In this document: positions 1-64,000 of the stretch, in pieces
Position numbering within the stretch: the first letter of the stretch is position 1
Layout: each line of letters starts with the position of its first letter
NCBI GenBank assembly: GCA_903907865.1
Contig: CAIVPR010000126.1
Span: forward strand, 1-64,000
Direction: 5' to 3'
Length of the DNA: 64,000 nt
Origin: an uncultured Acidobacteriia bacterium
GTDB taxonomy: Bacteria > Acidobacteriota > Terriglobia > Bryobacterales > Bryobacteraceae
Made by a program: the position numbers and the translations under genes
The notes under the pieces: model-generated
The model's database searches: none
The model's input: the letters and a program-made list of their open reading frames with translations, nothing else
Told to the model about the DNA's origin: nothing

Positions 1-253
1 CCCGTTGCTGGCAGTTGGCGCACCCCAAACATCCAGGTTGCCAGGTTCCGCACCAAAAGTCCAGGTCCGAAGCGAAGTTTTTTCAGACTTTTTTCGCCCG
101 GCACCTTCGCATGGCAATCCGCGGGGCTGAACTGTTACGGCAGACTGCTGGAGGTACGAGGACGAGTTCCGGCTAATCGGATCGCCGGATCTTCCCGAAG
201 GCAATCCCCTGCGGCTACACGGAGATTCCCTCAAACTTCCTCGACTTGCGTTG
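1..253. other. Leading stretch without a recognisable gene
   Basis: I see no convincing start codon with a ribosome binding site here. From about 131 one forward frame is open and continues into the small ORF at 254-430, so this may be the 5' part of a decayed or frameshifted gene. A second short frame opens at the ATG at 110 and closes near 176. No repeat or RNA gene was recognised. Confidence 0.3.
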
Positions 254-430
254 ATGTCTGTGATCGTTGGCTGCAATGGAGACTACGGCGCTGTTAGACA
301 AATCATCGATAGACACGCTCCCAGCCTGCGCGTCAGCCAGATCGTCAGAGCTCCTACCGAATATAGGCTGGCGGTTGCCCTGGCGACCGAGGAATATCGC
401 GAACGGAGAATGCTCTCATGGCCGATCTGA
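254..430 (+). CDS. Doubtful small ORF, possibly the 3' part of a broken gene
   Basis: A 58-codon frame begins with ATG but has no Shine-Dalgarno sequence. The same frame is open upstream to about 131, so the ATG may be internal to a longer, damaged gene. The product would be a soluble mixed-charge protein beginning MSVIVGCNGDYGAVRQIID and ending in an Arg/Glu-rich segment. It overlaps the next small ORF by 13 nt, as co-translated genes do. I do not recognise the family. Confidence 0.22.
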   Translation: MSVIVGCNGDYGAVRQIIDRHAPSLRVSQIVRAPTEYRLAVALATEEYRERRMLSWPI

Positions 431-576
431 CTTTCAGTGCTGATCAAGCAGCCGCAGCAACAGGTCGGGACGAGCCGTCGGCCAAGCGGAAAACGGCCGA
501 TACTGGTGCCATGGCACAAAACGTTGACGCGGCTTTCTGGCAGGGAGCACGGAAGCGATACAAACGACCGATATAA
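418..576 (+). CDS. Small hypothetical protein, 52 aa
   Basis: ATG is preceded by GGAGAA at 405-410, a 7-nt spacing, which supports real translation. The product is hydrophilic, starts MADLTFSADQAAAATG and ends in a basic tail rich in Arg and Lys. There is no signal peptide or membrane segment. Its TAA stop (574-576) lies inside the TATAAT element of the next gene. The family is not recognised. The Shine-Dalgarno and the overlap with the upstream frame are the only support. Confidence 0.35.
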   Translation: MADLTFSADQAAAATGRDEPSAKRKTADTGAMAQNVDAAFWQGARKRYKRPI

Positions 577-577
577 T
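572..577 (+). promoter_or_regulatory. -10 element TATAAT for the FG-GAP gene
   Basis: Perfect TATAAT lies 8 nt before a TTG and 11 nt before the ATG of the FG-GAP gene. No Shine-Dalgarno is present, so the transcript would be leaderless or nearly so. Confidence 0.5.
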
Positions 578-588
578 GGTCCCCGTTG

Positions 589-2319
589 ATGCCGCTCCTG
601 CGTAAAGCGCTCCTGATCTTCGGTGCAAATCTCCTGCTGCTTGTGGTCTATGGCCAGCAGGTGGGCAAGCCAGAGCCCCGCGCAGCCAACCCCGCGCAGT
701 TGAATCGAGTCCAGTTCACCGAAGTTGCGTCACAGTCCGGCATCACCTTCCGCAACGAAAACGGGGCCTCCGCCGAGAAGTACATGGTGGAGACGTTCGG
801 TTCCGGCGTCGGCGTGATCGATTTCGACAACGACGGCCTGCCCGATCTGTTCTTCGCCAACGGAGCCGACCTAGCCCACGGCAAGCCATCGCCGGGCAAT
901 GCGCTCTACCGCAATCTGGGGAACGGGAAATTCGCGGATGTAACGGCCAAGGCGGGCGTCGCGGGCAATGGGATGTTCGCGACCGGCGTGACCGTGGGCG
1001 ACTACGACAACGACGGTTACCTGGATATCTATGTCACCGGCTACGGCGGCAATCAGCTCTTTCGCAACAATGGCGACGGGACCTTCAGTGAGGTGACTGC
1101 CAGGGCGGGAGTGGGCGGCGGCGGGTGGAGCAGCAGCGCCGCCTGGGTGGACTACGACCGCGACGGCTACCTGGATCTGTTTGTGGGACGGTACATCGAA
1201 TATGATCTGAAAAAGGCGCCGTACTGCGGCTATCACAAACCGGGCTACCGCATGTATTGCGATCCGCAGCAGTTCGACGGGACACCGGCGTTGCTCTACC
1301 ACAACAATCGGGACGGCACGTTCACGGAGGTCGCCCGCAAAGCCGGCGTGGCGAATCCGGCCGGCAAGAGTTTGGGGGTAGCCATCGGCGATGTGGATGG
1401 CGATGGCTGGCCCGATATCTTCGTTGCCAACGACGGTGTGCGCAATTTCCTGTACCGCAACAAGGGCGACGGTACCTTTGACGACATCACCTATGGTGCC
1501 GGAGTCGGATTCGACATGAACGGCAAGGCTCTGGCCGGGATGGGCACCGAGATCGTGGACCTTGATGGCGATGGCCTGCCGGACATCTTCTTCACCGCGT
1601 TTTCGGGCCAATACAACCCGATGTACCGCAACTTGGGAAAGCTGCTTTTCGAAGACGGTACGGTCAAAGCCGGGTTGCCGTCCAGCGTGAAGACGCTCGG
1701 TTTCGGAGCCAAGGTCTTCGACTACGACAACGACGGTTATCCGGACATCTATGTCACCAACGGCCACGTCACGGACAATGTGACGCTGTACGACCCGAAG
1801 CTGTCTTACCGACAAGCCGACCTGCTTTACCGGAACTTGGGCGGCGGTCGTTTTCGCGACGTTTCGGCGGAAAGCGGTCCGGCGCTCCGTATCCAGCACG
1901 TGGGCCGGGGCCTGGCGGTGGCGGATTTCGATAACGACGGTGCCGTGGACGTTGTGGTCAGCGATGCCGGCGGGAGCCCGCTGCTGCTGCACAACAACGG
2001 GGGGAACCGCAATCACTGGATCTCGATCCGTGCCCGCGGCCGCGAGAGCAATCGTTTCGGGATTGGCGCCAAGGTGCGGGTGACCACCTTTGCCGGACCC
2101 GGACTAGCCGGGGGCCGCACCCAGCTGCGGGAAATCAACCCTTACGGTAGCTACCTCAGCACCAGCGATACGCGTTTGTCATTCGGGCTGGGCAACTCGA
2201 CGCTTGCCCGCACTGAGATCGAGTGGCCCAGCGGGAAGAAGCAGGTGCTGGACAATGTTCGCGCCGGACAGGTTTTGCTGCTGGATGAGGCGGATGCGAA
2301 GGCCGATGCGAAGCGCTGA
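589..2319 (+). CDS. Exported FG-GAP/VCBS repeat protein with C-terminal ASPIC/UnbV domain
   Basis: About 576 aa, of the CRTAC1-like family common in Acidobacteriota and Planctomycetota. A hydrophobic N-terminal segment (LLIFGANLLLLVVYG) suggests export. At least seven calcium-binding-like repeats of the form DxDNDGxxDxxxxN run from about residue 85 to 460, each followed by a LYRNxGDGTF-type strand, indicating a beta-propeller. The last 100 residues (from NHWISIRARG) match the ASPIC/UnbV domain, with a conserved IEWPSGKKQ motif. The function is probably extracellular binding or adhesion, and the substrate is unknown. An in-frame TTG at 586 directly precedes the ATG and could be the real leaderless start. 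The TPR gene follows and its upstream region overlaps this stop. Confidence 0.85.
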   Translation: MPLLRKALLIFGANLLLLVVYGQQVGKPEPRAANPAQLNRVQFTEVASQSGITFRNENGASAEKYMVETFGSGVGVIDFDNDGLPDLFFANGADLAHGKPSPGNALYRNLGNGKFADVTAKAGVAGNGMFATGVTVGDYDNDGYLDIYVTGYGGNQLFRNNGDGTFSEVTARAGVGGGGWSSSAAWVDYDRDGYLDLFVGRYIEYDLKKAPYCGYHKPGYRMYCDPQQFDGTPALLYHNNRDGTFTEVARKAGVANPAGKSLGVAIGDVDGDGWPDIFVANDGVRNFLYRNKGDGTFDDITYGAGVGFDMNGKALAGMGTEIVDLDGDGLPDIFFTAFSGQYNPMYRNLGKLLFEDGTVKAGLPSSVKTLGFGAKVFDYDNDGYPDIYVTNGHVTDNVTLYDPKLSYRQADLLYRNLGGGRFRDVSAESGPALRIQHVGRGLAVADFDNDGAVDVVVSDAGGSPLLLHNNGGNRNHWISIRARGRESNRFGIGAKVRVTTFAGPGLAGGRTQLREINPYGSYLSTSDTRLSFGLGNSTLARTEIEWPSGKKQVLDNVRAGQVLLLDEADAKADAKR

Positions 2320-2329
2320 GAGCCTCGGG

Positions 2330-2335
2330 TATAAT
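2330..2335 (+). promoter_or_regulatory. -10 element TATAAT, leaderless GTG start of the TPR gene
   Basis: Perfect TATAAT with 6 nt to the GTG at 2342. No Shine-Dalgarno is seen. The spacing puts the transcription start on the start codon. Confidence 0.55.
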
Positions 2336-2341
2336 CTGACC

Positions 2342-3373
2342 GTGCTTCGGCTCCTGGTATTTCTCCTGGCTTCGATTTTGATGTGGGCGCAGCCTCCTCG
2401 TAGCGACAGCCAGGGCGCGCAGCTCGGTGCAGCCGCGCAGCACATGCAACAAGGGAAGACCGACCTTGCGATCCGCGAGTGCAAGAGCGTGCTGGCGACC
2501 GATCCGCGCTCAGCGCCCGCACACATGCTGCTGGGACTGGTGTATCTTTCGCAGGCATCGACTGCGATGATGGGTGAGGCCAAGGCGGAATTGCAGCAGG
2601 CGCTTGATATTGATCCGGAGCTTCTGTGGGCGCGCTTCTACCTAGCTCGGCTCTATCTTGACCTAGGGCTGACGGAAAAGGCACAGGAGCAACTGGAGCG
2701 GGGTCTGAAACAGAGTCCTGGCTTGCCTCATCTTCTTTCGATGCTGGGTGAGGTCCGGCGCAAACTCGGAGATCCCCGCGCCTCCCTGGAATTGAACAGC
2801 AAGGCCTTGGCCGCAGACGCGACGATGACGCCTGCGCACTATTTCCTGGCGCTTGCCTATGTGGACCTCAAACAGGAAGACGCCGCGATCGCCGAGCTCG
2901 AAAAAGCCACCCACTCAACGACCGTCACCCCGGAGATGTACAATGCGTTGGCGTCGTTGTACCTCAAGAAACAGAAGTTCACCGAAGCGGAAGACGCTAG
3001 CCGAATGGCGATCGCGCTGGACCGCTCACGTCCGGACGCGTACCTGACCTTGGCGCGGGTCTATAACGCCCAGCACTTCAGTGACAAGGCGCTGGAGGCT
3101 GTGCGTGCCGCGTTTCCTGATGGCAAGCAGTTCCCGGCGTCGGAGTATTACCAAGGACTGCAGGCGGATCTCGCGGTGGAACGCGGCACCGCGTATGCGA
3201 CAAAGAAAATGTACGCTCAAGCGATCAAGGAGTTTGCGCGCGCCCTCGATTTCGATCCGCTCCGCGCCGTCGTGCATCGGCGTCTGGCGGAACTTCAGAT
3301 GCAGACTGGGGACCCTACCGGTGCCGCTTTGCATTCGAAGGAAGCGGACAAGATCGAGAAAAGCCAAAGGTAG
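2342..3373 (+). CDS. Exported tetratricopeptide repeat protein
   Basis: 343 aa from the GTG. The GTG start gives a clean signal peptide (VLRLLVFLLASILMWAQ) and sits 6 nt after a perfect TATAAT. An in-frame ATG at 2306 inside the previous gene is the alternative. The body is nearly all TPR helices: repeats with A-x-x-x-L-G-x-x-Y and A-x-x-x-x-x-x-A-L-x-x-D-P patterns occur from about residue 35 to 330, including a tandem near YLKKQKFTEAEDASRMAIAL. TPRs mediate protein-protein contacts. The preceding FG-GAP protein is a plausible partner only by adjacency. The C-terminus is rich in Lys and Glu. Confidence 0.8.
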   Translation: MLRLLVFLLASILMWAQPPRSDSQGAQLGAAAQHMQQGKTDLAIRECKSVLATDPRSAPAHMLLGLVYLSQASTAMMGEAKAELQQALDIDPELLWARFYLARLYLDLGLTEKAQEQLERGLKQSPGLPHLLSMLGEVRRKLGDPRASLELNSKALAADATMTPAHYFLALAYVDLKQEDAAIAELEKATHSTTVTPEMYNALASLYLKKQKFTEAEDASRMAIALDRSRPDAYLTLARVYNAQHFSDKALEAVRAAFPDGKQFPASEYYQGLQADLAVERGTAYATKKMYAQAIKEFARALDFDPLRAVVHRRLAELQMQTGDPTGAALHSKEADKIEKSQR

Positions 3374-3864
3374 ATCGAGTAGGCATAGTAGGGCATCTTG
3401 GACGTCGTGTTGTGGGAAGTTGCGAAGCTGGTTCAACTAAGCCGGATTGGCGTGGGTGTCCGTGGTAACGCGGGACGGGAAGATCCGGAAATCTTGGAAA
3501 TTCGAGGTCGCGACGTTCGCGCGCTGCTGACGGCTGTAGGGATGGCTTGATTCCGTTAAAACGGAAGTTTAGGCCTTGCTTGGGAGGGGCTGCGCTAATC
3601 GGTGGTGCACCGGTTGGGTGAACAGCCGCGCATCGCTCGAACAAACACTCCCTTGCGGTCGCGGCTCGGCAAGATGGTGATTGCGCAGAGCCACGAGCGC
3701 CAGGGAGTGCCGGCGGCTGCGCTAGGCTTTCGGCTTGGTATGACTGGACTACAGGGCCGGGTGATCTTGCTGGGTCGGCCTTCCGTTATCGCGACCTGAA
3801 AGGTCGCGGCGGGCAAGAATGGAGAACCTTTGAGGTATCGCTCCAGTGCTGGAAAGCGGCGGTC
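3374..3864. other. Intergenic stretch with repeat copy, no intact gene
   Basis: No ORF here has a plausible start and composition. It holds an imperfect hairpin at 3551-3566 (TTCCGTT/AACGGAA) and one copy of a dispersed repeat (3613-3702). It leads into the decayed globin gene. Confidence 0.5.
3613..3702 (+). repeat. Dispersed intergenic repeat, copy 1
   Basis: About 90 bp that align, with a few mismatches and single-base gaps, to 18930-19019. Shared blocks include GTTGGGTGAACA, GCTCGAACAA and CTTGCGGTCG. A shorter third copy (the CTCCC...GCGGTCGCGGCTCGGCA core) is at 5361-5392. All copies are intergenic, as expected of a REP-like or MITE-like element. No inverted ends or target duplications were identified. 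Confidence 0.55.
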
Positions 3865-4120
3865 TGGCCCGTTTTCGACACCGAACTGGATCCGGCACTG
3901 CGCCCGCTGTTCCGGGTGGACATGAGGGCGCCATCTCGGTCGCGGGCATGCCACTTACGGAGTCAGGGCCGCCCACTATGAAACCCTGCGTCAGGCGCTG
4001 ATCTGGACTTTGGGACGAGTGTTGGACCGGGAATTTTCGGCAGGCGCCCGTGATGCGTGGGACGAGACTCTGGCGGTGATCGCCAAAGAGATGCTTGCCG
4101 GCGCGAAAGAGGCAGGGCAA
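3865..4120 (+). pseudogene. Decayed bacterial globin gene (two pieces in different frames)
   Basis: One frame encodes FDTELDPALRPLFRVDM (around 3874-3924), matching the C/D-helix region of bacterial single-domain globins and flavohaemoprotein globin domains. After a frame change, a second frame encodes AAHYETLRQALIWTLGRVL, then RDAWDETLAVIAKEML (around 3962-4110), matching the G/H helices. The E/F helices with the proximal histidine, about 40 codons, are missing. The second piece runs in frame into the aldolase gene, so automated callers may extend that gene upstream wrongly. The deletion and frameshift make a working globin very unlikely. Confidence 0.55.
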
Positions 4121-4303
4121 CCGATTCCGGCTGAACCCCTCCGGATAGTTCCCGTCGCGGATTTGATTGCCGGGGCGCGTCGCGGGAGTGCGTCCGCCAC
4201 GCTTGCCTGCAGTGCAAGTCATAACTTGGCAACCGGTCACAGAACAGTCCAGCAATTCGTGTCTGATAAACTCTCGCTGGACCACCCAAGAAGGAATTCC
4301 AGG

Positions 4304-5344
4304 ATGAACAGAAACGCAATCACCGCCGCGCTCGCGGTCTGTCTCGGCTTCGCGCAGCTCTCGGCCCAGACACCGCCTCCTACCGCCGACCCCTATGCCA
4401 ACAATGCCGACGCGGGCAAGCTGCAGTTCCCGCTGGCAGCCGCCGCTGGCAAGGACACAGATGCCATCAAGACGCCCCTACCGGGAGGCGTGAACAAGGG
4501 ACCTGTCGATCCGGCCACTTGGAAGTACGGCCCCACCTATGACGTGGCCCCCGGCACCAAGATTTGGAACCCCGTGATGCTCAAGCTGAAGCGCGGGGAA
4601 AAGGTTACGGGCGGCACCGTGTTCGCGGGCACCGATCCGGCCATCTACTGTGCCATGGCCAACTCCGGCTACGACTTCATCTGGACCGAAATGCAGCACT
4701 CGCCGCGCGACTGGGAATCGGTTGCACGCATGTGGCGCACCTGCCCGAACGCCAAGGCCGTTCCGGGCGTCCGCGTGGCCTATGCCGACGAGCGTGAAAT
4801 CCAGCATGCGACCGACGCAGGCGCACTGGTGGTGGTGATTCCGACGGTTGACACGCTGCAGGAAGGCATGGCGGGTCGCGACTGGACATTCTTCCCGCCG
4901 CTTGGCAAGCGCAGCCTCGGCGGTGGTCAGGCGTTCGAAATGTGGGGGAACGTCCCCGGCGGATACCGGAACACGGCCAACGACAACATTGTGTTGATCG
5001 AGATGATCGAGACGATTGAAGGAGCCAAGAACGCGCGGGAGATCGCTTCGATCCCCGGTGTGACTGCGGTTTTCGCGGCCAGCGGGGATCTGGGGAATTT
5101 CTCGGGTTACAAGGAGGGTTCGCCGGACTACGAACGCCTGATCAATACCGTGCATGACGCGGCTTTGGCGGCGGGCAAGAAGCTCTGCGGACCGTTCAAG
5201 TGGCGCGACCGGCCGGATTTCACTTGCTTCCAAAATGGGAGCGAGACGGCGGCGATCGCGCGCGGCGTGGCTGCGGAGTTGGGGAATTTGAAGGACACGC
5301 AGGCCAAGCCTGAGGCTGGGCCGTTCGCTCCTGCTAAGAAGTAG
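4304..5344 (+). CDS. Exported HpcH/HpaI aldolase/citrate lyase family protein (paralogue 1)
   Basis: 346 aa. ATG at 4304 is preceded by AAGGA at 4291-4295 and begins a signal peptide (MNRNAITAALAVCLGFAQLS, then AQ). The body is a class II pyruvate aldolase-like TIM barrel. Family residues are visible: catalytic His in TEMQHS, Arg in PGVRVA, metal-ligand Glu in IEMIET, and Asp in the AASGDLG loop. HpaI-type enzymes cleave or form 4-hydroxy-2-oxoacids in the cytoplasm, so export is unusual. A paralogue lies at 6402-7301 on the other strand, with a TonB gene between. The substrate is unknown. Annotations starting at 4010 would add globin remnant sequence. Confidence 0.8.
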   Translation: MNRNAITAALAVCLGFAQLSAQTPPPTADPYANNADAGKLQFPLAAAAGKDTDAIKTPLPGGVNKGPVDPATWKYGPTYDVAPGTKIWNPVMLKLKRGEKVTGGTVFAGTDPAIYCAMANSGYDFIWTEMQHSPRDWESVARMWRTCPNAKAVPGVRVAYADEREIQHATDAGALVVVIPTVDTLQEGMAGRDWTFFPPLGKRSLGGGQAFEMWGNVPGGYRNTANDNIVLIEMIETIEGAKNAREIASIPGVTAVFAASGDLGNFSGYKEGSPDYERLINTVHDAALAAGKKLCGPFKWRDRPDFTCFQNGSETAAIARGVAAELGNLKDTQAKPEAGPFAPAKK

Positions 5345-5360
5345 CGGGAAGGACAGTAAG

Positions 5361-5392
5361 GGACGCTCCCTGGCGGTCGCGGCTCGGCAGAT
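5361..5392 (+). repeat. Dispersed intergenic repeat, partial copy 3
   Basis: Shares the core CTCCC(T)GGCGGTCGCGGCTCGGCA with the copy at 3613-3702. Only the central part is conserved. Confidence 0.4.
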
Positions 5393-5470
5393 TATTTTGA
5401 TTTGCCGGGCCGTGATTGCGGGGGTAGAGACTTGCGCCTGCGGCGCATGAGGTGGCTGAAAGCCCGCCGC

Positions 5471-5488
5471 GCGGGCAATATTGCCCGC
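5471..5488. repeat. Perfect 18-bp palindrome
   Basis: GCGGGCAATATTGCCCGC is fully self-complementary and lies between the aldolase and TonB genes. It could be a protein-binding site or a cruciform. There is no T-run, so it is not a standard terminator. Confidence 0.45.
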
Positions 5489-5631
5489 CCACGGGCGGAG
5501 GCGTGGCAAGCTGCTAAACGGGGAGCGGGAACTTCCGGGGAGGAGTGGCGTCTATCCCATCGAAGTCGCAAGCGAATCGACTTGACCGGTCCATTCGAAA
5601 ATACCAACCGCTCGCGAACGGGGAGGTTTCC

Positions 5632-6384
5632 TTGTTCACCCAAACGTTCGTAGTCCCGCAAACCCATGCACGGCGTCCGATTTTGATGGCGACGTCGTTC
5701 ACGATTCAAGCCACCGCGGTCGTGGTCCTGCTCGTTGGACCTCTAATTCGACCGCTCACGCTGAGCCCGGACGATATGCGGTTGCGTCCGCCGCAGCCAT
5801 TCTTCCGAAAAGTCACGCTCGAGACGCCAGCGCAGACGGTTACGACCACAAAGGCTGCGACGTCTGCCGCGCACATCGTCCGTCAGTTCTTCCACCCGAT
5901 TGTTGCCCCGACCAGCGTTCCCCGGAGCATTTCCACCATCGTCGACGCGCCGGAATTCCAACCGGGCGGCCCGGTGGGAACAGGTACGGGAAACTTCGGC
6001 ACCGACTTCGGCAACGTCCTGTCCCTCCCGGAGCCCAAGCCTGTCCGCACGGAGCCGAAACCGGTGCAGCGGGTGATCCCCGAGGTGCCCAAGGGCCCGA
6101 TCACGGTCGGAGGGTCAGTTCAGGCTGCGAAGCTGGTCTTCGGCCCGAGACCGGCGTATCCGGCGTTGGCACGTGCCGCGCGGGTTCAAGGCGTGGTAAA
6201 GCTACGGGCCGTCATCGCCACCACTGGCCAGATCAAGAATCTGGAACTCATAGGCGGCCCTCCTCTCTTGGTGAAGGCCGCCTATGATGCGGTTGCGCAA
6301 TGGCGCTATCAGCCGACGCTGTTGAATGGCGGGCCGGTTGAGGTGCTTACGGAGATCGACGTGATCTTCACGCTGTCCCAGTAG
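5632..6384 (+). CDS. TonB-family energy-transducer protein
   Basis: 250 aa. TTG at 5632 is chosen because GGGGAGG (5620-5626) lies 5 nt upstream; upstream in-frame ATGs have no such site. One transmembrane segment is near residues 22-45 (SFTIQATAVVVLLVGPL). A long Pro/Thr-rich periplasmic linker follows. The last 95 residues form a TonB C-terminal domain with the typical PRPAYPALARAARVQGVV and VAQWRYQP motifs. TonB proteins couple the inner-membrane proton motive force to outer-membrane receptors. No exbB/exbD is adjacent. The large Oar-type receptor at 34.8 kb is a possible but unproven client. Confidence 0.85.
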   Translation: MFTQTFVVPQTHARRPILMATSFTIQATAVVVLLVGPLIRPLTLSPDDMRLRPPQPFFRKVTLETPAQTVTTTKAATSAAHIVRQFFHPIVAPTSVPRSISTIVDAPEFQPGGPVGTGTGNFGTDFGNVLSLPEPKPVRTEPKPVQRVIPEVPKGPITVGGSVQAAKLVFGPRPAYPALARAARVQGVVKLRAVIATTGQIKNLELIGGPPLLVKAAYDAVAQWRYQPTLLNGGPVEVLTEIDVIFTLSQ

Positions 6385-6401
6385 GCATCTGTCCCTGTCG
6401 G

Positions 6402-7301
6402 CTACTGGGGCGTCTCGCCGGGAGGCGGCGCGTTCGGGTTGAAGGCACCCCGGCCGCGGCCGCCACGTCCGGCGTTTGGCGGCACCCAGCCGTCGTTGGA
6501 CGGGCCGTTCTGGAAGAACTTGGAGTCGCTACTCAGCACGTTCCCTTTGGCGTAGAGGGCGCTGGCTTGGCCGAAGATCTTCCCGGCGCGCAGGACGTCG
6601 TCGTGGACCTTCTGCATCATGGCTTGGTACTTGTCGTCTGTCTGCTTGTAGCCCGAGAACGAGCTGAGGTCGTTGTTGCCGATGATGACGACGTCCACGC
6701 CGGGCACCGAGGCGATATCGAAGGCGTTGGCGACACCGGTTGGGGTCTCGATCATGATGGTGACCAGCATGTTGTCGTTGATGGTCTGGCGGTAGGGACC
6801 GGCGAAGCCCCAGATGCTCATGGCCTGGCCCGATCCCGCGCTGCGGCGGCCGAAGGGCGGGTACTTGGCCCACTTGACGCCTTCGCGGGTGCGGTCGACA
6901 TCGTCAACGGTCGGGATGATGACGCCGAGCGCGCCGATGTCGGTGGCATGCTGGATGTGCCACTCCTGGGCGTCGGGGAGGCGGATCATGGGTGTTGCCT
7001 CGACCTTCGGGCAGGCCGCGATCATGGCTTCGACGTCCTTGAATTCGAGGGTGCTGTGTTGCATCTCGAACCAGGTGTAGTCATAGTGCTTGGCGGCCTC
7101 GCAGTAGGCGGCGGGGTCGGCCTTGGACTGGGTGAAGCTGAAGACCTGCTTGCCGTCGAGCAGCTTCTGTTTGGCGGTATTGTAGAGCTTGGGTTTGGCG
7201 GCTGGGGCGGCGGCCTGCTGGGCGACCGCGAGGCCGCAGACGGCCAGGACGACAGCCGTTCCGAGGGCCGCATTCCGTAGGATAATTTTTTGAGGGTTCA
7301 T
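6402..7301 (-). CDS. Exported HpcH/HpaI aldolase family protein (paralogue 2)
   Basis: 299 aa. The signal peptide spans residues 1-27 (ending AVCGLAVAQQ). The protein aligns with the aldolase at 4304-5344 along its length: EMQHS (His base), PMIRLP (Arg), IMIET (metal Glu) and GNNDLSS (metal Asp) are in corresponding positions, as is the SGYK segment. A Gly/Arg-rich tail near the C-terminus (GRGGRGRGAFNPN) looks disordered. Transcription probably begins from TATACT 8 nt before the ATG, with no Shine-Dalgarno. It ends 17 nt from the convergent TonB gene. The physiological substrate is unknown. Confidence 0.8.
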   Translation of the reverse strand: MNPQKIILRNAALGTAVVLAVCGLAVAQQAAAPAAKPKLYNTAKQKLLDGKQVFSFTQSKADPAAYCEAAKHYDYTWFEMQHSTLEFKDVEAMIAACPKVEATPMIRLPDAQEWHIQHATDIGALGVIIPTVDDVDRTREGVKWAKYPPFGRRSAGSGQAMSIWGFAGPYRQTINDNMLVTIMIETPTGVANAFDIASVPGVDVVIIGNNDLSSFSGYKQTDDKYQAMMQKVHDDVLRAGKIFGQASALYAKGNVLSSDSKFFQNGPSNDGWVPPNAGRGGRGRGAFNPNAPPPGETPQ

Positions 7302-7309
7302 GGTGGGCT

Positions 7310-7315
7310 AGTATA
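7310..7315 (-). promoter_or_regulatory. -10 element TATACT, near-leaderless promoter of aldolase paralogue 2
   Basis: Read on the minus strand, TATACT is followed by 8 nt and the ATG at 7301. No Shine-Dalgarno is present. Confidence 0.5.
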
Positions 7316-7369
7316 TCCAAATTTGAGGCCCGTGTAACCCCCCTTTCTTTCGACAGGAGATTTGCAACG

Positions 7370-8338
7370 ATGATCCAGATGACCCGTAGGGACTTGTTCC
7401 AGTCCGCAGCCTCGTTCGCGGCGGTTTCGGCCTTGAATGAGCAGAGCATGAATGCGCAGACGACGCCGGGGCCCGGCAAGCTGGGCATCGCCATCTTCTC
7501 CAAACATTTGGAATTCCTGGAAGGCGAGGAACTGGCCAAGGGGCTGCGGGAGACGGGCGCGGACGGCGTCGATCTGGCGGTGCGCAAGGGCGGCCATGTG
7601 GAACCGGATCGGGTGAAGCAGGAACTGCCGGGGTTGGTGTCGCTGCTGCGCAAGTCGGGCTTGGAAGTGCCGATGTTGACCACGGATATCGCGGACGTCG
7701 ACACGCCGCACACGGAGGACATTTTGGCGGTGATGGCGGAGCTTGGCATCCACCACTACCGGTGGGGTGGGTTCAAGTGGGCGGACAACACGCCGCTCAC
7801 CAAGCAGATCGAGGAGTTGCGCCCGCGGGTTGCCAAACTGGCTGAACTGAATCGGAAGTACAAAGCGACGGCGATTTACCACACGCACTCGGGAGTGGGA
7901 CTGGTGGGGGCGGCGATTTGGGATCTGCATGAGATTTTGAAGGGCATGGACCCGAACGCGGTCGCAGTGAACTATGATGTGGGGCACGCGACGGTGGAGG
8001 GCGGACTAGGCGGGTGGATCGAGAGCTTCCGCATCACGGGACCGTACCTAAAGGGCGTCGCGGTGAAGGATTTCGCTTGGGAGAAGAGCCCGAAGGGCGT
8101 CTGGCAGGCCAAGTGGAAGCCGCTGGGCGAGGGGATGGTCAACTTCCCCAAGTTCTTTGACATGTTGCGCGAGGCGAAGTTCTCGGGCCCGCTGCAGTTG
8201 CACTTCGAGTATCCGCTGGGCGGGGCGGAGAACGGCAAGAAGAAGGATCTAGGGATGAGCCGCGCCGATATTCTGACCGCGATGAAGAAGGATGTGGGGA
8301 TCCTGCGGAGGCATCTGGTGGCGGCAAAGCTGGCGTAG
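7370..8338 (+). CDS. Sugar phosphate isomerase/epimerase-like TIM-barrel protein, exported
   Basis: 322 aa. The ribosome binding site AGGAGA lies 10 nt before the ATG. The N-terminus MIQMTRRDLFQSAASFAAVS resembles a Tat signal (twin Arg then a hydrophobic stretch), although the hydrophobic core is short. The rest is the AP-endonuclease-2/xylose-isomerase-like barrel: HTHSGVG, NYDVGHATVEGG and LHFEYPLGG carry the usual metal-binding His, Asp and Glu positions. Members act as sugar epimerases or isomerases, and in Acidobacteriota many are exported. It is divergent from the aldolase at 6402-7301, so the two may share a control region. The exact substrate cannot be inferred. Confidence 0.8.
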   Translation: MIQMTRRDLFQSAASFAAVSALNEQSMNAQTTPGPGKLGIAIFSKHLEFLEGEELAKGLRETGADGVDLAVRKGGHVEPDRVKQELPGLVSLLRKSGLEVPMLTTDIADVDTPHTEDILAVMAELGIHHYRWGGFKWADNTPLTKQIEELRPRVAKLAELNRKYKATAIYHTHSGVGLVGAAIWDLHEILKGMDPNAVAVNYDVGHATVEGGLGGWIESFRITGPYLKGVAVKDFAWEKSPKGVWQAKWKPLGEGMVNFPKFFDMLREAKFSGPLQLHFEYPLGGAENGKKKDLGMSRADILTAMKKDVGILRRHLVAAKLA

Positions 8339-8464
8339 GTGGGGAGGGACGCTCATTTGAATTCGCCGTGCACCCCCGTGACGGAATGCCCCCGTCCGCG
8401 TCAGATTTGGTGTGGACGGAATTATCGATTCCCTGTCCAGCAATAAGCAAGAGGTGAGATTGAG

Positions 8465-9304
8465 ATGGTTTTGAACAGGGTTGCATGGGTCTGTCTTGGC
8501 GTGTCGGCGTGTCTGGAAGCCCAGACACCGCCCCCGGCTCCACAGGCTCCTCCAAAGGTGCTAAGGGGACGGTCGGCCACATCCTCTCACGCGTTGCGTG
8601 GCTACTTGGGTGTGGGCGTCGTGGACATGTCGAGCGAGCGGGTAAAGGCGCTCAAATTGCCGGACGACTCCGGCATCGAAGTAACGCGCGTGGAGGAAAA
8701 CAGTCCCGCATCCAAGGCGGGCTTGCAGCAGGGCGACGTGATCGTCGAAATCAACGAAAAGAAGATCGACGGCGTCGAGGAGTTTGTCGGAGCGGTGGCC
8801 GAGTCCAACCCAGGCACAAAGGTTTCGCTGGGGGTGTGGCGCAAGGGCGGCAAGCAGACGCTTTCGGCGACGCTGGGGTCGAGGCCCGTGCCAGTCTTCA
8901 GCATGAACGGACCGGACCCTTCGGGGTGGCTGATTTCGCCGCCGACCGCGCCGATGCCGCCATCCGTGGGGGATGTTTGGGGGCTGACGGGTCAGGCACC
9001 GAGGATCGGTTTCGAGGGCGAGTCGCTGACACCCCAGTTGGCCGATTTCTTCGGCGTGAAGGAAGGCGTGCTGGTGCGCACCGTGACTGAGAAGACGTCC
9101 GCGTCGAAGGCGGGGCTGAAGGCGGGCGACGTGATTTGCAAGGTCAACGGGACGCCGGTGTCGAGCACGCGCGAAGTGTCGGGGATCGTGCACGCGGCAC
9201 GGAAGAACGTCACATTTACGGTGATGCGCAACCACAAGGAAATTACCCTGAACGTGGAGACCGCGGAAAACCGGTTGGCGTCGCCGGAACGCGAAGTGCT
9301 GTAG
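8465..9304 (+). CDS. Exported protein with two PDZ domains
   Basis: 279 aa, with GAGGTGA before the ATG. The N-terminal segment is hydrophobic (VLNRVAWVCLGVSACLEAQ), so it is probably secreted. Two PDZ domains are seen: about 40-130 (YLGVGV, then SPASKAGLQQGDVIVEINEK) and about 175-265 (IGFEGESLTPQLADFFGV, then ASKAGLKAGDVICKVNG). This is the PDZ1-PDZ2 layout of HtrA/DegQ proteases without the trypsin domain. It may bind C-terminal peptides of periplasmic proteins. Its TAG stop lies within the -10 element of the DinB gene. Confidence 0.8.
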   Translation: MVLNRVAWVCLGVSACLEAQTPPPAPQAPPKVLRGRSATSSHALRGYLGVGVVDMSSERVKALKLPDDSGIEVTRVEENSPASKAGLQQGDVIVEINEKKIDGVEEFVGAVAESNPGTKVSLGVWRKGGKQTLSATLGSRPVPVFSMNGPDPSGWLISPPTAPMPPSVGDVWGLTGQAPRIGFEGESLTPQLADFFGVKEGVLVRTVTEKTSASKAGLKAGDVICKVNGTPVSSTREVSGIVHAARKNVTFTVMRNHKEITLNVETAENRLASPEREVL

Positions 9305-9307
9305 TAT
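9302..9307 (+). promoter_or_regulatory. -10 element TAGTAT, leaderless promoter of the DinB gene
   Basis: TAGTAT overlaps the stop codon of the PDZ gene and lies 7 nt before the ATG at 9315. No Shine-Dalgarno is seen. Confidence 0.5.
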
Positions 9308-9314
9308 CGGACTT

Positions 9315-9785
9315 ATGGCGTCCAACGGTGTGGAACTTTTGATTCAGGAATGGGAGCGCTCGAAGCAGGGCGCACGGGATTTCATCGAGGCGATGCCCGA
9401 CGAGCATGTCGGGTTCCGGCCCGTGCCGTCGGTGCTCTCCTTCGCGGGGCAGTTCCTGCATATCGCGGACGCGAACTACATGTTCGCCTCGGTCGGATGC
9501 GGGATCCCGAATCCGAATCAAGGGCAGAAGTCCGAGGAGAAGCCGGAGTTGCAGTCCAAGCAGGCTGTGCTGGACTTTGCGACAGCCGGGTATGACTTCG
9601 TCATCGGGGCGTTGCGAAACCTGGACGGCAAGTCGATGGACGAGGAAGTCCAATTCTTCAAGTGGACGATGCCGCGCCATCTGGTCTTTTCCAAGGCGTT
9701 GGAACACCATGCGCACCATCGGGGCCAGACTGCCGTCTATTTCCGGCTGGTTGGCCTGAAGCCGCCGAGTGAGAGGTTGTTCTAA
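9315..9785 (+). CDS. DinB superfamily protein
   Basis: 156 aa, close to the usual DinB/YfiT four-helix-bundle length. Metal-binding histidines are visible: His49 in FLHIADANY and a C-terminal cluster in EHHAHHRGQ (residues 130-138). The HRGQ motif is typical of DinB proteins. These are metal-dependent, often thiol S-transferase-like or of unknown role. The start is leaderless from TAGTAT. The stop overlaps the ATG of the next gene, implying co-transcription. Confidence 0.85.
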   Translation: MASNGVELLIQEWERSKQGARDFIEAMPDEHVGFRPVPSVLSFAGQFLHIADANYMFASVGCGIPNPNQGQKSEEKPELQSKQAVLDFATAGYDFVIGALRNLDGKSMDEEVQFFKWTMPRHLVFSKALEHHAHHRGQTAVYFRLVGLKPPSERLF

Positions 9786-10921
9786 TGCGCAGCGCGGCGT
9801 TGTTGCTGTTGGCAGCCGGGTTGTGCGCGGCCGGGCCGGTGGTCGAGGTTCAGCGGGCACCCGGTGGGGGGATTCAGCCCCAAACGGTGCTGAAGGATGG
9901 CGTCCTCCACCTTGTCTATTACGTAGGCGAGGACAAGGGGGACCTGTTCTATGTCCGTTCCTCCGACTACGGCAAGACGTATTCGAAGGCCATGAGGGTG
10001 AATTCGACGCCGGGTTCGGCTATGGCAATCGGCAATATTCGCGGCGCACATCTGTCGGTGGGTCGGAACGGGTCCGTACATGTGGCATGGAACGGGTCTG
10101 GAAACGCGCTGCCGAAGAGTCCGGCGGGGCAGCCGCCCATGCAGTACTCCCGCATGGTGCCGGGAACGACCGGGTTCGAGCCCGAGCGCAACTTGATTGG
10201 AAAGGCTTGGGGCGTGGATGGCGGGGGATCGCTGGCGGCGGACGACTCGGGCAACGTGTACGTCTTCTGGCATGCGCCGATGCCAGGTACGAAGGGCGAG
10301 GAGAACCGGCGCGTGTGGGTTGCCAAGTCGACTGACGACGGCGCGAGCTTCGCGGCGGAGAAGCTGGCGTTCGACAGTCCGGTTGGGGCTTGCGGCTGCT
10401 GCGGGCTGAGGGCGTCGGTGGACTCGGTGGGCGTTGTTCGAGTGATGTTCCGGGCGGCTGACCAAGTGGTCCACCGGGACATCTGGCTGCTAACCTCGAC
10501 CGACCATGGAGCCACCTTCACGGCGGCGGATGTCTCGCAATGGAACATCGGGGCGTGCGTGATGAGCTCCGAGGCTTTCGCGGACGCGCCGGGCGGGCAG
10601 TTGGCGGCGTGGGAATCCGAGAAGCAGGTATTTTTCGGCAAGATCGATTCGAAGACGGGCGGGGTTCCGGCACCGGTGGCGGCTCCAGGCGTAGTCGGGA
10701 ACCGGAAGTATCCCGCGCTGGCCGTGAACGGTCGGGGCGAGATTCTGTTTGCCTGGACCGAGGGCACGGCTTGGAAGCGCGGTGGCACGGTCGCGTGGCG
10801 GATCTTCGATCAGAGCGGAAAGACGATGTCTCCGGAAAACGGGTCCGCGCCGGATTTCCCGGTCTGGGGTCTGGTGGCGGCGTTTGCTCGTCCCGACGGC
10901 AGTTTTGTCGTGGTGTATTAG
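9785..10921 (+). CDS. Exported sialidase-like beta-propeller protein
   Basis: 378 aa. The ATG overlaps the TAA of the DinB gene by one base. The signal peptide is MRSAALLLLAAGLCAAG. The body has repeated BNR/Asp-box-like signatures: SSDYGKTYSKAM, STDDGASFAAEKL and STDHGATFTAADV, spaced as in six-bladed sialidase propellers. A CGCCG cluster near residue 200 is unusual for the family. Enzymatic residues (Arg triad, Tyr/Glu pair) cannot be assigned by eye, so 'sialidase-like' refers to fold only. The gene is convergent with, and overlaps by 4 nt, the VOC gene. Confidence 0.7.
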   Translation: MRSAALLLLAAGLCAAGPVVEVQRAPGGGIQPQTVLKDGVLHLVYYVGEDKGDLFYVRSSDYGKTYSKAMRVNSTPGSAMAIGNIRGAHLSVGRNGSVHVAWNGSGNALPKSPAGQPPMQYSRMVPGTTGFEPERNLIGKAWGVDGGGSLAADDSGNVYVFWHAPMPGTKGEENRRVWVAKSTDDGASFAAEKLAFDSPVGACGCCGLRASVDSVGVVRVMFRAADQVVHRDIWLLTSTDHGATFTAADVSQWNIGACVMSSEAFADAPGGQLAAWESEKQVFFGKIDSKTGGVPAPVAAPGVVGNRKYPALAVNGRGEILFAWTEGTAWKRGGTVAWRIFDQSGKTMSPENGSAPDFPVWGLVAAFARPDGSFVVVY

Positions 10922-11292
10922 GAGTCGGTCTGCGGCTCTTGGAGTTTTCGCTCCAGTGCCAAGGGATGCCGCGGTTGATAGAGGCCGACCTCGCCACCAC
11001 CCGGAAGCGGGATGCGGGTGACCGCCCCCCACCTTGCTTCCTGCACCTCCGAGCACTGAACGCCTTTCGCGGCGAGTTCGGCAATCTCCGAGTTGAGATC
11101 GTCACAAAGGAAGTACAAATGGTGCCCGTCGGGGTCTTCAGCAGGATGCACGGCCACTTCGGCGGGAGGCAGCGCAAAGATCAGCCACCCGTGACCGGCG
11201 TCGACTGATGAGAGGCCGAGGGTCTCCCTGAGGAAGGCGCGATCTGCGCTTGCGTCCTTGCTGTAGATGACTATGTGGGCACCAAAGACCAT
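10918..11292 (-). CDS. VOC (glyoxalase/bleomycin-resistance) family protein
   Basis: 124 aa. The ATG at 11292 is chosen because GGGAGGAA lies just upstream; longer reading would add an atypical N-terminus. Two beta-alpha-beta-beta-beta halves are recognisable: GAHIVIYSKDASADRAFLRE and HLYFLCDDLNSEIAELAAKG. The end of the second half is GGGEVGLYQPRH, which carries the usual metal-ligand Glu position (EVGLYQ). The reaction is not predictable. The 3' end overlaps the convergent sialidase-like gene. Confidence 0.8.
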   Translation of the reverse strand: MVFGAHIVIYSKDASADRAFLRETLGLSSVDAGHGWLIFALPPAEVAVHPAEDPDGHHLYFLCDDLNSEIAELAAKGVQCSEVQEARWGAVTRIPLPGGGEVGLYQPRHPLALERKLQEPQTDS

Positions 11293-11375
11293 TGCTATTC
11301 CTCCCGATCCATCCAACGGACTGTTTAGAGAATTGAGTTTAGCAAGCCAACCTTGCGGCACTGGTCTCGCCTTTG

Positions 11376-11381
11376 TAGGCT
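11376..11381 (+). promoter_or_regulatory. -10 element TAGGCT, leaderless promoter of the sirtuin gene
   Basis: TAGGCT is followed by 7 nt and the ATG at 11389. No Shine-Dalgarno is present. Confidence 0.45.
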
Positions 11382-11388
11382 TGTACTA

Positions 11389-12099
11389 ATGAAGATCAAG
11401 CAAGCACGTGATGCCGTGCGGGCCGCAAAATCGATTGCAGTGCTGACCGGGGCCGGGGTCTCCGCGGAGAGCGGCATCCCCACGTTCCGTTCCAACGGCG
11501 GCTACTGGAAGACCCACCGGTTCGAGGATTTGGCAACGCCCGAGGCCTTCAAGCGAGACCCGAAGTTCGTCTGGGAATTCTACGAGGAGCGTCGGCGGAG
11601 CATGGCCGCGGCCAAGCCCAATGCCGGGCACGTGGCGCTAGCGGAACTGGAGTGGCGGGTCCCCACCTTTACGCTGGCGACCCAGAACATTGACGGACTG
11701 CACGACGCCGCCGGTTCGCGCAATGTGATCAAGCTGCATGGCGACATATGGGTGCTGCGATGTGTGGCGTGCGGTCGGGAGCGGGAAGATCGGTCCCGGC
11801 TGGAAGTGCTGCCGCCCCGGTGCGGGTGCGGTGGAATGCTGCGTCCGGGTGTCGTGTGGTTTGGCGAGATGCTGCCGGACGGGGCGATGACGCGCTCCAC
11901 AGAGGCCGTCGTAACCGCCGATGTCTTTCTGGTGGTTGGCACATCGGCGCGGGTGTTTCCAGCGGCGGGGCTGATTCCCTTGGCGGTACAGTCGGGTGTG
12001 ACGGTGGTGGAGATCAATCCCGAGGCGACTGATTTCTCGTCAGAAGTGAATTACATGCTGAAGGGGCCCGCAGCGGAGATCCTGCCAGCGTTGCTGTAA
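11389..12099 (+). CDS. cobB: Sirtuin, NAD-dependent protein deacylase
   Basis: 236 aa, a normal bacterial sirtuin length. NAD-binding motifs are GAGVSAESGIPTFR (21-34) and TQNIDGLH (98-105). The catalytic His is His117 in LHGDIW. Four zinc cysteines are Cys125, Cys128, Cys145 and Cys147, with an unusually short CGC spacing in the second pair. Tyr65 and Arg68 (FYEER) form the YxxR motif of SIRT5/CobB-type enzymes, known to favour desuccinylation and demalonylation as well as deacetylation. The start is set by the upstream TAGGCT element. The gene stands alone. Confidence 0.9.
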   Translation: MKIKQARDAVRAAKSIAVLTGAGVSAESGIPTFRSNGGYWKTHRFEDLATPEAFKRDPKFVWEFYEERRRSMAAAKPNAGHVALAELEWRVPTFTLATQNIDGLHDAAGSRNVIKLHGDIWVLRCVACGREREDRSRLEVLPPRCGCGGMLRPGVVWFGEMLPDGAMTRSTEAVVTADVFLVVGTSARVFPAAGLIPLAVQSGVTVVEINPEATDFSSEVNYMLKGPAAEILPALL

Positions 12100-12123
12100 A
12101 ATCAGTCGGGAGACAATGGTTGC

Positions 12124-12324
12124 ATGGCCCGCGACAAACAGCTACTTGACCGCATCCGGGAGCTTGAGGCGATGAACAGCGCCCTGCAGGACAAGCTCGA
12201 CATGATCTATTCGATTCTGGCCCCCGACTACGAGGAGCAGGACGGGATGGATGACGACGATGATGATGACGGGAATCCGGGGCCAAGGCTGGTGCAGATC
12301 GACCTGCCACCGAAAACCGCTTAA
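12124..12324 (+). CDS. Small acidic hypothetical protein, 66 aa
   Basis: The gene begins 24 nt after the sirtuin stop, with GGGAGA at 12108-12113 as a weak ribosome binding site. The N-terminal half is a predicted helix or short coiled coil (LLDRIRELEAMNSALQDKLD). The C-terminal half is very acidic, with a run of seven aspartates (12250-12270) before a Pro-rich end. No signal peptide is present. Coding support is the amphipathic helix pattern and the arrangement behind the sirtuin. The function is unknown. An acidic regulatory or protein-binding peptide is one possibility. Confidence 0.55.
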   Translation: MARDKQLLDRIRELEAMNSALQDKLDMIYSILAPDYEEQDGMDDDDDDDGNPGPRLVQIDLPPKTA

Positions 12325-12465
12325 CACCAAAGGTCTGGGAACACCAGTACCAACATCTGAAGTCAAACACGCCTTCGCCGACCCGCGACGCGGGGGAATT
12401 GTAAAGTTTACGTAAATTCTGGCTCGTGCGACTCTTAGAGCCCCTACCCACTTCCAGGGTGAGTC

Positions 12466-12471
12466 TATACT
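12466..12471 (+). promoter_or_regulatory. -10 element TATACT, leaderless GTG start
   Basis: TATACT is followed by 6 nt and the GTG at 12478. No Shine-Dalgarno is present. Confidence 0.55.
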
Positions 12472-12477
12472 AGACTC

Positions 12478-14175
12478 GTGCTAGGGGATTCGAGAGGGGC
12501 AGCTTCTCTCTGTTTCATCTTTTTCTTATCGGCCACGTCCGCCGTTGCGGAGACGCAATGGGTGAAGGCGCGTCTGGGCTCGTTTGAAACGATTTCGGCT
12601 GGAGGCAGGAAATCCGCCATCCAGGCGCTGGGGCAATTCGAGCAATTCCGCTTTGCCCTAGGCACCGCGATGGGAAAATCCGACCTCCGTTTGGATCCCC
12701 CGATTAGAATTGTGGTCTTCGCCAATGCGAAAGAAATGGCAGCCGAGGAGTGCGCCGGAATCCGCCAAGGCCGCGACCACCAGATGGCCTGCACAGTCGC
12801 AGAAGGGCAATTGGCACCGGAACTCGTGCGGGAACTGACTCGCCGACTGCTGGTCGAGAACTTCGGCAGCCTGCCGCCTGCCACCGAACGGGCGCTGGAG
12901 ACATTTTTTGGCACCGTACAGTCGACAGGCGTCCACGTCACCTGGGGCACTCCGCCTCCGTCGTCCGAACGAACCCGAGAGTGGGCGCTGCTGCACAGGT
13001 TGATCGTGCAGCCCGACTATTCCGGACGAGCCCACATCTACCTCCACAACTTGGCGCAGGGCATGGATTCAAACGGTGCGATCCGGTCCCTCAGTGAAGA
13101 TCCGGCAAAATTCAATGCGGAGGTCGACCGCTATTTCGCGACCGGAAAGTTTGAAAGCGCGGCGGGACCAAGTCGCCCATTGAACCCAGACCGCGATTTC
13201 TCCACGACAAACCTGACTTCGGAGGAAGGCAAGCTGGCGCGGGCCGACTTGTTGAACCGGAACTCCGCAGATTTGTACCAAGGCCTTTTGAAATCAGCCA
13301 AGCTTGCCACCGAGGCACACGAAGGTCTGGCCATCCTGGCGATGCGGGAAAAGGACGCGAACACGGCGCGCGTCCACATGGTTGCGGCGCGCGAGGCGGG
13401 CAGCCGCAACGTGGTTGCACTGACCATGTACGCGGGAATGGAGCGGGACCCGGCGGAGGCGCAGGAGATCCTGAAATACGCACTAGGCCTCGACCCGAAC
13501 TACGCGCCTGCCCACTGGACCTTGGGTGAGCGAATTGATGACACCCCGCGCCGTATCGCCGAATGGAAGAAAGCGGTGGCTCTGGCTCCCCGGAACTACG
13601 AGTGGCTGGCGAAGTATGCCACGCTGTGCCAGGACGAAAAGCAGTATGCGGAGGCGGGGCGCGCCTGGCTGGCGGCGGCTCAATCGGCACCCGAACCGGC
13701 CAGCCGCGACCGGTACTTGGAGGCACGCGCCCAGATCGACCAGTTGCGCGTCGAGGACGAGTTCGTGATCCAACGCCGCGAGGCCCTCATGAAGGCTGCG
13801 GAACTGGACAGGCTTAAGTCTCAGGCGCGCAGGGAGTTGGCGGAGCTGGAAGCGCGTGCAAATTCGAAGCCGCTGTCAAAAGAAGAACTGGACAAGGCAG
13901 TCGATTGGGATGAAGCGCACGGCGGCGAAAAGACATCCGAGGCAACTTTGGTGCGTTCCGATTGTTCCGGGAAGCAACTGAAGCTGCAGGTGAAGGACGG
14001 AACGGGAAAGATGCAGACGTATTTGGTCCCGGACCCCTCGAAGATCGAGATCACCGCCGAAGCCGGCTACCCGGGTGAGGCGACGTTGCAGTGTGGCGGG
14101 GCGCAGAAACCCCGAAAGATCCGGATCACGCTCCGGCACGAAAAAGAACTGGTTGGAATTGAGCTTCTCCGATGA
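12478..14175 (+). CDS. Exported protein with peptidase-like N-terminus and TPR-like repeats
   Basis: 565 aa from a GTG 6 nt after TATACT. The signal peptide ends near residue 24 (CFIFFLSATSAVAET). Residues 25-230 resemble the DUF1570-like/peptidase-like N-terminal part of several Acidobacteriota TPR proteins, but no HExxH zinc motif is visible. Residues 250-430 are helical TPR-like repeats (HEGLAILAMREKDANTARVH, then ALGLDPNYAPAHWTLGE). A Lys/Glu-rich coiled coil covers about 420-465. A small C-terminal beta domain with two Cys follows. The stop overlaps the ATG of the glycosyltransferase gene, so the two are translationally coupled. Confidence 0.7.
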   Translation: MLGDSRGAASLCFIFFLSATSAVAETQWVKARLGSFETISAGGRKSAIQALGQFEQFRFALGTAMGKSDLRLDPPIRIVVFANAKEMAAEECAGIRQGRDHQMACTVAEGQLAPELVRELTRRLLVENFGSLPPATERALETFFGTVQSTGVHVTWGTPPPSSERTREWALLHRLIVQPDYSGRAHIYLHNLAQGMDSNGAIRSLSEDPAKFNAEVDRYFATGKFESAAGPSRPLNPDRDFSTTNLTSEEGKLARADLLNRNSADLYQGLLKSAKLATEAHEGLAILAMREKDANTARVHMVAAREAGSRNVVALTMYAGMERDPAEAQEILKYALGLDPNYAPAHWTLGERIDDTPRRIAEWKKAVALAPRNYEWLAKYATLCQDEKQYAEAGRAWLAAAQSAPEPASRDRYLEARAQIDQLRVEDEFVIQRREALMKAAELDRLKSQARRELAELEARANSKPLSKEELDKAVDWDEAHGGEKTSEATLVRSDCSGKQLKLQVKDGTGKMQTYLVPDPSKIEITAEAGYPGEATLQCGGAQKPRKIRITLRHEKELVGIELLR

Positions 14176-16601
14176 AGAGTTTCCTGAAGCGCCTCGTTGG
14201 CGCCGATTTGCAGAAGGTGATCGCTGTGACGGGGCGTACGCGCGCGGAAGTGGAGGCCAGCGTGGCCCACGCGCGGACGTCGGGAGAGGATCTGCCAATC
14301 TGGGGTCTTTGCGAGGAACAGGCCGACCCCGTTGCCGGATGCGACCACTTCGAGTCGTGCGTGGATGCCGAGGAATTGCGCCGCAGGCTGACGACGGTGT
14401 GGCCAGCCCTGATGATCGTGAACTGGCCGGGGGATGGGAAGGGCTCGAACGCGTTCAAGCTGGTCCCGTTGACTGTGCGTCCCTTCCGGGTGCTCGTTTG
14501 CAACGAAGGTGCGGGGTTCTTTCCGGCCACGCCGCGAACCGTGCTGGAGCATGCGTGGCTGCGGGCGAAGACCACTATTCCGAACCGTACCGCATTGTGG
14601 GCTGCCAAGGTCTACTCATTCCTGTACAATTCCGGTCGACGTGTCTGGGACGTCTTCGCGTTGGCGGGCAACCTGATTCTGGCTTTCCTCGGGTGGTTGG
14701 CTCGGGCAACCCCCGGCTTGACGCGGGCCGCCATGCGCGGGATCACCGGCGGGCGACCGTCACCGTTCGCACGCCAACTGGAGCATGGGGGCGGTCTCCT
14801 CGAAATCGTGGTCCCGAACCGCGGGTGGCCGAGGCGCAAGATCGCGAAGGCGGTGCGAAATTCGGTGGCCGAGTTCATCGTGCTGCGTCGCCGCGAGCCT
14901 GTGCACCGTTTGCAGCCATTGCTGGAGTTGGCGCGCGCCACCGGAGCTTTCACGGTGGCATGGCAATCGGCCTACACCGGTTGGCGGAAGCAGGTGGTGA
15001 ACCGGCATCCGTTCCGGCAGTTGCAGCCCGATGAGGTGGCGCAGGTATTCGGCCCGTGGTCACCGGCACTGGTGATCCGTCGCGACGTCTTGCAGAAGTT
15101 CGGCATCCCGCATGCCCTCACGTACGGAGCCGCGCTCAACATCCTCTACTGGAAGGCTGCGGCGGCCGGAATGGAAAACTTGGTCTTGGGACACGGCGAT
15201 TCCATCACCCAGGAACCGGCGATGGAACTGGAGGACGCCGAATTTGTTGGCAGACTCGCCCTGTCTTCCACAATCCGCAAGCTGGCCCCGGCCCATCCAT
15301 ACCGGTTGCGCGGGAACGTAGCGTCCACGCCATCATTCGCTAAACCCTTCCGCGAGGGCAAGCCCCGCGTTCTGATCGTGTCGCCGTACTTGCCCTTCCC
15401 GCTGTCGCATGGTGGAGCGGTGCGCATTTACAACCTTTGCCGCGAGATGTCGGGGGATGTGGATTTCATCCTCGCGTGCTTCCGGGAGGCCAACGAGACT
15501 GTGCGCTACGCCGAACTGCACGACGTTTTCCGCGAAGTCCACGTGGTCGACATCGACGAGAAGCACCCGTACACTTCATTCCCGGACCAAGTGACCGAGT
15601 ACCGCAATTCGGCAATGGCGGAGCTGGTCCAGCGGCTGTGCCTGGATCGGCACGCCGACCTGCTGCAACTCGAATACACCCAGATGGCGGAATACCGCAA
15701 GTACGCCGGCCCGGTGCCGGTGCTGCTGGTGGAGCACGACATAACGTTCACCCTGTACAAGCAGCTGGCGGAGACTCCAAGCAACCCCCGCGCCGAGTAC
15801 CAATACAAGTTATGGAACAGCTTCGAGCGCGAGGCCCTGGGAGCCGTCAACGCCGTCTGGACCATGTCCGGGCAGGACCGCGATCTGGCGCTTGACAGCG
15901 GCTCGCCGTGGAAGAATACGGCCGTAGTGCCAAACGGGGTGGACTTGGCGCGTTTCCAGCCGGTGCGTCGGCAAAATCGGGAAAGGTCGATCCTGTTCGT
16001 GGGCTCGTTCCGACACCTGCCCAACCTGCTCGCCTTCGAATCACTGCGCCAAGACATTATGCCTGCAGTCTGGGAGCAGTTCCCCGACGCCAAGCTCCAC
16101 GTGATCGCGGGCCCCCACCATGAAAAAGCCGCCAAGGGGGCCAAGAAGGAATCCTTGCTGGCTGCCGACCCCCGCATCGTGATCCAAGGCTTCGTGGAGG
16201 ATGTGCGCCCGGCCTACCGCGAATGCGATGTCGTGGTGATTCCGCTGCCCGTTTCGGCAGGCACCAACATCAAGCTGATGGAAGCGATGGCATGCGGGCG
16301 GGCTGTTGTCAGCACCGGCGTCGGATGCCAGGGCTTGGATCTAGCCGACGGCGAGGATTTGCTGGTAAGGGAAATCGGACCCGGTTTCGCCGAGGCTGTG
16401 GCGAGCTTGCTGGGCGACGAAACACTCCGAAACCGAATCGCGGCAACCGCGCGCGTAACGGCGGAGATGCGCCTGGGCTGGGATTCGATCGCTCAAGAGG
16501 CACTGGAAGCCTACTCCAGGATCACGGGCAAAGCTTTCGGGGCTGCCGAGGCGGCTACCACATCGGTGGTGCCGATCCGGCGTCGGCTTTCCGGGGCGTA
16601 A
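14172..16601 (+). CDS. Large glycosyltransferase with C-terminal GT4 domain
   Basis: 809 aa, about twice a normal GT4 enzyme. The ATG overlaps the preceding stop (ATGA). The first 390 residues resemble a glycosyltransferase-like half but have no clear DxD motif, and contain one hydrophobic segment near 160-185 (VFALAGNLILAFLGWLARA). From about residue 398 (RVLIVSPYLPFPLSHGGAVR) the protein is a GT-B group 1 transferase: the donor-binding half has ILFVGSFRHLPN, VIQGFVEDV and the EAMACGRAVVST signature near residue 704. It probably builds surface polysaccharide or LPS. The 3' end overlaps the convergent zinc-ribbon gene by 47 nt. Confidence 0.8.
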   Translation: MKSFLKRLVGADLQKVIAVTGRTRAEVEASVAHARTSGEDLPIWGLCEEQADPVAGCDHFESCVDAEELRRRLTTVWPALMIVNWPGDGKGSNAFKLVPLTVRPFRVLVCNEGAGFFPATPRTVLEHAWLRAKTTIPNRTALWAAKVYSFLYNSGRRVWDVFALAGNLILAFLGWLARATPGLTRAAMRGITGGRPSPFARQLEHGGGLLEIVVPNRGWPRRKIAKAVRNSVAEFIVLRRREPVHRLQPLLELARATGAFTVAWQSAYTGWRKQVVNRHPFRQLQPDEVAQVFGPWSPALVIRRDVLQKFGIPHALTYGAALNILYWKAAAAGMENLVLGHGDSITQEPAMELEDAEFVGRLALSSTIRKLAPAHPYRLRGNVASTPSFAKPFREGKPRVLIVSPYLPFPLSHGGAVRIYNLCREMSGDVDFILACFREANETVRYAELHDVFREVHVVDIDEKHPYTSFPDQVTEYRNSAMAELVQRLCLDRHADLLQLEYTQMAEYRKYAGPVPVLLVEHDITFTLYKQLAETPSNPRAEYQYKLWNSFEREALGAVNAVWTMSGQDRDLALDSGSPWKNTAVVPNGVDLARFQPVRRQNRERSILFVGSFRHLPNLLAFESLRQDIMPAVWEQFPDAKLHVIAGPHHEKAAKGAKKESLLAADPRIVIQGFVEDVRPAYRECDVVVIPLPVSAGTNIKLMEAMACGRAVVSTGVGCQGLDLADGEDLLVREIGPGFAEAVASLLGDETLRNRIAATARVTAEMRLGWDSIAQEALEAYSRITGKAFGAAEAATTSVVPIRRRLSGA

Positions 16602-17193
16602 ACCGGGCACCTAGCGCGCCGCCGGCCGCGCAGAGTCCGACCACCAGGACGAAACTCATCGCAAGGCCCATCAGGAAGATGATGGCCAGATTCGCGGGGT
16701 CGTTCAGGACCGGTGCTATCTCCGGCTGCTGCTTGACCATTTCCTGAACGATGTCTTTGCTGGCGAAAAGCATCGTCATCGAAAAGACAACCGCCATGCC
16801 CACAAACGTGATGATGCCCGTGAGCGACCCCAGCCGGGCCCCCGACGGCACTGTCAGGGTGAGCCCGGTCAGGCGTCGGTAGAGCAGAACGCCGCCCCAA
16901 CCGGCAGCTACCCACCACACCACGAACAGTAGGCTCAAGCCGGGGATCAGTTGGACCATCATGATCGCCAGCGACATCAGGAATGCCACGCGTACTGCCA
17001 CCGGGTTGGAAAAGCCCACAGGCAGGGCGGCCAGCATCTCCTGCTGTGTCGGTTGTCGCCGGGGCGGCGGCGCGACGGCTTCCTCAATCACCACCGTGCC
17101 ATTGGCGGGTCGCCCGCAACGGTGGCAGAAACTGGCACCCTCCACCAACAGCGTTCCGCACGTACAACGTTCGTTCATGTCAACCTCGGGCAT
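16555..17193 (-). CDS. Zinc-ribbon membrane protein
   Basis: 212 aa. A zinc ribbon lies at the N-terminus (CTCGTLLVEGASFCHRCGRP: CxC...CxxC), followed by a short linker and four predicted transmembrane segments in the C-terminal two-thirds. ATGs at 17193 and 17178 are both possible; GAGG is correctly placed for the second. Such zinc-ribbon membrane proteins have no known reaction. It converges on and overlaps the glycosyltransferase gene. Confidence 0.65.
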   Translation of the reverse strand: MPEVDMNERCTCGTLLVEGASFCHRCGRPANGTVVIEEAVAPPPRRQPTQQEMLAALPVGFSNPVAVRVAFLMSLAIMMVQLIPGLSLLFVVWWVAAGWGGVLLYRRLTGLTLTVPSGARLGSLTGIITFVGMAVVFSMTMLFASKDIVQEMVKQQPEIAPVLNDPANLAIIFLMGLAMSFVLVVGLCAAGGALGARFTPRKADAGSAPPMW

Positions 17194-17306
17194 CTTTCAG
17201 TACCTCGCGCACGTCAACACCCCCGGACCCGGTTGGTAAGACCAGTGGCACCGCGCCCGGCGGTTCTTGCGCTTCCAAAAAGCAGCGGGCAGATCGCCCG
17301 CTACCC

Positions 17307-17846
17307 CTAGTTTGACCCAGGTTCACCGACGGCCGCAATTCCGATGCGGCTACCCCCGTCCTTCTCGGCAATCGCCACGATGCGCTTGTAGCCGCCCTCC
17401 TGCAATTCGAGCCGAGTCTCCCCGTGCCTCTCATTGACTACGATCCAAGTGGGGAGCTGCGAACGGTAGAACTCGTAGACCTTCGATGGGCTGTCTTCGG
17501 TGCGGTAAGACGCGCCGACGACGGACATGTTCTTGCTCTCGCCGTTGCTCGAGTTCCATTCGAACGAGGCGCTGCCCGAGTCCTTGTCGCGCCACGCACC
17601 GGGATAGACGGGAACGCCCAGCTTGCCAGGGTCGGCGTCTTTGTGCGCCCGCAGTTGGAACGAACCGGCTGGCGTTTGGATGTTGACGTCCGCACCCCGG
17701 TCACTGTCAAGCGTCGAGACCTTGACGTTCCTAGCGATGTACAGGCCGGTCAGGACCGAGCCGACGATGCATAGAATCACGATCACGCCGATGATCGCGA
17801 GCACAGTGCCGAGGATGCCGCCGCGGCGCGGGTTGCGAGTCTCCAT
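17307..17846 (-). CDS. Hypothetical single-pass membrane protein
   Basis: 179 aa. The ATG at 17846 is chosen for its strong GGAAGGAG Shine-Dalgarno. A transmembrane anchor at about residues 10-35 (GTVLAIIGVIVILCIVGSVL) leads to a periplasmic domain. That domain contains VPVYPGAW and YEFYRSQLPTWIV segments, seen in a recurrent Acidobacteriota hypothetical family. No catalytic motif is visible. It is divergent from the dehydrogenase at 17930, with about 80 nt between starts. Confidence 0.6.
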   Translation of the reverse strand: METRNPRRGGILGTVLAIIGVIVILCIVGSVLTGLYIARNVKVSTLDSDRGADVNIQTPAGSFQLRAHKDADPGKLGVPVYPGAWRDKDSGSASFEWNSSNGESKNMSVVGASYRTEDSPSKVYEFYRSQLPTWIVVNERHGETRLELQEGGYKRIVAIAEKDGGSRIGIAAVGEPGSN

Positions 17847-17914
17847 GTGGATGTTTCTCCTTCCGTTCTCTACGAGTTGCGGGCCTTTCTTGTTCGCGCC
17901 CGTTGGGGACATGA

Positions 17915-17920
17915 TAGCTT
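17915..17920 (+). promoter_or_regulatory. -10 element TAGCTT upstream of the dehydrogenase
   Basis: TAGCTT (preceded by GA) ends 9 nt before the ATG at 17930. A GAGAGG touching the ATG is too close to serve as a ribosome binding site. Confidence 0.35.
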
Positions 17921-17929
17921 GGCGAGAGG

Positions 17930-18895
17930 ATGGAAAACATCAACATCGTTGTTCTGGGCGATCCGGTCGAGAGAGTGCTGGCGCAATTGCATGAAGTGGA
18001 GTCCGCGTCGGTCACGATTTCGAAGACGGCGGAAGGACTTGGCGCGGCTCTGGCAGAGGCGCGGGTAATGTTCAGCTGGGGCGGCAACCGCGCGGAAGTG
18101 AAGAAGGTGCTGGAAGGAGGCCCGAAGCTGGAGTGGATCCACTCGCGGTCGGCGGGACTGGATTCCATGCTTTTCCCGGAGCTGGTGGAGAGCCCGCTGC
18201 CTCTGACGAACGGGAGCGGCGTGTTTAGCCAGTCGCTGGGCGAATTTGTGATCGCAGGTGCCTTGTATTTCGCCAAGGACATGCCGCGGATGCTGAAATC
18301 CAAGTCGGAGCGCCACTGGGACGTTTTTGAACTGGCGGAACTGAGCACGCAGACGATGGGGATCGTGGGACATGGCGACATCGGCCGTGCGGCGGCGAAG
18401 CGGGCGAAGGCATTCGGCATGCGTGTGCTGGCACTGCGTCGCGATACAGCTTGGCGGGCGGGCGACGAGGACGTGGACAAGGTCTACGCGACGGCAGACT
18501 TGCATGAGATGCTGCCGGAGTGCGACTACGTGGTGGCCGCGGCACCGCTGACTCCGCAGACGAAGCACATGCTGTCGTCGCCGGAGTTCGCGAAGATGAA
18601 GCGGTCGGCGGTGGTGATCAACGTGGGTCGCGGGCCGGTGATCGACGAGGCGGCGCTGGCCGCAGCGCTGACTGACGGGACCGTGCGGGGCGCGGCGCTG
18701 GACGTCTTCGAGGTGGAGCCCCTGCCGGAATCAAGCCCGCTGTGGGGCATGGACAACGTATTCATCTCGGCGCACACGGCGGACCACACGTTTACTTGGT
18801 TGAACGACGCGGTGGTGTTCTTCCGGGAGCAGTTGGAGCGGTTCCGGAAGGGCGAGGCGTTGAAGAACGTGGTGGACAAGCGGGCCGGGTACTAG
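17930..18895 (+). CDS. D-2-hydroxyacid dehydrogenase family protein
   Basis: 321 aa. The Rossmann NAD-binding domain has MGIVGHGDIGRAAAKRAKAFG (GxGxxG variant GHGDIG) followed by the signature NVGRGPVIDEAALAAAL with the substrate Arg region. A C-terminal His in SAHTADHT corresponds to the catalytic His of the family, and Glu in FEVEPLPE to its partner. The substrate is unknown: glyoxylate/hydroxypyruvate and phosphoglycerate enzymes all share this fold. It reduces a 2-keto acid or oxidises a D-2-hydroxyacid in the cytoplasm. It stands alone, followed by decayed sequence. Confidence 0.88.
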   Translation: MENINIVVLGDPVERVLAQLHEVESASVTISKTAEGLGAALAEARVMFSWGGNRAEVKKVLEGGPKLEWIHSRSAGLDSMLFPELVESPLPLTNGSGVFSQSLGEFVIAGALYFAKDMPRMLKSKSERHWDVFELAELSTQTMGIVGHGDIGRAAAKRAKAFGMRVLALRRDTAWRAGDEDVDKVYATADLHEMLPECDYVVAAAPLTPQTKHMLSSPEFAKMKRSAVVINVGRGPVIDEAALAAALTDGTVRGAALDVFEVEPLPESSPLWGMDNVFISAHTADHTFTWLNDAVVFFREQLERFRKGEALKNVVDKRAGY

Positions 18896-18929
18896 GTAGC
18901 AAGGCCGCCTTCATTCCATGCCTTCCCGC

Positions 18930-19019
18930 GTTGGGTGAACATCCTTCGCATGGCTCGAACAACCACTCTCTTGCGGTCGTGCTCGGCAACATGTTGATTC
19001 GGCGGAGCCGCGACCGCCA
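18930..19019 (+). repeat. Dispersed intergenic repeat, copy 2
   Basis: Aligns with 3613-3702 over about 90 bp (shared GTTGGGTGAACA, GCTCGAACAA, CTTGCGGTCG, GCTCGGCAA). It abuts the segmental duplication that begins at 19021. Confidence 0.55.
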
Positions 19020-19020
19020 C

Positions 19021-19121
19021 TCATCGTTCCGAGCTGGTGCCAAGGAGCGGGAGACGGCCATCGCGCAGCGCCAGCCGCTCGTGGACGAGGTTGCGAAGGC
19101 CGTCGGGTTGAAATCTTCAGG
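19021..19121 (+). pseudogene. Orphan 3' fragment of an exported-protein gene
   Basis: The forward frame reads GAKERETAIAQRQPLVDEVA and then KAVGLKSS, matching the C-terminus of the protein encoded at 20245-20952 (GAKERETAIAQSQALLDEVE). The normal stop codon is lost, and there is no upstream part of the gene. Confidence 0.65.
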
Positions 19122-19202
19122 ACTGGTCAGGATTTCGGCGGGGTTCCGGTCTCCATGTTCCAGACGGTGTAGAGTACCCCGCCCGCGATCATGGTGAACG
19201 CC
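19021..19202. repeat. Segmental duplication, truncated copy of 20855-21035
   Basis: This stretch repeats, with a few substitutions and small indels, the end of the exported protein gene at 20245-20952 plus the end of the minus-strand small membrane gene at 20960-21181. The longest identical run covers the GGTCAGGATTTCGGCGGGGT region through ATGGTGAACGCC. It stops abruptly at 19202. Confidence 0.8.
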
Positions 19203-19246
19203 TCGGGAAGCCGAAGTGTTCCGTCGAGAGTTGTAGCTGTCGACAT
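19127..19246 (-). CDS. Chimeric small ORF: new N-terminus on a duplicated membrane-protein tail
   Basis: 39 aa. The last 24 residues (AFTMIAGGVLYTVWNMETG, then TPPKS) are identical to the C-terminus of the 73-aa protein at 20960-21181. The first 15 (MSTATTLDGTLRLPE) are unrelated and come from sequence beyond the duplication. The ATG has AGAGGTGA upstream (ending 5 nt before it), so it could be translated. It keeps one hydrophobic stretch. It may be a live recombinant gene or debris. Confidence 0.35.
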   Translation of the reverse strand: MSTATTLDGTLRLPEAFTMIAGGVLYTVWNMETGTPPKS

Positions 19247-19336
19247 CACTTGTCACCTCTTCCATAATCCTAGCGCAAGTTCCGGGTGTCAAGGCAGGCG
19301 ACGCGACTCCCCCTTGCGCCGCCCCTCCAACCGCGC

Positions 19337-19342
19337 TATCGT
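19337..19342 (+). promoter_or_regulatory. -10 element TATCGT
   Basis: TATCGT ends 8 nt before the ATG at 19351 and is directly followed by the palindrome at 19343-19358. Confidence 0.45.
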
Positions 19343-19358
19343 AGTTGCATATGCAACT
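19343..19358. promoter_or_regulatory. Perfect 16-bp palindrome, candidate MarR operator
   Basis: AGTTGCATATGCAACT is fully self-complementary. It begins one base after the -10 element and covers the start codon at 19351. MarR repressors typically bind TTGCnnnnGCAA-like inverted repeats, and a MarR-like gene lies in the same transcription unit. Binding here would block initiation directly. Confidence 0.55.
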
Positions 19359-19764
19359 TCCAGCGCAAACGAAGACCTTCTTCCACAGCCTCGTCCTGCT
19401 GATGGTTGCAACCACACTCCCCGCATTCGCCCAAGCACCCCCGACTGCCCCCAAGGTCACCAACGTTCTGGCGACCCTGACCGTCAAAGAAGGCGTCCAG
19501 CGCGACGCCATCATGAAAGTGATGCCCGGCGAGGTCCGGTCCACCGTGCAACTCTACCTCGACGGCCGCATCCAGCAATGGTACGCGCGCGGCGACGGAA
19601 AGGGCGTCGTTTTCCTGCTCGACTGCAAGTCGGTCGACGAGGCCAAGGCGCTGCTGGAAACGCTCCCGCTGATCAAGGAGAACTTCGCGTCGTTCGAATA
19701 CATGACGCTGGGGCCGTTGACGCCGCTGAGGCTGCTGATCGCCCCGCCGCCAGCCTCCAAGTAG
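19351..19764 (+). CDS. Exported small protein with a dimeric alpha-beta barrel-like domain
   Basis: 137 aa. The signal peptide ends near residue 27 (LLMVATTLPAFAQA). The mature part has a beta-alpha-beta-beta-alpha-beta pattern (VLATLTVKEG..., VRSTVQLYLDGRIQQWYARG, KGVVFLLDCKSVDEAKALLE, NFASFEYMTLGPL). This resembles YCII or muconolactone-isomerase-like ferredoxin folds. No catalytic residue can be assigned. It lies 8 nt upstream of the MarR-like gene and is probably autoregulated together with it through the palindrome at 19343-19358. Confidence 0.65.
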   Translation: MQLPAQTKTFFHSLVLLMVATTLPAFAQAPPTAPKVTNVLATLTVKEGVQRDAIMKVMPGEVRSTVQLYLDGRIQQWYARGDGKGVVFLLDCKSVDEAKALLETLPLIKENFASFEYMTLGPLTPLRLLIAPPPASK

Positions 19765-19772
19765 GGATTGAG

Positions 19773-20339
19773 ATGCCGAACGAAGCCCTGTCCGCTTGCC
19801 CAAAGCTTTCCGTTGGGATGCCGAGTCTCGATTGCGCGTGCGCCACAGTCCGTCGCACGGCGCGGCTCGTCACCCAGCTCTATGCGCAGGAGATGGGCCC
19901 GGAGATCGAGCCCACTCAATTCGCACTGCTCGCAGCCTTCCACTCGCGGCCGGGCATCGCCCAGACAACGCTGGGACGCGCTTTGGGCCTCGACAAGACC
20001 ACGCTTTCCCGGAACCTCGGCCTGATGCGGCGCAACGGCTGGATCGCGATGGGGGACGGGAAGCACCACCAATTGACCCTGGCGGGCGAGGAACTCCTCT
20101 CCGCCACAAAACCCGGGTGGACGCGGGCGCAGCAGAAACTGCGCTCCGCCCTGGCCCCCGGTGAATGGGAGACCACGTTGAAGGTATTGGGCCTCGTCGC
20201 CACTGCCGCTAGAAGCGCATTGCAATCGACCGAGGAGACAACACATGAAACGCATCCAAATAGCGGGTCTGGCGGGATTGTTCCTGCTGGCCCTGTCCGC
20301 GAGCGGACAACAAGACGCGCAGGAACACAAGGGGCATGA
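19773..20339 (+). CDS. MarR-family transcriptional regulator
   Basis: 188 aa. The winged helix-turn-helix spans about residues 50-115 (QFALLAAFHSRPGIAQTTLG, then LGLDKTTLSRNLGLMRRNGW and the wing DGKHHQLTLAGEELL). N- and C-terminal helices would form the dimer interface. A CACAT-type cysteine pair near residues 21-23 (LDCACATVRR) could sense oxidants, although this is inference. The 3' end overlaps the following gene by 95 nt in another frame, so the last 30 residues (Thr/Arg/Gly-rich) may be a non-conserved extension. Confidence 0.85.
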   Translation: MPNEALSACPKLSVGMPSLDCACATVRRTARLVTQLYAQEMGPEIEPTQFALLAAFHSRPGIAQTTLGRALGLDKTTLSRNLGLMRRNGWIAMGDGKHHQLTLAGEELLSATKPGWTRAQQKLRSALAPGEWETTLKVLGLVATAARSALQSTEETTHETHPNSGSGGIVPAGPVRERTTRRAGTQGA

Positions 20340-20952
20340 CGCCCATTCCGAGATAGCGGGCAAGATCCTGATGTTGCCGCGCGACCTCGAAATCAGGCTC
20401 GCGGTGAACGCGCTGCCAGCGCACCTGCGCGATGGTGCCGGGATCTGGGTGCTGGGGGAGAAGGGCTACGTCAAAGTCAAAGACGCCACCAACCCCTACA
20501 CCTGCATCGTCAGCCGTCGTGGCGGCAACTTCTATCCCGTCTGCTTCGACGAGGAGGGTTCCCGAACCATTCTAGTGGCCTTCATGGACGACGCCATGCT
20601 GCGACTGAACGGCGAATCGCCCGAGCGCGTGGAGCGCATCCTTTCCGACGGCTTCCAATCCGGAAAGTACCGCCCGCCGTCGCGTCCCGGCATCGCCTAC
20701 ATGTTGTCGCCCGCCACCTACATGATGAACGGCGGGAAGTTGGCCCGCACCGTCGCCCACTACATGTTTTACGCGCCGTACCTGACGGACTCCGATATCG
20801 GTGGGGTGATGGGCAAGAGCCCCTTCGTTGATCGTCCTGGTCCGCACGGCATGATCATCGTTCCCGCCGGTGCCAAGGAGCGGGAGACGGCCATCGCGCA
20901 GAGCCAGGCGCTCTTGGACGAGGTCGAAAAGGCCATCGGGTTGAAGCCGTAG
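20245..20952 (+). CDS. Exported hypothetical protein
   Basis: 235 aa, with GGAGA 7 nt before the ATG. The signal peptide is MKRIQIAGLAGLFLLALSAS. The mature protein opens with His-rich HKGHDAHSE, which may bind metal. It then carries VLGEKGYVKVKD, CIVSRRGG...CFDEEGS (a possible disulfide pair) and a C-terminal helix ending GLKP. The family is not recognised, though the sequence is well-formed. It overlaps the MarR gene and is likely in its operon. The 3' end has been copied to 19021-19121. Confidence 0.65.
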   Translation: MKRIQIAGLAGLFLLALSASGQQDAQEHKGHDAHSEIAGKILMLPRDLEIRLAVNALPAHLRDGAGIWVLGEKGYVKVKDATNPYTCIVSRRGGNFYPVCFDEEGSRTILVAFMDDAMLRLNGESPERVERILSDGFQSGKYRPPSRPGIAYMLSPATYMMNGGKLARTVAHYMFYAPYLTDSDIGGVMGKSPFVDRPGPHGMIIVPAGAKERETAIAQSQALLDEVEKAIGLKP

Positions 20953-21035
20953 CGGGTGGTCAGGATTTCGGCGGGGTTCCGGTCTCCATGTTCCAGACGG
21001 TGTAGAGTACCCCGCCCGCGATCATGGTGAACGCC
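20855..21035. repeat. Segmental duplication, parental copy
   Basis: Source sequence of the truncated copy at 19021-19202. It spans the convergent 3' ends of two intact genes, so the parental copy is this one. Confidence 0.75.
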
Positions 21036-21181
21036 GCCGCGACGGCAAAGACTTGCGGCAGGCTGGCGACCATGGCGGGGATCGCAACCGCGGCCGCGTC
21101 CGCCAGGCCCATCGCCGACAGAATGGTGATCCCGGCCAGCCAGTAACTCAGGCGGTGGACAGGTTTTGCTGTTATAGTCAT
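20960..21181 (-). CDS. Small two-helix membrane protein, 73 aa
   Basis: The ATG at 21181 is chosen for AGGAG 9 nt upstream. Two hydrophobic segments are predicted (about 14-38 and 41-62), ending in a short polar tail ETGTPPKS. The sequence resembles nothing I can name. It converges on the exported-protein gene at 20245-20952 with 7 nt between stops. The C-terminal 24 codons are duplicated at 19127-19202. Confidence 0.6.
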   Translation of the reverse strand: MTITAKPVHRLSYWLAGITILSAMGLADAAAVAIPAMVASLPQVFAVAAAFTMIAGGVLYTVWNMETGTPPKS

Positions 21182-21257
21182 GTTTCCGACTCCTGCATCC
21201 CTAGACGCTATGGGGTAAGATGTTGGAAGTAAAAGAGATGTGATTGTTCTGTGCGAA

Positions 21258-22274
21258 CTAGGAAAGCAAATGCAGCGCCTCGGCAACCACCCGAGCGGCT
21301 GGCACGCCGACCATGCACAGGTGGTGGCCGAGCGGGCATTCGCGCTTCTTGCACGGGGCGCAGGGCACCGGCTCGCGGACGATGCGGGCCGTCGCACCGA
21401 CCGGCCCGGTGGCGGTTTCGTCAGTCGGGCCGAATACGGTCACGCAAGGCACTCCCAATGCCGCCGCGATATGCATGGCCCCCGAGTCGTTGGCTAAATA
21501 GATCCGGCAGGCTGCGGTCATGTCGATGAACTCGCGCAAGGTCGTCGCGCCCGCAAAATTGGTTCCACCCGTGGCATCGGCGACTTGCTGGCAGAGGGGC
21601 TTTTCGGCCGCCGAGCCGAAGACGGCCACAGTAGCGTCCGTGCGGGCGGCAATCTGGCGGGCAGCTTCGGCAAATCCTTCCGCAGACCATCTTTTTGCCC
21701 CCCCAAAGGCCGCGCCCGGGCTGATTCCGACGACCGGCCCACGGATTCCCTGCGCAGCGAACAAGGCCACCCCGCGCTGCCGGGCCTCTGGAATCGCGTC
21801 GAAGAGGATTTCGTTGATTTCCGGCAGCGAGTCGATGATCCCGGCCCTTCGCAGCAACTCCGGGTAGTAGTAGCGCTCGTGACGGGGCAGTTCACCGGGC
21901 TTGGGGAGCGGGATGGCGTCGGTCAGAAGCACCGAGCGTCCGTCGCGGCGGTATCCGACCCGTCGCTTGGCGGCGCCGAGGAAGACCAGGGCGGCGCTTT
22001 CGAAGGAGTTGGGGAGCAAGATGGCCAGGTCGAACCGCTCCCGGCGCAAGGCCGCGACGACGCGGCGCTTTTCGGCGAAGGCGCGGACGCCGGGCAAGCC
22101 CAGCAGCGGGATAACGCGGTCGATGCTGCGTTCGCCCTTGTAAAGATCGACCACCCACGGTCGCGCGAGAACGGCGATATCCGCATCGGGATAACGCTGG
22201 CGCACCGCGCGCAGGGCGGGGAGGGACAGGACCGCGTCGCCAATCCAGTTCGTGGCGCGGATGAGGATCTTCAC
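21258..22274 (-). CDS. waaF: LPS heptosyltransferase II-like GT9 glycosyltransferase
   Basis: 338 aa, the usual WaaF length. The N-terminus MKILIRATNWIGDAVLSLPA is the classic WaaF opening. The acceptor half is followed by GISPGAAFGGAKRW and the GT9 motif ANDSGAMHIAAALGVP with VTVFGPTDE near residues 255-285, which binds ADP-heptose. The enzyme adds heptose to the inner core of lipopolysaccharide at the cytoplasmic face. It is the last gene of a minus-strand operon, starting directly after the BlaI-like gene. The C-terminal CxPCKKREC motif is also typical. Confidence 0.92.
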   Translation of the reverse strand: MKILIRATNWIGDAVLSLPALRAVRQRYPDADIAVLARPWVVDLYKGERSIDRVIPLLGLPGVRAFAEKRRVVAALRRERFDLAILLPNSFESAALVFLGAAKRRVGYRRDGRSVLLTDAIPLPKPGELPRHERYYYPELLRRAGIIDSLPEINEILFDAIPEARQRGVALFAAQGIRGPVVGISPGAAFGGAKRWSAEGFAEAARQIAARTDATVAVFGSAAEKPLCQQVADATGGTNFAGATTLREFIDMTAACRIYLANDSGAMHIAAALGVPCVTVFGPTDETATGPVGATARIVREPVPCAPCKKRECPLGHHLCMVGVPAARVVAEALHLLS

Positions 22275-22275
22275 C

Positions 22276-22686
22276 CTACGATTGTCGCCCGGCTGCGGCT
22301 GCCATGCGCTTCGGACGCGGGGGCGGGGCTACCTTGTCCAAGAACCGCCTCAAATCATCTGCCGAGCCGTCGAATTGTTGGTCAAGAAAGTGGCGCAGGG
22401 CTTCTTTGCGTATTGTGTCGCGGGGAATAGTGGGTATGTATCGATGGCCGCGCCCGTCGCGGGCCCGTTCGACCACGCCCCGGCGGGCGAGACGGTCGAG
22501 CAGTGTCAGAACGGTAGTGTATGCCAAGGGAGGGTCCCGTGGAATTAGCCTACGAACCTCGGGAACATTTCCGCTACCCAAGCTCCACAATGCGTTGAGG
22601 CAATGCATTTCCATGGGTGGTGGCACCGTGCCGTCATGCGAGCTTAATCCTAGAGAGCTGTCGTTGAGCTGGACTCCATCACGCAT
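22276..22686 (-). CDS. BlaI/MecI-family transcriptional repressor
   Basis: 136 aa. The ATG at 22686 starts just after the stop of the yhaM-like gene. The winged helix covers about residues 25-95, with the family pattern ALWSLGSGNVPEVRRLI, YTTVLTLLDRLARRGVVERA and GRGHRYIPTI. In staphylococci BlaI/MecI repress beta-lactamase genes and are cleaved after BlaR1/MecR1 signalling. No blaR1-like gene or beta-lactamase is visible here. A basic tail (PPPRPKRMAAAAGR) may add DNA contacts. Confidence 0.88.
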   Translation of the reverse strand: MRDGVQLNDSSLGLSSHDGTVPPPMEMHCLNALWSLGSGNVPEVRRLIPRDPPLAYTTVLTLLDRLARRGVVERARDGRGHRYIPTIPRDTIRKEALRHFLDQQFDGSADDLRRFLDKVAPPPRPKRMAAAAGRQS

Positions 22687-22696
22687 GGAATCGTAA

Positions 22697-23821
22697 TCAT
22701 TGGGACTGTGCTGGCCCATTCTTCTTCCCGTCCTCCTGGATCGCGGCCCGCAGCCTGTCTCCAAACAGGGAGTTTGCGGTTGGCGTCGGCCTCGGTGCGG
22801 AAGATTCCGGGTTGGCTGGGGCTGCGGGGGAAAGGGCGACCGGGCCCGAAGGAAGGGGGGAAGGATCCAAATAGCGCTGCTTGCGCAGCACGACACGCTC
22901 CAACGTCGGACTGTAGGGGGTAAACAGTCCGCCAAGTTGCGCGTCCTTCTCGATCATTGCCCGCATGTTCTCCATCTTGGAGTCCATGTCATCAAGGTAA
23001 TGCAGCACCAACGCCTCTGGAAAAATCGGAGTTTTCGGCGATCCGAATTCGAGTCTACCATGATGACTGAGGATAAGGTGTTCGATTAGGTTGCGAAGTT
23101 CGGCGGGAAAGTCCGGGATAGCCCGGAGCTTTTCGGACACCATCCGGATCGCGATAACGATATGTCCGATGAGTTGGCCCTCAGGCGTGTAGGAAGTGCC
23201 ACGGCCAAAGCTCAACTCCCGTATTTTCCCGATGTCATGCAGGATAACTCCGATAGTGAGGAGGTCCAAATCGAGCGTTGGATAGTGACTGGCAACGAGC
23301 CGGGCCAAGCCGCAAACGGAGAGGACATGCTCAAGCAGGCCGCTGCGGAAGGCATGGTGGATGGATTTGGCCGCAGGAGCGATCTTGTAGGACGCGGCGA
23401 TCTCGGGATCGTCCAGAAACGCTTCCGCCAGTTGGCGGATGTGCGGATTGGCGATCCGGGTGACGATGCCCCGCAGTTCGGCCCACATCTCCTCGGGGTC
23501 GCGCTCGGAGGCGGCAAAGAAGTCGACGAACTCGACCTCCGCGTCCGGCACGGGGCGGATCTTGTGGATGGTGAACTGCGGGCGGCCGTTGTAGAGCTGG
23601 AACAGGCCCCGGACCTTGACGAAATCGTCCTTGTCGAAGGTGTCCATGGCCTCGGCCACGTTGTCCCACATCTTGGCGTCGAGGTCACCGGTACGGTCGC
23701 TCAACTGTAGGGAGAGATAGGGCTCCCCCGTGCGCTTTTGGCGGATTTCCTTGGACTGGACCAGGAAGACGGCGGTAACCGTTTCGTTCGGTTTGAGGTC
23801 CCGGACGAAAGGAGTCTTCAT
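22697..23821 (-). CDS. OB-fold plus HD-domain 3'-5' exoribonuclease, YhaM family
   Basis: 374 aa. Residues 1-95 form an OB-fold tRNA_anti-like nucleic-acid-binding domain (ETVTAVFLVQSKEIRQKRTG). Residues 155-300 form an HD domain with His163-Val pattern HVLSV, the HDIGK motif at 195-199 and HLILSHHG. YhaM-like enzymes degrade RNA (and DNA) 3'-5' with a divalent metal. A Pro/Ala-rich 50-residue C-terminal tail is extra. The ATG overlaps the stop of the upstream surA-like gene (ATGA), giving translational coupling. Confidence 0.85.
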   Translation of the reverse strand: MKTPFVRDLKPNETVTAVFLVQSKEIRQKRTGEPYLSLQLSDRTGDLDAKMWDNVAEAMDTFDKDDFVKVRGLFQLYNGRPQFTIHKIRPVPDAEVEFVDFFAASERDPEEMWAELRGIVTRIANPHIRQLAEAFLDDPEIAASYKIAPAAKSIHHAFRSGLLEHVLSVCGLARLVASHYPTLDLDLLTIGVILHDIGKIRELSFGRGTSYTPEGQLIGHIVIAIRMVSEKLRAIPDFPAELRNLIEHLILSHHGRLEFGSPKTPIFPEALVLHYLDDMDSKMENMRAMIEKDAQLGGLFTPYSPTLERVVLRKQRYLDPSPLPSGPVALSPAAPANPESSAPRPTPTANSLFGDRLRAAIQEDGKKNGPAQSQ

Positions 23822-25056
23822 TTGCTGGGCGACCCGTCGGCGTTCTTCACCGGGGTGGTCGGAATGGGGGCGACCTCGGGGGGCGCGGCGGCTCCCCGGT
23901 CCTTCACGCCGGTGCGACCGTAGGGCACCACGTTCATGAACTTCTTCCAGTGGCGCGCGTTGGCGACGGCTTCCTTGGTGGTGGTCTGCGGCTTCAACTG
24001 GGCCGGGTCCTTCCAGGTAGTGTCCTTGTCCGGGGCGGCACCGCTATCCAAGTAACCGGGCTTGATCTGGAGGAACGCGTTGGCGCGGAGTTGGGTAAGC
24101 GTTTCGCGGAGCTTCGGGCCGACTTTCGGCTCGGAGAGGCGGTTGTTGATCTCGCTGGTGACTTCGTCGAACGTGGCCTGGCCCTCTGCCGTGCGCTCTT
24201 CCACGCGCAGGATTTCGAAACCGGCGGCGATACGGATCGGGTCGGTCACGTAGCCCTTTTTCTGGGTGAAGATCGCATCCTCAATGGTCTTATTGAGCTG
24301 GCCCTTGGTGAAGGTGCCGAGCATGCCTTCGTCCTTGGCGGTTTCCGCGTCGGACGACTGGCGCGCGATGTCGGCGAACTTTTCCCCCTTGCGGGCGCGC
24401 TCGACCAAATCCTTGGCCTTCTTCTCGGCGGCCGCGATGCGGGCGGGATTGTTGTCCGGGGTCGCAACGAGGATTTCCCGTACAGAAACCGTCTCCTGAC
24501 GGATGAACTCCTTCTTGTGCTCCTCGTAGTACTTCTCCATGTCCGCCTTGGGGATGGTGACGTTCCGGTAGACCAGGTCGCCGATCACGCGCTGTGTCAG
24601 CAGTTGGTTCTTGAAAGCGAGTTTGAGATCCTCGAAGCTTTCGCCGGTCTGCTCGCGGACATAGTCGTGGAACTTGTCGGGATCGGCAATGCCGCTTTGG
24701 CGCTGGATGTCGGCGACGCGGCGATTGACCTCGGCATCCACGTTGATGCTCATTTCCTTGCCCTTCTGGACGAGGAGGAGTTGGTCGATCTGGTCGCGGA
24801 GGGCGTCGGCGGCGGCCTTGTTAACGGCGTCTTCGAGAGCTTGGCCTTTCAGGCCCTGCTTCTCGGCGGCGGCGCGGATCGCGGCCCGCTGGCGGTCGAG
24901 CTCGCCACGGGTGATAATCTCACCGTTTACCTTGGCTGCGATTTCTTCGACAACCTTAATCTCGGTGACCGGCTTGTCGGCGGCGGCGAAAGCGAATGCG
25001 GGGATGAAGAGGCTCGCGAGTGCGAGGGCGGACGCGAGGCGGGACGTGCTGCGCAT
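23818..25056 (-). CDS. Periplasmic SurA-like peptidyl-prolyl isomerase/chaperone
   Basis: 412 aa from the ATG at 25056, which gives a clean signal peptide (SRLASALALASLFIPAFAFA) and lies 7 nt after GATAAT. The SurA N-terminal helical domain spans about 30-185 (IAAKVNGEIITRGELDRQRA). One parvulin (PpiC) domain spans about 190-290 (VSVREILVAT, then KGEKFADIARQSSDAETAKD and GMLGTFTKGQL, AGFEILRV). Classical SurA has two parvulin domains; this has one. It folds outer-membrane proteins in the periplasm. It leads the surA-yhaM-blaI-waaF operon. Confidence 0.85.
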   Translation of the reverse strand: MRSTSRLASALALASLFIPAFAFAAADKPVTEIKVVEEIAAKVNGEIITRGELDRQRAAIRAAAEKQGLKGQALEDAVNKAAADALRDQIDQLLLVQKGKEMSINVDAEVNRRVADIQRQSGIADPDKFHDYVREQTGESFEDLKLAFKNQLLTQRVIGDLVYRNVTIPKADMEKYYEEHKKEFIRQETVSVREILVATPDNNPARIAAAEKKAKDLVERARKGEKFADIARQSSDAETAKDEGMLGTFTKGQLNKTIEDAIFTQKKGYVTDPIRIAAGFEILRVEERTAEGQATFDEVTSEINNRLSEPKVGPKLRETLTQLRANAFLQIKPGYLDSGAAPDKDTTWKDPAQLKPQTTTKEAVANARHWKKFMNVVPYGRTGVKDRGAAAPPEVAPIPTTPVKNADGSPSK

Positions 25057-25063
25057 AGGAACC

Positions 25064-25069
25064 ATTATC
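25064..25069 (-). promoter_or_regulatory. -10 element GATAAT, leaderless promoter of the surA-like operon
   Basis: On the minus strand GATAAT is followed by 7 nt and the ATG at 25056. No Shine-Dalgarno is seen. Confidence 0.45.
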
Positions 25070-25144
25070 TCAGAAAAAACGGGCCCGCGCGCTGGGATCA
25101 ATAATGTGGGAGAATCATATTCCGAAGACGGGGGCCGGAAGACA

Positions 25145-25534
25145 ATGCTGGCGGATCACAAGATGCTGAAACTCGGGCGCGTTTGGGCTGTTGCAGCGGC
25201 GGTCCTGCTGCTGGCCGCAGCTCCCGTGGTTTGGGCCGCAAGCAAGGGTTTCCGCACGGAACACCAGTTGGACGACCACTATGCCAAGTACGGCAAGGAT
25301 TTCGGCCACCCGACCAAGGCACAGTATCTGAAGATGGCGCAACAACTGCGCGACACCCGCCCAGGCAAGGATGTGCTGGCCAAGAAGCGGGCGGACGGCG
25401 GCGGAGCCAAGTTCGAGGTGCGGGTGAGGTGGTTTGTCTCGTTCGACGCCGACGGCACCATCCGGACATTTTTCGTGCCCAAAGACGGAATCAAGTACTT
25501 CGAGCGGTATGGCGAAGCGGCCCCGCCGGAGTAG
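25145..25534 (+). CDS. Secreted nuclease-toxin-like protein (BECR/CdiA-C-like domain), 129 aa
   Basis: GGAAG lies 5 nt before the ATG. The signal peptide spans about residues 1-31 (WAVAAAVLLLAAAPVVWAA). The mature domain of about 95 residues has the pattern HQLDDHYAKYGKDFG, then YLKMAQQL, a mid strand VRVRWFVSF and the C-terminal DGTIRTFFVPKDGIKYFE. This order, with DH-Y-x-KHG/YG and DGTIxTFF, recalls the CdiA-C/polymorphic-toxin domains of the barnase-EndoU-colicin E5/D-RelE superfamily, known as RNases. The gene is alone, with no large carrier protein and no adjacent immunity gene. The assignment is by pattern memory only. Confidence 0.55.
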   Translation: MLADHKMLKLGRVWAVAAAVLLLAAAPVVWAASKGFRTEHQLDDHYAKYGKDFGHPTKAQYLKMAQQLRDTRPGKDVLAKKRADGGGAKFEVRVRWFVSFDADGTIRTFFVPKDGIKYFERYGEAAPPE

Positions 25535-25550
25535 TCGGGCTCCTTCGTGA

Positions 25551-25556
25551 TACAGT
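25551..25556 (+). promoter_or_regulatory. -10 element TACAGT, leaderless promoter of ssb
   Basis: TACAGT (in TGATACAGT) is followed by 7 nt and the ATG at 25564. No Shine-Dalgarno is present. Confidence 0.45.
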
Positions 25557-25563
25557 TCGATTT

Positions 25564-26049
25564 ATGGCATCGCGCAGCGTCAACAAGGTTATCCTGATCG
25601 GGCATCTCGGCCGGGACGCGGAAACCAAATTCACTGCCGGGGGGGCGGCTGTTACCCGCTTCTCCGTGGCAACAAGCCGCCGCTGGAAGGACCAGCAGTC
25701 GGGCGAATGGAAGGAAGAGACGGACTGGTCGAACGTCACACTGTGGCGGCAGGAAAATGTCGCGCAGTACCTGACCAAGGGTAAGCAGATCTACGTGGAA
25801 GGCCGTCTGCAGACGCGCAGCTACGAGGACAAGGACGGCAAGAAGGTCTACGCGACCGAGGTTGTGGCCGACGACGTCATCTTGTTGAGCGGGCAGGGCG
25901 GCGGTCCCGGCGGTGGTGGCCGTGGCGGGGACGACGAGTATGCTCCGCGGGCGGTGTCGATGCCGCGGTCGGCGCAACGGCAGGCCCCGTCGGCCCCGGC
26001 GGGCGACGATTACGGGCAGGGGATCACCGAAGACGACATCCCGTTCTAA
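25564..26049 (+). CDS. ssb: Single-stranded DNA-binding protein
   Basis: 161 aa. The N-terminal OB fold (about 4-108) has the family motifs NKVILIGHLGRDAETKFT, VATSRRW, EETDWSNVTLW and YVEGRLQTRSY. A Gly-rich disordered linker follows. The acidic tip DDIPF at the C-terminus recruits replication and repair proteins. It forms a tetramer and coats single-stranded DNA. The gene is monocistronic and is not beside rpsF/rpsR as in many bacteria. Confidence 0.95.
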   Translation: MASRSVNKVILIGHLGRDAETKFTAGGAAVTRFSVATSRRWKDQQSGEWKEETDWSNVTLWRQENVAQYLTKGKQIYVEGRLQTRSYEDKDGKKVYATEVVADDVILLSGQGGGPGGGGRGGDDEYAPRAVSMPRSAQRQAPSAPAGDDYGQGITEDDIPF

Positions 26050-26080
26050 ACAGCTAGGGGACCGTGGGGCGAGTCGCCGG

Positions 26081-26983
26081 TCAATCCGACTCGGTGCCTC
26101 CCGCACGGTCCTTCCCATTGCCGGTCTTGCCCAAGTGCGAGGCGAGGCTGGCGATTGGCCGATCCCCGGCGAATCCACTGGCAAACGCGACGGCAAAGGC
26201 CGGCGGGATCCCCTTTGAAATCAAACTGCTTGCGATCACTCCGCTCAGGAATGCGGTAGCACCGAACAGCCCTGCCACTACGCCCCCGATCACGATCCGT
26301 GCGAACGTCGTCCACAAATTGGCGATGCTCTTCGGGGTTGCGGAGTTCACCCCCTTGGCCAGCGACTGGAGACCGCTGAAACTGGCTCCCATCGCACCTG
26401 AAACCCCGAACGCAAGCATTGCCGCCCAGTTCGGACTCGCCGCATTGAAGGTCACCCAGCGCCACACCCCAACCAAGACGGCGAACAGAATGACGTTTGC
26501 CCAACTCAACACGGCTAGAAAAAACCCGGTCATTTCGATGCGACGGTAGACGTTCTGATAGTATCCGTCCCTGATCTCTTCGGCCAATTGAAGCTGGCGC
26601 GACAAGGGAATCCCTCTACCGCCAATGGCAGCCTCCGCCTCCTTGTGCCTCCTGGGCGCATCGCGCTTCAGCTTCTCCAACTCCACGCGCAGGATTCCTT
26701 GCCTAACCTGGAGTTCTTCCTCGGATAGCGATGCCAACAACTCTCGCTGTGCCGCTTGGAGGTGTGCCCACGCCCCGTTGATGTCCGGGCCATAGGGCCC
26801 CCTCGACTGGTAGCACGACCGAATCCCTTCGAGATGCTTGTTGATCCGGACCCGCCATGGCTGCGAAGCGTAGACGTCAGCATCACCTAAGGTTGCCAAG
26901 AAGACGCCGAGCTCGCGGACGAGGTTGTCGTGGTTGGGACGCAGCCAAAACCGTAGCGGGGGCAGTTTCAGTTCCAGTTCCAT
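26081..26983 (-). CDS. Hypothetical membrane protein
   Basis: 300 aa. The N-terminal 150 residues are soluble and helical, with a coiled-coil-like segment (LSEEELQVRQGILRVELEKL). Three or four transmembrane segments follow (FFLAVLSWANVILFAVLVGV; WAAMLAFGVSGAMGASFSGL; IVIGGVVAGLFGATAFLSGV; AFAVAFASGFAGD). The Gly/Ala-rich membrane segments and terminal RPIASLA motif look like a small channel-like module. No family is recognised. A possible -10 (TATCCT) is 10 nt before the ATG. Confidence 0.6.
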   Translation of the reverse strand: MELELKLPPLRFWLRPNHDNLVRELGVFLATLGDADVYASQPWRVRINKHLEGIRSCYQSRGPYGPDINGAWAHLQAAQRELLASLSEEELQVRQGILRVELEKLKRDAPRRHKEAEAAIGGRGIPLSRQLQLAEEIRDGYYQNVYRRIEMTGFFLAVLSWANVILFAVLVGVWRWVTFNAASPNWAAMLAFGVSGAMGASFSGLQSLAKGVNSATPKSIANLWTTFARIVIGGVVAGLFGATAFLSGVIASSLISKGIPPAFAVAFASGFAGDRPIASLASHLGKTGNGKDRAGGTESD

Positions 26984-26993
26984 GTCTCAAGAC

Positions 26994-26999
26994 AGGATA
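26994..26999 (-). promoter_or_regulatory. -10 element TATCCT
   Basis: On the minus strand TATCCT (with TG before it) ends 10 nt before the ATG at 26983. No Shine-Dalgarno is seen. Confidence 0.35.
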
Positions 27000-27017
27000 C
27001 AGGATGGATGGCAACCC

Positions 27018-29261
27018 CTAAAACCGGAACTGGTAGCTGAGCTTGGCAAACACTTGGCGGCCCGTGGTGGTTGACGGGAGTCCAATGCGATTCACCACCG
27101 CCCCGTTCAGCGCCAAGTTCTCATGCGTGTCCGTGTAGCCGACATAGAACGCCGTCCCGGGGTGAATGAGGTAGGTCAGCAGCAGGTCCCCGGTGACGCG
27201 CTTCTGGCGGTCCAGATTGATCAGGGCAGGGTTCCGCAGCACCCCGTTGTAGTCCACAATCATCCGCAACGACAACTCCCGCGAGAACTGGTAGTTCAAG
27301 CGCGACCGCACCAAATGGTTCAGGAAGACGGCCTCCGGACGGGGGCCGTTCGTGTACAGGCGCGTCAGCTGGTAGATCTCGTCCAGCTTGAGGCGTGAGA
27401 CCGGACGGATGGTCACCGTCGTGTTCAACTCGCTGCCGTGTCCGAGGAATGACGGCAGCATGCCGGGCGTGTCGTAGTTGATGCGCGAGCCCTTGGAGAA
27501 ACCGCTGTCGAAGATGACCCGCTTGAAGCGCTCCGAGTGCAGGCCGATCCCTACGTCATTTCTAAGGAAGTTGGTGTTCGGGTAGCGCTCGAAGAGCCTC
27601 CCCGCGTACATGCCAACGAAGGTCGACCTGGCAAACTCGAAGTTCAGGCCCGGTTTGACCGCCCAGTCCTGCTGTGTGCCGCGGTGGTCGAAGTCTCCGT
27701 TCAGGTAGAGGTTGGGGCTCAAGGAAACCAGGACCTTGCTCTTCGGGCGGAAATGGTGCATGGCGAACTGCTGCAACTGGCGAATGTTGGTGCGCTGGAT
27801 GTATCCGAGGTCGGCGCGGAAGCCTTCGGAGCGGTCGGTGTAGTTGAGGTCGTAGTACCACTTGCGGCTGGACGCGTTGAGGTCGGCGTTGTATGCGTTA
27901 CCCCCGGAGTGGGTTCCGTCAGTGGCATCGGCCTCGCTGACCATGGCCTGGCCCTTGAAAGTCCAGTTCTGGTTTAGCTTGAGCCTTGTATCGACGGCTC
28001 CCACGCGGTTCGAATTGCCGCCAAATTCACGGTCGCTGGCGAAGAAGCCGATGCTGGACTGGGTCGCGAACTCCCGCTGGACGCGCGCTATGCCGATGTA
28101 AGTGCGCTTGCCGAAGTCGGCGATCGCAGGGTTGGCCACTGCGCCGGGCGAACGGTCGTCCATGCCGAGGACGCCCAGGCTCCGGCGCCCGATCTTGCCC
28201 GTTAGGCGGGCACCGAACTCAGGGTCGACGATGCGGCGCGAGAAGAAGAGGTTTTCGGGCGTCGAGAAGAATGCGCTGTTCTCAAGGAAGAACGGGCGTT
28301 TCTCGGGGAACTGGACCTCGTAGCGCTGGTTGACGGTCACCTGCGGGTCGTCGGATTCCACTTGGCTGAAGTCCGGATTGACGGCGCTATCGAGGGTAAG
28401 GGAGTCGCGGATCACGGCCTTCGCGTCGAAACCGGCGCGGATGTCGGTCCTACCGCGGAAACTTGGCAGACCGTAGGCAGGGTTGTCGAGGAAATGCGAG
28501 CGTCCGAAAGCGCCGTAGGGCGTGATCCTCACGTTGCGACCCGGCGAGATATCGTTGAGGCCGTCCATATTGCCCAACTGCTGGACGAAGCCGGACACTT
28601 TCTGGGTGACGAAAGGCCAGAATGAGGACTCGTTGTTTTCGGGGATGAAACGGCCGAGTCCCAGCCCCCACGTCTGCATGTCGGCGGACTTGAAGCGCAG
28701 GCTTTTGAAAGGGATGGCGAGGGAGACGACGAAGCCTTCCGGGGTAGTCCGACCGTCGGAATACCAGAGGGTGTCGAAGCTGAAATCGTCGTTCTGGCCT
28801 TCGCTTTCGATGGCGTCGGCCTGGATCCCGAAGGGATTGACGAAGAATTCGTAGGCGCGTTGGCGGTCGTGCCAGGTGTCGAGGACGAGGACGACGAAGT
28901 CGTCGTTGAGGATGTCCTCGCGTTTGGAGAAGCTGGCGCGGGTGTGGCCCGTCGGGGACTCACAGACGAACACGGCGTAGATGTTCTGGGCGTCGTAGCC
29001 GAGCCAGGCGGTCGTTTTACGGCTGACCGGGGTAACGTCGCCGGGATTGCGTTGGCGGAAATCGTCGACGCGCTTCATGTCCGCACGGGAATTGCCGTTG
29101 AAGAATTCGGTGAGCAGCGGTTTGCGGTCGATGCTGGGGATTCGGAGCTCTTTTATCTGCACCGTCGGCGTCGCGGGTGGCAGGTTCTGGCCCTGGGCCG
29201 CCACAGTGAGGCTGGCCAGATACAGGGCCACGGTGGAGGAACGTGTTGAAACGCAACGCAT
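27018..29261 (-). CDS. DUF5916-family outer-membrane protein with CBM9-like N-terminus
   Basis: 747 aa. The signal peptide is at residues 1-24 (VALYLASLTVAAQG). A carbohydrate-binding family 9-like beta-sandwich follows (about 35-225: AWLGYDAQNIYAVFVCES, EDILNDDFVVLVLDTWHD, FVVSLAIPFKSLRF). From about 235 the DUF5916 region begins (NPDFSQVESDDPQVTVNQRY, FPEKRPFFLENSAFF), continuing as alternating-pattern strands typical of a beta-barrel and ending in the aromatic FAKLSYQFRF. Such proteins are probably outer-membrane binding or transport factors; no enzyme activity is established. Confidence 0.85.
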   Translation of the reverse strand: MRCVSTRSSTVALYLASLTVAAQGQNLPPATPTVQIKELRIPSIDRKPLLTEFFNGNSRADMKRVDDFRQRNPGDVTPVSRKTTAWLGYDAQNIYAVFVCESPTGHTRASFSKREDILNDDFVVLVLDTWHDRQRAYEFFVNPFGIQADAIESEGQNDDFSFDTLWYSDGRTTPEGFVVSLAIPFKSLRFKSADMQTWGLGLGRFIPENNESSFWPFVTQKVSGFVQQLGNMDGLNDISPGRNVRITPYGAFGRSHFLDNPAYGLPSFRGRTDIRAGFDAKAVIRDSLTLDSAVNPDFSQVESDDPQVTVNQRYEVQFPEKRPFFLENSAFFSTPENLFFSRRIVDPEFGARLTGKIGRRSLGVLGMDDRSPGAVANPAIADFGKRTYIGIARVQREFATQSSIGFFASDREFGGNSNRVGAVDTRLKLNQNWTFKGQAMVSEADATDGTHSGGNAYNADLNASSRKWYYDLNYTDRSEGFRADLGYIQRTNIRQLQQFAMHHFRPKSKVLVSLSPNLYLNGDFDHRGTQQDWAVKPGLNFEFARSTFVGMYAGRLFERYPNTNFLRNDVGIGLHSERFKRVIFDSGFSKGSRINYDTPGMLPSFLGHGSELNTTVTIRPVSRLKLDEIYQLTRLYTNGPRPEAVFLNHLVRSRLNYQFSRELSLRMIVDYNGVLRNPALINLDRQKRVTGDLLLTYLIHPGTAFYVGYTDTHENLALNGAVVNRIGLPSTTTGRQVFAKLSYQFRF

Positions 29262-29325
29262 TTGTCTGAGGTTGGACGCTCAGAATGCAGATTTGTTGCC
29301 AGGCAGGATCGCCCGAAGGCGTGGA

Positions 29326-30687
29326 CTAAACCTTCGGGTCGATGATAAACGTCGGAGCGATGCCGGACGACGGCGAGTAGTTTCCCACCCCAGCGGCCGA
29401 AACATAGCTGGAGCACCCTTCCACCTTGCCAAGGAAGGCCTGTGGTTGGACGTCCACCTGCATTTCCTTGAACTCGAGATGCCCGTAGGTCATTAGCGGG
29501 AAGACGGTGCGGATCGGCTTGACGTGCTCCTGCACCACATACGGTGCACGCTGCGCCTCGCGGATGGCGCGCGCCCAGGAACCCTCGTCGTGCTCGAAGC
29601 CGACGAAGCTGTGGAGGTCGGAGTACTCGTCGTTCGGGCTCAGAACCAGCTTTTCGCGATTTTCCTTGATGAAATCGAGGAGATCAACGACACTGCCGTC
29701 CTTGTAAGTTACCTTGCCAGCCTTCACAACGCGGGTCCAAGGCAGATGCTCCTTGATGGCCTTGCGTTCGTTGGCAGGGTAGGTCGCGGTCAGATGGTCT
29801 TCGGTCAAGAGGGCGAACATCGCCTTCTTGTGGGAAAGTTCGGACCGGAAGCTATTGACGACACACACGCGGCGGTCGCGGTAGGCCTGCAGCAGCGGGT
29901 GCGACAGGTTGAAGCGGAGCAGGAACTCCATGACGGAGACGCGGCGGTAGATCAGGTCGATGTCGAACCCGTTGGCGCGCAGGACGCCGTTCTTGTACTC
30001 CAGCTGCTCGGGCGAGACCAGTTCGGTCGGGTAGCCGGCGGCGCGGAAATATTCGCGGAAGATTTCGTACTCGCTGCGGCCCGTGGCGCTGCGGAATTCG
30101 AGGATGGCGATGTTGGGCTTTTTGGTGCCGTCTCCACCCGAAAACTGGTTGTAAGCTTTCAGGAGGGCGGTCAGGAACGGCTGCTTGCCACCGACCGGGG
30201 TCAGGTTGTAGCGGCGGCGGAACTCCTGCACCGGGGGGCAATCGAAGAACAGGTCCGAGAGCCCTTCGGAGTACGCGGCTCCCGTCAAAGCGTCCGCGTT
30301 ATACTTCATTACATGCAGGGACCCGTTGTGGATCTGCAGGTCGAGTTGGGCTGAAACCTCGGAAAGTTCGTAGCCGGGCTCAATCGCGGCCAGCATTTTC
30401 TCCGCAGGAAGCAACTGCATGTGGGACAGCAATGGCGGGGATGCCAGCGCTTGGCGCAGCATCCGTTCAACAGCGGAAACTAGTGCCTCACCGGTCTTCA
30501 CCAGGTTGTCGTACTGCTTCTGGGTTACAAAGTTTGGCCTGAGGAAGGGACAAAGTAGGCGTCCGCCTGCCGATAGCTGGCGCGCCTCCATCTCTTCTTG
30601 CAGGTTCTTGACCCACCGCAGGTCGCGGTACGGTTCGGATTCCAAGATCCGATGGTACCGGCTGATCGCCTCGTCCAACTGCGTCAT
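29326..30687 (-). CDS. Circularly permuted ATP-grasp-like protein
   Basis: 453 aa. Recognisable motifs are IDLIYRRVSVMEFL, CVVNSFRSELSHKKAMFALL, the nucleotide/metal loop VLSPNDEYSDLHSFVG and YVVQEHVKP. The order and content are those of circularly permuted ATP-grasp proteins (the group related to COG2308 and glutathionylspermidine-synthase-like enzymes), which join a carboxylate to an amine at ATP cost. An N-terminal helical domain (1-130) precedes. No signal peptide is present. The product is unknown. The C-terminal part has a GVGNYSPSSGIAPTF segment. It stands between two exported-protein genes on the same strand, with no obvious partner. Confidence 0.65.
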   Translation of the reverse strand: MTQLDEAISRYHRILESEPYRDLRWVKNLQEEMEARQLSAGGRLLCPFLRPNFVTQKQYDNLVKTGEALVSAVERMLRQALASPPLLSHMQLLPAEKMLAAIEPGYELSEVSAQLDLQIHNGSLHVMKYNADALTGAAYSEGLSDLFFDCPPVQEFRRRYNLTPVGGKQPFLTALLKAYNQFSGGDGTKKPNIAILEFRSATGRSEYEIFREYFRAAGYPTELVSPEQLEYKNGVLRANGFDIDLIYRRVSVMEFLLRFNLSHPLLQAYRDRRVCVVNSFRSELSHKKAMFALLTEDHLTATYPANERKAIKEHLPWTRVVKAGKVTYKDGSVVDLLDFIKENREKLVLSPNDEYSDLHSFVGFEHDEGSWARAIREAQRAPYVVQEHVKPIRTVFPLMTYGHLEFKEMQVDVQPQAFLGKVEGCSSYVSAAGVGNYSPSSGIAPTFIIDPKV

Positions 30688-30879
30688 TTTTTCAGGGGTG
30701 CCGTTCTTCTAGGAAGTATGGCACAAAAAATGGCCCCTGTCTCTAGCCGCGACCCAAAAGAATCTGCAACCTTCTGATAACAAGCCAAATTGAGTTCTTG
30801 CGCTTTGCGGCGCAGCGTGTCACTTTTACCACGGTGCAGGCCAAGGCCGGGGATGTCGGGGTAGGCGGGCCGTCCGCGC

Positions 30880-32493
30880 CTATGGCTTCCGAATCAATTT
30901 GTCGAACAGGGAAATCCCGAGGTTCTGCGGCGAGGGTACGTATTCCATCACCGCGCCCTGCTTCTTGAGGCCGTCCACCAGCTTTGTCACGGGGATTTCC
31001 TGCACGGAGGTCCCGCCGCCAATCGCCAGTTTGGCCGCCAGCCCGGCCGCCTGGCCGAGGATCATGTACTGCGGTTCCATCCGCACCGACGAATACGCCA
31101 CGTGGCTGGCGGAAAACGCTACCGGGACGAGTACATTCGTCGCCTCCGCCCGCTTCGGCAGCATGATCCGGTACGGGATTTGGTAAGGTTTCACGCCCAC
31201 CTGCATGTCGCCCTCATTGCGGGCGAAGCCTTTTTCGTCCACGATCCGCTCGACATTGTGCGAATCACTGTTGTAGGAGCCCATGCCGATGGGGTCCGCC
31301 TTGGTCAGGTCTGTCTGCAGGTCCTTCTGGATCATGACGTACTCACCAACCATGCGGCGGGATTCGCGGACGTAGAGCTGGTTGGGCCAGTTGCCGGTGT
31401 CGCGGAACTCGTCCTTGCAGAGGCCCCAAAGGTTCATTTCGCGCTGGAGCGCCTCGGGAACACGGGGGTCGGTCGCGAGGAAGTAGAACAGGCCCTGCTG
31501 GTAGGCTTGGTGCTCTTTCCAGATTTCGGCGCGGCGGGCGTAGGTGGCGTCGGGGTAGTCCCAACTACCGCCAATGAAGTCGGTCGAGAAGGCACCCTGG
31601 TTGTTCACGTCGGCCTTGCCATTCGGGATGCGGTCGACTTTGAGCACGGAGTTTAGAATCGGCGCCTTACCCTCCTTGGCGACGCGGGCGGCGAGCAGGC
31701 GGGCGAAGAGCGTGTAACGGGCGGGATCGTACCCTGCCGGCTTCGCGAAGGGGACACGGTTTTCGGGAACTTCGCTGAAGCACATCCGGTAGTTGTACGA
31801 TTGGACGGCCTTGTCGGCAGTGCCAGGAGCGGGGAGTTTGCGGGTCGAAATCTCGGGCAGCAGTTTGTCTTCCGAGGCGGGGATGTCGACCAGGAATTGG
31901 TGCAGCGGCGTGCGGTCGCGAACGCCCGCCAGCGTTTCACCATATTGGGCGCTACCCTCGCGGCCGAACGTGTACGTGATTCCCGAGCGGGCCATCAGAT
32001 CGCCCTCGTAGCTGGAATCGATGAAGACTTTGGCGGTGAAGGTGTCGCCAGATTCGACGGTGATCTCCGATACGATGGTGCCGGACTTGCGCGCACCGTC
32101 GCGTTCCCGGATGCGGGTGTGTTCGAACAACTCCACGCCGGACTCGCGGAGCATTTCCCGGAAGATGTCTTCCGCGACATGGGGCTCGTGCATCCAGCCG
32201 ATGGGCTGGCCGTAACGCGGCAGTCCGTAGTGCTTGCCGACGCGGAGGTAGAACTCGAGCGCATAGCCGCCGATGACCTCTTTCTTGCCGAAGTCGGTCC
32301 AGCCGAGGCCGCCGGAAACCATGCCGCCGACGTGCTGGCCGGGTTCGAGCAGCGCGGTTTTCAGGCCCTCGCGGGCGGCGGACACGGCTGCGACCACACC
32401 GCCGGCGGTTCCGCCGTAGACAACCACATCAAAACTGTGGGGGGCGGCGGGAGCGAGGGTGGAGCAGGCAAGGGCGAGAATCAGGGCTCTCAT
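30880..32493 (-). CDS. Exported FAD-dependent oxidoreductase
   Basis: 537 aa. The signal peptide is [18 protein letters not shown]. The dinucleotide-binding motif follows at once ([20 protein letters not shown], a GGTAGG variant of GxGxxG), then [17 protein letters not shown]. This is the PF12831 FAD_oxidored family, common as exported enzymes in Acidobacteriota and Planctomycetota and of largely unknown substrate. The C-terminal end has [20 protein letters not shown]. It is divergent from thiG, with two candidate promoters in the 61-nt gap. Confidence 0.85.
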
Positions 32494-32502
32494 GAAGTTC
32501 AG

Positions 32503-32508
32503 AGTCTA
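32503..32508 (-). promoter_or_regulatory. -10 element TAGACT with extended TG
   Basis: On the minus strand TGGTAGACT ends 9 nt before the ATG at 32493, an extended -10 form. Confidence 0.45.
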
Positions 32509-32542
32509 CCAAAGTCCACCCGATCTATACCGGCATGGGCGA

Positions 32543-32548
32543 TACGCT
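32543..32548 (+). promoter_or_regulatory. -10 element TACGCT, leaderless promoter of thiG
   Basis: TACGCT (in GATACGCT) is followed by 6 nt and the ATG at 32555. No Shine-Dalgarno is present. Confidence 0.5.
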
Positions 32549-32554
32549 AGAAGC

Positions 32555-33328
32555 ATGCCCCTAGTCATTGCGGGCCGCACGTTCCAATCGCGGCTTCTGA
32601 TCGGCACCGGAAAGTACCGGTCCTTCGAGGAGATGGCGCGCTGCCATGTCGCCAGCGGTGCCGAGGTCGTCACACTGGCCGTCCGGCGCGTGAACCTGAC
32701 GGACCGCACCAAGGAGTCCTTGATCGATTACATCGACCGCTCCAAGCTGTTCATCCTCCCCAACACGGCTGGCTGCTACACCGCCGACGACGCCATCCGG
32801 ACGGCGCGCCTCGGTCGCGAAGTTGGCCTGTCGAACTGGGTGAAGCTGGAAGTCATCGGAGACGAGAAGACGCTTTTCCCCGACAACGTCGGGCTGGTGG
32901 AAGCCACGCGCGTGCTGGCGAAGGAGGGCTTCATCGTCCTCCCCTACACCAATGACGACATTGTGAACGCCCGTCGGCTGATCGACGCCGGTGCCGCCGC
33001 CGTGATGCCGCTCGCCGCGCCGATCGGCTCCGGCTTGGGCATCCAGAACCTGACCAACCTCCGCATCATGCGCGAAATGATCACGGAAGTGCCGCTGATC
33101 GTCGATGCCGGCGTGGGCACGGCCTCGGACGCCGCCATCGCGATGGAGCTCGGGGCGGACGGCATCCTCATGAATACCGCGGTCGCGTCTGCGGGGGACC
33201 CGGTAAAGATGGCCCTCGCGATGAAGCTGGCGGTGGAGGCCGGGCGACTGGCGTACGAGTCGGGTCGCATGGAAAAACGCCTCTATGCGAGCGCGAGCAG
33301 TCCGCTCAGCGGCGTAATCAGCTCGTAG
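32555..33328 (+). CDS. thiG: Thiazole synthase ThiG
   Basis: 257 aa, full length. The TIM barrel has the signature [39 protein letters not shown] and the Schiff-base Lys97 in [18 protein letters not shown]. The C-terminal phosphate-binding loops [18 protein letters not shown] and GILMNTAVA are intact. ThiG makes the thiazole phosphate of thiamin from deoxyxylulose phosphate, dehydroglycine and ThiS-thiocarboxylate. No thiS, thiF, thiE or thiO-like gene is adjacent. The start is set by the TACGCT element 6 nt upstream. Confidence 0.95.
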
Positions 33329-33362
33329 CCGGGCCGGTCGGAATCGCCAGAGAGGGGATTGG

Positions 33363-33368
33363 TACCAT
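33363..33368 (+). promoter_or_regulatory. -10 element TACCAT, leaderless promoter of the M20 peptidase
   Basis: TACCAT ends 5 nt before the ATG at 33374. A GAGAGGGG about 15 nt upstream is too far away to serve as a ribosome binding site. Confidence 0.4.
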
Positions 33369-33373
33369 GCCTC

Positions 33374-34771
33374 ATGGCCACATTCCGACCTGTCGCACTG
33401 GTCCTTTTTGCTTCCTGCCTGTTTGCAGCGGAACCGTCCGTCGACTGGGAAAAACTCAAGCCCGAGACGCTTCGCCATTACCAGTCCGTCGTCCGCATCA
33501 ATACGTCCAATCCGCCGGGCAATGAAACCCAGGCTGTCGAGTACCTGAAGAAGGTGTTCGACGCCGAGGGCATCGCCACGCAGGTATTCACTCTAGACGC
33601 CGGACGGGGCAATCTCGTCGCGCGCATCAAGGGCAACGGCTCCAAGCGGCCCATCCTGGTGATGGGACACCTCGACACGGTCGGCATCCAACCCGAAAAA
33701 TGGCCGGTCGACCCCTTCGGTGCCATCCTCAAAGACGGCTACATCTGGGGCCGCGGCACCACCGACAACAAGGACTGCGTCGCCGCCGGGATAATGCTCA
33801 TGCTGCAGCTCAAGCGTCTCAAAGTGCCGCTGGACCGCGACGTGATCTTCCTCGCCGAAGCGGGGGAGGAGAGTGGCACACGGGTCGGCATCGACTTTAT
33901 GGTCCGGGAGCATTGGACCGAAATCGAGGCCGAGTACGCGCTTGCAGAGGGCGGTTTTGTCCACTCCGAGAACGGTCGGGTGCGTTTCGTGGAGATTGCC
34001 GCCACCGAGAAGGTTCCGCGCGGGGCCAAGCTGGTCGCCACCGGCACTTCCGGCCACGGTTCCCGGCCCCGTCGTGACAACGCCGTGGCCCACCTTGCGA
34101 CCGCCGTCGGAAAAATCAGCGCGTGGGAGCCTCCGATGCGCATGAACGATGTGACCCGGACCTTCTTCGAGCGCCTCGCCACCATCAGCCCGCCCGAGGA
34201 GGCGGCCCGCTACAACGGCCTGCTGGACCCGGCAAAACGTGCCGCATCCCAGGACTATTTCGCGCAGATGGATCTGCAGAAGTACTCGATTCTGCGCACG
34301 TCGATCTCACCGACGATGCTGAACGCGGGCTTCCGCGCCAACGTGATCCCCTCGACCGCCGAGGCCACGCTGGACATCCGCGCGCTGCCGGACGAGGACA
34401 TGGCGAAGTTCTACGCCGAGATGGAGCGCGTCATCGGCGACCCCGCGATCAAGCTGGTCCCTAGCCCGATCGGACGACCCGCCACGCCGCCCAGCCGCCT
34501 CGACACCGAAATGTTCCACGCGCTGGAGCGCACCCAACGACGGATGTATCCGAACGCGATCACGGTTCCCGGCATGGTCACCGGGGCGACGGATCTGGCG
34601 CAACTGAGGGCGAAGGGAGTCCAAGCCTACGGCATCGGCCCCCGCTACGACGAGGCCGAATTTGCTGAACATGGATGGCACAGCGACGTGGAACGGCTGG
34701 CCGAGGATTCGCTCCACGGCTTGGTGCAGTTCCTGTGGTATTCGGTTTTGGACGTCGCGGCAACGAAGTAA
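33374..34771 (+). CDS. Exported M20 family metallopeptidase
   Basis: 465 aa. The signal peptide is MATFRPVALVLFASCLFAAE. The metal site is complete: His in MGHLDTVG, Asp in GRGTTDNKD, the catalytic/metal Glu-Glu in AEAGEESG, Glu in YALAEGG and a C-terminal His in EFAEHGWHSDVE. A dimerisation lid domain lies between about 215 and 340 (SGHGSRPRRDNAV). Members are aminoacylases, carboxypeptidases or dipeptidases; the substrate is unknown. It is probably periplasmic and precedes the TonB receptor by 50 nt, possibly in one operon for peptide use. Confidence 0.88.
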   Translation: MATFRPVALVLFASCLFAAEPSVDWEKLKPETLRHYQSVVRINTSNPPGNETQAVEYLKKVFDAEGIATQVFTLDAGRGNLVARIKGNGSKRPILVMGHLDTVGIQPEKWPVDPFGAILKDGYIWGRGTTDNKDCVAAGIMLMLQLKRLKVPLDRDVIFLAEAGEESGTRVGIDFMVREHWTEIEAEYALAEGGFVHSENGRVRFVEIAATEKVPRGAKLVATGTSGHGSRPRRDNAVAHLATAVGKISAWEPPMRMNDVTRTFFERLATISPPEEAARYNGLLDPAKRAASQDYFAQMDLQKYSILRTSISPTMLNAGFRANVIPSTAEATLDIRALPDEDMAKFYAEMERVIGDPAIKLVPSPIGRPATPPSRLDTEMFHALERTQRRMYPNAITVPGMVTGATDLAQLRAKGVQAYGIGPRYDEAEFAEHGWHSDVERLAEDSLHGLVQFLWYSVLDVAATK

Positions 34772-34821
34772 CAATTCCAGGGGCTGCCACTGGCATTTCG
34801 CCAACGAATGTTCGACAATTC

Positions 34822-37800
34822 ATGTCAGTGCATCTGAAACACCGTACCGTCCAACTCATTGCCCTGGCCCTCTTGGCCACCTCCATTGCCGTCGGCCAGA
34901 ACATCACCGCCACCGTAACCGGCAAAGTGACGGACCAAAACGCCCTGGCGGTCCCCGACGCCGCCCTCACCTTGGTGAACACCGCCACCAACGTCAGCTT
35001 CCCGGGTAAGAGCGACGCGGGCGGCCAGTATGTCTTCCCCCTCGTCAAGCCCGGTCGCTACAGCTTGTCGGCCCAGAAGCAGGGGTTCCAGAAATACGCG
35101 ACGGAACCGTTCGACCTCAACGTTGACCAAACGCAGCGCGTCGACATAACCTTGAAGGTCGGCGAGGTCAGCGAGTCGGTGACAGTATTTGACAAGCCCT
35201 CCTTGGTCGAAAGCGAAACGTCTTCGCTTGGCCAGGTGATCACAACGCGGGAGATCGAGGACCTGCCGATGAACGGCCGCAACCCGATGGCCCTGGCCGA
35301 GTTCACGCCCGGTTTCCAACCGCTCAACAGCTTCGGCGACGGCCTCCAAGTGACACGGTCCGCCGCACAGATGGTCGGGGCGGGCAACTTCACTTCCAAT
35401 GGCGGCGTTTCCGGCAACAACGAAATCCTGCTCGACGGCGTCCCCATGACGGTCTGCTGCCAGGGCCAGGCCGTTCTGGTCCCCTCCGCCGATACCGTCA
35501 GCCAGGTCAAGGTGATCACCAACTCATCGACCGCCGAATTTGGCCGCACCAGCGGCGGGGTGCTGAACATGATCACGCGCTCGGGCGGCAACAAGTTCCA
35601 CGGCAGCGCCTACGAATTCTTCCGCAACGAGCAACTGGATGCCGCCAACTTCTTCACCAACCGCAGCGCCAAGGTGCCGATTCCCGGACGCAACGACTTC
35701 CGCGGCCCCCTCCGCTTCAACCAGTTCGGAGTGACCGCCGGGGGGCCGCTCACGATACCACATTTTTACGACGGCAGGAACCGGACCTTCTACTTCGTCG
35801 GCTGGGAAGGCGCTCACACCCGCACGTCGAACTTCAACAGCACCGTGGTACCGCCCACCGCGCTGCGTTCCGGGGACTTCACCCAGTCGCCATTCGCCAT
35901 TTACGACCCCTCCACCTCGCATCTGGTCAACGGCTCGACGGTGCGGGACCCCTTCCCCGGCCAGACCATCCCCGCCGCCCGCATCTCGCCGATCTCCAAG
36001 AACTACCTGAAGCTTTTCGCGCCCCCGGACATCCCCGGCGTCGTCCAGAACTACAGTTGGACCGCATCCACCGCAACCGACGACAACCAGGGCAACGTCA
36101 AAATCGACCACAACTTCAGCGAGGCCAGCCGCTTCTTCACCCGCGTCAGCATCAGCGACGACACCAACATCGTTCCCGACTGGCTGGACCCCTCCGGCCC
36201 GACCGGCAACAAGCAATACGTCACCGCCGACACCTTCGTGATGGACTATGTGCGCGTTTTGAGCGCGTCCAAGGTGCTCGACGTCCGCTATGCCTTCGCC
36301 AAGCAGCGCAACAAGAACTTCGGCAACGCCAACCTGTTCGACGCCGCGTCGATGGGCTTTTCGCAGGACTTTCTCTCGCAACAGGCGTTCACCGGCCTCC
36401 CGGTGCTGACGGTTTCCGGCTACCGGACCATCGGGGCCAACGCGCGCCGCGACTGGGACCACTACACCCACGCCGTCAACGCCAACCTGACGTGGATCGC
36501 GGGCAAGCACACGGTCAAGACGGGCTGGGACGGGCGGATGTTCATCGACAACACTGTGACGCTCGACAACGGCGCGGGTACCTTCACTTTCGACGGCACT
36601 TGGACCAAGGGCCCGTCGCCCAACGCTTCCATGCCGACGGGGTCGCAGCCCTACTACTCGATGGCGACCTTGCTGCTCGGCACAGTCGGCGGCGGCACGC
36701 TCGTCTATAAGGACTCCGTGGCCCGCTACCAGTTGTACAACGCCTTTTTCGTCCAAGACGACTGGCGGGTGAGCCCGAAACTCACAATCAACGCGGGGCT
36801 ACGGCTCGAAATGGAAACCGGGTTCCGCGAACGCTACGACCGGCAATCCATGTTCGACCCGAGCGCCGTCAGTCCTTTGTCGGCGAAGGTGGCGGCTGGG
36901 CTCGGGCGTCCGGTGGTGGGCTCGGTCGTCTTTTCCGGCCAGAACGGCGCGCCCCGCAGTCTCTGGGCAACGACGCGGAACTTCGGCCCTCGCATTGGAC
37001 TGGCCTACTCTATCACACCCAGCACCGTCGTGCGAACCGGCTTCGGCATCAATTTCTTCCCCACCACGCAGCGGGCATACATCATCAGCTCCGGAACGGG
37101 GTATTCGATTACCAACTCGGTGACCACCAGCATCGACAGCATCAACCCAATAGCCAGCTTCGCCGACCCGTGGCCGTCCGCCTACCCGATCCTCCGGCCC
37201 ACCGGCAATTCCCTCGGCGCGAGCACCGGCTACGGAACCGCCACCGCTGGCGGAATCTACAACGCCTCGAACTCGTACGTGGAGCAGTGGAACTTCGGAC
37301 TCCAGCACCAGTTTTCGGGCTCTTTGGTGGCGACGCTCTCGTATGGCGGCGGCCACGGCGTCAAGCTGCCCCTGAACATCAACGCCAACGACATCAATCC
37401 GATCAACTACGGCCCGGTCGGGAGCACGGCGGGCGCGACCGCATTGCAGAAGCTGGTCCCGAACCCGTTCTATCCGCTGATCAGCACGGGCAACCTGAAG
37501 AACTCCACGGCGTCGGTGCAAGTGCTGGGCCTCCAGTTCCCCCAGTACAGTTCGTTGACATTGCAGTACATGCCTTGGGGAAATTCCAGTTACAACTCGA
37601 TGCAGGCCAGTGTGTCGAAGACGATGCACTCGGGGCTGTCTCTGCGGGCCGCGTTCACGTGGTCCAAGAGTCTCGGCAACGTGAACAATTTGACGACGGC
37701 GGACAGCGTCGGCGAGGGCAACGCCGCTTTCGAGAATTCTTGGGCGCGGAGCCTGGAGAAATCGGTTTCAACGGCGGACACCCCGCTGCGCTTGGCGATG

Positions 37801-38337
37801 AACGGCACCTACGAACTGCCGTTTTTCAGGGGTCGGCAGTCGAACCGGCTGGGGCGGACGCTGCTGGGCGGCTGGCAGACGAACGAAACGTTCAGTATCC
37901 AGAGCGGCCTGCCGCTGCAGTTCACGGCGACGGGACAGGCGACGTACGGGGGCAGCCGGCCCAGCTACACTTCGGCGAGTCCGCAGTTGTTCACATCCGG
38001 GTCGATTGAGAGCCGCTTGGGTGGCATTTCGGGTGGTACCGGGTTCCTGAACGCGACGGCGATGCGTTTGCCGACCTATTTCGAGTTTGGCGACGTGCCC
38101 CGTGTGAACGGCGAATTCCGGGCACCGGGCTTGATCAACTTCAACATGTCGCTGAACAAGTCGGTGGTGCTCCGGGAAGGCGTGCGGCTGCAGTTCCGTG
38201 CCGAAATCTTCAACCCGTTGAACCACCCGATCTTCGGAGGGCCGAACGTGCAGTTGGGGAATGCCGCATTCGGGACGGTCGGAGGGCAGTTGAACCGTCC
38301 CAGGAATGTGCAGTTGGGGCTGAAATTGCTTTGGTAA
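34822..38337 (+). CDS. Oar-like TonB-dependent outer-membrane receptor
   Basis: 1171 aa. The ATG at 34822 begins a signal peptide (LIALALLATSIAVGQ); GTG at 34828 is an alternative. A carboxypeptidase-regulatory Ig-like domain (about 25-105: VTGKVTDQNALAVPDAALTL) precedes the plug (about 120-230: GVSGNNEILLDGVPM). The long C-terminal region is a 22-strand-type barrel ending in the aromatic QLGLKLLW. The TonB box is not obvious. This architecture is the expanded Oar/CarboxypepD_reg family of Acidobacteriota, usually for oligosaccharides, peptides or other large nutrients. Energy would come from TonB, e.g. the protein at 5632-6384. Confidence 0.9.
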   Translation: MSVHLKHRTVQLIALALLATSIAVGQNITATVTGKVTDQNALAVPDAALTLVNTATNVSFPGKSDAGGQYVFPLVKPGRYSLSAQKQGFQKYATEPFDLNVDQTQRVDITLKVGEVSESVTVFDKPSLVESETSSLGQVITTREIEDLPMNGRNPMALAEFTPGFQPLNSFGDGLQVTRSAAQMVGAGNFTSNGGVSGNNEILLDGVPMTVCCQGQAVLVPSADTVSQVKVITNSSTAEFGRTSGGVLNMITRSGGNKFHGSAYEFFRNEQLDAANFFTNRSAKVPIPGRNDFRGPLRFNQFGVTAGGPLTIPHFYDGRNRTFYFVGWEGAHTRTSNFNSTVVPPTALRSGDFTQSPFAIYDPSTSHLVNGSTVRDPFPGQTIPAARISPISKNYLKLFAPPDIPGVVQNYSWTASTATDDNQGNVKIDHNFSEASRFFTRVSISDDTNIVPDWLDPSGPTGNKQYVTADTFVMDYVRVLSASKVLDVRYAFAKQRNKNFGNANLFDAASMGFSQDFLSQQAFTGLPVLTVSGYRTIGANARRDWDHYTHAVNANLTWIAGKHTVKTGWDGRMFIDNTVTLDNGAGTFTFDGTWTKGPSPNASMPTGSQPYYSMATLLLGTVGGGTLVYKDSVARYQLYNAFFVQDDWRVSPKLTINAGLRLEMETGFRERYDRQSMFDPSAVSPLSAKVAAGLGRPVVGSVVFSGQNGAPRSLWATTRNFGPRIGLAYSITPSTVVRTGFGINFFPTTQRAYIISSGTGYSITNSVTTSIDSINPIASFADPWPSAYPILRPTGNSLGASTGYGTATAGGIYNASNSYVEQWNFGLQHQFSGSLVATLSYGGGHGVKLPLNINANDINPINYGPVGSTAGATALQKLVPNPFYPLISTGNLKNSTASVQVLGLQFPQYSSLTLQYMPWGNSSYNSMQASVSKTMHSGLSLRAAFTWSKSLGNVNNLTTADSVGEGNAAFENSWARSLEKSVSTADTPLRLAMNGTYELPFFRGRQSNRLGRTLLGGWQTNETFSIQSGLPLQFTATGQATYGGSRPSYTSASPQLFTSGSIESRLGGISGGTGFLNATAMRLPTYFEFGDVPRVNGEFRAPGLINFNMSLNKSVVLREGVRLQFRAEIFNPLNHPIFGGPNVQLGNAAFGTVGGQLNRPRNVQLGLKLLW

Positions 38338-38353
38338 TCGCCGGGGGAAAAGC

Positions 38354-40873
38354 ATGACGCAACCGTTCCGAGTCGCTGGCCTAGCGCTGTTGGCGTTGCT
38401 CCCAGCGTTCGGGCAAACGGCCAAGCCGCTCATTGACCACATGGTCACCGCCAGCGGCTTCGGCGGCTATCCCGGTGTCGCCGCCCCTGGCTCATGGTTG
38501 GAAATCTACGGCTCGAATCTGGCCGGAACGACCCGCAGTTGGGCTACTGCCGATTTCAACGGCACCGTCGCCCCGACCTCGCTCGACAACGTCAGCGTCT
38601 CCGTCAACGGCCTAGCCGCGGAGATCAGCTACATCAGTCCGACCCATATAAACCTCCACGTCCCCGACGCAGCGCCCGTCGGCAGTGTGCCGGTGATAGC
38701 GACCTACAACGGAAACGCGAGTGCCGCGGCGTCGCTCACGCTGAACACCCAGCAGCTTGGACTCCTCGGGCCGCCGAGCTTCAACGTCGATGGCAAGCAA
38801 TATGTGGTGGCATTCCACGGTGCCAGCAATGCGTTTGTCAGCAACGGCACCATTCCGAATACCTCGACAGCCCCTGCACTGCCCGGAGAGACAATTGTGC
38901 TCTACGGGGTCGGCTTCGGCCAACTCCACGCAGGCATTTCGGCCACCCCTCCAACCGGCCCCGTGGCGACCTTCAACATCGGCAACCTCCCCGCCCCGAT
39001 CCAATACGTGGGCTTGGTCCAAGGCTTGGTCGGACTCTGGCAGTTCAACGTCGTGGTCCCGAACGGGCTGCCGACAGGCGACACCCTGCTGCAACCGCCC
39101 GGGATCGGCCTCCAGACACTCTACATTTCGGTCGGTGGCCCGTCGGTGCCCGACGCACCCACCAGCATCACCGCCACCCCCGGCAACGGCACCGCCGTCG
39201 TCGCGTTCACCGCGCCAACCAACAATGGCGGTGCGGCCATCACGAAATACACCGCCACCTGCGCCGCTGGTACAGCCAAGCAATCCGCGACGGGCACCAC
39301 AAGCCCGATCATCGTCACCGGTCTGACCAACGGCACCGCGAACAACTGCACGGTAACCGCCACCAACTCCGCCGGGACCAGCGCCCCGTCAGCCGCCGCC
39401 TCGGTGACTCCGACCAACGCCGGGACCTTCACCCTAACAAGCGCCGCAGGCAAGGACGGAGGTCTCCTCCCAGCCGACTACACCTGCGACGGCAAGGGTG
39501 CCACCATCCAGCTTTCCTGGTCGAACATCCCCGCCGGCACGCAGGAATTCGCCATCCTGATGACCACCCTGCCCGGCGACGGCACCACCAAGTGGAACTG
39601 GGTCAACTATCACGTCCCAGCCAACATCACCAGCCTCGCCCAAGACAGCTTCCTCGTCGGAACTCTAGGGATCGGCAGCGACGGCCCGGGCCAGGTCTAC
39701 AATCCGCCCTGCTCCCAAGGCCCCGGCGCGAAGCTCTACACATGGACGATCTACGCGCTCTCCGGCTCGCCGACTTTCGCGGTCCCCGCAGCCCAGGTGA
39801 CCGGCCAGATGGTTACCGACGCCATCTCCGCGCTGAAACTGGGCTCTGCGACCCTCAACCTCAGCTACTCGCGCCCCACCAATCCCACTGGTTCCACCAC
39901 CAACTGCAGCCAGATCATCAACTCGACCCGCGCCTCGAAGTCCGGCTACCCGACGGTCGCGTGTGACGGCACTTACGCCTACATCGGTTCCATCGGCATC
40001 CCCACGGGGCCCAACATGCCGGTCATGATGAACGGCATCACGTCGACCAACCTGCAGGTCCCGACGCCAGTCAACTTCCAAGGCTCGTACGGTTGGAAGA
40101 TCCCGCTGAGCCCCAAAATCGCCGCCACCCCCACCAGCGTGGTGGATGGCCCCCTCGGCGTCGCCATCAACGGGGTTCCGATCTTCAATCCCTGCACCCA
40201 GGGCGGCTGCACAACCGGCGGCGACACGAAGGCGCTCGGTCAGCTCGACATTTGCAACGGTCACGCGGGCCGCGCCGACGACTACCACTACCACGCCGCC
40301 CCGAGTTGCATGATGGCCGACCAACCCCCGTCCTATTGGGACACGCACCCGCTCGGCTGGGCCCTCGACGGCTTTGCGATCTTCGGCTATCGCGACGCCG
40401 ACGGCACCACCGCCGTCCGCGACAGCATCTGCGGCGGCAATACCAAGACCGTCCCGAACGCCCCGGCCGGATACGCGTACCATGTGACCGACGCCCCGCC
40501 GTATGTCACGGGCTGCCTTGCGGGCAATCCGAGTCCCGATCTCCCCAACCAGGGCAGCAAATACAAACCGATCCGCCAGCCCCCGGTCACTCCGTTCAAC
40601 GTCTCGAACATGACTCTGACCTCGGATCCGACTGATGGCTACCAAGTCCTTCAATTCACCTCGGCAATCAAGTTCGTAACCAACGAGACCGGGTCGGACA
40701 GCTACTCGAACAACCCAGGCACCTACAAAATCCGCTACAAGCAGATTTTTGGCACCGACCTCGCCGCCCAGTTGGCACAGAGGCAGAACGCCAACGCGTC
40801 GGCCTGCTGGAACTTCCAGTTCGTGGACAGCGGCGGAAAGGCGACACAACCGACCGTGTCGTACTGCAAATGA
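38354..40873 (+). CDS. Four-domain exported fusion: TIGR03437, FN3, PEBP, YHYH
   Basis: 839 aa; GGGGGAAA lies before the ATG. The signal peptide ends near residue 22. Domain order: TIGR03437-type domain (about 30-255: SWLEIYGSNLAG, PGETIVLYGVGFGQ, the domain widespread in Solibacter); fibronectin III (about 258-350: PDAPTSITATPGNGTAVVAF); YbhB-like PEBP domain (about 355-505: PADYTCDGKGATIQLSWSNI, NWVNYHVPA); YHYH domain (about 515-839) with the exact motif YHYH at 644-647 and Cys-rich surroundings. It probably acts outside the cell or at its surface. YHYH domains are linked to metal or redox roles by association only. The stop overlaps the next ATG. Confidence 0.8.
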   Translation: MTQPFRVAGLALLALLPAFGQTAKPLIDHMVTASGFGGYPGVAAPGSWLEIYGSNLAGTTRSWATADFNGTVAPTSLDNVSVSVNGLAAEISYISPTHINLHVPDAAPVGSVPVIATYNGNASAAASLTLNTQQLGLLGPPSFNVDGKQYVVAFHGASNAFVSNGTIPNTSTAPALPGETIVLYGVGFGQLHAGISATPPTGPVATFNIGNLPAPIQYVGLVQGLVGLWQFNVVVPNGLPTGDTLLQPPGIGLQTLYISVGGPSVPDAPTSITATPGNGTAVVAFTAPTNNGGAAITKYTATCAAGTAKQSATGTTSPIIVTGLTNGTANNCTVTATNSAGTSAPSAAASVTPTNAGTFTLTSAAGKDGGLLPADYTCDGKGATIQLSWSNIPAGTQEFAILMTTLPGDGTTKWNWVNYHVPANITSLAQDSFLVGTLGIGSDGPGQVYNPPCSQGPGAKLYTWTIYALSGSPTFAVPAAQVTGQMVTDAISALKLGSATLNLSYSRPTNPTGSTTNCSQIINSTRASKSGYPTVACDGTYAYIGSIGIPTGPNMPVMMNGITSTNLQVPTPVNFQGSYGWKIPLSPKIAATPTSVVDGPLGVAINGVPIFNPCTQGGCTTGGDTKALGQLDICNGHAGRADDYHYHAAPSCMMADQPPSYWDTHPLGWALDGFAIFGYRDADGTTAVRDSICGGNTKTVPNAPAGYAYHVTDAPPYVTGCLAGNPSPDLPNQGSKYKPIRQPPVTPFNVSNMTLTSDPTDGYQVLQFTSAIKFVTNETGSDSYSNNPGTYKIRYKQIFGTDLAAQLAQRQNANASACWNFQFVDSGGKATQPTVSYCK

Positions 40874-41421
40874 GGCAGCGGGCGCTGCTGTTCGGACTGG
40901 CGGTCGCGGTCGTGCTCCCTGCGCACGAACTCCAGGACAACCGGGCGACCTTGGTCCTGCGCGAAAAGACCCACCTCTCGGTCACCCTGTACCTCGCCTA
41001 CGCCGACATCCTCCACCAAGCGCTGGCCCCCCAGCGTCCACTTCCCGAGTTCCTCATGGTCTATTCGGCATTGAAGCCTGAGGACCTCGGACGCCAGCTC
41101 CAACGCGCTCAATCCAAGTTCCAAGCCGAGACCCACATCTACGGCCAATTCGGCGAGATTCCCCTGACCAACTGGAGCTGGCCGGATGCAAAACAGACCC
41201 AGTCGACGATGCAGCAACGGATCATGCAAGCGATGGTCGACCCGGCGGGACACGCCCACGACCAGCCGCTGGAGATCCACGCGGAAGCAGTTTCCGACAA
41301 GGAAATCACCCAAATCCGCGTCCGGTTCCCGGACGAATTCCAGCGGGTCCTGGTCGTCGCCTACCGGCCCACCCAGAGTTGGGCGGAGCCGAAACAGCTC
41401 TCCCGGCCGATCAAGTTCTAG
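40870..41421 (+). CDS. Exported hypothetical protein
   Basis: 183 aa, coupled to the YHYH gene by an ATGA overlap. The signal peptide is MRQRALLFGLAVAVVLPAHE. The mature protein starts ELQDNRATLVLREKTHLSVT, resembling the N-terminal part of HupE/UreJ-linked exported proteins, and is mixed alpha/beta. It lacks transmembrane segments after the signal. The function is unknown. The conserved coupling suggests a shared role with the PEBP/YHYH protein. Confidence 0.6.
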   Translation: MRQRALLFGLAVAVVLPAHELQDNRATLVLREKTHLSVTLYLAYADILHQALAPQRPLPEFLMVYSALKPEDLGRQLQRAQSKFQAETHIYGQFGEIPLTNWSWPDAKQTQSTMQQRIMQAMVDPAGHAHDQPLEIHAEAVSDKEITQIRVRFPDEFQRVLVVAYRPTQSWAEPKQLSRPIKF

Positions 41422-41431
41422 AAGTTCGTGG

Positions 41432-41437
41432 TATCCT
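41432..41437 (+). promoter_or_regulatory. Possible -10 element TATCCT of the RiPP cluster
   Basis: GGTATCCT lies about 70 nt upstream of the precursor ATG. No -35 is clear. It is the only -10-like site in the gap after the preceding gene. Confidence 0.25.
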
Positions 41438-41507
41438 GAGCGTAACGGACTAGGCATTGGTTTGCCCCAATTCCGGTCAGTCGGACGTGCCATCGATCCG
41501 ACCCGGC

Positions 41508-41639
41508 ATGGCTCCACGAGTGAATGAACTCAAGGAGTACACAGTTCCGAGGTTGACATGCCTCGGGCCCATCCAGTGGGTTGTGCGGGCCGGGCTAACT
41601 CCCGGAAGTTCTGACAGGGACGGAAACACCGCTTCATGA
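41508..41639 (+). CDS. Lasso-peptide-like RiPP precursor, 43 aa
   Basis: The leader has Tyr11, Pro14, Leu16 and Gly20 in the spacing YxxPxLxxxG (EYTVPRLTCLG), the motif bound by the RRE domain of lasso maturases. A possible core begins at Gly29: GLTPGSSDRDGNTAS, 15 residues, with Asp36 at core position 8, right for a Gly1-Asp8 macrolactam. The usual Thr at leader position -2 is Arg here. The last residue is Ser, the site phosphorylated by HprK-like kinases in paeninodin-type clusters. The stop overlaps the cyclase ATG (ATGA). There is no good Shine-Dalgarno. The peptide is soluble and ordinary callers may miss it. Confidence 0.65.
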   Translation: MAPRVNELKEYTVPRLTCLGPIQWVVRAGLTPGSSDRDGNTAS

Positions 41640-43435
41640 ATCGAACTCTCGCGCCGCTGCTAGGATTGGTGGAATTCTCGCCCAACCCCACATGGCTCCA
41701 CACAGCGGCACGGGAGTTGCAACTCGATACGGCAACCGAGTCCGGCGCGTTCCTAGCGGGCACGGAGTTACCTCAAAACGGCGGGCACACGCCCCGTTCA
41801 CCGTATTTCCTCACTGCCGATATCTTTCTCTTCAACCCAGATGAACTCGTGGCGGCCCTGGGTTCCGACCTGCCCGTCAGCGCCCACAAGGACATCGTGT
41901 TGGCGGCGTATGCCAAATGGGGTGTCGATTGCGCCCCGCGGCTTGAGGGGGAGTTGTCCTTCGCGATCTTCGATCCCGTCCAACAACACCTGTTCTGCGT
42001 CCGCGATCAATTTGCCCGCCGCCCGTTCCTCTATTGGCATGGCGGAACCAGACTCGTGATCGGCACGGAGTTGGAGGATCTGCTCCGTGTGCCGGGCGTG
42101 CCCCGTGCACTCAACAGGCCCCTGCTGGCGGCGACGGATGTTCCGTTGGGGCAGTTTGTGCTGGAAGGCCAGACGTACCACGCCGGCATCATGGGTCTCC
42201 CCTTTGGATGCTACGCGATCGCCAGCGAACGCGGATTCAAATTGACCCGCTACTGGGCACCCGGGCCGGGCAGCGCAACCGTGCCGAAGAACCCGGAAGA
42301 TGCCTACACGGAATTCAGGGACCTGATCGTCCGTGCGGTGGAGCGACGCGTAAACCGTCCGTGCGGCATCGGCATCCTGCTGAGCGGCGGCTTGGACTCC
42401 GGCTGCATAGCAGCCGTGGCCGCGAAGGTATTGGAACGCCAAGGCAGGACCTTGACGGCACTGACCACGGCCTCGCCGCCCAAGGATCTCGACCGGTTTC
42501 CCGATGAGCGCAAGTTTCTAGAACCGTTTCGAGCGTATCCGAACATCCGTTTCGAGGACTGCGTTACCGACGACAGCGGGCCTTTCGACTGGCTGGACAA
42601 CCCCGCCAAGTTCACCGCGATGTGCCATCCCCACCCGATGTTCCATGCCACATTCGCAAGTGTGGAACGCATGAAGGCTGCCGGAACCGGCGTGATCCTG
42701 ACAGGCATCGGGGGAGAAGCTGGTGCCACGTACTATGCGCGACGATTCTTGGCTGAAATGTTTTTGGCCGGCCGCTGGCAACTCGCGCTGCGCGAGGCGA
42801 GGATGCGTGCCGCACTCACCGGATTCCCGGCCCTCCGCCTGGTTCTGGGGTCCTTTCGAACCTTGGTGTTCCGCAGGACTCCAGACACGCCGCTGTTCAT
42901 GCTCACACGCGGCTTTGCCGCCGAATCGGAGGTGGACGCACCGCCACTGCCGATCCCCTTCCAGTCGGAAGTGGAGAACATGGCGTCCTGCGCCACCATA
43001 TTTGCCCGGAGGCAGAGTGTGCGTCCAAACCGGTGGCTTCTGCCAGTTCAAGAAGCGACGCCGCTGTTGGATAAGTCCGTGCTGGAGTTCTGTATTGCGG
43101 CACCTGCCGAACTCAGGGTCCGCGACGGCCACCTGCGCTATCTTGCGCGCGGTGCCATGGCCGGGGTCATGCCCGAGAGTCTCCGGCTGCGCACCGACAA
43201 GATGCCTTTCATTCCCAACTACCCGGAGCGCTATACCGCGCAACTACCCGCCGCAAAGGCATTTGTCGCGCAGATCCGGCGGTCCGACCCCGTCCGCTCC
43301 GTGGTCGATGTGCCCCGGCTAGTGAGGGAACTGACGCCGCCGATAGGTGCCGAAAACTGCGGTAGACTCATGATGCTCCCGAATACGATCCGACTGATCC
43401 AGTTCCTGAGACAGTTCCCCGAGTTCCAGTCCTAA
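41636..43435 (+). CDS. Asparagine-synthetase-like lasso cyclase (C protein)
   Basis: 599 aa. The N-terminal half has the class II glutamine amidotransferase fold but no Cys2 nucleophile (MNRTLAPLL), so it cannot hydrolyse glutamine; this is usual in lasso cyclases and beta-lactam synthetases. The synthetase half has the PP-loop SGGLDS at residues 250-255 and a GIGGEAG loop where asparagine synthetases have GGDE. The C-terminal helical part has LLDKSVLEFCIAAP and LRLRTDKMPF, typical of the lasso C protein. It would adenylate the core Asp and form the macrolactam. It is coupled to the precursor and lies 10 nt before the kinase. Confidence 0.78.
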   Translation: MNRTLAPLLGLVEFSPNPTWLHTAARELQLDTATESGAFLAGTELPQNGGHTPRSPYFLTADIFLFNPDELVAALGSDLPVSAHKDIVLAAYAKWGVDCAPRLEGELSFAIFDPVQQHLFCVRDQFARRPFLYWHGGTRLVIGTELEDLLRVPGVPRALNRPLLAATDVPLGQFVLEGQTYHAGIMGLPFGCYAIASERGFKLTRYWAPGPGSATVPKNPEDAYTEFRDLIVRAVERRVNRPCGIGILLSGGLDSGCIAAVAAKVLERQGRTLTALTTASPPKDLDRFPDERKFLEPFRAYPNIRFEDCVTDDSGPFDWLDNPAKFTAMCHPHPMFHATFASVERMKAAGTGVILTGIGGEAGATYYARRFLAEMFLAGRWQLALREARMRAALTGFPALRLVLGSFRTLVFRRTPDTPLFMLTRGFAAESEVDAPPLPIPFQSEVENMASCATIFARRQSVRPNRWLLPVQEATPLLDKSVLEFCIAAPAELRVRDGHLRYLARGAMAGVMPESLRLRTDKMPFIPNYPERYTAQLPAAKAFVAQIRRSDPVRSVVDVPRLVRELTPPIGAENCGRLMMLPNTIRLIQFLRQFPEFQS

Positions 43436-43445
43436 AGGGTGTGGA

Positions 43446-44324
43446 GTGCCAACATACTGCGCCTACGCGCTGACCATCGATACCCCGTTCGAAGTTCCGG
43501 AGTTGCAACCGGTCCGGCTCCACCCCCCTGCGCGGCCGGACATCGTGATCAGCTTGGGCGAGGGTGCTCCACCCGCGCCGAATCCGACCGCAGATGAAAC
43601 AGTCGCTACTGTCGCAGGCATGCCGATGGTGTTCCGGCAGGGCGGCCAAGTCATCGTATATCCGAAGGAGAATGCCGATCCCGCGCAGTTGGCGGCATTG
43701 CTGGTAGGCCGCGCCCTCTCCAACGCATTCCGGCAACGCGGCTGGTTGCCCTTGCATGCGAGCGCTGTCGTCCTGGAAGGAATCGACGGAGTGGCGCGTA
43801 CGGTCTTGTTCGTCGGGGAATCGGGTGCAGGCAAGTCCACAACCGCCGCCGCCTTCCATGCCCGGGGGCACCGGGTGATCGCCGACGATCTCGCGGTACT
43901 ACAGCAGGTGGGCAGCAAGTGCGTCGTGCGACCGGCGTGGTCGAGAGTCCGGCTCAACCCGGATTCGTTGGCGGTTCTGGGGCAGGAGGAACTGCCTTCC
44001 GTATTCCACATTGACAAGCAGAGTGTCGAACTGGGGCCCGGTAGGCTAAGGCGACTGTTTGCGGTCGACCGGATCTACGTCCTGCACTATGGGCACGGGT
44101 TGGAGTCTGCGCGTCTTCCAGCGGCGGACGCAGCCAGGGTGCTGGATCAGTTTTCCTTTCCACGCAAACGCCACGGCCTACCCGACACGGTGCTGTCCGG
44201 GATCCGGCTGTCCGCCGGCGTGGCAGCGAAAGTGCAAGTCTGCAACTTGACCAGGCAACGCTCGCTGGACGCGTTGGCCGAAGTTGTGACGTTCGTGGAA
44301 GAGGAGTTGAAACTGCATGCCTGA
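43446..44324 (+). CDS. HprK-like serine kinase of a RiPP cluster
   Basis: 292 aa from a GTG, with AAAGG about 9 nt upstream. Residues 1-100 are the variable N-terminal part of HprK-related proteins. The P-loop is GESGAGKST (124-132), preceded by LPLHASAVVLEG and followed by HRVIADDLAVL, where the Asp pair matches the HprK catalytic region. In paeninodin and related clusters such kinases phosphorylate the C-terminal Ser of the lasso precursor. The precursor here ends in Ser, which fits. The stop overlaps the start of the oxygenase gene by 8 nt. Confidence 0.78.
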   Translation: MPTYCAYALTIDTPFEVPELQPVRLHPPARPDIVISLGEGAPPAPNPTADETVATVAGMPMVFRQGGQVIVYPKENADPAQLAALLVGRALSNAFRQRGWLPLHASAVVLEGIDGVARTVLFVGESGAGKSTTAAAFHARGHRVIADDLAVLQQVGSKCVVRPAWSRVRLNPDSLAVLGQEELPSVFHIDKQSVELGPGRLRRLFAVDRIYVLHYGHGLESARLPAADAARVLDQFSFPRKRHGLPDTVLSGIRLSAGVAAKVQVCNLTRQRSLDALAEVVTFVEEELKLHA

Positions 44325-45465
44325 CTTCGAGTTCCTGGCCTCGCTGGTCGCCCCCGCTCCGTTGCAGGTTTTCCTGGATTGCTTCACGCAACGGCGGCAT
44401 CTGCATTTGGCCAACCGCGCGCCAAGCCATTTCGACGACGTGCTGTCCCTGGCCGATATCGACGGCATGTTGGAACTGGGATCCTATCCCGCGGCTTTCA
44501 TCAATGTTGTCGCCAACGCGGCGAAGGAGCCATTCGGGGAGTGGGCCGACGAGGTGAAATCCGGCCGCGGGACGGCTTTGGTGAGCAACCCCGAAAAGCT
44601 GCTGAACTCATACCGCAACGGGGCAACGCTGATTCTCAACCGGGCCGTGTCGGCCATTCCCAAGCTTTCCCGCGCATGCCGACGGCTGGCGGAAGAGTGC
44701 GGGCTCACCACCGGGGCCAACATCTATGTGACGCCGCCGGGGGGACAGGGCTTCGCCGCCCATGGCGACGAGCACGATGTCCTGGTTCTGCAAATCCATG
44801 GCAAGAAGCACTGGACCATCCATGCCCAGGAACCGGTCGGCCTCGTTTCCCTCGAAGTGACGGCGGGCGACCTGCTGTTTATTCCCAGGATGATGTTTCA
44901 TGAGGCGCGGTGCTCGGAGGAGCCATCCGTGCACGTGACCATATCGTTGACGCCCGTCTACGGCTTTGACCTGCTGAGCGAATTGGCGCTGGTCGGACAG
45001 ACACATCCATTGCTGCAGAATCCCGTTCCCTCGCGCCTTGCCACGGCTGCGGAACGCGACGCGTTCGAGGGTGCGTTTGCCGAAGCCGTGACCGGCATGG
45101 TGCGGGAGAATCCAATTCCCAGCCTGTTGGAACGTCACTACGTCGCGCGGGTCAAGAACCAACGCCCGGGCTGGCCTGGGCGGTTCTCGGACGCAATCCA
45201 TGAAGGCCAACTGCGGCCGGAGTCGGTCCTGCGGCGAAGGAGCAACGCTTTGGTCAGCGTGGTCCGCGACGGGCAGGGCGGTGTCGTCAGTTTCTCGGAC
45301 AAACAGATCACGGTGCCGAATTTCCTGCTGCCGTCACTGGACCAGCTGCTCGGGGAAGACGCGTTCCGCATCCGGGAGCTGAACGGATTGATGACGGAGC
45401 AGGGTAAGGTCGCACTGGCAAAACGTTTTGTCGAGGCCGGGATTCTAACAATCGTGGCGGTCTGA
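44317..45465 (+). CDS. JmjC-like cupin Fe(II)/2-oxoglutarate oxygenase
   Basis: 382 aa. The N-terminal LVAPAPLQVFLDCFTQRRHL and the Fe site His149-x-Asp151 (AHGDEHDVLVLQI) with His195 (MFHEARC) match cupin-4/NO66-MINA/YcfD-type protein hydroxylases, which hydroxylate His or Arg side chains. A helical dimerisation part and a C-terminal winged-helix-like domain follow (about 305-382: SFSDKQITVPNFLLPSLDQL, IRELNGLMTEQGKVALAKRF). Position and overlap in the cluster suggest that it hydroxylates the precursor, perhaps Asp or Asn in the tail; that is inference. The winged-helix tail could stand in for the absent RRE protein. Confidence 0.72.
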   Translation: MPDFEFLASLVAPAPLQVFLDCFTQRRHLHLANRAPSHFDDVLSLADIDGMLELGSYPAAFINVVANAAKEPFGEWADEVKSGRGTALVSNPEKLLNSYRNGATLILNRAVSAIPKLSRACRRLAEECGLTTGANIYVTPPGGQGFAAHGDEHDVLVLQIHGKKHWTIHAQEPVGLVSLEVTAGDLLFIPRMMFHEARCSEEPSVHVTISLTPVYGFDLLSELALVGQTHPLLQNPVPSRLATAAERDAFEGAFAEAVTGMVRENPIPSLLERHYVARVKNQRPGWPGRFSDAIHEGQLRPESVLRRRSNALVSVVRDGQGGVVSFSDKQITVPNFLLPSLDQLLGEDAFRIRELNGLMTEQGKVALAKRFVEAGILTIVAV

Positions 45466-45731
45466 GCAATCCTATCCTTCCATATGCCCCAGGCGGTATG
45501 CCCCATGGAGGGTACTGGACCCGGAACCAAGCCCCTTCGCGGACGCCAGATACCCTCGCCGACGCGTACGGTAAGGGGCAATCCAAGCGACCGACAGCCC
45601 TCGCGGCGCATAAGCCTTTTATTTGCAACGGAGGACCCCGTGGAATTGTACTTGGCCGGTACGCGCGAGGTCTTTTCCGAAGGTAATAACAAGTCGGCAC
45701 AAGGACCTCCAGGAATGTTACACTGAACTTG

Positions 45732-45737
45732 TAGTTT
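45732..45737 (+). promoter_or_regulatory. -10 element TAGTTT, leaderless promoter of the c-di-GMP gene
   Basis: TAGTTT is followed by 8 nt and the ATG at 45746. No Shine-Dalgarno is seen. Confidence 0.4.
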
Positions 45738-45745
45738 GCCGCCCT

Positions 45746-48202
45746 ATGCCGCTCCGGGCCAGGATTTACATCGCGCTGGTGCTTGCGCTCGGGTTCTCCG
45801 GGTTTGCGCTGGAGATCGTCCGTTTCACGTCGCCCGACCCCATCCTGTTCTGGCTCTACTTCATCGTGACGGTCTTGACGTCCGGTCTCAAGGTCCGCCT
45901 GCCGATGGTGTTCTCGACGTTCTCCGTCAACTTCCTCTTCATCCTGGTGGGCATTGTGCAGTTCAACCTGCCCGAGGCCATGGCCATCGCGGCGGCCGGG
46001 ATCTTCGTGCAATGCCTGTGGCGCCCCAAATCGAAACCGCAGCCGGTCAAAATCGCATTTAGCGTAGCGTCGATTTGCGCGGCCGTGCTGGTCGCGCACC
46101 GTGTCTTCCACGCCCCCGTGTTCGGTGAGATGGGGATGGGCGAGCAGCACCCCGTCCGCATGATGCTGGCCGCCGTAGCCTACTACGTCGTCAACACGGG
46201 ACTGATAGCCGGCGTGATCGGCCTCACGGAAAACAAGTCGGTCTTCCACACTTGGCGCGACACCTACTTTTGGGTCCTCCCCTATCACTTGGTGGCGGCC
46301 TCGGTGGCCTGGCTCATCGTCGTGTTGAGCCATCAGGAGAAGTGGCACGCGACGCTGGTGCTGCTGCCCTTGGTGTACTTCGTGTACCGCTCGTACCGGA
46401 TGTACTTGGAACGGCTGGAGAAAGACAAGCGCCACGTCGAGGAGATTGCCGGACTGCACCTGAGGACGATCGAAGCCCTGGCGCTGGCGATCGAGGCCAA
46501 GGACAGCACGACGCACGAACACCTGCAGCGCGTCCGCGTGTACGCAACCGAGATCGGCAAGGAAGTCGGCATGGGCCAGAATGACTTGGACGCGCTGCAG
46601 GCGGCCGCCTTGCTGCACGACATCGGCAAGTTGGCTGTGCCGGAACACATCATCTCGAAGCCGGGCCGGTTGACGCCCGAAGAGTTCGAGAAGATGAAGA
46701 TCCACCCCCTTGTGGGTGCCGAGATCCTGGAGGAAGTCAAGTTTCCCTATCCGGTGGTGCCGATCGTAAGGGCGCACCACGAGAAGTGGGACGGCTCCGG
46801 GTATCCGTACGGCTTGGCGGGCGAAGAGATTCCCCTCGGCGCGCGCATCCTCTCCGTGGTCGACTGCTTCGACGCGCTGGCGTCGGACCGGCAGTACCGG
46901 CGGGCGCTGCCCTTGGACCAGGCGATGGGCATCGTGATTTCGGAAGCGGGCAAGAGCTTCGACCCTGTCATCGTGGACATCATCCAACGGCGCTACGTCG
47001 AGTTGGAGAAGATGGCCATCTCCGGCGGCGGCGAAAAGATCAAGCTTTCGATGGACGTCAAGATCGAACGCGGCTTGGCCCCGGCCACCGGCTTCGAGGA
47101 AGCGGCGGCACCGGAGCCGAAAGCCCTTCCGGCCCCCGGCCAGGAAGGTGCCGACCCGCTGGCCTCCATCGCCGCAGCCACCCAGGAGGCGCAGGTCCTC
47201 TACGAACTGACCCAGGATCTTGGCAATGCGCTGAGTCTCCAGGAGGCGCTGGCGTTCGTTGGCGTGCGGTTGAAGCGTCTGATCCCGTACGATACGGTGG
47301 CGGCCTACATCCGCCGCGACGACAAGCTCGTCCCGGAGTACGTCAGCGGAGAAAACCTGCGGCTGTTCACGGCGCTAGAGATTCCCGTTGGACAGGGGCT
47401 CTCCGGCTGGGTGGCGGACAACAACAAGCCGATCCTGAACGGCAATCCGTCGGTCGAGGCCGGTTACCTGAACGACCCCACCAAATACAGCACGCTGCGC
47501 TCGGCGCTGGCGGTGCCGCTGAACGGCGTCAACGGGTCGCTAGGCGTACTGGCGCTCTACCGGGCCGAGCGGGACGCATTCAGCAAGGAGAACCTCCGCA
47601 TTCTCCTCGCGATCAGTTCGAAGGTGGCCCTTGCCATCGAGAACGCGCTGTCGCACAGGCTTGTGGATACGTCGATCACAACCGACTATCTGACCAACCT
47701 GCCCAACGCGCGGTCGCTGTTCATGACGCTGGACCACGATGTGACCCGGGCCCAGCGCGCCGGAGCCACCATGGCGGTCGTGGTGTGCGATCTGGATGGA
47801 TTCAAGCTCGTCAACGACAGGTTCGGGCATCTGACCGGCAACAAGGTCCTGCGCGTGGTAGCCGACGGCCTCAGGTCGCGCTGCGACGATGCCGACTACG
47901 TGGCGCGCATGGGTGGCGATGAATTCGTCGTGCTTGTGGGCAACGCGGATCCAGAAGCCATTGACACGAAAATCGCGCTGATGCGGGATGTCGTCCTCAG
48001 GGCCGGGGAAACCACTCCCGAGCCCAGCGTACTCTCCCTCAGCGTCGGAGTGGCCGTCTACCCTGTGGACGGCAAGGACGCCGAGGAACTGTTGGGCGAA
48101 GCCGACCGCCGCATGTACAAGAGCAAGCGCATGCGCAGGCGCCCGGGTTTGGCCGAACCGATTCCCGCTGCCTCCGTGGCCTTGGTGGCGCAAGCGTCAT
48201 GA
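45746..48202 (+). CDS. Membrane HD-GYP / GAF / GGDEF cyclic-di-GMP protein
   Basis: 818 aa. An N-terminal membrane sensor of six or seven segments (residues 1-215) precedes the HD-GYP phosphodiesterase domain (about 240-415): HD at 291-292 in LLHDIGK, and GYP at 352-354 in WDGSGYPYG. A GAF domain follows (about 465-625: LSLQEALAFVGVRLKRLIPY), then a GGDEF diguanylate cyclase (about 640-795) with exact GGDEF at 723-727. Both signatures look intact, so the protein may both make and degrade c-di-GMP. The stop overlaps the ATG of the ABC permease. The start is chosen from TAGTTT. Confidence 0.88.
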   Translation: MPLRARIYIALVLALGFSGFALEIVRFTSPDPILFWLYFIVTVLTSGLKVRLPMVFSTFSVNFLFILVGIVQFNLPEAMAIAAAGIFVQCLWRPKSKPQPVKIAFSVASICAAVLVAHRVFHAPVFGEMGMGEQHPVRMMLAAVAYYVVNTGLIAGVIGLTENKSVFHTWRDTYFWVLPYHLVAASVAWLIVVLSHQEKWHATLVLLPLVYFVYRSYRMYLERLEKDKRHVEEIAGLHLRTIEALALAIEAKDSTTHEHLQRVRVYATEIGKEVGMGQNDLDALQAAALLHDIGKLAVPEHIISKPGRLTPEEFEKMKIHPLVGAEILEEVKFPYPVVPIVRAHHEKWDGSGYPYGLAGEEIPLGARILSVVDCFDALASDRQYRRALPLDQAMGIVISEAGKSFDPVIVDIIQRRYVELEKMAISGGGEKIKLSMDVKIERGLAPATGFEEAAAPEPKALPAPGQEGADPLASIAAATQEAQVLYELTQDLGNALSLQEALAFVGVRLKRLIPYDTVAAYIRRDDKLVPEYVSGENLRLFTALEIPVGQGLSGWVADNNKPILNGNPSVEAGYLNDPTKYSTLRSALAVPLNGVNGSLGVLALYRAERDAFSKENLRILLAISSKVALAIENALSHRLVDTSITTDYLTNLPNARSLFMTLDHDVTRAQRAGATMAVVVCDLDGFKLVNDRFGHLTGNKVLRVVADGLRSRCDDADYVARMGGDEFVVLVGNADPEAIDTKIALMRDVVLRAGETTPEPSVLSLSVGVAVYPVDGKDAEELLGEADRRMYKSKRMRRRPGLAEPIPAASVALVAQAS

Positions 48203-49101
48203 CGGCTTCGGGGCGGGGCGTCGTCGCCCTCGCTTCCAAGCTTGCCCGCAGCCTTGCGGGCCTGATCGTTATCGTGCTGCTGGGCGGGTTTGCGGCTGCG
48301 GCGCTGGTAAGGTACAGCCCGGGTTTTGACGTCGACGAAAACGCTTGGAACACGAAGGGCGGAAGCTCGGCCGCGGAGGCTTCGCGGGTGCGACGGGCGC
48401 AGGAAAATGAACTGCTGCCTTTCTATTGGCGGTATCTGAAGGCCGCTGTCAAGGGCGACTTCGGGGAATCGGAATCCTACCGCGTTCCGGTGGCGGAATT
48501 GTTGCAGGATCGGGCCCCGGTAACCGGCCGGCTCGCCGCTTGGGGCGTGGCAGGGGGAATCCTCATGGCTGCGCTCTGCGGGTGGCTGGCCGTCTGGCCG
48601 CGCGTACCGGTCTTGGAGCTGGTTGTTTCGGGCTGGGTGGCACTGCTTCTGGCGGTCCCGCCCGCTGTTCTAGCGTTGGCATTCTTCTTCCGCGAGGCCC
48701 CCATCCAAGTGGCGGTCGCCTTGGCGATCCTGCCGAGGGTTTTCGGCACCATCCGCGCGATCTTGCGCGATGCCCACGAATCCCCCGCCCTCCTGGCGGC
48801 CCGCTCCCGCGGACTGGGAACCGGCGTCCTCGCTTGGCGCTATGTCCTGGTGCCGATGGCACCGCGCATAATGGCGCTGGCGGGTGTGGCGGCGATGGTC
48901 GCGTTTGGTGCCCTGGTTCCCATCGAGGCGCTTTGCGACGTACCCGGAATCGGGCAACTGGCATGGAAGGCGGCACTGTCGAGGGACCTTCCGCTGCTTT
49001 CGGCCCTGACTCTGATCGTGACGTTCGTGGTGGCCTCGATCCAAGCCGCCGGGGAGCTGATGACGCCTGAAACCATTCATTCCAAAGAGGTTGCGGAATG
49101 A
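48199..49101 (+). CDS. Peptide ABC transporter permease, DppB-like
   Basis: 300 aa. Coupled to the c-di-GMP gene by ATGA overlap. Six transmembrane segments are predicted. The binding-protein-dependent permease EAA loop is recognisable near residues 193-225 (ESPALLAARSRGLGTGVLAW, then RYVLVPMAPRIMALAG). The N-terminus contains the DppB-like periplasmic RYSPGFDVDENAWNTKGG segment. It would form the heteromeric channel with the next permease. The substrate is unknown and expected to be a peptide. Confidence 0.82.
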   Translation: MTASGRGVVALASKLARSLAGLIVIVLLGGFAAAALVRYSPGFDVDENAWNTKGGSSAAEASRVRRAQENELLPFYWRYLKAAVKGDFGESESYRVPVAELLQDRAPVTGRLAAWGVAGGILMAALCGWLAVWPRVPVLELVVSGWVALLLAVPPAVLALAFFFREAPIQVAVALAILPRVFGTIRAILRDAHESPALLAARSRGLGTGVLAWRYVLVPMAPRIMALAGVAAMVAFGALVPIEALCDVPGIGQLAWKAALSRDLPLLSALTLIVTFVVASIQAAGELMTPETIHSKEVAE

Positions 49102-49877
49102 TCTGGCGCAGGATGGCTTTGATTTTTCTCGTCCTGGTGGGGCTCAGCGCGGTGCTGGCCCCGAAGGTCGCGCCCTATTCATACTCAGAGCAGTTCCGCG
49201 ACTCGCCGAACGCGCCCCCCGGCGGTAAATTCCTGCTGGGCACGGACGACATGGGCCGGGACCGCTTCTCCCGGCTGCTCTACGCCACCGCCGTTTCCGT
49301 CACACTGGCACCGGCGGCCGCCGCGCTGTCGGTACTGCTGGCCCTGGTTGTCTGTGCCTTCCACGGACGTGTCCTTTCGGGCCTAACGACCATCGGCATG
49401 TCGATCCCGTGGATGTTCCTATTCATCATCCTGAGGGCGGAGTTGCCCCTGAACACGGCTCCCGAGGTGTCGGTGGTGCTGACCTTCGCTCTGATGGGGG
49501 TCGCGGGTTGGGCCGGACCGGCGCGGGTGCTGTCGGGGTCGATTCGAGAGATGATGGAAGCGGGATGGATGTTGCACGCACGGTCGGCTGGGATTGCGCG
49601 GTGGCGGATCGCCGCAGTGTACGCGTGGCCGCACTTGCGGTCGGTGGCCGCAGCCCAGTTCCGGGCCTTGGCACCGGCATACGTGCTGGCGGAGGCGAGT
49701 CTCGGACTGCTGGGACTGGGAGTGGCCGAGCCCGTCCCCAGTTGGGGCAACCTGCTGCGCGACCTGCAGCATCCCGACATGGTGAGGGAAAACCCGGCGT
49801 TGTTGGCCCCGCTCGTATTATTGATGTTGTGCCTATTGGCGCTCGAAGCATTTTCCGTCCGGGAGTCCGTCCAGTGA
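49098..49877 (+). CDS. Peptide ABC transporter permease, DppC-like
   Basis: 259 aa. Overlaps the previous stop. The N-terminal DppC motif FLLGTDDMGRDRFSRLLYAT is diagnostic, followed by four to five transmembrane segments and the EAA loop (EAGWMLHARSAGIARWRIAA). The family's LLGLGVAEPVPSWGNLL region is present. It forms the second half of the transport pore and is translationally coupled to the binding protein, which starts GTG one base before this stop ends. Confidence 0.85.
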   Translation: MIWRRMALIFLVLVGLSAVLAPKVAPYSYSEQFRDSPNAPPGGKFLLGTDDMGRDRFSRLLYATAVSVTLAPAAAALSVLLALVVCAFHGRVLSGLTTIGMSIPWMFLFIILRAELPLNTAPEVSVVLTFALMGVAGWAGPARVLSGSIREMMEAGWMLHARSAGIARWRIAAVYAWPHLRSVAAAQFRALAPAYVLAEASLGLLGLGVAEPVPSWGNLLRDLQHPDMVRENPALLAPLVLLMLCLLALEAFSVRESVQ

Positions 49878-51457
49878 AAGCCATAGCCTGCCTCGTGTTG
49901 TTTGCCAGTCTCTCGGGTGCCGCGTCCCAGCAGGAGCTGCGTTTTGCCCTGCACAGCGACCCCAAAACCTTCGACCCGCTCCACGTCGAGGACGCGGCTT
50001 CCGAGGCTGTCCGATACGTCACCGCGGGGGTCCTGGTGCGGGTCAACCGCGCGACCGACCAAGTCCTGCCGGAACTGGCAGAGTCTTGGAAGATCATTGA
50101 GGGTGGACGTGCCGTCGCTTTCCATTTGCGCGCCGGGCTGAAGTTTTCCGACGGCACGCCCCTGACGTCGGCAGATGTGGCGAGGACCGTGGAACGGGCC
50201 CTCGACCCCAAGGAAAATTCCCCGGCGGGCGATTCCCTGCGAACCGGCCAAGCCGTACCCGAGGTCAAGGTTGCAGGCCCGCTCGACATCACGATTCGCT
50301 ATGCCGCGCCCAAGCCCGGCATCGACCGGCTGTTCGACGGCATCGGAATCGGCCCGACCGGCAACGCCAAGCTTCCCGCTACCGCTGGGCCGTACTTCGT
50401 CGCCGAATTCCACCCCGGCACGTTTCTGCTCCTGAAGCGGAACCCCAACTACTGGAAGCACGATCCGGCTGGCCACCAGTTGCCGTACATCGACGCCATC
50501 CGGATCGATATCCAACAGAATCGAGACATCGAGCTCACCCGCTTCCTCCGTGGTGAACTGCATTTGATCCCGAAGATCGACCCCGACAGCTTCGACCGTG
50601 TCGCCAAGGAGAAACCCGGTTGGGGGAAGAGCGCGGGTGCATCGCTCGATTCCGAATTCCTATGGTTCAACCTTGCGCCGGCCAAGTCGATCCCGGAGTG
50701 GAAAAAGAAGTGGTTCCAGTCGACGGCGTTCCGACACGCTGTCAGCCAAGCGATCCATCGCGAAGATATCGTGGCGCTCGACTACAAAGGCCACGCCCAT
50801 CCAGCCGCAGGGCCCATTTCGACGGCCAACAAGTCGTGGTTCAATCCGGAACTCAAACCGTTGGCGGCCAATCCGGCAAGGGCCGCGAAGTTGCTGGCCG
50901 GGGACGGTTTCCAACTGCGCGACGGGGTGTTGAGGGACCGCGACGGCCACGTTGTCGAGTTCTCGCTCATCACAAATGCCGGACACCGGCCTCGCGAGAA
51001 GGCCGCAGCCCTGATTCAGAATGATTTGAAGAAGGTCGGCATCCAAGTCAATATCGTCACGTTGGACATGGGGTCGCTACTGGAACGGATCCGCAAGAGT
51101 CTCGACTACGAGGCCGCGCTGCTTGGGCTCAACCTGGAGGCCGACCCGATGGAGTTGATGAACATCTGGCTCAGTTCTGGACCGGAGCATTCTTGGTGGC
51201 CGTCAGAGAAGACGCCGGCGACCCCTTGGGAAGCGCGAATCGACGCGTTGATGATGGAGCAGGCGTCGTCCACCTCAATGGCGGTTCGAAAGAAGGCAGT
51301 GGCGGAATTCCAGCGCATCGCGGTGGCAGAGGAGCCGATGATCTTCCTCGTCAATCCGGATTTCCTGGCTGCGGTGTCGCCGGTGGTAAAGGGCTTGCAG
51401 CTTTCCGTGGCGCCGCCGCAGGTTTTGTGGAATGTCGAGTGGCTCAAGCTTGAGTAG
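49874..51457 (+). CDS. Peptide ABC transporter substrate-binding protein
   Basis: 527 aa. GTG at 49874 overlaps the DppC stop (GTGA). The signal peptide is VKAIACLVLFASLSGAASQ. SBP_bac_5 family hallmarks are RFALHSDPKTFDPLHVEDAA near the N-terminus, DGTPLTSADVARTVERAL, AGPYFVAEF and AVSQAIHREDIV. It captures peptide (or similar) in the periplasm and delivers it to the permeases. The 3' end overlaps the ATPase gene by 26 nt. Confidence 0.88.
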   Translation: MKAIACLVLFASLSGAASQQELRFALHSDPKTFDPLHVEDAASEAVRYVTAGVLVRVNRATDQVLPELAESWKIIEGGRAVAFHLRAGLKFSDGTPLTSADVARTVERALDPKENSPAGDSLRTGQAVPEVKVAGPLDITIRYAAPKPGIDRLFDGIGIGPTGNAKLPATAGPYFVAEFHPGTFLLLKRNPNYWKHDPAGHQLPYIDAIRIDIQQNRDIELTRFLRGELHLIPKIDPDSFDRVAKEKPGWGKSAGASLDSEFLWFNLAPAKSIPEWKKKWFQSTAFRHAVSQAIHREDIVALDYKGHAHPAAGPISTANKSWFNPELKPLAANPARAAKLLAGDGFQLRDGVLRDRDGHVVEFSLITNAGHRPREKAAALIQNDLKKVGIQVNIVTLDMGSLLERIRKSLDYEAALLGLNLEADPMELMNIWLSSGPEHSWWPSEKTPATPWEARIDALMMEQASSTSMAVRKKAVAEFQRIAVAEEPMIFLVNPDFLAAVSPVVKGLQLSVAPPQVLWNVEWLKLE

Positions 51458-52226
51458 CGCGGACGAATTGCTGAAGTACCGGCTGAACGCCCGCTATGGC
51501 GCGACGCCGGTATTGCGGGAAGTCGAAGGGCGGCTGGCGGCGGGTGAAATCGCGGCGCTTGTGGGACTCAGCGGGTCCGGCAAGAGCACGCTGGCGTTGG
51601 CGTTGCAGCGGCTGCTGCACTACCGGGGCGGACGGGTGGACGGCAGCATCGTGCTGGAAGGCACCGAGTTGATGGGGCTTTCCGAATCCGCGATGCGCTC
51701 GATCCGCGGACGCCGGATTGGATATGTGCCGCAGAGTCCGGGAACGGCGTTGAATCCGAAACTGCGGGTGCGGACGCTGATCGACGAGACTTGGTCGGCG
51801 CATGCGCGCGGACGGATGGATGATGCGGCGCGCCAAACTTTGCTGGAGCGGGTGCAGTTGCCCGGCACAGGTGCATTCCTGGACCAACGCGCCGGAGAAC
51901 TGAGTACCGGGCAGGGCCAGCGGCTGCTGATCGCTCTGGCGATTTTGCACGGACCGGCGTTGCTGATTGCCGACGAGCCGACGAGCGCGCTCGACGCGAT
52001 CACCCAGGCGGCGGTGCTGCGGTTGTTTGCCGAATTGAACCGCGAGCTGGGGACCGCGATCCTCTTCATTTCGCACGACTTGCTTTCGGTGGCGTCCATT
52101 GCTCACCGGGTCGACATTCTGCATGAGGGAAGCGTAGTGGAGTCGGGCCCGCCGGGGCGAATCTTCGGCGAGCCCGTGCATCCATTCACGCGCGACCTGG
52201 TGGACGCAATGCCAAAGCGGCCTTAG
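51432..52226 (+). CDS. Peptide ABC transporter ATPase, DppD/OppD-like
   Basis: 264 aa. Walker A is GLSGSGKST, the signature is ELSTGQGQRLLIALAILH (family LSxGQ), Walker B is LLIADEPTSALD, and the His switch is SHDLLS. The 3' tail GRIFGEPVHPFTRDLVDAMP is OppD-like. The operon carries only one ATPase, so it would work as a homodimer or pair with a distant OppF. It ends in a hairpin shared with the convergent gene. Confidence 0.88.
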   Translation: MSSGSSLSSADELLKYRLNARYGATPVLREVEGRLAAGEIAALVGLSGSGKSTLALALQRLLHYRGGRVDGSIVLEGTELMGLSESAMRSIRGRRIGYVPQSPGTALNPKLRVRTLIDETWSAHARGRMDDAARQTLLERVQLPGTGAFLDQRAGELSTGQGQRLLIALAILHGPALLIADEPTSALDAITQAAVLRLFAELNRELGTAILFISHDLLSVASIAHRVDILHEGSVVESGPPGRIFGEPVHPFTRDLVDAMPKRP

Positions 52227-52233
52227 GGCCGCT
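52216..52233. terminator. Bidirectional terminator-like hairpin
   Basis: AGCGGCC-TTAG-GGCCGCT, a 7-bp GC-rich stem with a 4-nt loop. It contains the ATPase stop codon and lies 5 nt before the end of the convergent gene. No long T-run follows, so intrinsic termination is only likely. Confidence 0.4.
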
Positions 52234-52238
52234 AAGAG

Positions 52239-53129
52239 TTAGAACTTCACCAAGGTCGCCACCGAGATGTGGGGCCATTGGATGCCGAGGAAGTCGAGGG
52301 TCACGTTCTGCGTGTACTGCAGCTGCTGGAATGTGCTGCCGTTGGCCTGCTCAACGGTTTCGATCCAGAAGATCGCCGTCATCTTGACCGCGTTCGCGTT
52401 CTTCACGACAAACGGGATGTTGACAATGCCGCCCGCCGGGTCGGTCGAAATCTGCAGGACGGTTGTCTTGATGATTTTTTGGTTCTGAATCGCTGCGGTC
52501 AGGGCGAGGTTGGGGTTGATGATCCAGGACTTTTGGGCACCGGCGGGCGGGGCGGTGAAGAAGTAGGGCTGGTTGTAGTCCTGCTGGGCTTCATGCGGAA
52601 TGCCAATAGGCAGCGAGCTCTCTGTCTCGTCTATTTTCGGACCGCCGGGCACATTCTGCGCGAAACTGCTCTGCGCCACCAGCGAATCCCCGTGCGGGAT
52701 CGTGGCCAACCGAACGTAGGTCTCTTCCTGCTTGGGAATGTTGGAGGCCGGAACCCGGATCCAGATGCCGGGCTCAATGTGGATACCGGAATGGGTGTTG
52801 GCATCGGATACCTGCTGGAGGTACGTCAACCCGTGCAAGTTGATGTCGTTTTGTCCGGTCGGCGTCGGGTCCTGTGGGCTCGGAAACGCTGTGAGCGACC
52901 CGCGGTTGGGCACGTTGCCGCCGATCGGGGTGAACGTCAGCGTCTCCTGTGTCGTGTTCAATTCGAGCCGGAAGGGCTTGGGGCCAGTGCTCGGAGGGCG
53001 CTTGTCGAAGTCGGGAAGGGCGATTATGTTGAAGCCCGTTCCGATCCAAGTGCCGGCAAGATCGGCGAGCAGCCCGAGCGTACTGGTCGTTGCGGCCGAC
53101 GATAGTCCGGGGCGGAAATTTTGAGACAT
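52239..53129 (-). CDS. Hypothetical protein with lipocalin/FABP-like pattern
   Basis: 296 aa, with AGGAG upstream of the ATG. Short N-terminus, no signal peptide. The sequence LADLAGTWIGTGFNIIALPD, then FRLELNTTQETLTFTPIG and the alternating strands to TLDFLGIQWPHISVATLVKF resemble a large beta-barrel, as in heme-binding FABP-like (nitrobindin-related) proteins. Conserved-looking HIEPGIWIRVPAS and IPHGDSLVAQ motifs recur in related hypothetical proteins. No heme ligand can be fixed from sequence. It is convergent with the ABC operon. Confidence 0.5.
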   Translation of the reverse strand: MSQNFRPGLSSAATTSTLGLLADLAGTWIGTGFNIIALPDFDKRPPSTGPKPFRLELNTTQETLTFTPIGGNVPNRGSLTAFPSPQDPTPTGQNDINLHGLTYLQQVSDANTHSGIHIEPGIWIRVPASNIPKQEETYVRLATIPHGDSLVAQSSFAQNVPGGPKIDETESSLPIGIPHEAQQDYNQPYFFTAPPAGAQKSWIINPNLALTAAIQNQKIIKTTVLQISTDPAGGIVNIPFVVKNANAVKMTAIFWIETVEQANGSTFQQLQYTQNVTLDFLGIQWPHISVATLVKF

Positions 53130-53299
53130 TCGTTGTTTTCTCCTTGTGTGCAGGGCAGGCCGTGAAACCCGGACCTTGACCCTCAGTGGATTGTATCAGG
53201 GGAAATACACCATGGATCTTCTATAAATGTAGTAATTCGGCTAGCGGGTGCCGTTGGCGCATTCGGGATCAGGGCCGACCGCCAGCGTCATTTTTTCTC

Positions 53300-53328
53300 T
53301 TGACAGATTGTTGTGTTTACGCAATAAT
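53300..53328 (+). promoter_or_regulatory. Textbook sigma-70 promoter of the XRE operon
   Basis: TTGACA (53300-53305), a 17-nt spacer and AATAAT (53323-53328). The GTG start of the XRE gene follows after 6 nt, so the transcript is leaderless. This is the clearest -35/-10 pair in the window. Confidence 0.7.
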
Positions 53329-53334
53329 TTGACT

Positions 53335-53595
53335 GTGGGAGAAACGAAGCCGCTACTCTACAACCGGATCACGGTGCTGCGTGCCGAGCGTGGTCTCAGT
53401 CGCCAGGCGGTCGCCGAGGCAATAGGAGTGAACTACCAGACCGTCGGGTATATCGAGCGCGGGGACTATTTCCCGAGTCTGGATCTGGCATTTCGGATGT
53501 CGGAACTGTTTGGAGTGCCGGTCGAAATGATCTTCTCGCGACGCCCGTTCGAACCCCTCAGCGTCGCCCAACTGCGCATGAATGGAAATGGATAA
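53335..53595 (+). CDS. XRE-family helix-turn-helix regulator, 86 aa
   Basis: GTG at 53335 is fixed by the upstream promoter. A Cro/CI helix-turn-helix covers residues 10-65 (ITVLRAERGLSRQAVAEAIG, VNYQTVGYIERGDYFPSLDL), ending FRMSELFGVPVEMIFSRRPF, typical of the YozG-like stand-alone regulators. It probably controls its own operon. The two membrane proteins downstream are of the kind usually paired with such regulators. Confidence 0.88.
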   Translation: MGETKPLLYNRITVLRAERGLSRQAVAEAIGVNYQTVGYIERGDYFPSLDLAFRMSELFGVPVEMIFSRRPFEPLSVAQLRMNGNG

Positions 53596-53613
53596 GTGGA
53601 AGGAGAGGAAGCT

Positions 53614-54117
53614 GTGAACTATTTCAGCCTTGTGGAACGGAGCCGCCTGGAGCGGCGGATCGTGGTGGTGGCGACGTACGCGGCCTTCGCGTTGGCACTG
53701 CTGCTGGCACCCTACGGGAAGGCGGACGGCCTACTCTGGCTGCGAGCCGCGGCGATAGGTTTGGCGGTGACGGGAGCAGCGGGATACGCCGCCATTCTCG
53801 GATACTCCAAGCGTTTCGCGGTAAGAAGCCAGCGGTGCGAGCATGTAGTGCCCGACGAACGCGAAGCCGCGGTGCGTGACCGGGCAATGGCCCGTGCCTA
53901 CACGGTGGTTGCAGTTGCCACCATCATCGGCGGGGCGTGGATGTGGATCGCAGCCGACGATCCCCGCCATTGGACGCCGCGCACGGGCACTGACTGGTTC
54001 GAGGTCTTGGTGGTGACCCAAGTCGTGATGGGCAGCCTGCCGCAAGCGATGATCGCGTGGGGAGAGCCGGATGCCGACGAAGGCACCGACGGGGTGATGG
54101 TGGAGGGCTTGCAATGA
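53614..54117 (+). CDS. XRE-linked membrane protein 1 (DUF2178-like)
   Basis: 167 aa. GTG at 53614 is chosen because AAGGAGAGG lies 5 nt before it; an earlier GTG at 53596 directly follows the XRE stop without such a site. Four transmembrane segments are predicted. A short cytosolic DEREAAVRDRAMARAY motif matches the D-E-R-x(n)-R-A pattern of DUF2178-like proteins encoded beside XRE regulators. The function is unknown. The stop overlaps the paralogue's ATG. Confidence 0.72.
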   Translation: MNYFSLVERSRLERRIVVVATYAAFALALLLAPYGKADGLLWLRAAAIGLAVTGAAGYAAILGYSKRFAVRSQRCEHVVPDEREAAVRDRAMARAYTVVAVATIIGGAWMWIAADDPRHWTPRTGTDWFEVLVVTQVVMGSLPQAMIAWGEPDADEGTDGVMVEGLQ

Positions 54118-54551
54118 CACAGTCGCGTCGTAGGTTGCTGGTTGTGGCGACATGGACTTCCTATCTCCTGGCGGGTGCGGTGGCGTATTCCTACGGTCGA
54201 TTCGCCGCGTCGCCCTTGTTCCTCGCAAGCGGCGCGACGGCCTGCGTCCTGACCAAGATCACCCGGATTTACGGACTGGGCATGCGTCGCGCGGAACTCG
54301 CACTTGTCGACGAACGGATGACGCAGATGCGCACGACTGCGCTCGCGAGGTCATACGGCGTCCTATCGCTGCTCTTGCTCTGCGCGGTGGCCGGATGGCT
54401 TCCGGTCGCGGCAACGAACGACCAGCAGCAGTACCTTTTCTGGGGAGCCCTGCTGGTTGTCTCCACCTTGCCGAACGCGCTGTTGGCTTGGAGCGAGCCC
54501 GATTCGCCGGCAGAAAATGACGGGACAATGACAGAATTCTCCCGCTCCTAG
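54114..54551 (+). CDS. XRE-linked membrane protein 2, paralogue
   Basis: 145 aa, ATGA overlap with membrane protein 1. The same topology: four membrane segments and a central ALVDERMTQMRTTALARSYG motif aligning with DEREAAVRDRAMARAYT in paralogue 1, and a C-terminal LPNALLAWSEPD matching LPQAMIAWGEPD. A recent tandem duplication is likely. Its role is unknown, probably in the same membrane complex. Confidence 0.7.
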   Translation: MTQSRRRLLVVATWTSYLLAGAVAYSYGRFAASPLFLASGATACVLTKITRIYGLGMRRAELALVDERMTQMRTTALARSYGVLSLLLLCAVAGWLPVAATNDQQQYLFWGALLVVSTLPNALLAWSEPDSPAENDGTMTEFSRS

Positions 54552-54559
54552 CGCGGGGC

Positions 54560-54565
54560 TACCAT
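54560..54565 (+). promoter_or_regulatory. -10 element TACCAT, leaderless promoter of ppk
   Basis: TACCAT is followed by 5 nt and a GTG at 54571, in frame with ppk. The ATG at 54583 is the alternative start. Confidence 0.4.
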
Positions 54566-54570
54566 TGTTG

Positions 54571-56754
54571 GTGCGATCCGATATGCAAGCCACCGACCAA
54601 GAGCACGCGAAACCTCGAAAGACTTCCCGGCGGACCGTTGCGAGCGCCGCGACTCAGGAACCGGCAGTTGAGGCGCGGGAGGTCTCCCTCGACGACCCCG
54701 CGCTCTACGTAAACCGCGAAATGAGCCTCTTGGAATTTCAGATGCGGGTTCTGGAGGAGGCGCTGGACCCCCGTAACAAGACGTTGGAGCGGGTGAAGTT
54801 CCTGTCGATTGTCAATTCCAACCTGGACGAGTTCTTCATGGTGCGGATGGCCGCCCTCAAGCAGAAGCTCACTTTGGGGAAGGACGACAAAAGCATCGAT
54901 GGCAAGACGGCAGCGCAACAGTTGAAGGCACTGCGCGAGCGGCTGGACGAGATCATGCCGGAGATCTACGAGTGCTTCCACAAGCACATCCTCCCCGCGC
55001 TTGCCAAGCATGCAATCGAAATCGTGGAGTACGCGGAGTTGGAGGCCAGCGATAAAGTCTGGGTGGACCAGCATTTCACCGACAAGATATTCCCGGTGCT
55101 GACTCCGCTGGCCTTCGATCCTAGCCGCCCGTTTCCGCACATCTCCAACCTGAGCCTGAATTTGGCGATCGTGCTGGCGAACGATACCGGGGCCCAGCAT
55201 TTCGCGCGGCTGAAAGTTCCGTCCCAACTGGCGCAACTGGTGATGCTGCCTATGGCGGATGCGGTGCCGGGAAGGCTGACGCCGGTCCGTTTCGTGTGGG
55301 TGGAACAGATCATCGCGGCGAATCTGGAAGCCCTGTTCCCGGGACATCGGATCGTGGAATCGCACCCGTTCCACGTCACGCGCGACGCCGAGGTAGCGAT
55401 CAAGGAGTTGGAGAGCGACGATTTGCTGGAAACTGTGGAGGAAGCCGTTTGGCGCCGCCGGTTCCGCAAGCCGGTACGGCTGCAGACGGACACATCGATT
55501 CCGGCGGATATCCTCGAAATCCTGGTCGAGAACCTGGAAGTGGACTCGACCGACGTCTACCGAGTGACGGGACCGCTGGATCTTACGAGGCTGAAGCTGA
55601 TCGGATCTCTGGATCGGCCGGAGTTGAAGGACGAGCCGTTCGAGCCGTGGACGCCGCCGGAGTTTTCTTCCAAGTGCGAAGACGACATTTTCACTGTGAT
55701 CCGTCAACGGGACCGGTTGTTGCACCACCCATACGAAACCTTCACGCCGGTTGTCGACCTGTTGAAGGAAGCGGCGCAGGACCCGGACGTGTTGGCGATC
55801 AAGATGACGCTGTATCGGGTCGGGCGCAACTCCCCCATCGTCCAAGCGCTGCTGGAGGCGGTGGAGAACGGCAAGCAGGTGGCCGTGTTGCTCGAACTCA
55901 AGGCGCGGTTCGACGAGGAAAGCAACATCGAATGGGCGCGGGCGCTGGAACGAGAGGGCGTGCATGTGGTGTATAGCCCTATGGGCGTCAAGGTGCACTG
56001 CAAGGTGTGTCTGGTGGTCCGGCAGGAGCATGAGCAGATCCGGCGCTACGTGCACTTGGGGACCGGCAATTACAACCCGGGGACGGCACGCTTGTATACG
56101 GACATTAGCATGTTCACGGCGAATCCTGAAATCGGGGCGGACGTGACGGACTTGTTCAATTCACTGACCGGGTACTCGAGGAAGTCGGACTTCCGGCGGT
56201 TGTTTGTGGCACCTGTCACACTGCGGACGCGGATGGCGGAGTTGATTCGTCGCGAGACTGCGCTCGGACCCAACGGACATATCATCTTTAAGATGAATGC
56301 CTTGGAGGACAAGTCGATGATCCGGCTTCTGTATGAGGCCTCGCAGGCGGGCGTCAAGGTGGACTTGATCGTGCGCGGACTTTGCTGCCTTCGGCCGGGC
56401 ATTCCCGGCGTGAGCGAGAACATCACCGTCCGGAGCCTGGTGGGCCGGTTCCTCGAGCACAGCCGCATCTTCTATTTCAAGAACGGCGGGGAAGAGGAAA
56501 TCTACGCGGGCAGCGCAGACCTGATGCCGCGGAACCTTGACCGGCGCGTGGAAGTGCTGTTTCCAGTGCTGGATCCGACAATCATTCGCTATCTGCGGGA
56601 CGTGTTGCTGGAGAAATATTTGGCGGATACGCGGAAGTGCCGGATGGAGAAGGCGGACGGAACGTACGAGATGGTGGTGGAGGCGGGGGGCGGATTCGAC
56701 AGCCAGGAATGGTTTGTCTCGCACCATGGCGCTCGGGCGATAGGGCTGGATTGA
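54571..56754 (+). CDS. ppk1: Polyphosphate kinase 1
   Basis: 727 aa, full length. Domains in order: N (about 45-150: YVNREMSLLEFQMRVLEEAL, SNLDEFFMVRMAAL), head (about 155-355), C1 and C2 catalytic domains. The autophosphorylated His is His495 in HLGTGNYNPGTARLYTD, which is the position of His435 in E. coli PPK; the second active-site region is LIVRGLCCLRPG. The enzyme makes polyphosphate from ATP reversibly. No exopolyphosphatase (ppx) is adjacent. GTG 54571 is preferred for its promoter spacing; ATG 54583 cannot be excluded. Confidence 0.92.
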   Translation: MRSDMQATDQEHAKPRKTSRRTVASAATQEPAVEAREVSLDDPALYVNREMSLLEFQMRVLEEALDPRNKTLERVKFLSIVNSNLDEFFMVRMAALKQKLTLGKDDKSIDGKTAAQQLKALRERLDEIMPEIYECFHKHILPALAKHAIEIVEYAELEASDKVWVDQHFTDKIFPVLTPLAFDPSRPFPHISNLSLNLAIVLANDTGAQHFARLKVPSQLAQLVMLPMADAVPGRLTPVRFVWVEQIIAANLEALFPGHRIVESHPFHVTRDAEVAIKELESDDLLETVEEAVWRRRFRKPVRLQTDTSIPADILEILVENLEVDSTDVYRVTGPLDLTRLKLIGSLDRPELKDEPFEPWTPPEFSSKCEDDIFTVIRQRDRLLHHPYETFTPVVDLLKEAAQDPDVLAIKMTLYRVGRNSPIVQALLEAVENGKQVAVLLELKARFDEESNIEWARALEREGVHVVYSPMGVKVHCKVCLVVRQEHEQIRRYVHLGTGNYNPGTARLYTDISMFTANPEIGADVTDLFNSLTGYSRKSDFRRLFVAPVTLRTRMAELIRRETALGPNGHIIFKMNALEDKSMIRLLYEASQAGVKVDLIVRGLCCLRPGIPGVSENITVRSLVGRFLEHSRIFYFKNGGEEEIYAGSADLMPRNLDRRVEVLFPVLDPTIIRYLRDVLLEKYLADTRKCRMEKADGTYEMVVEAGGGFDSQEWFVSHHGARAIGLD

Positions 56755-56771
56755 GGCTTCCGACGATTTGA

Positions 56772-58685
<1,914 letters not shown>

Positions 58686-58749
58686 TGGAAGGGGATGTGG
58701 AGGAGAACTCACGGGACCCGAGGCCATCGCAAGTTATTGAAGATGCGTA

Positions 58750-59604
58750 CTATCTCTGCCCCATCTGTGTCCCCCTCGATGGAAATATCTCTTGCAACAG
58801 TTGCGTATAGGCGAGGGGAAGTGCGCCCATCCAGCCCATGAGTTCGGAGTTCAACACCTTTGGATCGTGGGGCAGACGGATCAACCGCTCCGTGGAACAC
58901 ATCTCGCGGATGCCGTCCAGACCAGTCTGAACCCATGGGTCGAATTTCTTGCCGACTCGGGCCAAGACCGGCACAACGCGGATTGGGCCCTTTCCCTCCA
59001 AACGTTTGGCGGACTGAAGGGCTTGAATCACCACTGTGGTCCCTTCGATCGACTCGAGAGTCGGAGTGACCATCGTGACGACGGTGTCGGACAACACGGT
59101 CGCGGCCAAGCTGCCGAGTTCGGTGATACCGGTCCTTGCATCAATCAACAAGTAGTCTGGCTCTAGTTCCTGCTCAAGCCGGGCATGCAGGTCCAAAACG
59201 GCCAATAGTCCGCGCCCGCTTGGATCGCCGAATGGAAGCCGATCTCCCAAGGCTTGCAGGTCTGCCCAGTATTCAGGTTTGGGTGCGGGTCCTGCAGGCA
59301 TCAACCAAACCGGGCCAGTTTCGAACTCCGCCTCACCGGCAATTCTTGCGGTATCGAGATCGAGGACGTGCGCGTTCAAAGCAGGGGGCGCAGAGGCGTC
59401 GTCACTAGTAGCCAACAGATAGGAGACCACCCCGCCGGAAAAAGGCGCCGCCACTCGAAACTTGTAATGAAGACCCGGGGCTTCGAAGTCGAAATCCGCC
59501 ACGACAACCCGGTTGCCCAGCATCGCAAGAAAGCGTGCGGCATGCGCCACAAGCAAGGAGCGACCGACGCCACCTTTGTACGAATAGAACGAGACCGTTT
59601 CCAC
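58750..59604 (-). CDS. KGGVGR-variant ParA/MinD-like ATPase
   Basis: 284 aa from a GTG immediately after the upstream stop (TAG-GTG). The deviant Walker A is YSYKGGVGRSL (residues 8-17), with Arg15 in place of the usual Lys. Switch residues follow: VVVADFDFEAPGLHY and YLLIDARTGITELGSLAA. This is the KGGVGR subset of the ParA/MinD ATPases, which has been linked in comparative genomics to conflict and signalling operons. It is encoded last in a three-gene operon. No ParB-like partner or parS site is seen. Its targets are unknown. Confidence 0.75.
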   Translation of the reverse strand: METVSFYSYKGGVGRSLLVAHAARFLAMLGNRVVVADFDFEAPGLHYKFRVAAPFSGGVVSYLLATSDDASAPPALNAHVLDLDTARIAGEAEFETGPVWLMPAGPAPKPEYWADLQALGDRLPFGDPSGRGLLAVLDLHARLEQELEPDYLLIDARTGITELGSLAATVLSDTVVTMVTPTLESIEGTTVVIQALQSAKRLEGKGPIRVVPVLARVGKKFDPWVQTGLDGIREMCSTERLIRLPHDPKVLNSELMGWMGALPLAYTQLLQEIFPSRGTQMGQR

Positions 59605-60021
59605 CTACGCCGCCAAACCGAAGGCCCCGGAAGTTTTGATCTGCCGGGCGAATCCTTGAGCCGCCCTAACACCGTAGCGCTTTGCGGCGTACGGGAAATG
59701 GTTGGCCAAGGCTTGGGTGGCATCATCGAGAATCTCCCGAAGACCCGCCTTGAACTCCTTCGAGGTGCCCTTCTCGGCCAAATACCGATCAGCCAGCGCC
59801 TCGGCACGCTCCGGGTCACCCGACTTCAAGGCCGCACGAACCGCTCCGCGGCGGGCAATCCGTCCTTCGGGATCAGTTTGGGGAAACAGACAGGCCAACT
59901 GTTCTTCCCAAGACGAAACCTCGGCCCACGCCTCGTTAGCACGGATGCCCTGGGCCTGCAGTTGTTCCGCACGCCAGATAGCGCCGGTCACGAGCATGTT
60001 GAGCGTATCAGCGTCCGCCAC
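59605..60021 (-). CDS. Hypothetical helical protein of the KGGVGR operon
   Basis: 138 aa. GTG at 60021 is chosen for GGAGG 4 nt upstream and 14-nt overlap with the previous gene. It is all-helical (LVTGAIWRAEQLQAQGIRAN, RRGAVRAALKSGDPERAEAL), perhaps a small repeat domain. Trp residues are spaced as in an effector-associated or adaptor domain, but no named family is recognised. It sits between the first gene and the ATPase, so it probably links the two. Confidence 0.6.
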   Translation of the reverse strand: MADADTLNMLVTGAIWRAEQLQAQGIRANEAWAEVSSWEEQLACLFPQTDPEGRIARRGAVRAALKSGDPERAEALADRYLAEKGTSKEFKAGLREILDDATQALANHFPYAAKRYGVRAAQGFARQIKTSGAFGLAA

Positions 60022-60529
60022 GTTGCCTCCGAGTGAATTGTAGCGCAACCAAAGGCTTCTCGAAACCGACGACCCCAGCCCATCGCTGGTCCACATCCTC
60101 CCCGACAAGTCCGACCTGTGCCATCTTCTCGCGGAGGCGCTGGGATGTCGCCCCCTGCTCGACGCCACTAACCTCCAATGCAATCCGCTTGGAATCGACA
60201 TCTTTTAGCAGCCAATCCGCATGTTCTCCAACTTGCATTCGACGAACAACCTGCCAGCCCAGAACGTGCCCGGCGGCCAGCAAGGTCACCGCCTCAGCGC
60301 CATCTTCGGTAACACGTAGGCGATCATGATGGAGCAATTCTCCAGAGTCGGCTGCCTGCCAGTTCAACGTTGCAACCGTCGTGGCGGACTTGGCTCGCAG
60401 CGGAAGGGATGTGGGCGGTTCATGGCCAGCCCGCTGAAGTGCCAGCGCAGCCCGCTTCAGCAGTACTAGTGTAAGATCCGCTGGGATCCTCGGATGCAAC
60501 CCTCGCAAGGTTGAGAGATCAAGATCCAT
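60008..60529 (-). CDS. Hypothetical first gene of the KGGVGR operon, nuclease-like pattern
   Basis: 173 aa from ATG 60529. The C-terminal half reads ADWLLKDVDSKRIALEVSGV, then EQGATSQRLREKMAQV and ending VVGFEKPLVALQF. The D-x(n)-E-x-S order resembles the core of PD-(D/E)xK-type folds, although the Lys of that motif is replaced by Ser. The N-terminal half is a Leu-rich helical region. No enzyme can be claimed. It begins an operon whose last gene is the KGGVGR ATPase and lies 8 nt from the alginate-lyase-like gene. Confidence 0.6.
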   Translation of the reverse strand: MDLDLSTLRGLHPRIPADLTLVLLKRAALALQRAGHEPPTSLPLRAKSATTVATLNWQAADSGELLHHDRLRVTEDGAEAVTLLAAGHVLGWQVVRRMQVGEHADWLLKDVDSKRIALEVSGVEQGATSQRLREKMAQVGLVGEDVDQRWAGVVGFEKPLVALQFTRRQRGGR

Positions 60530-60536
60530 CGAATGA

Positions 60537-61739
60537 CTACCCCTTCGCGCTCCGGATGAGGATATCCAACACCTGCGCCCACGTCCCCTCGGACCGGGGT
60601 TGCGCCAGATACGCGCCCAGCAGCTTCTCCGATGGGATCGCCAAACCCGCCAGTCCGGTGAAATAGTGCGTCGCAGCGTCGAACTCGTCGATTTGCTCTT
60701 TTTTCCACGCCGCGGACTTCTCCATGAACGGCAGCAGGTAGTCGAACGCCTTCGCGACACCAATGCCCGCCTTCGTCCGGTAGTGCCATAAATCGACGCC
60801 GTCCGTCACTTGGGCGATCCGGCAGACGATCGCGAACGCATCCAGATTCATAGCCGAATAGCTGAGCGACTTGGTTCGCGCCTCCTCCTTCGGGCAGCTC
60901 CCATCGGGCTGGATCTCCGTCGGCACCAAGTAGTCGCGGTAGTGGTCCCACGCCATCAACCTCGCGTTGCGGTCGAATGCGAACGTCTTGTAGGCCGCGA
61001 ACTGCGCCGTCCACCACGTGGCGTGGTTGTTGCCGGATTTTTTCTCGTCCAGCCCGGGCTTGCTCGTGTTCATCCAGTCGGCGTAAGCCCCGATCCATTG
61101 ACGCACCCCCGCCGAGACCTCGCGCGGAAAGCCGGGCATGGACTCCAGTAGCGTGATTCCGTGAACCAATTGGATCAGGCACGCGGTATCGATGATCCCT
61201 GTGCCACGCCCAGTATTGCGTCCGCGCACCATCTGGCCGTAGCGGAGGTCCGGGTTCATGCGGGTCTTCGGATCGATGAAGTAAACGGAGAGCACGTGGG
61301 CCGCACGATCCGCGCAACCGGGCAGGCTGAGCAGCCCGTGACCCATCCCGAGAGCCACCACCGCGTCCGTCATCGCACGCATGTCGTTGGCGTTGCCGAG
61401 GAAGCGGTTTGGGTTGCGGACGCCGTCGTGCCGGATGTAGGGGCCGCCGGGATTGGCCGGATCCGGAAACCAGTATGGACCCTCGCTGACGTAGTCGTGC
61501 GGACCGGCATCGACGCCGAGTCCGTCCGGCCGCTTGTAGGTGACGCTCCATGGACCGGCGGACATCGCCGCTTTCACGCGCTTCCCGATGAAGTCCGCCC
61601 GTTCGCGGCGGGCAAACGCGCGCATGCGTTCCAACTCCGCCGACGTGAAGAACAGGGTCGAGCCTGGTTCGGCGCGACCGGATTGGGTTGCGGCAAGTGC
61701 GAGCGGTGTCGCGAGGAGTTGGCGTCGGGTGATGGTCAT
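60537..61739 (-). CDS. Alginate lyase family protein, Tat-exported
   Basis: 400 aa. The Tat-type N-terminus is MTITRRQLLATPLALAATQS. The sequence matches the PL5-like alpha/alpha-barrel alginate lyase family, with GNANDMRAMTDAVVALGMGH, then KKSGNNHATWWTAQFAAYKT, in which the conserved Asn-Asn-His is the catalytic region. The C-terminal IDEFDAATHYFTGLAGLAIP is also typical. It would cleave a uronic-acid polysaccharide by beta-elimination in the periplasm. The ATG overlaps the stop of the sulfatase gene upstream (ATGA). Confidence 0.82.
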   Translation of the reverse strand: MTITRRQLLATPLALAATQSGRAEPGSTLFFTSAELERMRAFARRERADFIGKRVKAAMSAGPWSVTYKRPDGLGVDAGPHDYVSEGPYWFPDPANPGGPYIRHDGVRNPNRFLGNANDMRAMTDAVVALGMGHGLLSLPGCADRAAHVLSVYFIDPKTRMNPDLRYGQMVRGRNTGRGTGIIDTACLIQLVHGITLLESMPGFPREVSAGVRQWIGAYADWMNTSKPGLDEKKSGNNHATWWTAQFAAYKTFAFDRNARLMAWDHYRDYLVPTEIQPDGSCPKEEARTKSLSYSAMNLDAFAIVCRIAQVTDGVDLWHYRTKAGIGVAKAFDYLLPFMEKSAAWKKEQIDEFDAATHYFTGLAGLAIPSEKLLGAYLAQPRSEGTWAQVLDILIRSAKG

Positions 61740-63190
61740 TTCGGCCTCACGGGTGCGCCGGCCATGACGCCCGGACCGCCCCCGTACTGGTCGAAGTATA
61801 GCTTCTTATAAGGTGCAAGGGCGGGAGGCACGGCATTTTCGTTTTCCAGCAGAGGCAGGATCTCGTCCCACCATTTGTCGTACGCGGCCTCCATGCGGGC
61901 GACTACTTCCGGGTGCTTGGCTGCGACGTTCTCCTTCTCGCCGGGGTCGGCCTTCAGGTCGTAGAGTTCCCAGTTCCGGGCGGGCTTGCTGTTAACCATA
62001 GAATACTGTGCCGTCCGAACTCTGCACTTGTCGTATTTTGCATCCGCCGCCTTGCCGATGTCCCATCGCCCCACGTGAGTGAACAGGAAGCGGTCGGGCC
62101 AGACGGTGGCGGGGTCCTTCAGCACCGGCAGCAGACTGCGCCCGTCTAATTTCACGTTGGCGGGCAGCGGGGCTCCGGCGATCTCGGCGAAGGTCGGGAA
62201 CATGTCGATGTGGGCGGCGAGGTTCGGCCTGTCGCCGGGCTGGAGCACGCCGGGCCAGCGGAAAAACGCCGGGACGCGCGTGCCGCCCATGTACGGCGTC
62301 CCTTTCGCGCCGTGCATGCCCGCGTTGAAGACGCGGACACCGCCAGTGCCGCCGTTGTCGGTCATGAAGACGAACAGGGTGTTCTTCTCGATCCCCCAGT
62401 CGGTCAGGCGGCTCATGAGCTTGCCAACGTTGTCGTCGATGTTGGTGCACATGCCGAAGTAGTTCTGGGTGTTCTCGTCGAGGCCGAGGCCCTTGTACAT
62501 GCGCTTGTACTCATCGGGACACTGGAGCGGCGCATGGGGAGCGTTGGGCGTGATGTAGGCGAAGAAGGGTTTAGTGGCGTCCTTGCTTTGTTCGATCCAA
62601 GCGAGCGCTTGGCCGAAAAAGACATCTGTGCAGTAGCCGTGGGTGCGGACGAACGTTCCGTTGTGGCGGATGGTGGGATCGAAATAGGTGTTGCCCGGCG
62701 CGTCGGAACAGGTGCCGGGGTAGTCCTGTCCGATGCCGCCGCAGCCATGGATGAAGACCTCTTCGAAGCCGCGGTTGTTCGGCTGGTACGGCTCGTCGTC
62801 GCCGAGGTGCCACTTGCCGAAGATGCCGGTGGTGTAGCCGGCACTGCGCAGAACCTGGGCGATGGTGGTCGACTTCAGGCTCATCCGCTCGCGTTCGAAG
62901 ATGGTGTGGGTGACGCCGGACTTGAACTCGTGGCGTCCGGTCATGAGCGACGTGCGGGTTGGGGCGCAGGTGGGACTGACGTGGAAATCGGTGAAGCGGA
63001 CGCTCTGGGAATGGAGGTGGTCTAGATTGGGGGTCTTGATGACGGGGTTGCCGAGGACGGCGATGTCGCCGTAGCCCTGGTCGTCAGTCAGAACGAAGAC
63101 GATGTTGGGACGAGGCCGGGCTTGTTGGGCGGAGGCGATGGCAGTCGCGCCCACGGCGGCGCAGAATTGGCGTCGATTGATGAAATCCAT
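61736..63190 (-). CDS. Tat-exported arylsulfatase-type sulfatase
   Basis: 484 aa. ATG 63190 gives a Tat signal MDFINRRQFCAAVGATAIAS; an upstream in-frame start would not. Sulfatase motifs are intact: FVLTDDQGYGD (Asp36, Asp37) and the formylglycine site Cys75-Ala-Pro-Thr-Arg79 (SPTCAPTRTSLMTGRH). The rest matches type I sulfatases (HGCGGIGQDYPG, FVFMTDNGGTGG). The enzyme needs a formylglycine-generating enzyme, which is not seen here. Coupled to an alginate-lyase-like enzyme, it points to sulfated polysaccharide use. Confidence 0.9.
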   Translation of the reverse strand: MDFINRRQFCAAVGATAIASAQQARPRPNIVFVLTDDQGYGDIAVLGNPVIKTPNLDHLHSQSVRFTDFHVSPTCAPTRTSLMTGRHEFKSGVTHTIFERERMSLKSTTIAQVLRSAGYTTGIFGKWHLGDDEPYQPNNRGFEEVFIHGCGGIGQDYPGTCSDAPGNTYFDPTIRHNGTFVRTHGYCTDVFFGQALAWIEQSKDATKPFFAYITPNAPHAPLQCPDEYKRMYKGLGLDENTQNYFGMCTNIDDNVGKLMSRLTDWGIEKNTLFVFMTDNGGTGGVRVFNAGMHGAKGTPYMGGTRVPAFFRWPGVLQPGDRPNLAAHIDMFPTFAEIAGAPLPANVKLDGRSLLPVLKDPATVWPDRFLFTHVGRWDIGKAADAKYDKCRVRTAQYSMVNSKPARNWELYDLKADPGEKENVAAKHPEVVARMEAAYDKWWDEILPLLENENAVPPALAPYKKLYFDQYGGGPGVMAGAPVRPK

Positions 63191-63201
63191 TGGGTGCGTT
63201 C

Positions 63202-63501
63202 CTAGTTTTCCATGTCTCGACGGCTGGCCAACATTCGGTCGTGGAGGATACGCAGGACTCGAACACCAGTGCGCAACGGGCGGTAGTAGATCACGTGGCG
63301 GCTCCACTCGATCCGGTGAACACCAGGGCCCAACTCCTCGCGCAACCGTCCCATCGTTGGCTGGGCGGCGACGAGATTGCAGAATGCTTGCAAGTCATCC
63401 CGGTACCGAGCAGCCTGGTCCACACCCCACATCCACACGGTGTAGGAGATGATGCCACGGAGGTCATCCTTGGCGGCGGGTGAAAACTGCGCGCGCCGCA
63501 C
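63202..63501 (-). CDS. RelE/ParE superfamily toxin
   Basis: 99 aa from GTG 63501, which begins one nt after the antitoxin stop. Motifs VRRAQFSPAAKDDLRGIISY, VDQAARYRDDLQAFCNLVAA and HVIYYRPLRTGVRVLRILHD are the canonical ParE helix-strand pattern. ParE toxins usually poison DNA gyrase; RelE toxins cleave mRNA. The YYRP and RILHD motifs favour ParE. It is transcribed with the antitoxin. Confidence 0.88.
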   Translation of the reverse strand: MRRAQFSPAAKDDLRGIISYTVWMWGVDQAARYRDDLQAFCNLVAAQPTMGRLREELGPGVHRIEWSRHVIYYRPLRTGVRVLRILHDRMLASRRDMEN

Positions 63502-63502
63502 G

Positions 63503-63769
63503 CTATCGCCGCCTGTAGGGAAGGCCGAGTTCGGCACTGATCTGCTCGAACACATCCCCCTCGACAGTCCCGCTGGCGTCACCCTCGTCGATCAATGCAC
63601 GAAGGACTGCAATTTCTTCTTCAGTTTCCGGTTCCGTTCGCCGAGTGAATCGTTCCTCGAACTCCATGAACCGCAAAGCCGTACCGACCGTTTCATCGGG
63701 GGTCGTCCCCTGGCGGCCCATCACAAACCCGTAGAGTTCGTCGTTCAATTCCACAGTCAAAGTCGGCAT
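63503..63769 (-). CDS. ParD-like antitoxin
   Basis: 88 aa. The N-terminal ribbon-helix-helix-like segment is MPTLTVELNDELYGFVMGRQ. The central GTALRFMEFEERFTRRTEPE and C-terminal acidic helix would wrap the toxin. Its ATG lies 6 nt after TAGAAT, so translation is leaderless. It is placed upstream of the toxin, as usual for type II modules. Confidence 0.82.
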   Translation of the reverse strand: MPTLTVELNDELYGFVMGRQGTTPDETVGTALRFMEFEERFTRRTEPETEEEIAVLRALIDEGDASGTVEGDVFEQISAELGLPYRRR

Positions 63770-63775
63770 GCCACC

Positions 63776-63781
63776 ATTCTA
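63776..63781 (-). promoter_or_regulatory. -10 element TAGAAT, leaderless promoter of the toxin-antitoxin operon
   Basis: On the minus strand TAGAAT overlaps the TAG stop (63779-63781) of the AraC-like gene and lies 6 nt before the antitoxin ATG. Confidence 0.5.
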
Positions 63782-64000
63782 GCCCGATTCCCGTCCGTCT
63801 CCCACGGTGAAGATCCGGTTTTCGAAAGTCGGATTGATGTAGACGTCCTTGCGGATACCCTCCAAGTAGTCCCTCCGCCAGACCGCCGGGCTCCGACCCT
63901 CCAGTGCCGTAAACAGCCGCGTGAAATGGTGCACCGTCTGGAACCCGACCTGTTCCGCGATCTCCTTCAGCGAATAGTCCGAGTGCTGGATCAGCATCTT
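63779..64000 (-). CDS. AraC-family regulator, truncated by the window end
   Basis: Only the C-terminal 73 codons are inside the window; the gene continues beyond 64000. The visible sequence LIQHSDYSLKEIAEQVGFQT, then VHHFTRLFTALEGRSPAVWR is the second helix-turn-helix of the AraC/XylS DNA-binding domain (the F-x-x-x-G-x-S-P-x-x-x-R signature). The N-terminal sensor domain is not visible. ATG 63997 within the frame is not the real start. Confidence 0.8.
   Translation of the reverse strand, partial: KMLIQHSDYSLKEIAEQVGFQTVHHFTRLFTALEGRSPAVWRRDYLEGIRKDVYINPTFENRIFTVGDGRESG

Follow-up and report, generated by a model that had tools for sequence, protein, structure and literature searches.

A probable lasso-peptide pathway with genes at three loci and a JmjC oxygenase of the ribosomal-oxygenase type in an acidobacterial genome

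Main finding

In this study, we propose that four genes at positions 41508-45465 of the window (the whole stretch of DNA that was analysed, 64,000 nucleotides) probably represent the principal locus of a lasso-peptide pathway, tailoring steps included, that is distributed over three sites in the genome. Judged from the sequence, this genome very probably codes for a lasso peptide carrying a phosphate and perhaps also a hydroxyl. The pathway is unusual for its genes at three separate places in combination with an oxygenase related to ribosome-modifying enzymes.

Organization of the cassette

The four genes form one tight operon on the forward strand, encoding a precursor (A1), a lasso-type macrolactam cyclase (C protein, a homologue of Asn synthetases without Cys2), an HprK-like kinase and a JmjC oxygenase. 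The precursor can be read from an ATG as a frame of 43 aa (41508-41639). The window and both orthologues share a GTG at 41520 but not this ATG, and the true start may therefore be 41520 (41520-41639, 39 aa). The cyclase (41636-43435, 599 aa) starts within the ATGA of the precursor stop, the kinase (43446-44324, 292 aa) begins 10 nt after the cyclase, and the oxygenase (44317-45465, 382 aa) shares 8 nt with the kinase gene. These frames and junctions agree with the initial annotation, and the gene order it singled out is also present in two relatives of the genus (G017 and G020, the window genome being G000; cassette orthologue loci L036 and L037). In both orthologues the cyclase frame lacks a start in the ATGA overlap, unlike in the window. 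None of the cassette genes was recognized as an exporter; ABC genes located downstream (48199-52226) resemble an oligopeptide uptake system.

The cyclase belongs with lasso cyclases

The cyclase begins with MNRTL and matches PF00733 and GATase_7 in Pfam. Its best NCBIfam match is the lasso cyclase model NF033535, at 204.8 bits (below the model cut-off of 525) versus 108.2 bits for asn_synth_AEB. The genome also encodes two Asn synthetases (L199 and L203) for which the order is reversed, with asn_synth_AEB scoring higher. In a tree of 40 rows, the window cyclase forms a clade with those of L036 and L037 (100/100) inside a nine-row genus clade (100/100), and does not group with ordinary Asn synthetases: a 100/99 branch separates the cyclase clade from all seven Asn-synthetase rows. 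An ordinary Asn synthetase is ruled out as its identity by the tree and the model ranking. Apart from the cassette cyclases, the long PF00733 matches in G000, G017 and G020 are MCGI-type Asn synthetases (five weak matches, with open frames of 123-394 aa, fall outside this survey), and a match on contig C58 of G017 is the end of an Asn synthetase. The L036 and L037 cyclases are 86% identical and thus so close that the three cassettes amount to about two independent samples.

Precursor anatomy and core register

The leader of A1 is VNELKEYTVPRLTCLGPIQWVVR and the predicted core, 16 residues at 41589-41636, is AGLTPGSSDRDGNTAS, composed of an Ala1-Asp9 ring (AGLTPGSSD) and the tail RDGNTAS, with Val at -2. 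No Pfam or NCBIfam model matches this precursor. The Y..P.L...G motif is found in two of the 655 small ORFs (20-130 aa) of the window, A1 being one of them. Two other genomes have orthologous precursors at the equivalent position, both with the leader motif, the ring Asp and a DRDG-x-T-x-Ser tail; leader motif and ring pair, as expected of homologues, are conserved. Between the G017 and G020 precursors 4 of 39 residues differ, all within the ring (chance 0.0015); in the leader, four changes are synonymous and none alters an amino acid, and the changes in the tail are likewise only synonymous. The orthologues and the substitution pattern rule out a chance ORF.

The published leader spacing in lasso precursors places Tyr at -17 (in the available text of PMC10368454), and this rule, together with 12 precursors of the genus, favours the Ala1-Asp9 register with Val(-2). 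Among these 12, all have V/I at -2 and Asp at position 8 or 9, 11 have Gly/Ala at Y+17 (core position 1), and 11 have a C-terminal Ser. They were picked by hand beside cyclases of the nine-row clade, L103 of G006 and three B1 loci; L044, L046, L047, L106 and the distant L145, L146, L152, L153, L156 and L162 lie outside the tally, and L038 and L040 yielded no precursor with the pattern used. The initial annotation had proposed the core GLTPGSSDRDGNTAS with a Gly1-Asp8 ring, which appears to be off by one. Gly29 and Asp36 would also make a legal 8-residue ring, and in L082 the shifted register gives Gly, not Lys, at core position 1. Nevertheless, we regard this register as improbable, as it places Tyr at -18 and Arg at -2, lets some genus precursors begin with Pro or Ile, and needs Asp7 in L039, L042 and L043a. 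The two A1 orthologues have GG at this site, so neither register is decided by them. Val(-2) in A1, versus the usual Thr(-2), is a point against reading the cassette as a lasso pathway; Ile/Val(-2) is described for phosphorylated lasso peptides, namely the bsf cluster of Bradymonas sediminis and precursors from Acidobacteriaceae and Sphingomonadales (available text of PMC10368454).

Tailoring enzymes

The kinase carries the H-G-G-G-K-S-D-D motif (H..G..G.GKS..DD) as published for lasso-precursor kinases (in the text available from PMC10368454), while its Pfam HPr-kinase score of 31.8 is below the cut-off of 33.3. The C-terminal Ser in 11/12 precursors is no more than suggestive of Ser phosphorylation by this kinase.

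The oxygenase matches JmjC_2 (PF08007) with 70.1 bits (cut-off 22). Its iron triad HxD...H is intact: across 24 rows H149 and D151 do not vary, and conservation of H195 is at least 90%. The AlphaFold model built from the 24-row alignment reaches a pLDDT of 88.9 (38.1 with a three-row alignment) and displays a JmjC, a helical and a winged-helix-like domain, the pattern of the ribosomal oxygenase (ROX) family. Among the best 50 rows per structure search, NO66 and MINA53 match best, followed by YxbC and YcfD. The whole fold, the iron triad and the C-terminal domain are shared with NO66, MINA53 and YcfD, but the window enzyme is encoded in a RiPP operon and is 14-21% identical to them in structural alignments.

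DRDG is present in all three precursors from JmjC cassettes and in none of the nine others, and on this basis hydroxylation is predicted at Arg10 or Asp11; the association could also result from common descent. Lasso cyclases were absent from 15 regions around other JmjC relatives (seven further g150 relatives, G192 and G056 being outside the survey), and of 23 loci obtained from the cyclase scan of contigs two had a JmjC match, both being the known cassettes. One JmjC-relative region (L131) encodes an HprK-like kinase as well as a PqqD protein, and a radical-SAM-like ORF was read by eye in the interval separating the two.

B1 and B2 are encoded elsewhere

A local profile search detected no B1 (RRE) or B2 (leader peptidase) anywhere in the 64-kb window. 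With the cassette as locus I, locus II lies on contig C146 (5272-5737), where a lasso-type RRE protein B1 adjoins a second precursor, A2, and locus III on contig C126 (202468-202962), 157 kb from the cassette, encodes the leader peptidase B2. This B2 passes the lasso B2 model NF033537 (60.6 bits, cut-off 33). B1 matches PF05402 (54.3 bits, cut-off 23.4), and its best NCBIfam matches are lasso PqqD models, under their cut-offs (40.7 of 70 and 40.5 of 80). Since one of each was found, B1 and B2 would serve A1 in trans. The three-locus layout, including shared neighbours, is found in G000, G017 and G020, and the one-cluster arrangement that is customary for lasso pathways, but does not define them, is absent from all three. 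The PqqD search covered 13 of the 19 genus genomes; some genome searches scored the best 4, 5 or 8 candidates per genome, and absences there are not proof. The initial annotation of a lasso-type system thus holds, as judged by the 100/99 tree branch, the conserved leader motif and ring pair and the published kinase motif, whereas it missed B1, B2 and a second precursor at other sites of the genome.

Proposed pathway

In the proposed order of events, B1 would bind the YxxPxL leader of A1, and on the linear precursor the JmjC enzyme would hydroxylate a residue of the DRDG tail (most likely Arg10, then Asp11) and the kinase would phosphorylate the C-terminal Ser16. Cleavage after Arg(-1) by B2 with B1 would follow, and the cyclase would close the ring around the tail by linking the amine of Ala1 with the side chain of Asp9. 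A2 may be matured by this cyclase, B1 and B2 as well.

A bolder reading, which we put forward as rather speculative, holds that a ribosomal-oxygenase-type JmjC enzyme has been recruited to a lasso pathway, hydroxylates Arg10 (or Asp11) and possesses in its C-terminal domain a built-in RRE for the YxxPxL leader, with one dispersed C/B1/B2 set maturing two precursors. Such a built-in RRE would account for a cassette that functions with no B1 nearby. In the model the winged-helix-like part covers approximately residues 305-382, with three strands followed by helices. Alignment of this domain by hhalign with 24 B1 proteins from hand-picked loci gave probabilities of 10-12%. The best 50 rows per structure search contain no PqqD or RRE chain, but as they are filled by whole-length oxygenases this absence carries no weight either way.

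Alternative explanations

The fold and the closest solved relatives, the ribosomal oxygenases NO66, MINA53 and YcfD, would also suit a housekeeping enzyme that acts on ribosomal proteins and merely adjoins the lasso genes. Such a role, which we consider rather unlikely, would predict wide presence, yet the family search gave a JmjC match in 10/237 genomes (the best 8 candidates per genome being scored), and within the genus 4/19 genomes have a match, three of these within the cassette. The 8-nt overlap with the kinase in 3/3 cassettes and the confinement of DRDG to the cassette precursors among the 12 likewise speak against a housekeeping role. It is also improbable that the cassette is a decaying, non-functional lasso cluster from which the B genes have disappeared. 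The absence of B1 and B2 from the window would be in line with decay, and most other lasso clusters examined in the genus have B1 near the cyclase. However, the four reading frames are uninterrupted in G000 and G020 (and in G017 up to the contig end), the differences between G017 and G020 in leader and tail are all synonymous, and each of the three genomes keeps open frames for one B2 and for a B1 next to a precursor.

The Asn-synthetase homologue might instead form another amide bond and no threaded lasso, e.g., a branched cyclic macrolactam. Threading is not visible in sequence, the GATase half of the cyclase is degenerate, and GGE replaces the GGD(E) of other cyclases in the window enzyme and in most of the nine-row clade. 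We nonetheless judge such a product to have little probability, given that the precursor anatomy, the B1/B2 partners and the kinase all fit lasso systems, and we retain the three-locus lasso pathway as the preferred reading.

Comparison with known systems

As far as the available texts go, the systems of PMC10368454 share with ours the YxxPxL leader, Tyr at -17, V/I at -2, split B1/B2 and the HprK-like kinase motif, whereas the bsf genes are clustered and its phosphate is on Ser3, compared to B1/B2 elsewhere, a C-terminal Ser and a JmjC gene here. Paeninodin-type systems (available text of PMC8498205) share an HprK-like kinase and the C-terminal Ser as its expected target, but their kinase gene is in the cluster and no oxygenase is named there. 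Canucin A offers an iron/2-oxoglutarate enzyme, CanE, which hydroxylates the linear lasso precursor with the aid of B1; according to the accessible parts of PMC8498205 and PMC9266682, CanE acts on the C-terminal Asp. The window enzyme is a JmjC_2 protein of the ribosomal-oxygenase type. PbsQ and BpmG are JmjC/cupin hydroxylases of other RiPPs, PbsQ adding 15.99 Da to its own precursor, but they belong to a biphenomycin-type pathway for which the consulted portion of PMC12257519 names no lasso cyclase.

The literature searched, including the available text of PMC8498205, PMC9266682 and PMC13352647, contained no report of a JmjC or cupin enzyme in a lasso pathway, consistent with the earlier remark that such an oxygenase is not a standard lasso enzyme; where JmjC proteins appear alongside lasso peptides in the texts at hand, the contexts are RiPP-like or biphenomycin. 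Likewise, no three-locus lasso pathway was found in the literature on lasso genes outside the cluster, which was for the most part available in less than full text. Partly accessible sources do report unclustered lanthipeptide protease genes (PMC8960859) and, for citrulassin, a peptidyl arginine deiminase whose gene lies outside the cluster (PMC8498205).

Implications

Genome mining for lasso peptides usually relies on adjacent precursor, B and C genes, and could overlook a conserved three-locus pathway or give it a low score. The DRDG correlation provides a directly testable substrate site, and ribosomal-oxygenase-like tailoring could give lasso peptides that are both hydroxylated and phosphorylated. 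If the bolder reading is true, a hydroxylated and phosphorylated product plus a second lasso peptide would arise from one dispersed C/B1/B2 set, and natural-product tailoring would be connected with ribosome modification by a ribosomal-oxygenase-like enzyme whose substrate is a free RiPP precursor.

Gene order and cyclase assignment

Four genes lie on the + strand of the window at 41508-45465, in the order precursor, cyclase, HprK-like kinase and JmjC oxygenase, with gene junctions that bear out the initial annotation on re-reading. The window covers bases 1-64000 of contig C126, which measures 276 kb and belongs to a 7.5 Mb source genome (G000) that is 98% complete. The same four-gene order, sought in other Acidobacteriota, is present in two genus relatives, G017 and G020 (cassette loci L036 and L037, respectively). 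An upstream YHYH gene is common to the window and G017, and a downstream HD-GGDEF gene to the window and G020. Downstream of the HD-GGDEF gene, at 48199-52226, are oligopeptide-type ABC transporter genes (two permeases, a family-5 binding protein and an ATPase).

The lasso assignment of this cassette is of an already known kind, and for the cyclase it has to be weighed against an ordinary asparagine synthetase. Among NCBIfam models, the lasso cyclase model (204.8 bits) outranks asn_synth_AEB (108.2 bits), but falls short of its cut-off of 525 in the profile check proposed at the outset. Two asparagine synthetases of G000 show the opposite ranking (221.1 against 481.1 bits for L199; 174.6 against 374.2 for L203). 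In a tree of 40 rows, seven of them asparagine synthetases, the cyclases of the window, L036 and L037 form one clade (100/100) within a nine-row genus clade (100/100). A 100/99 branch parts this genus clade from 7/7 synthetase rows and sets the cyclase apart from ordinary synthetases, as initially supposed; it leaves some lasso-type cyclases of other groups on the same side as the synthetases. SGGLDS is retained in the window cyclase clade, and across the genus clade (window, L036-L043) GGE or GE mostly replaces the GGD(E) of other cyclases, a motif with a role in pyrophosphate/Mg binding.

Side genes were noted in several genus members. In two of them a sulfatase-family gene (PF00884) lies between lasso cyclase and leader peptidase (B2), at L038:7379-8749 and L040:6411-7802, and secreted-looking proteins are encoded near B2 or the lasso cluster at L034:7277-8404, L038:5656-6657, L040:8422-9450 and L042:6594-7679. 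The copy at L034 carries a PEP-CTERM motif and shares 36-38% identity with the other copies over about 200 residues.

Precursor and kinase

At the cassette precursor position, L036 encodes a peptide ending in VNEPKEYSTPKLNFLGPIHWIVR-GGSNPGSADRDGLTTS and L037 one ending in ...GGENAGHGDRDGLTTS. They differ in four residues, at ring positions 3, 5, 7 and 8 (P = 0.0015 that chance alone puts all four changes into the ring, which makes up 9 of the 39 residues); the leader has no amino-acid change and four synonymous ones, the tail one synonymous change. At the sequence level, this is the pattern of a variable ring with a fixed leader and tail. A GTG codon at 41520 is found in all three cassette precursors, the ATG at 41508 is not.

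In the accessible part of PMC10368454, YxxPxL occupies -17 to -12 in phosphorylated lasso peptides, and Acidobacteriaceae precursors have Ile/Val at -2. With this spacing setting the register of 12 genus precursors, position -2 is V or I in 12/12, core position 1 is Gly or Ala in 11 (Lys in L082), Asp stands at core 8 or 9 in all 12, and the last residue is Ser in 11 and Thr in one. The published register and this tally give the window core as AGLTPGSSDRDGNTAS with an Ala1-Asp9 ring. With the Gly1-Asp8 ring first proposed, position -2 would be Arg, and the fit to several relatives is poor; Val(-2) is of an already known kind.

An HprK-like kinase in a lasso cluster is likewise an already known kind. 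The window kinase matches HPr kinase only locally (31.8 bits against a cut-off of 33.3), and the lasso-kinase motif described in PMC10368454 (excerpt) occurs in 3/3 cassette kinases with a Ser-to-Asp spacing of 16 in each. Paeninodin-type kinases target a C-terminal Ser (PMC8498205, excerpt), and Ser16, conserved in the cassette precursors, is the predicted target in the window precursor. Unlike the paeninodin type, the Bradymonas kinase modifies Ser3 (PMC10368454, excerpt), so that the phosphorylation site here is only inferred.

The oxygenase and its predicted substrate

The oxygenase matches PF08007 (70.1 bits; cut-off 22) and has all three iron ligands, H149, D151 and H195; in a 24-row alignment the first two are invariant and H195 is at least 90% conserved. 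A structure model built from a 24-row alignment (pLDDT 88.9) matches human NO66 (Z 26.3) and MINA53 (Z 25.0), B. subtilis YxbC (Z 18.7) and E. coli YcfD (Z 17.4). The structure records describe NO66 and MINA53 as histidine hydroxylases and a YcfD-like protein as an arginyl hydroxylase. The G020 core has one His, within the ring, and the window core none; since YcfD-like enzymes act on Arg, the predicted hydroxylation site is Arg10 first and Asp11 next. DRDG, beginning at the ring Asp, occurs in 3/3 cassette precursors versus 0/9 others, an association resting on about two independent cases because G017 and G020 are close. PbsQ, a JmjC-related RiPP enzyme, adds oxygen to its own precursor (PMC12257519, excerpt).

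In the genus, 4/19 genomes have an oxygenase match, three in the cassette and the fourth in G009, where no lasso gene was found within the 16 kb read. Counting G000, matches occur in 10/237 genomes of the family (at 1e-6) and 16/396 of a phylum sample (at 1e-8), and a lasso cyclase was found in 0/15 regions around non-cassette oxygenase relatives. One of these 15 regions, from a further Acidobacteriota genome, groups a JmjC oxygenase with an HprK-like kinase, a PqqD protein and a radical-SAM-like ORF (L131:4581-8080), possibly a different RiPP class sharing the two tailoring enzymes. In a related lasso cluster, a 2OG-Fe(II) oxygenase gene (PF13640; L039:6890-7552) just ahead of B1 (the PqqD-type RRE protein), precursor, cyclase and kinase may represent a different family in the role of the JmjC enzyme. 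No lasso operon with a JmjC/ribosomal-oxygenase gene was met in the literature searched, as far as its accessible text goes.

The C-terminal part of the window oxygenase is winged-helix-like. A 2025 paper describes fusions between RRE-like domains and JmjC PF08007 proteins in fish and algae; homologues from bacteria occur there in RiPP-like surroundings (PMC12710340, excerpt). Profile comparison of this part with 24 B1 proteins gave a weak match (10-12% probability). The oxygenase could conceivably bring its own RRE.

A three-locus layout

B1 and B2 were sought within the 64-kb window and neither was found. G000 has one B2 match (C126:202468-202962), scoring above the cut-off of the lasso B2 model, and two PqqD matches, on C158 and C146. 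On C146 (5272-5737, L051), a second lasso precursor comes directly after a lasso-type PqqD protein (B1), with no cyclase nearby; this precursor ends in KEYHAPRLTVLGDIHHLVA-APGEGHVDGDFGSS, the core being APGEGHVDGDFGSS. The C158 protein (L003, L052) adjoins a radical-SAM-like gene, read by eye, and an HprK-like gene, another RiPP-like group. Both G017 and G020 encode a single B2 and two PqqD proteins, one of the latter again with a precursor after it (L102 and L101, respectively), and the cores are very different. Flanking proteins of the B1 locus share about 68-96% identity with G020; at the B2 locus, identity to G020 is 51-52% for B2 and 44-63% for its neighbours, and one further neighbour, visible on a short contig of G017, is 43% identical. 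Such a conserved three-locus lasso layout was not met in the accessible text of the literature searched. Cassette cyclases aside, the long PF00733 matches in the three genomes are MCGI-type asparagine synthetases; five further matches are weak and short. With one cyclase, one lasso-type B1 and one B2 found per genome, gene content suggests that one set probably serves two precursors.
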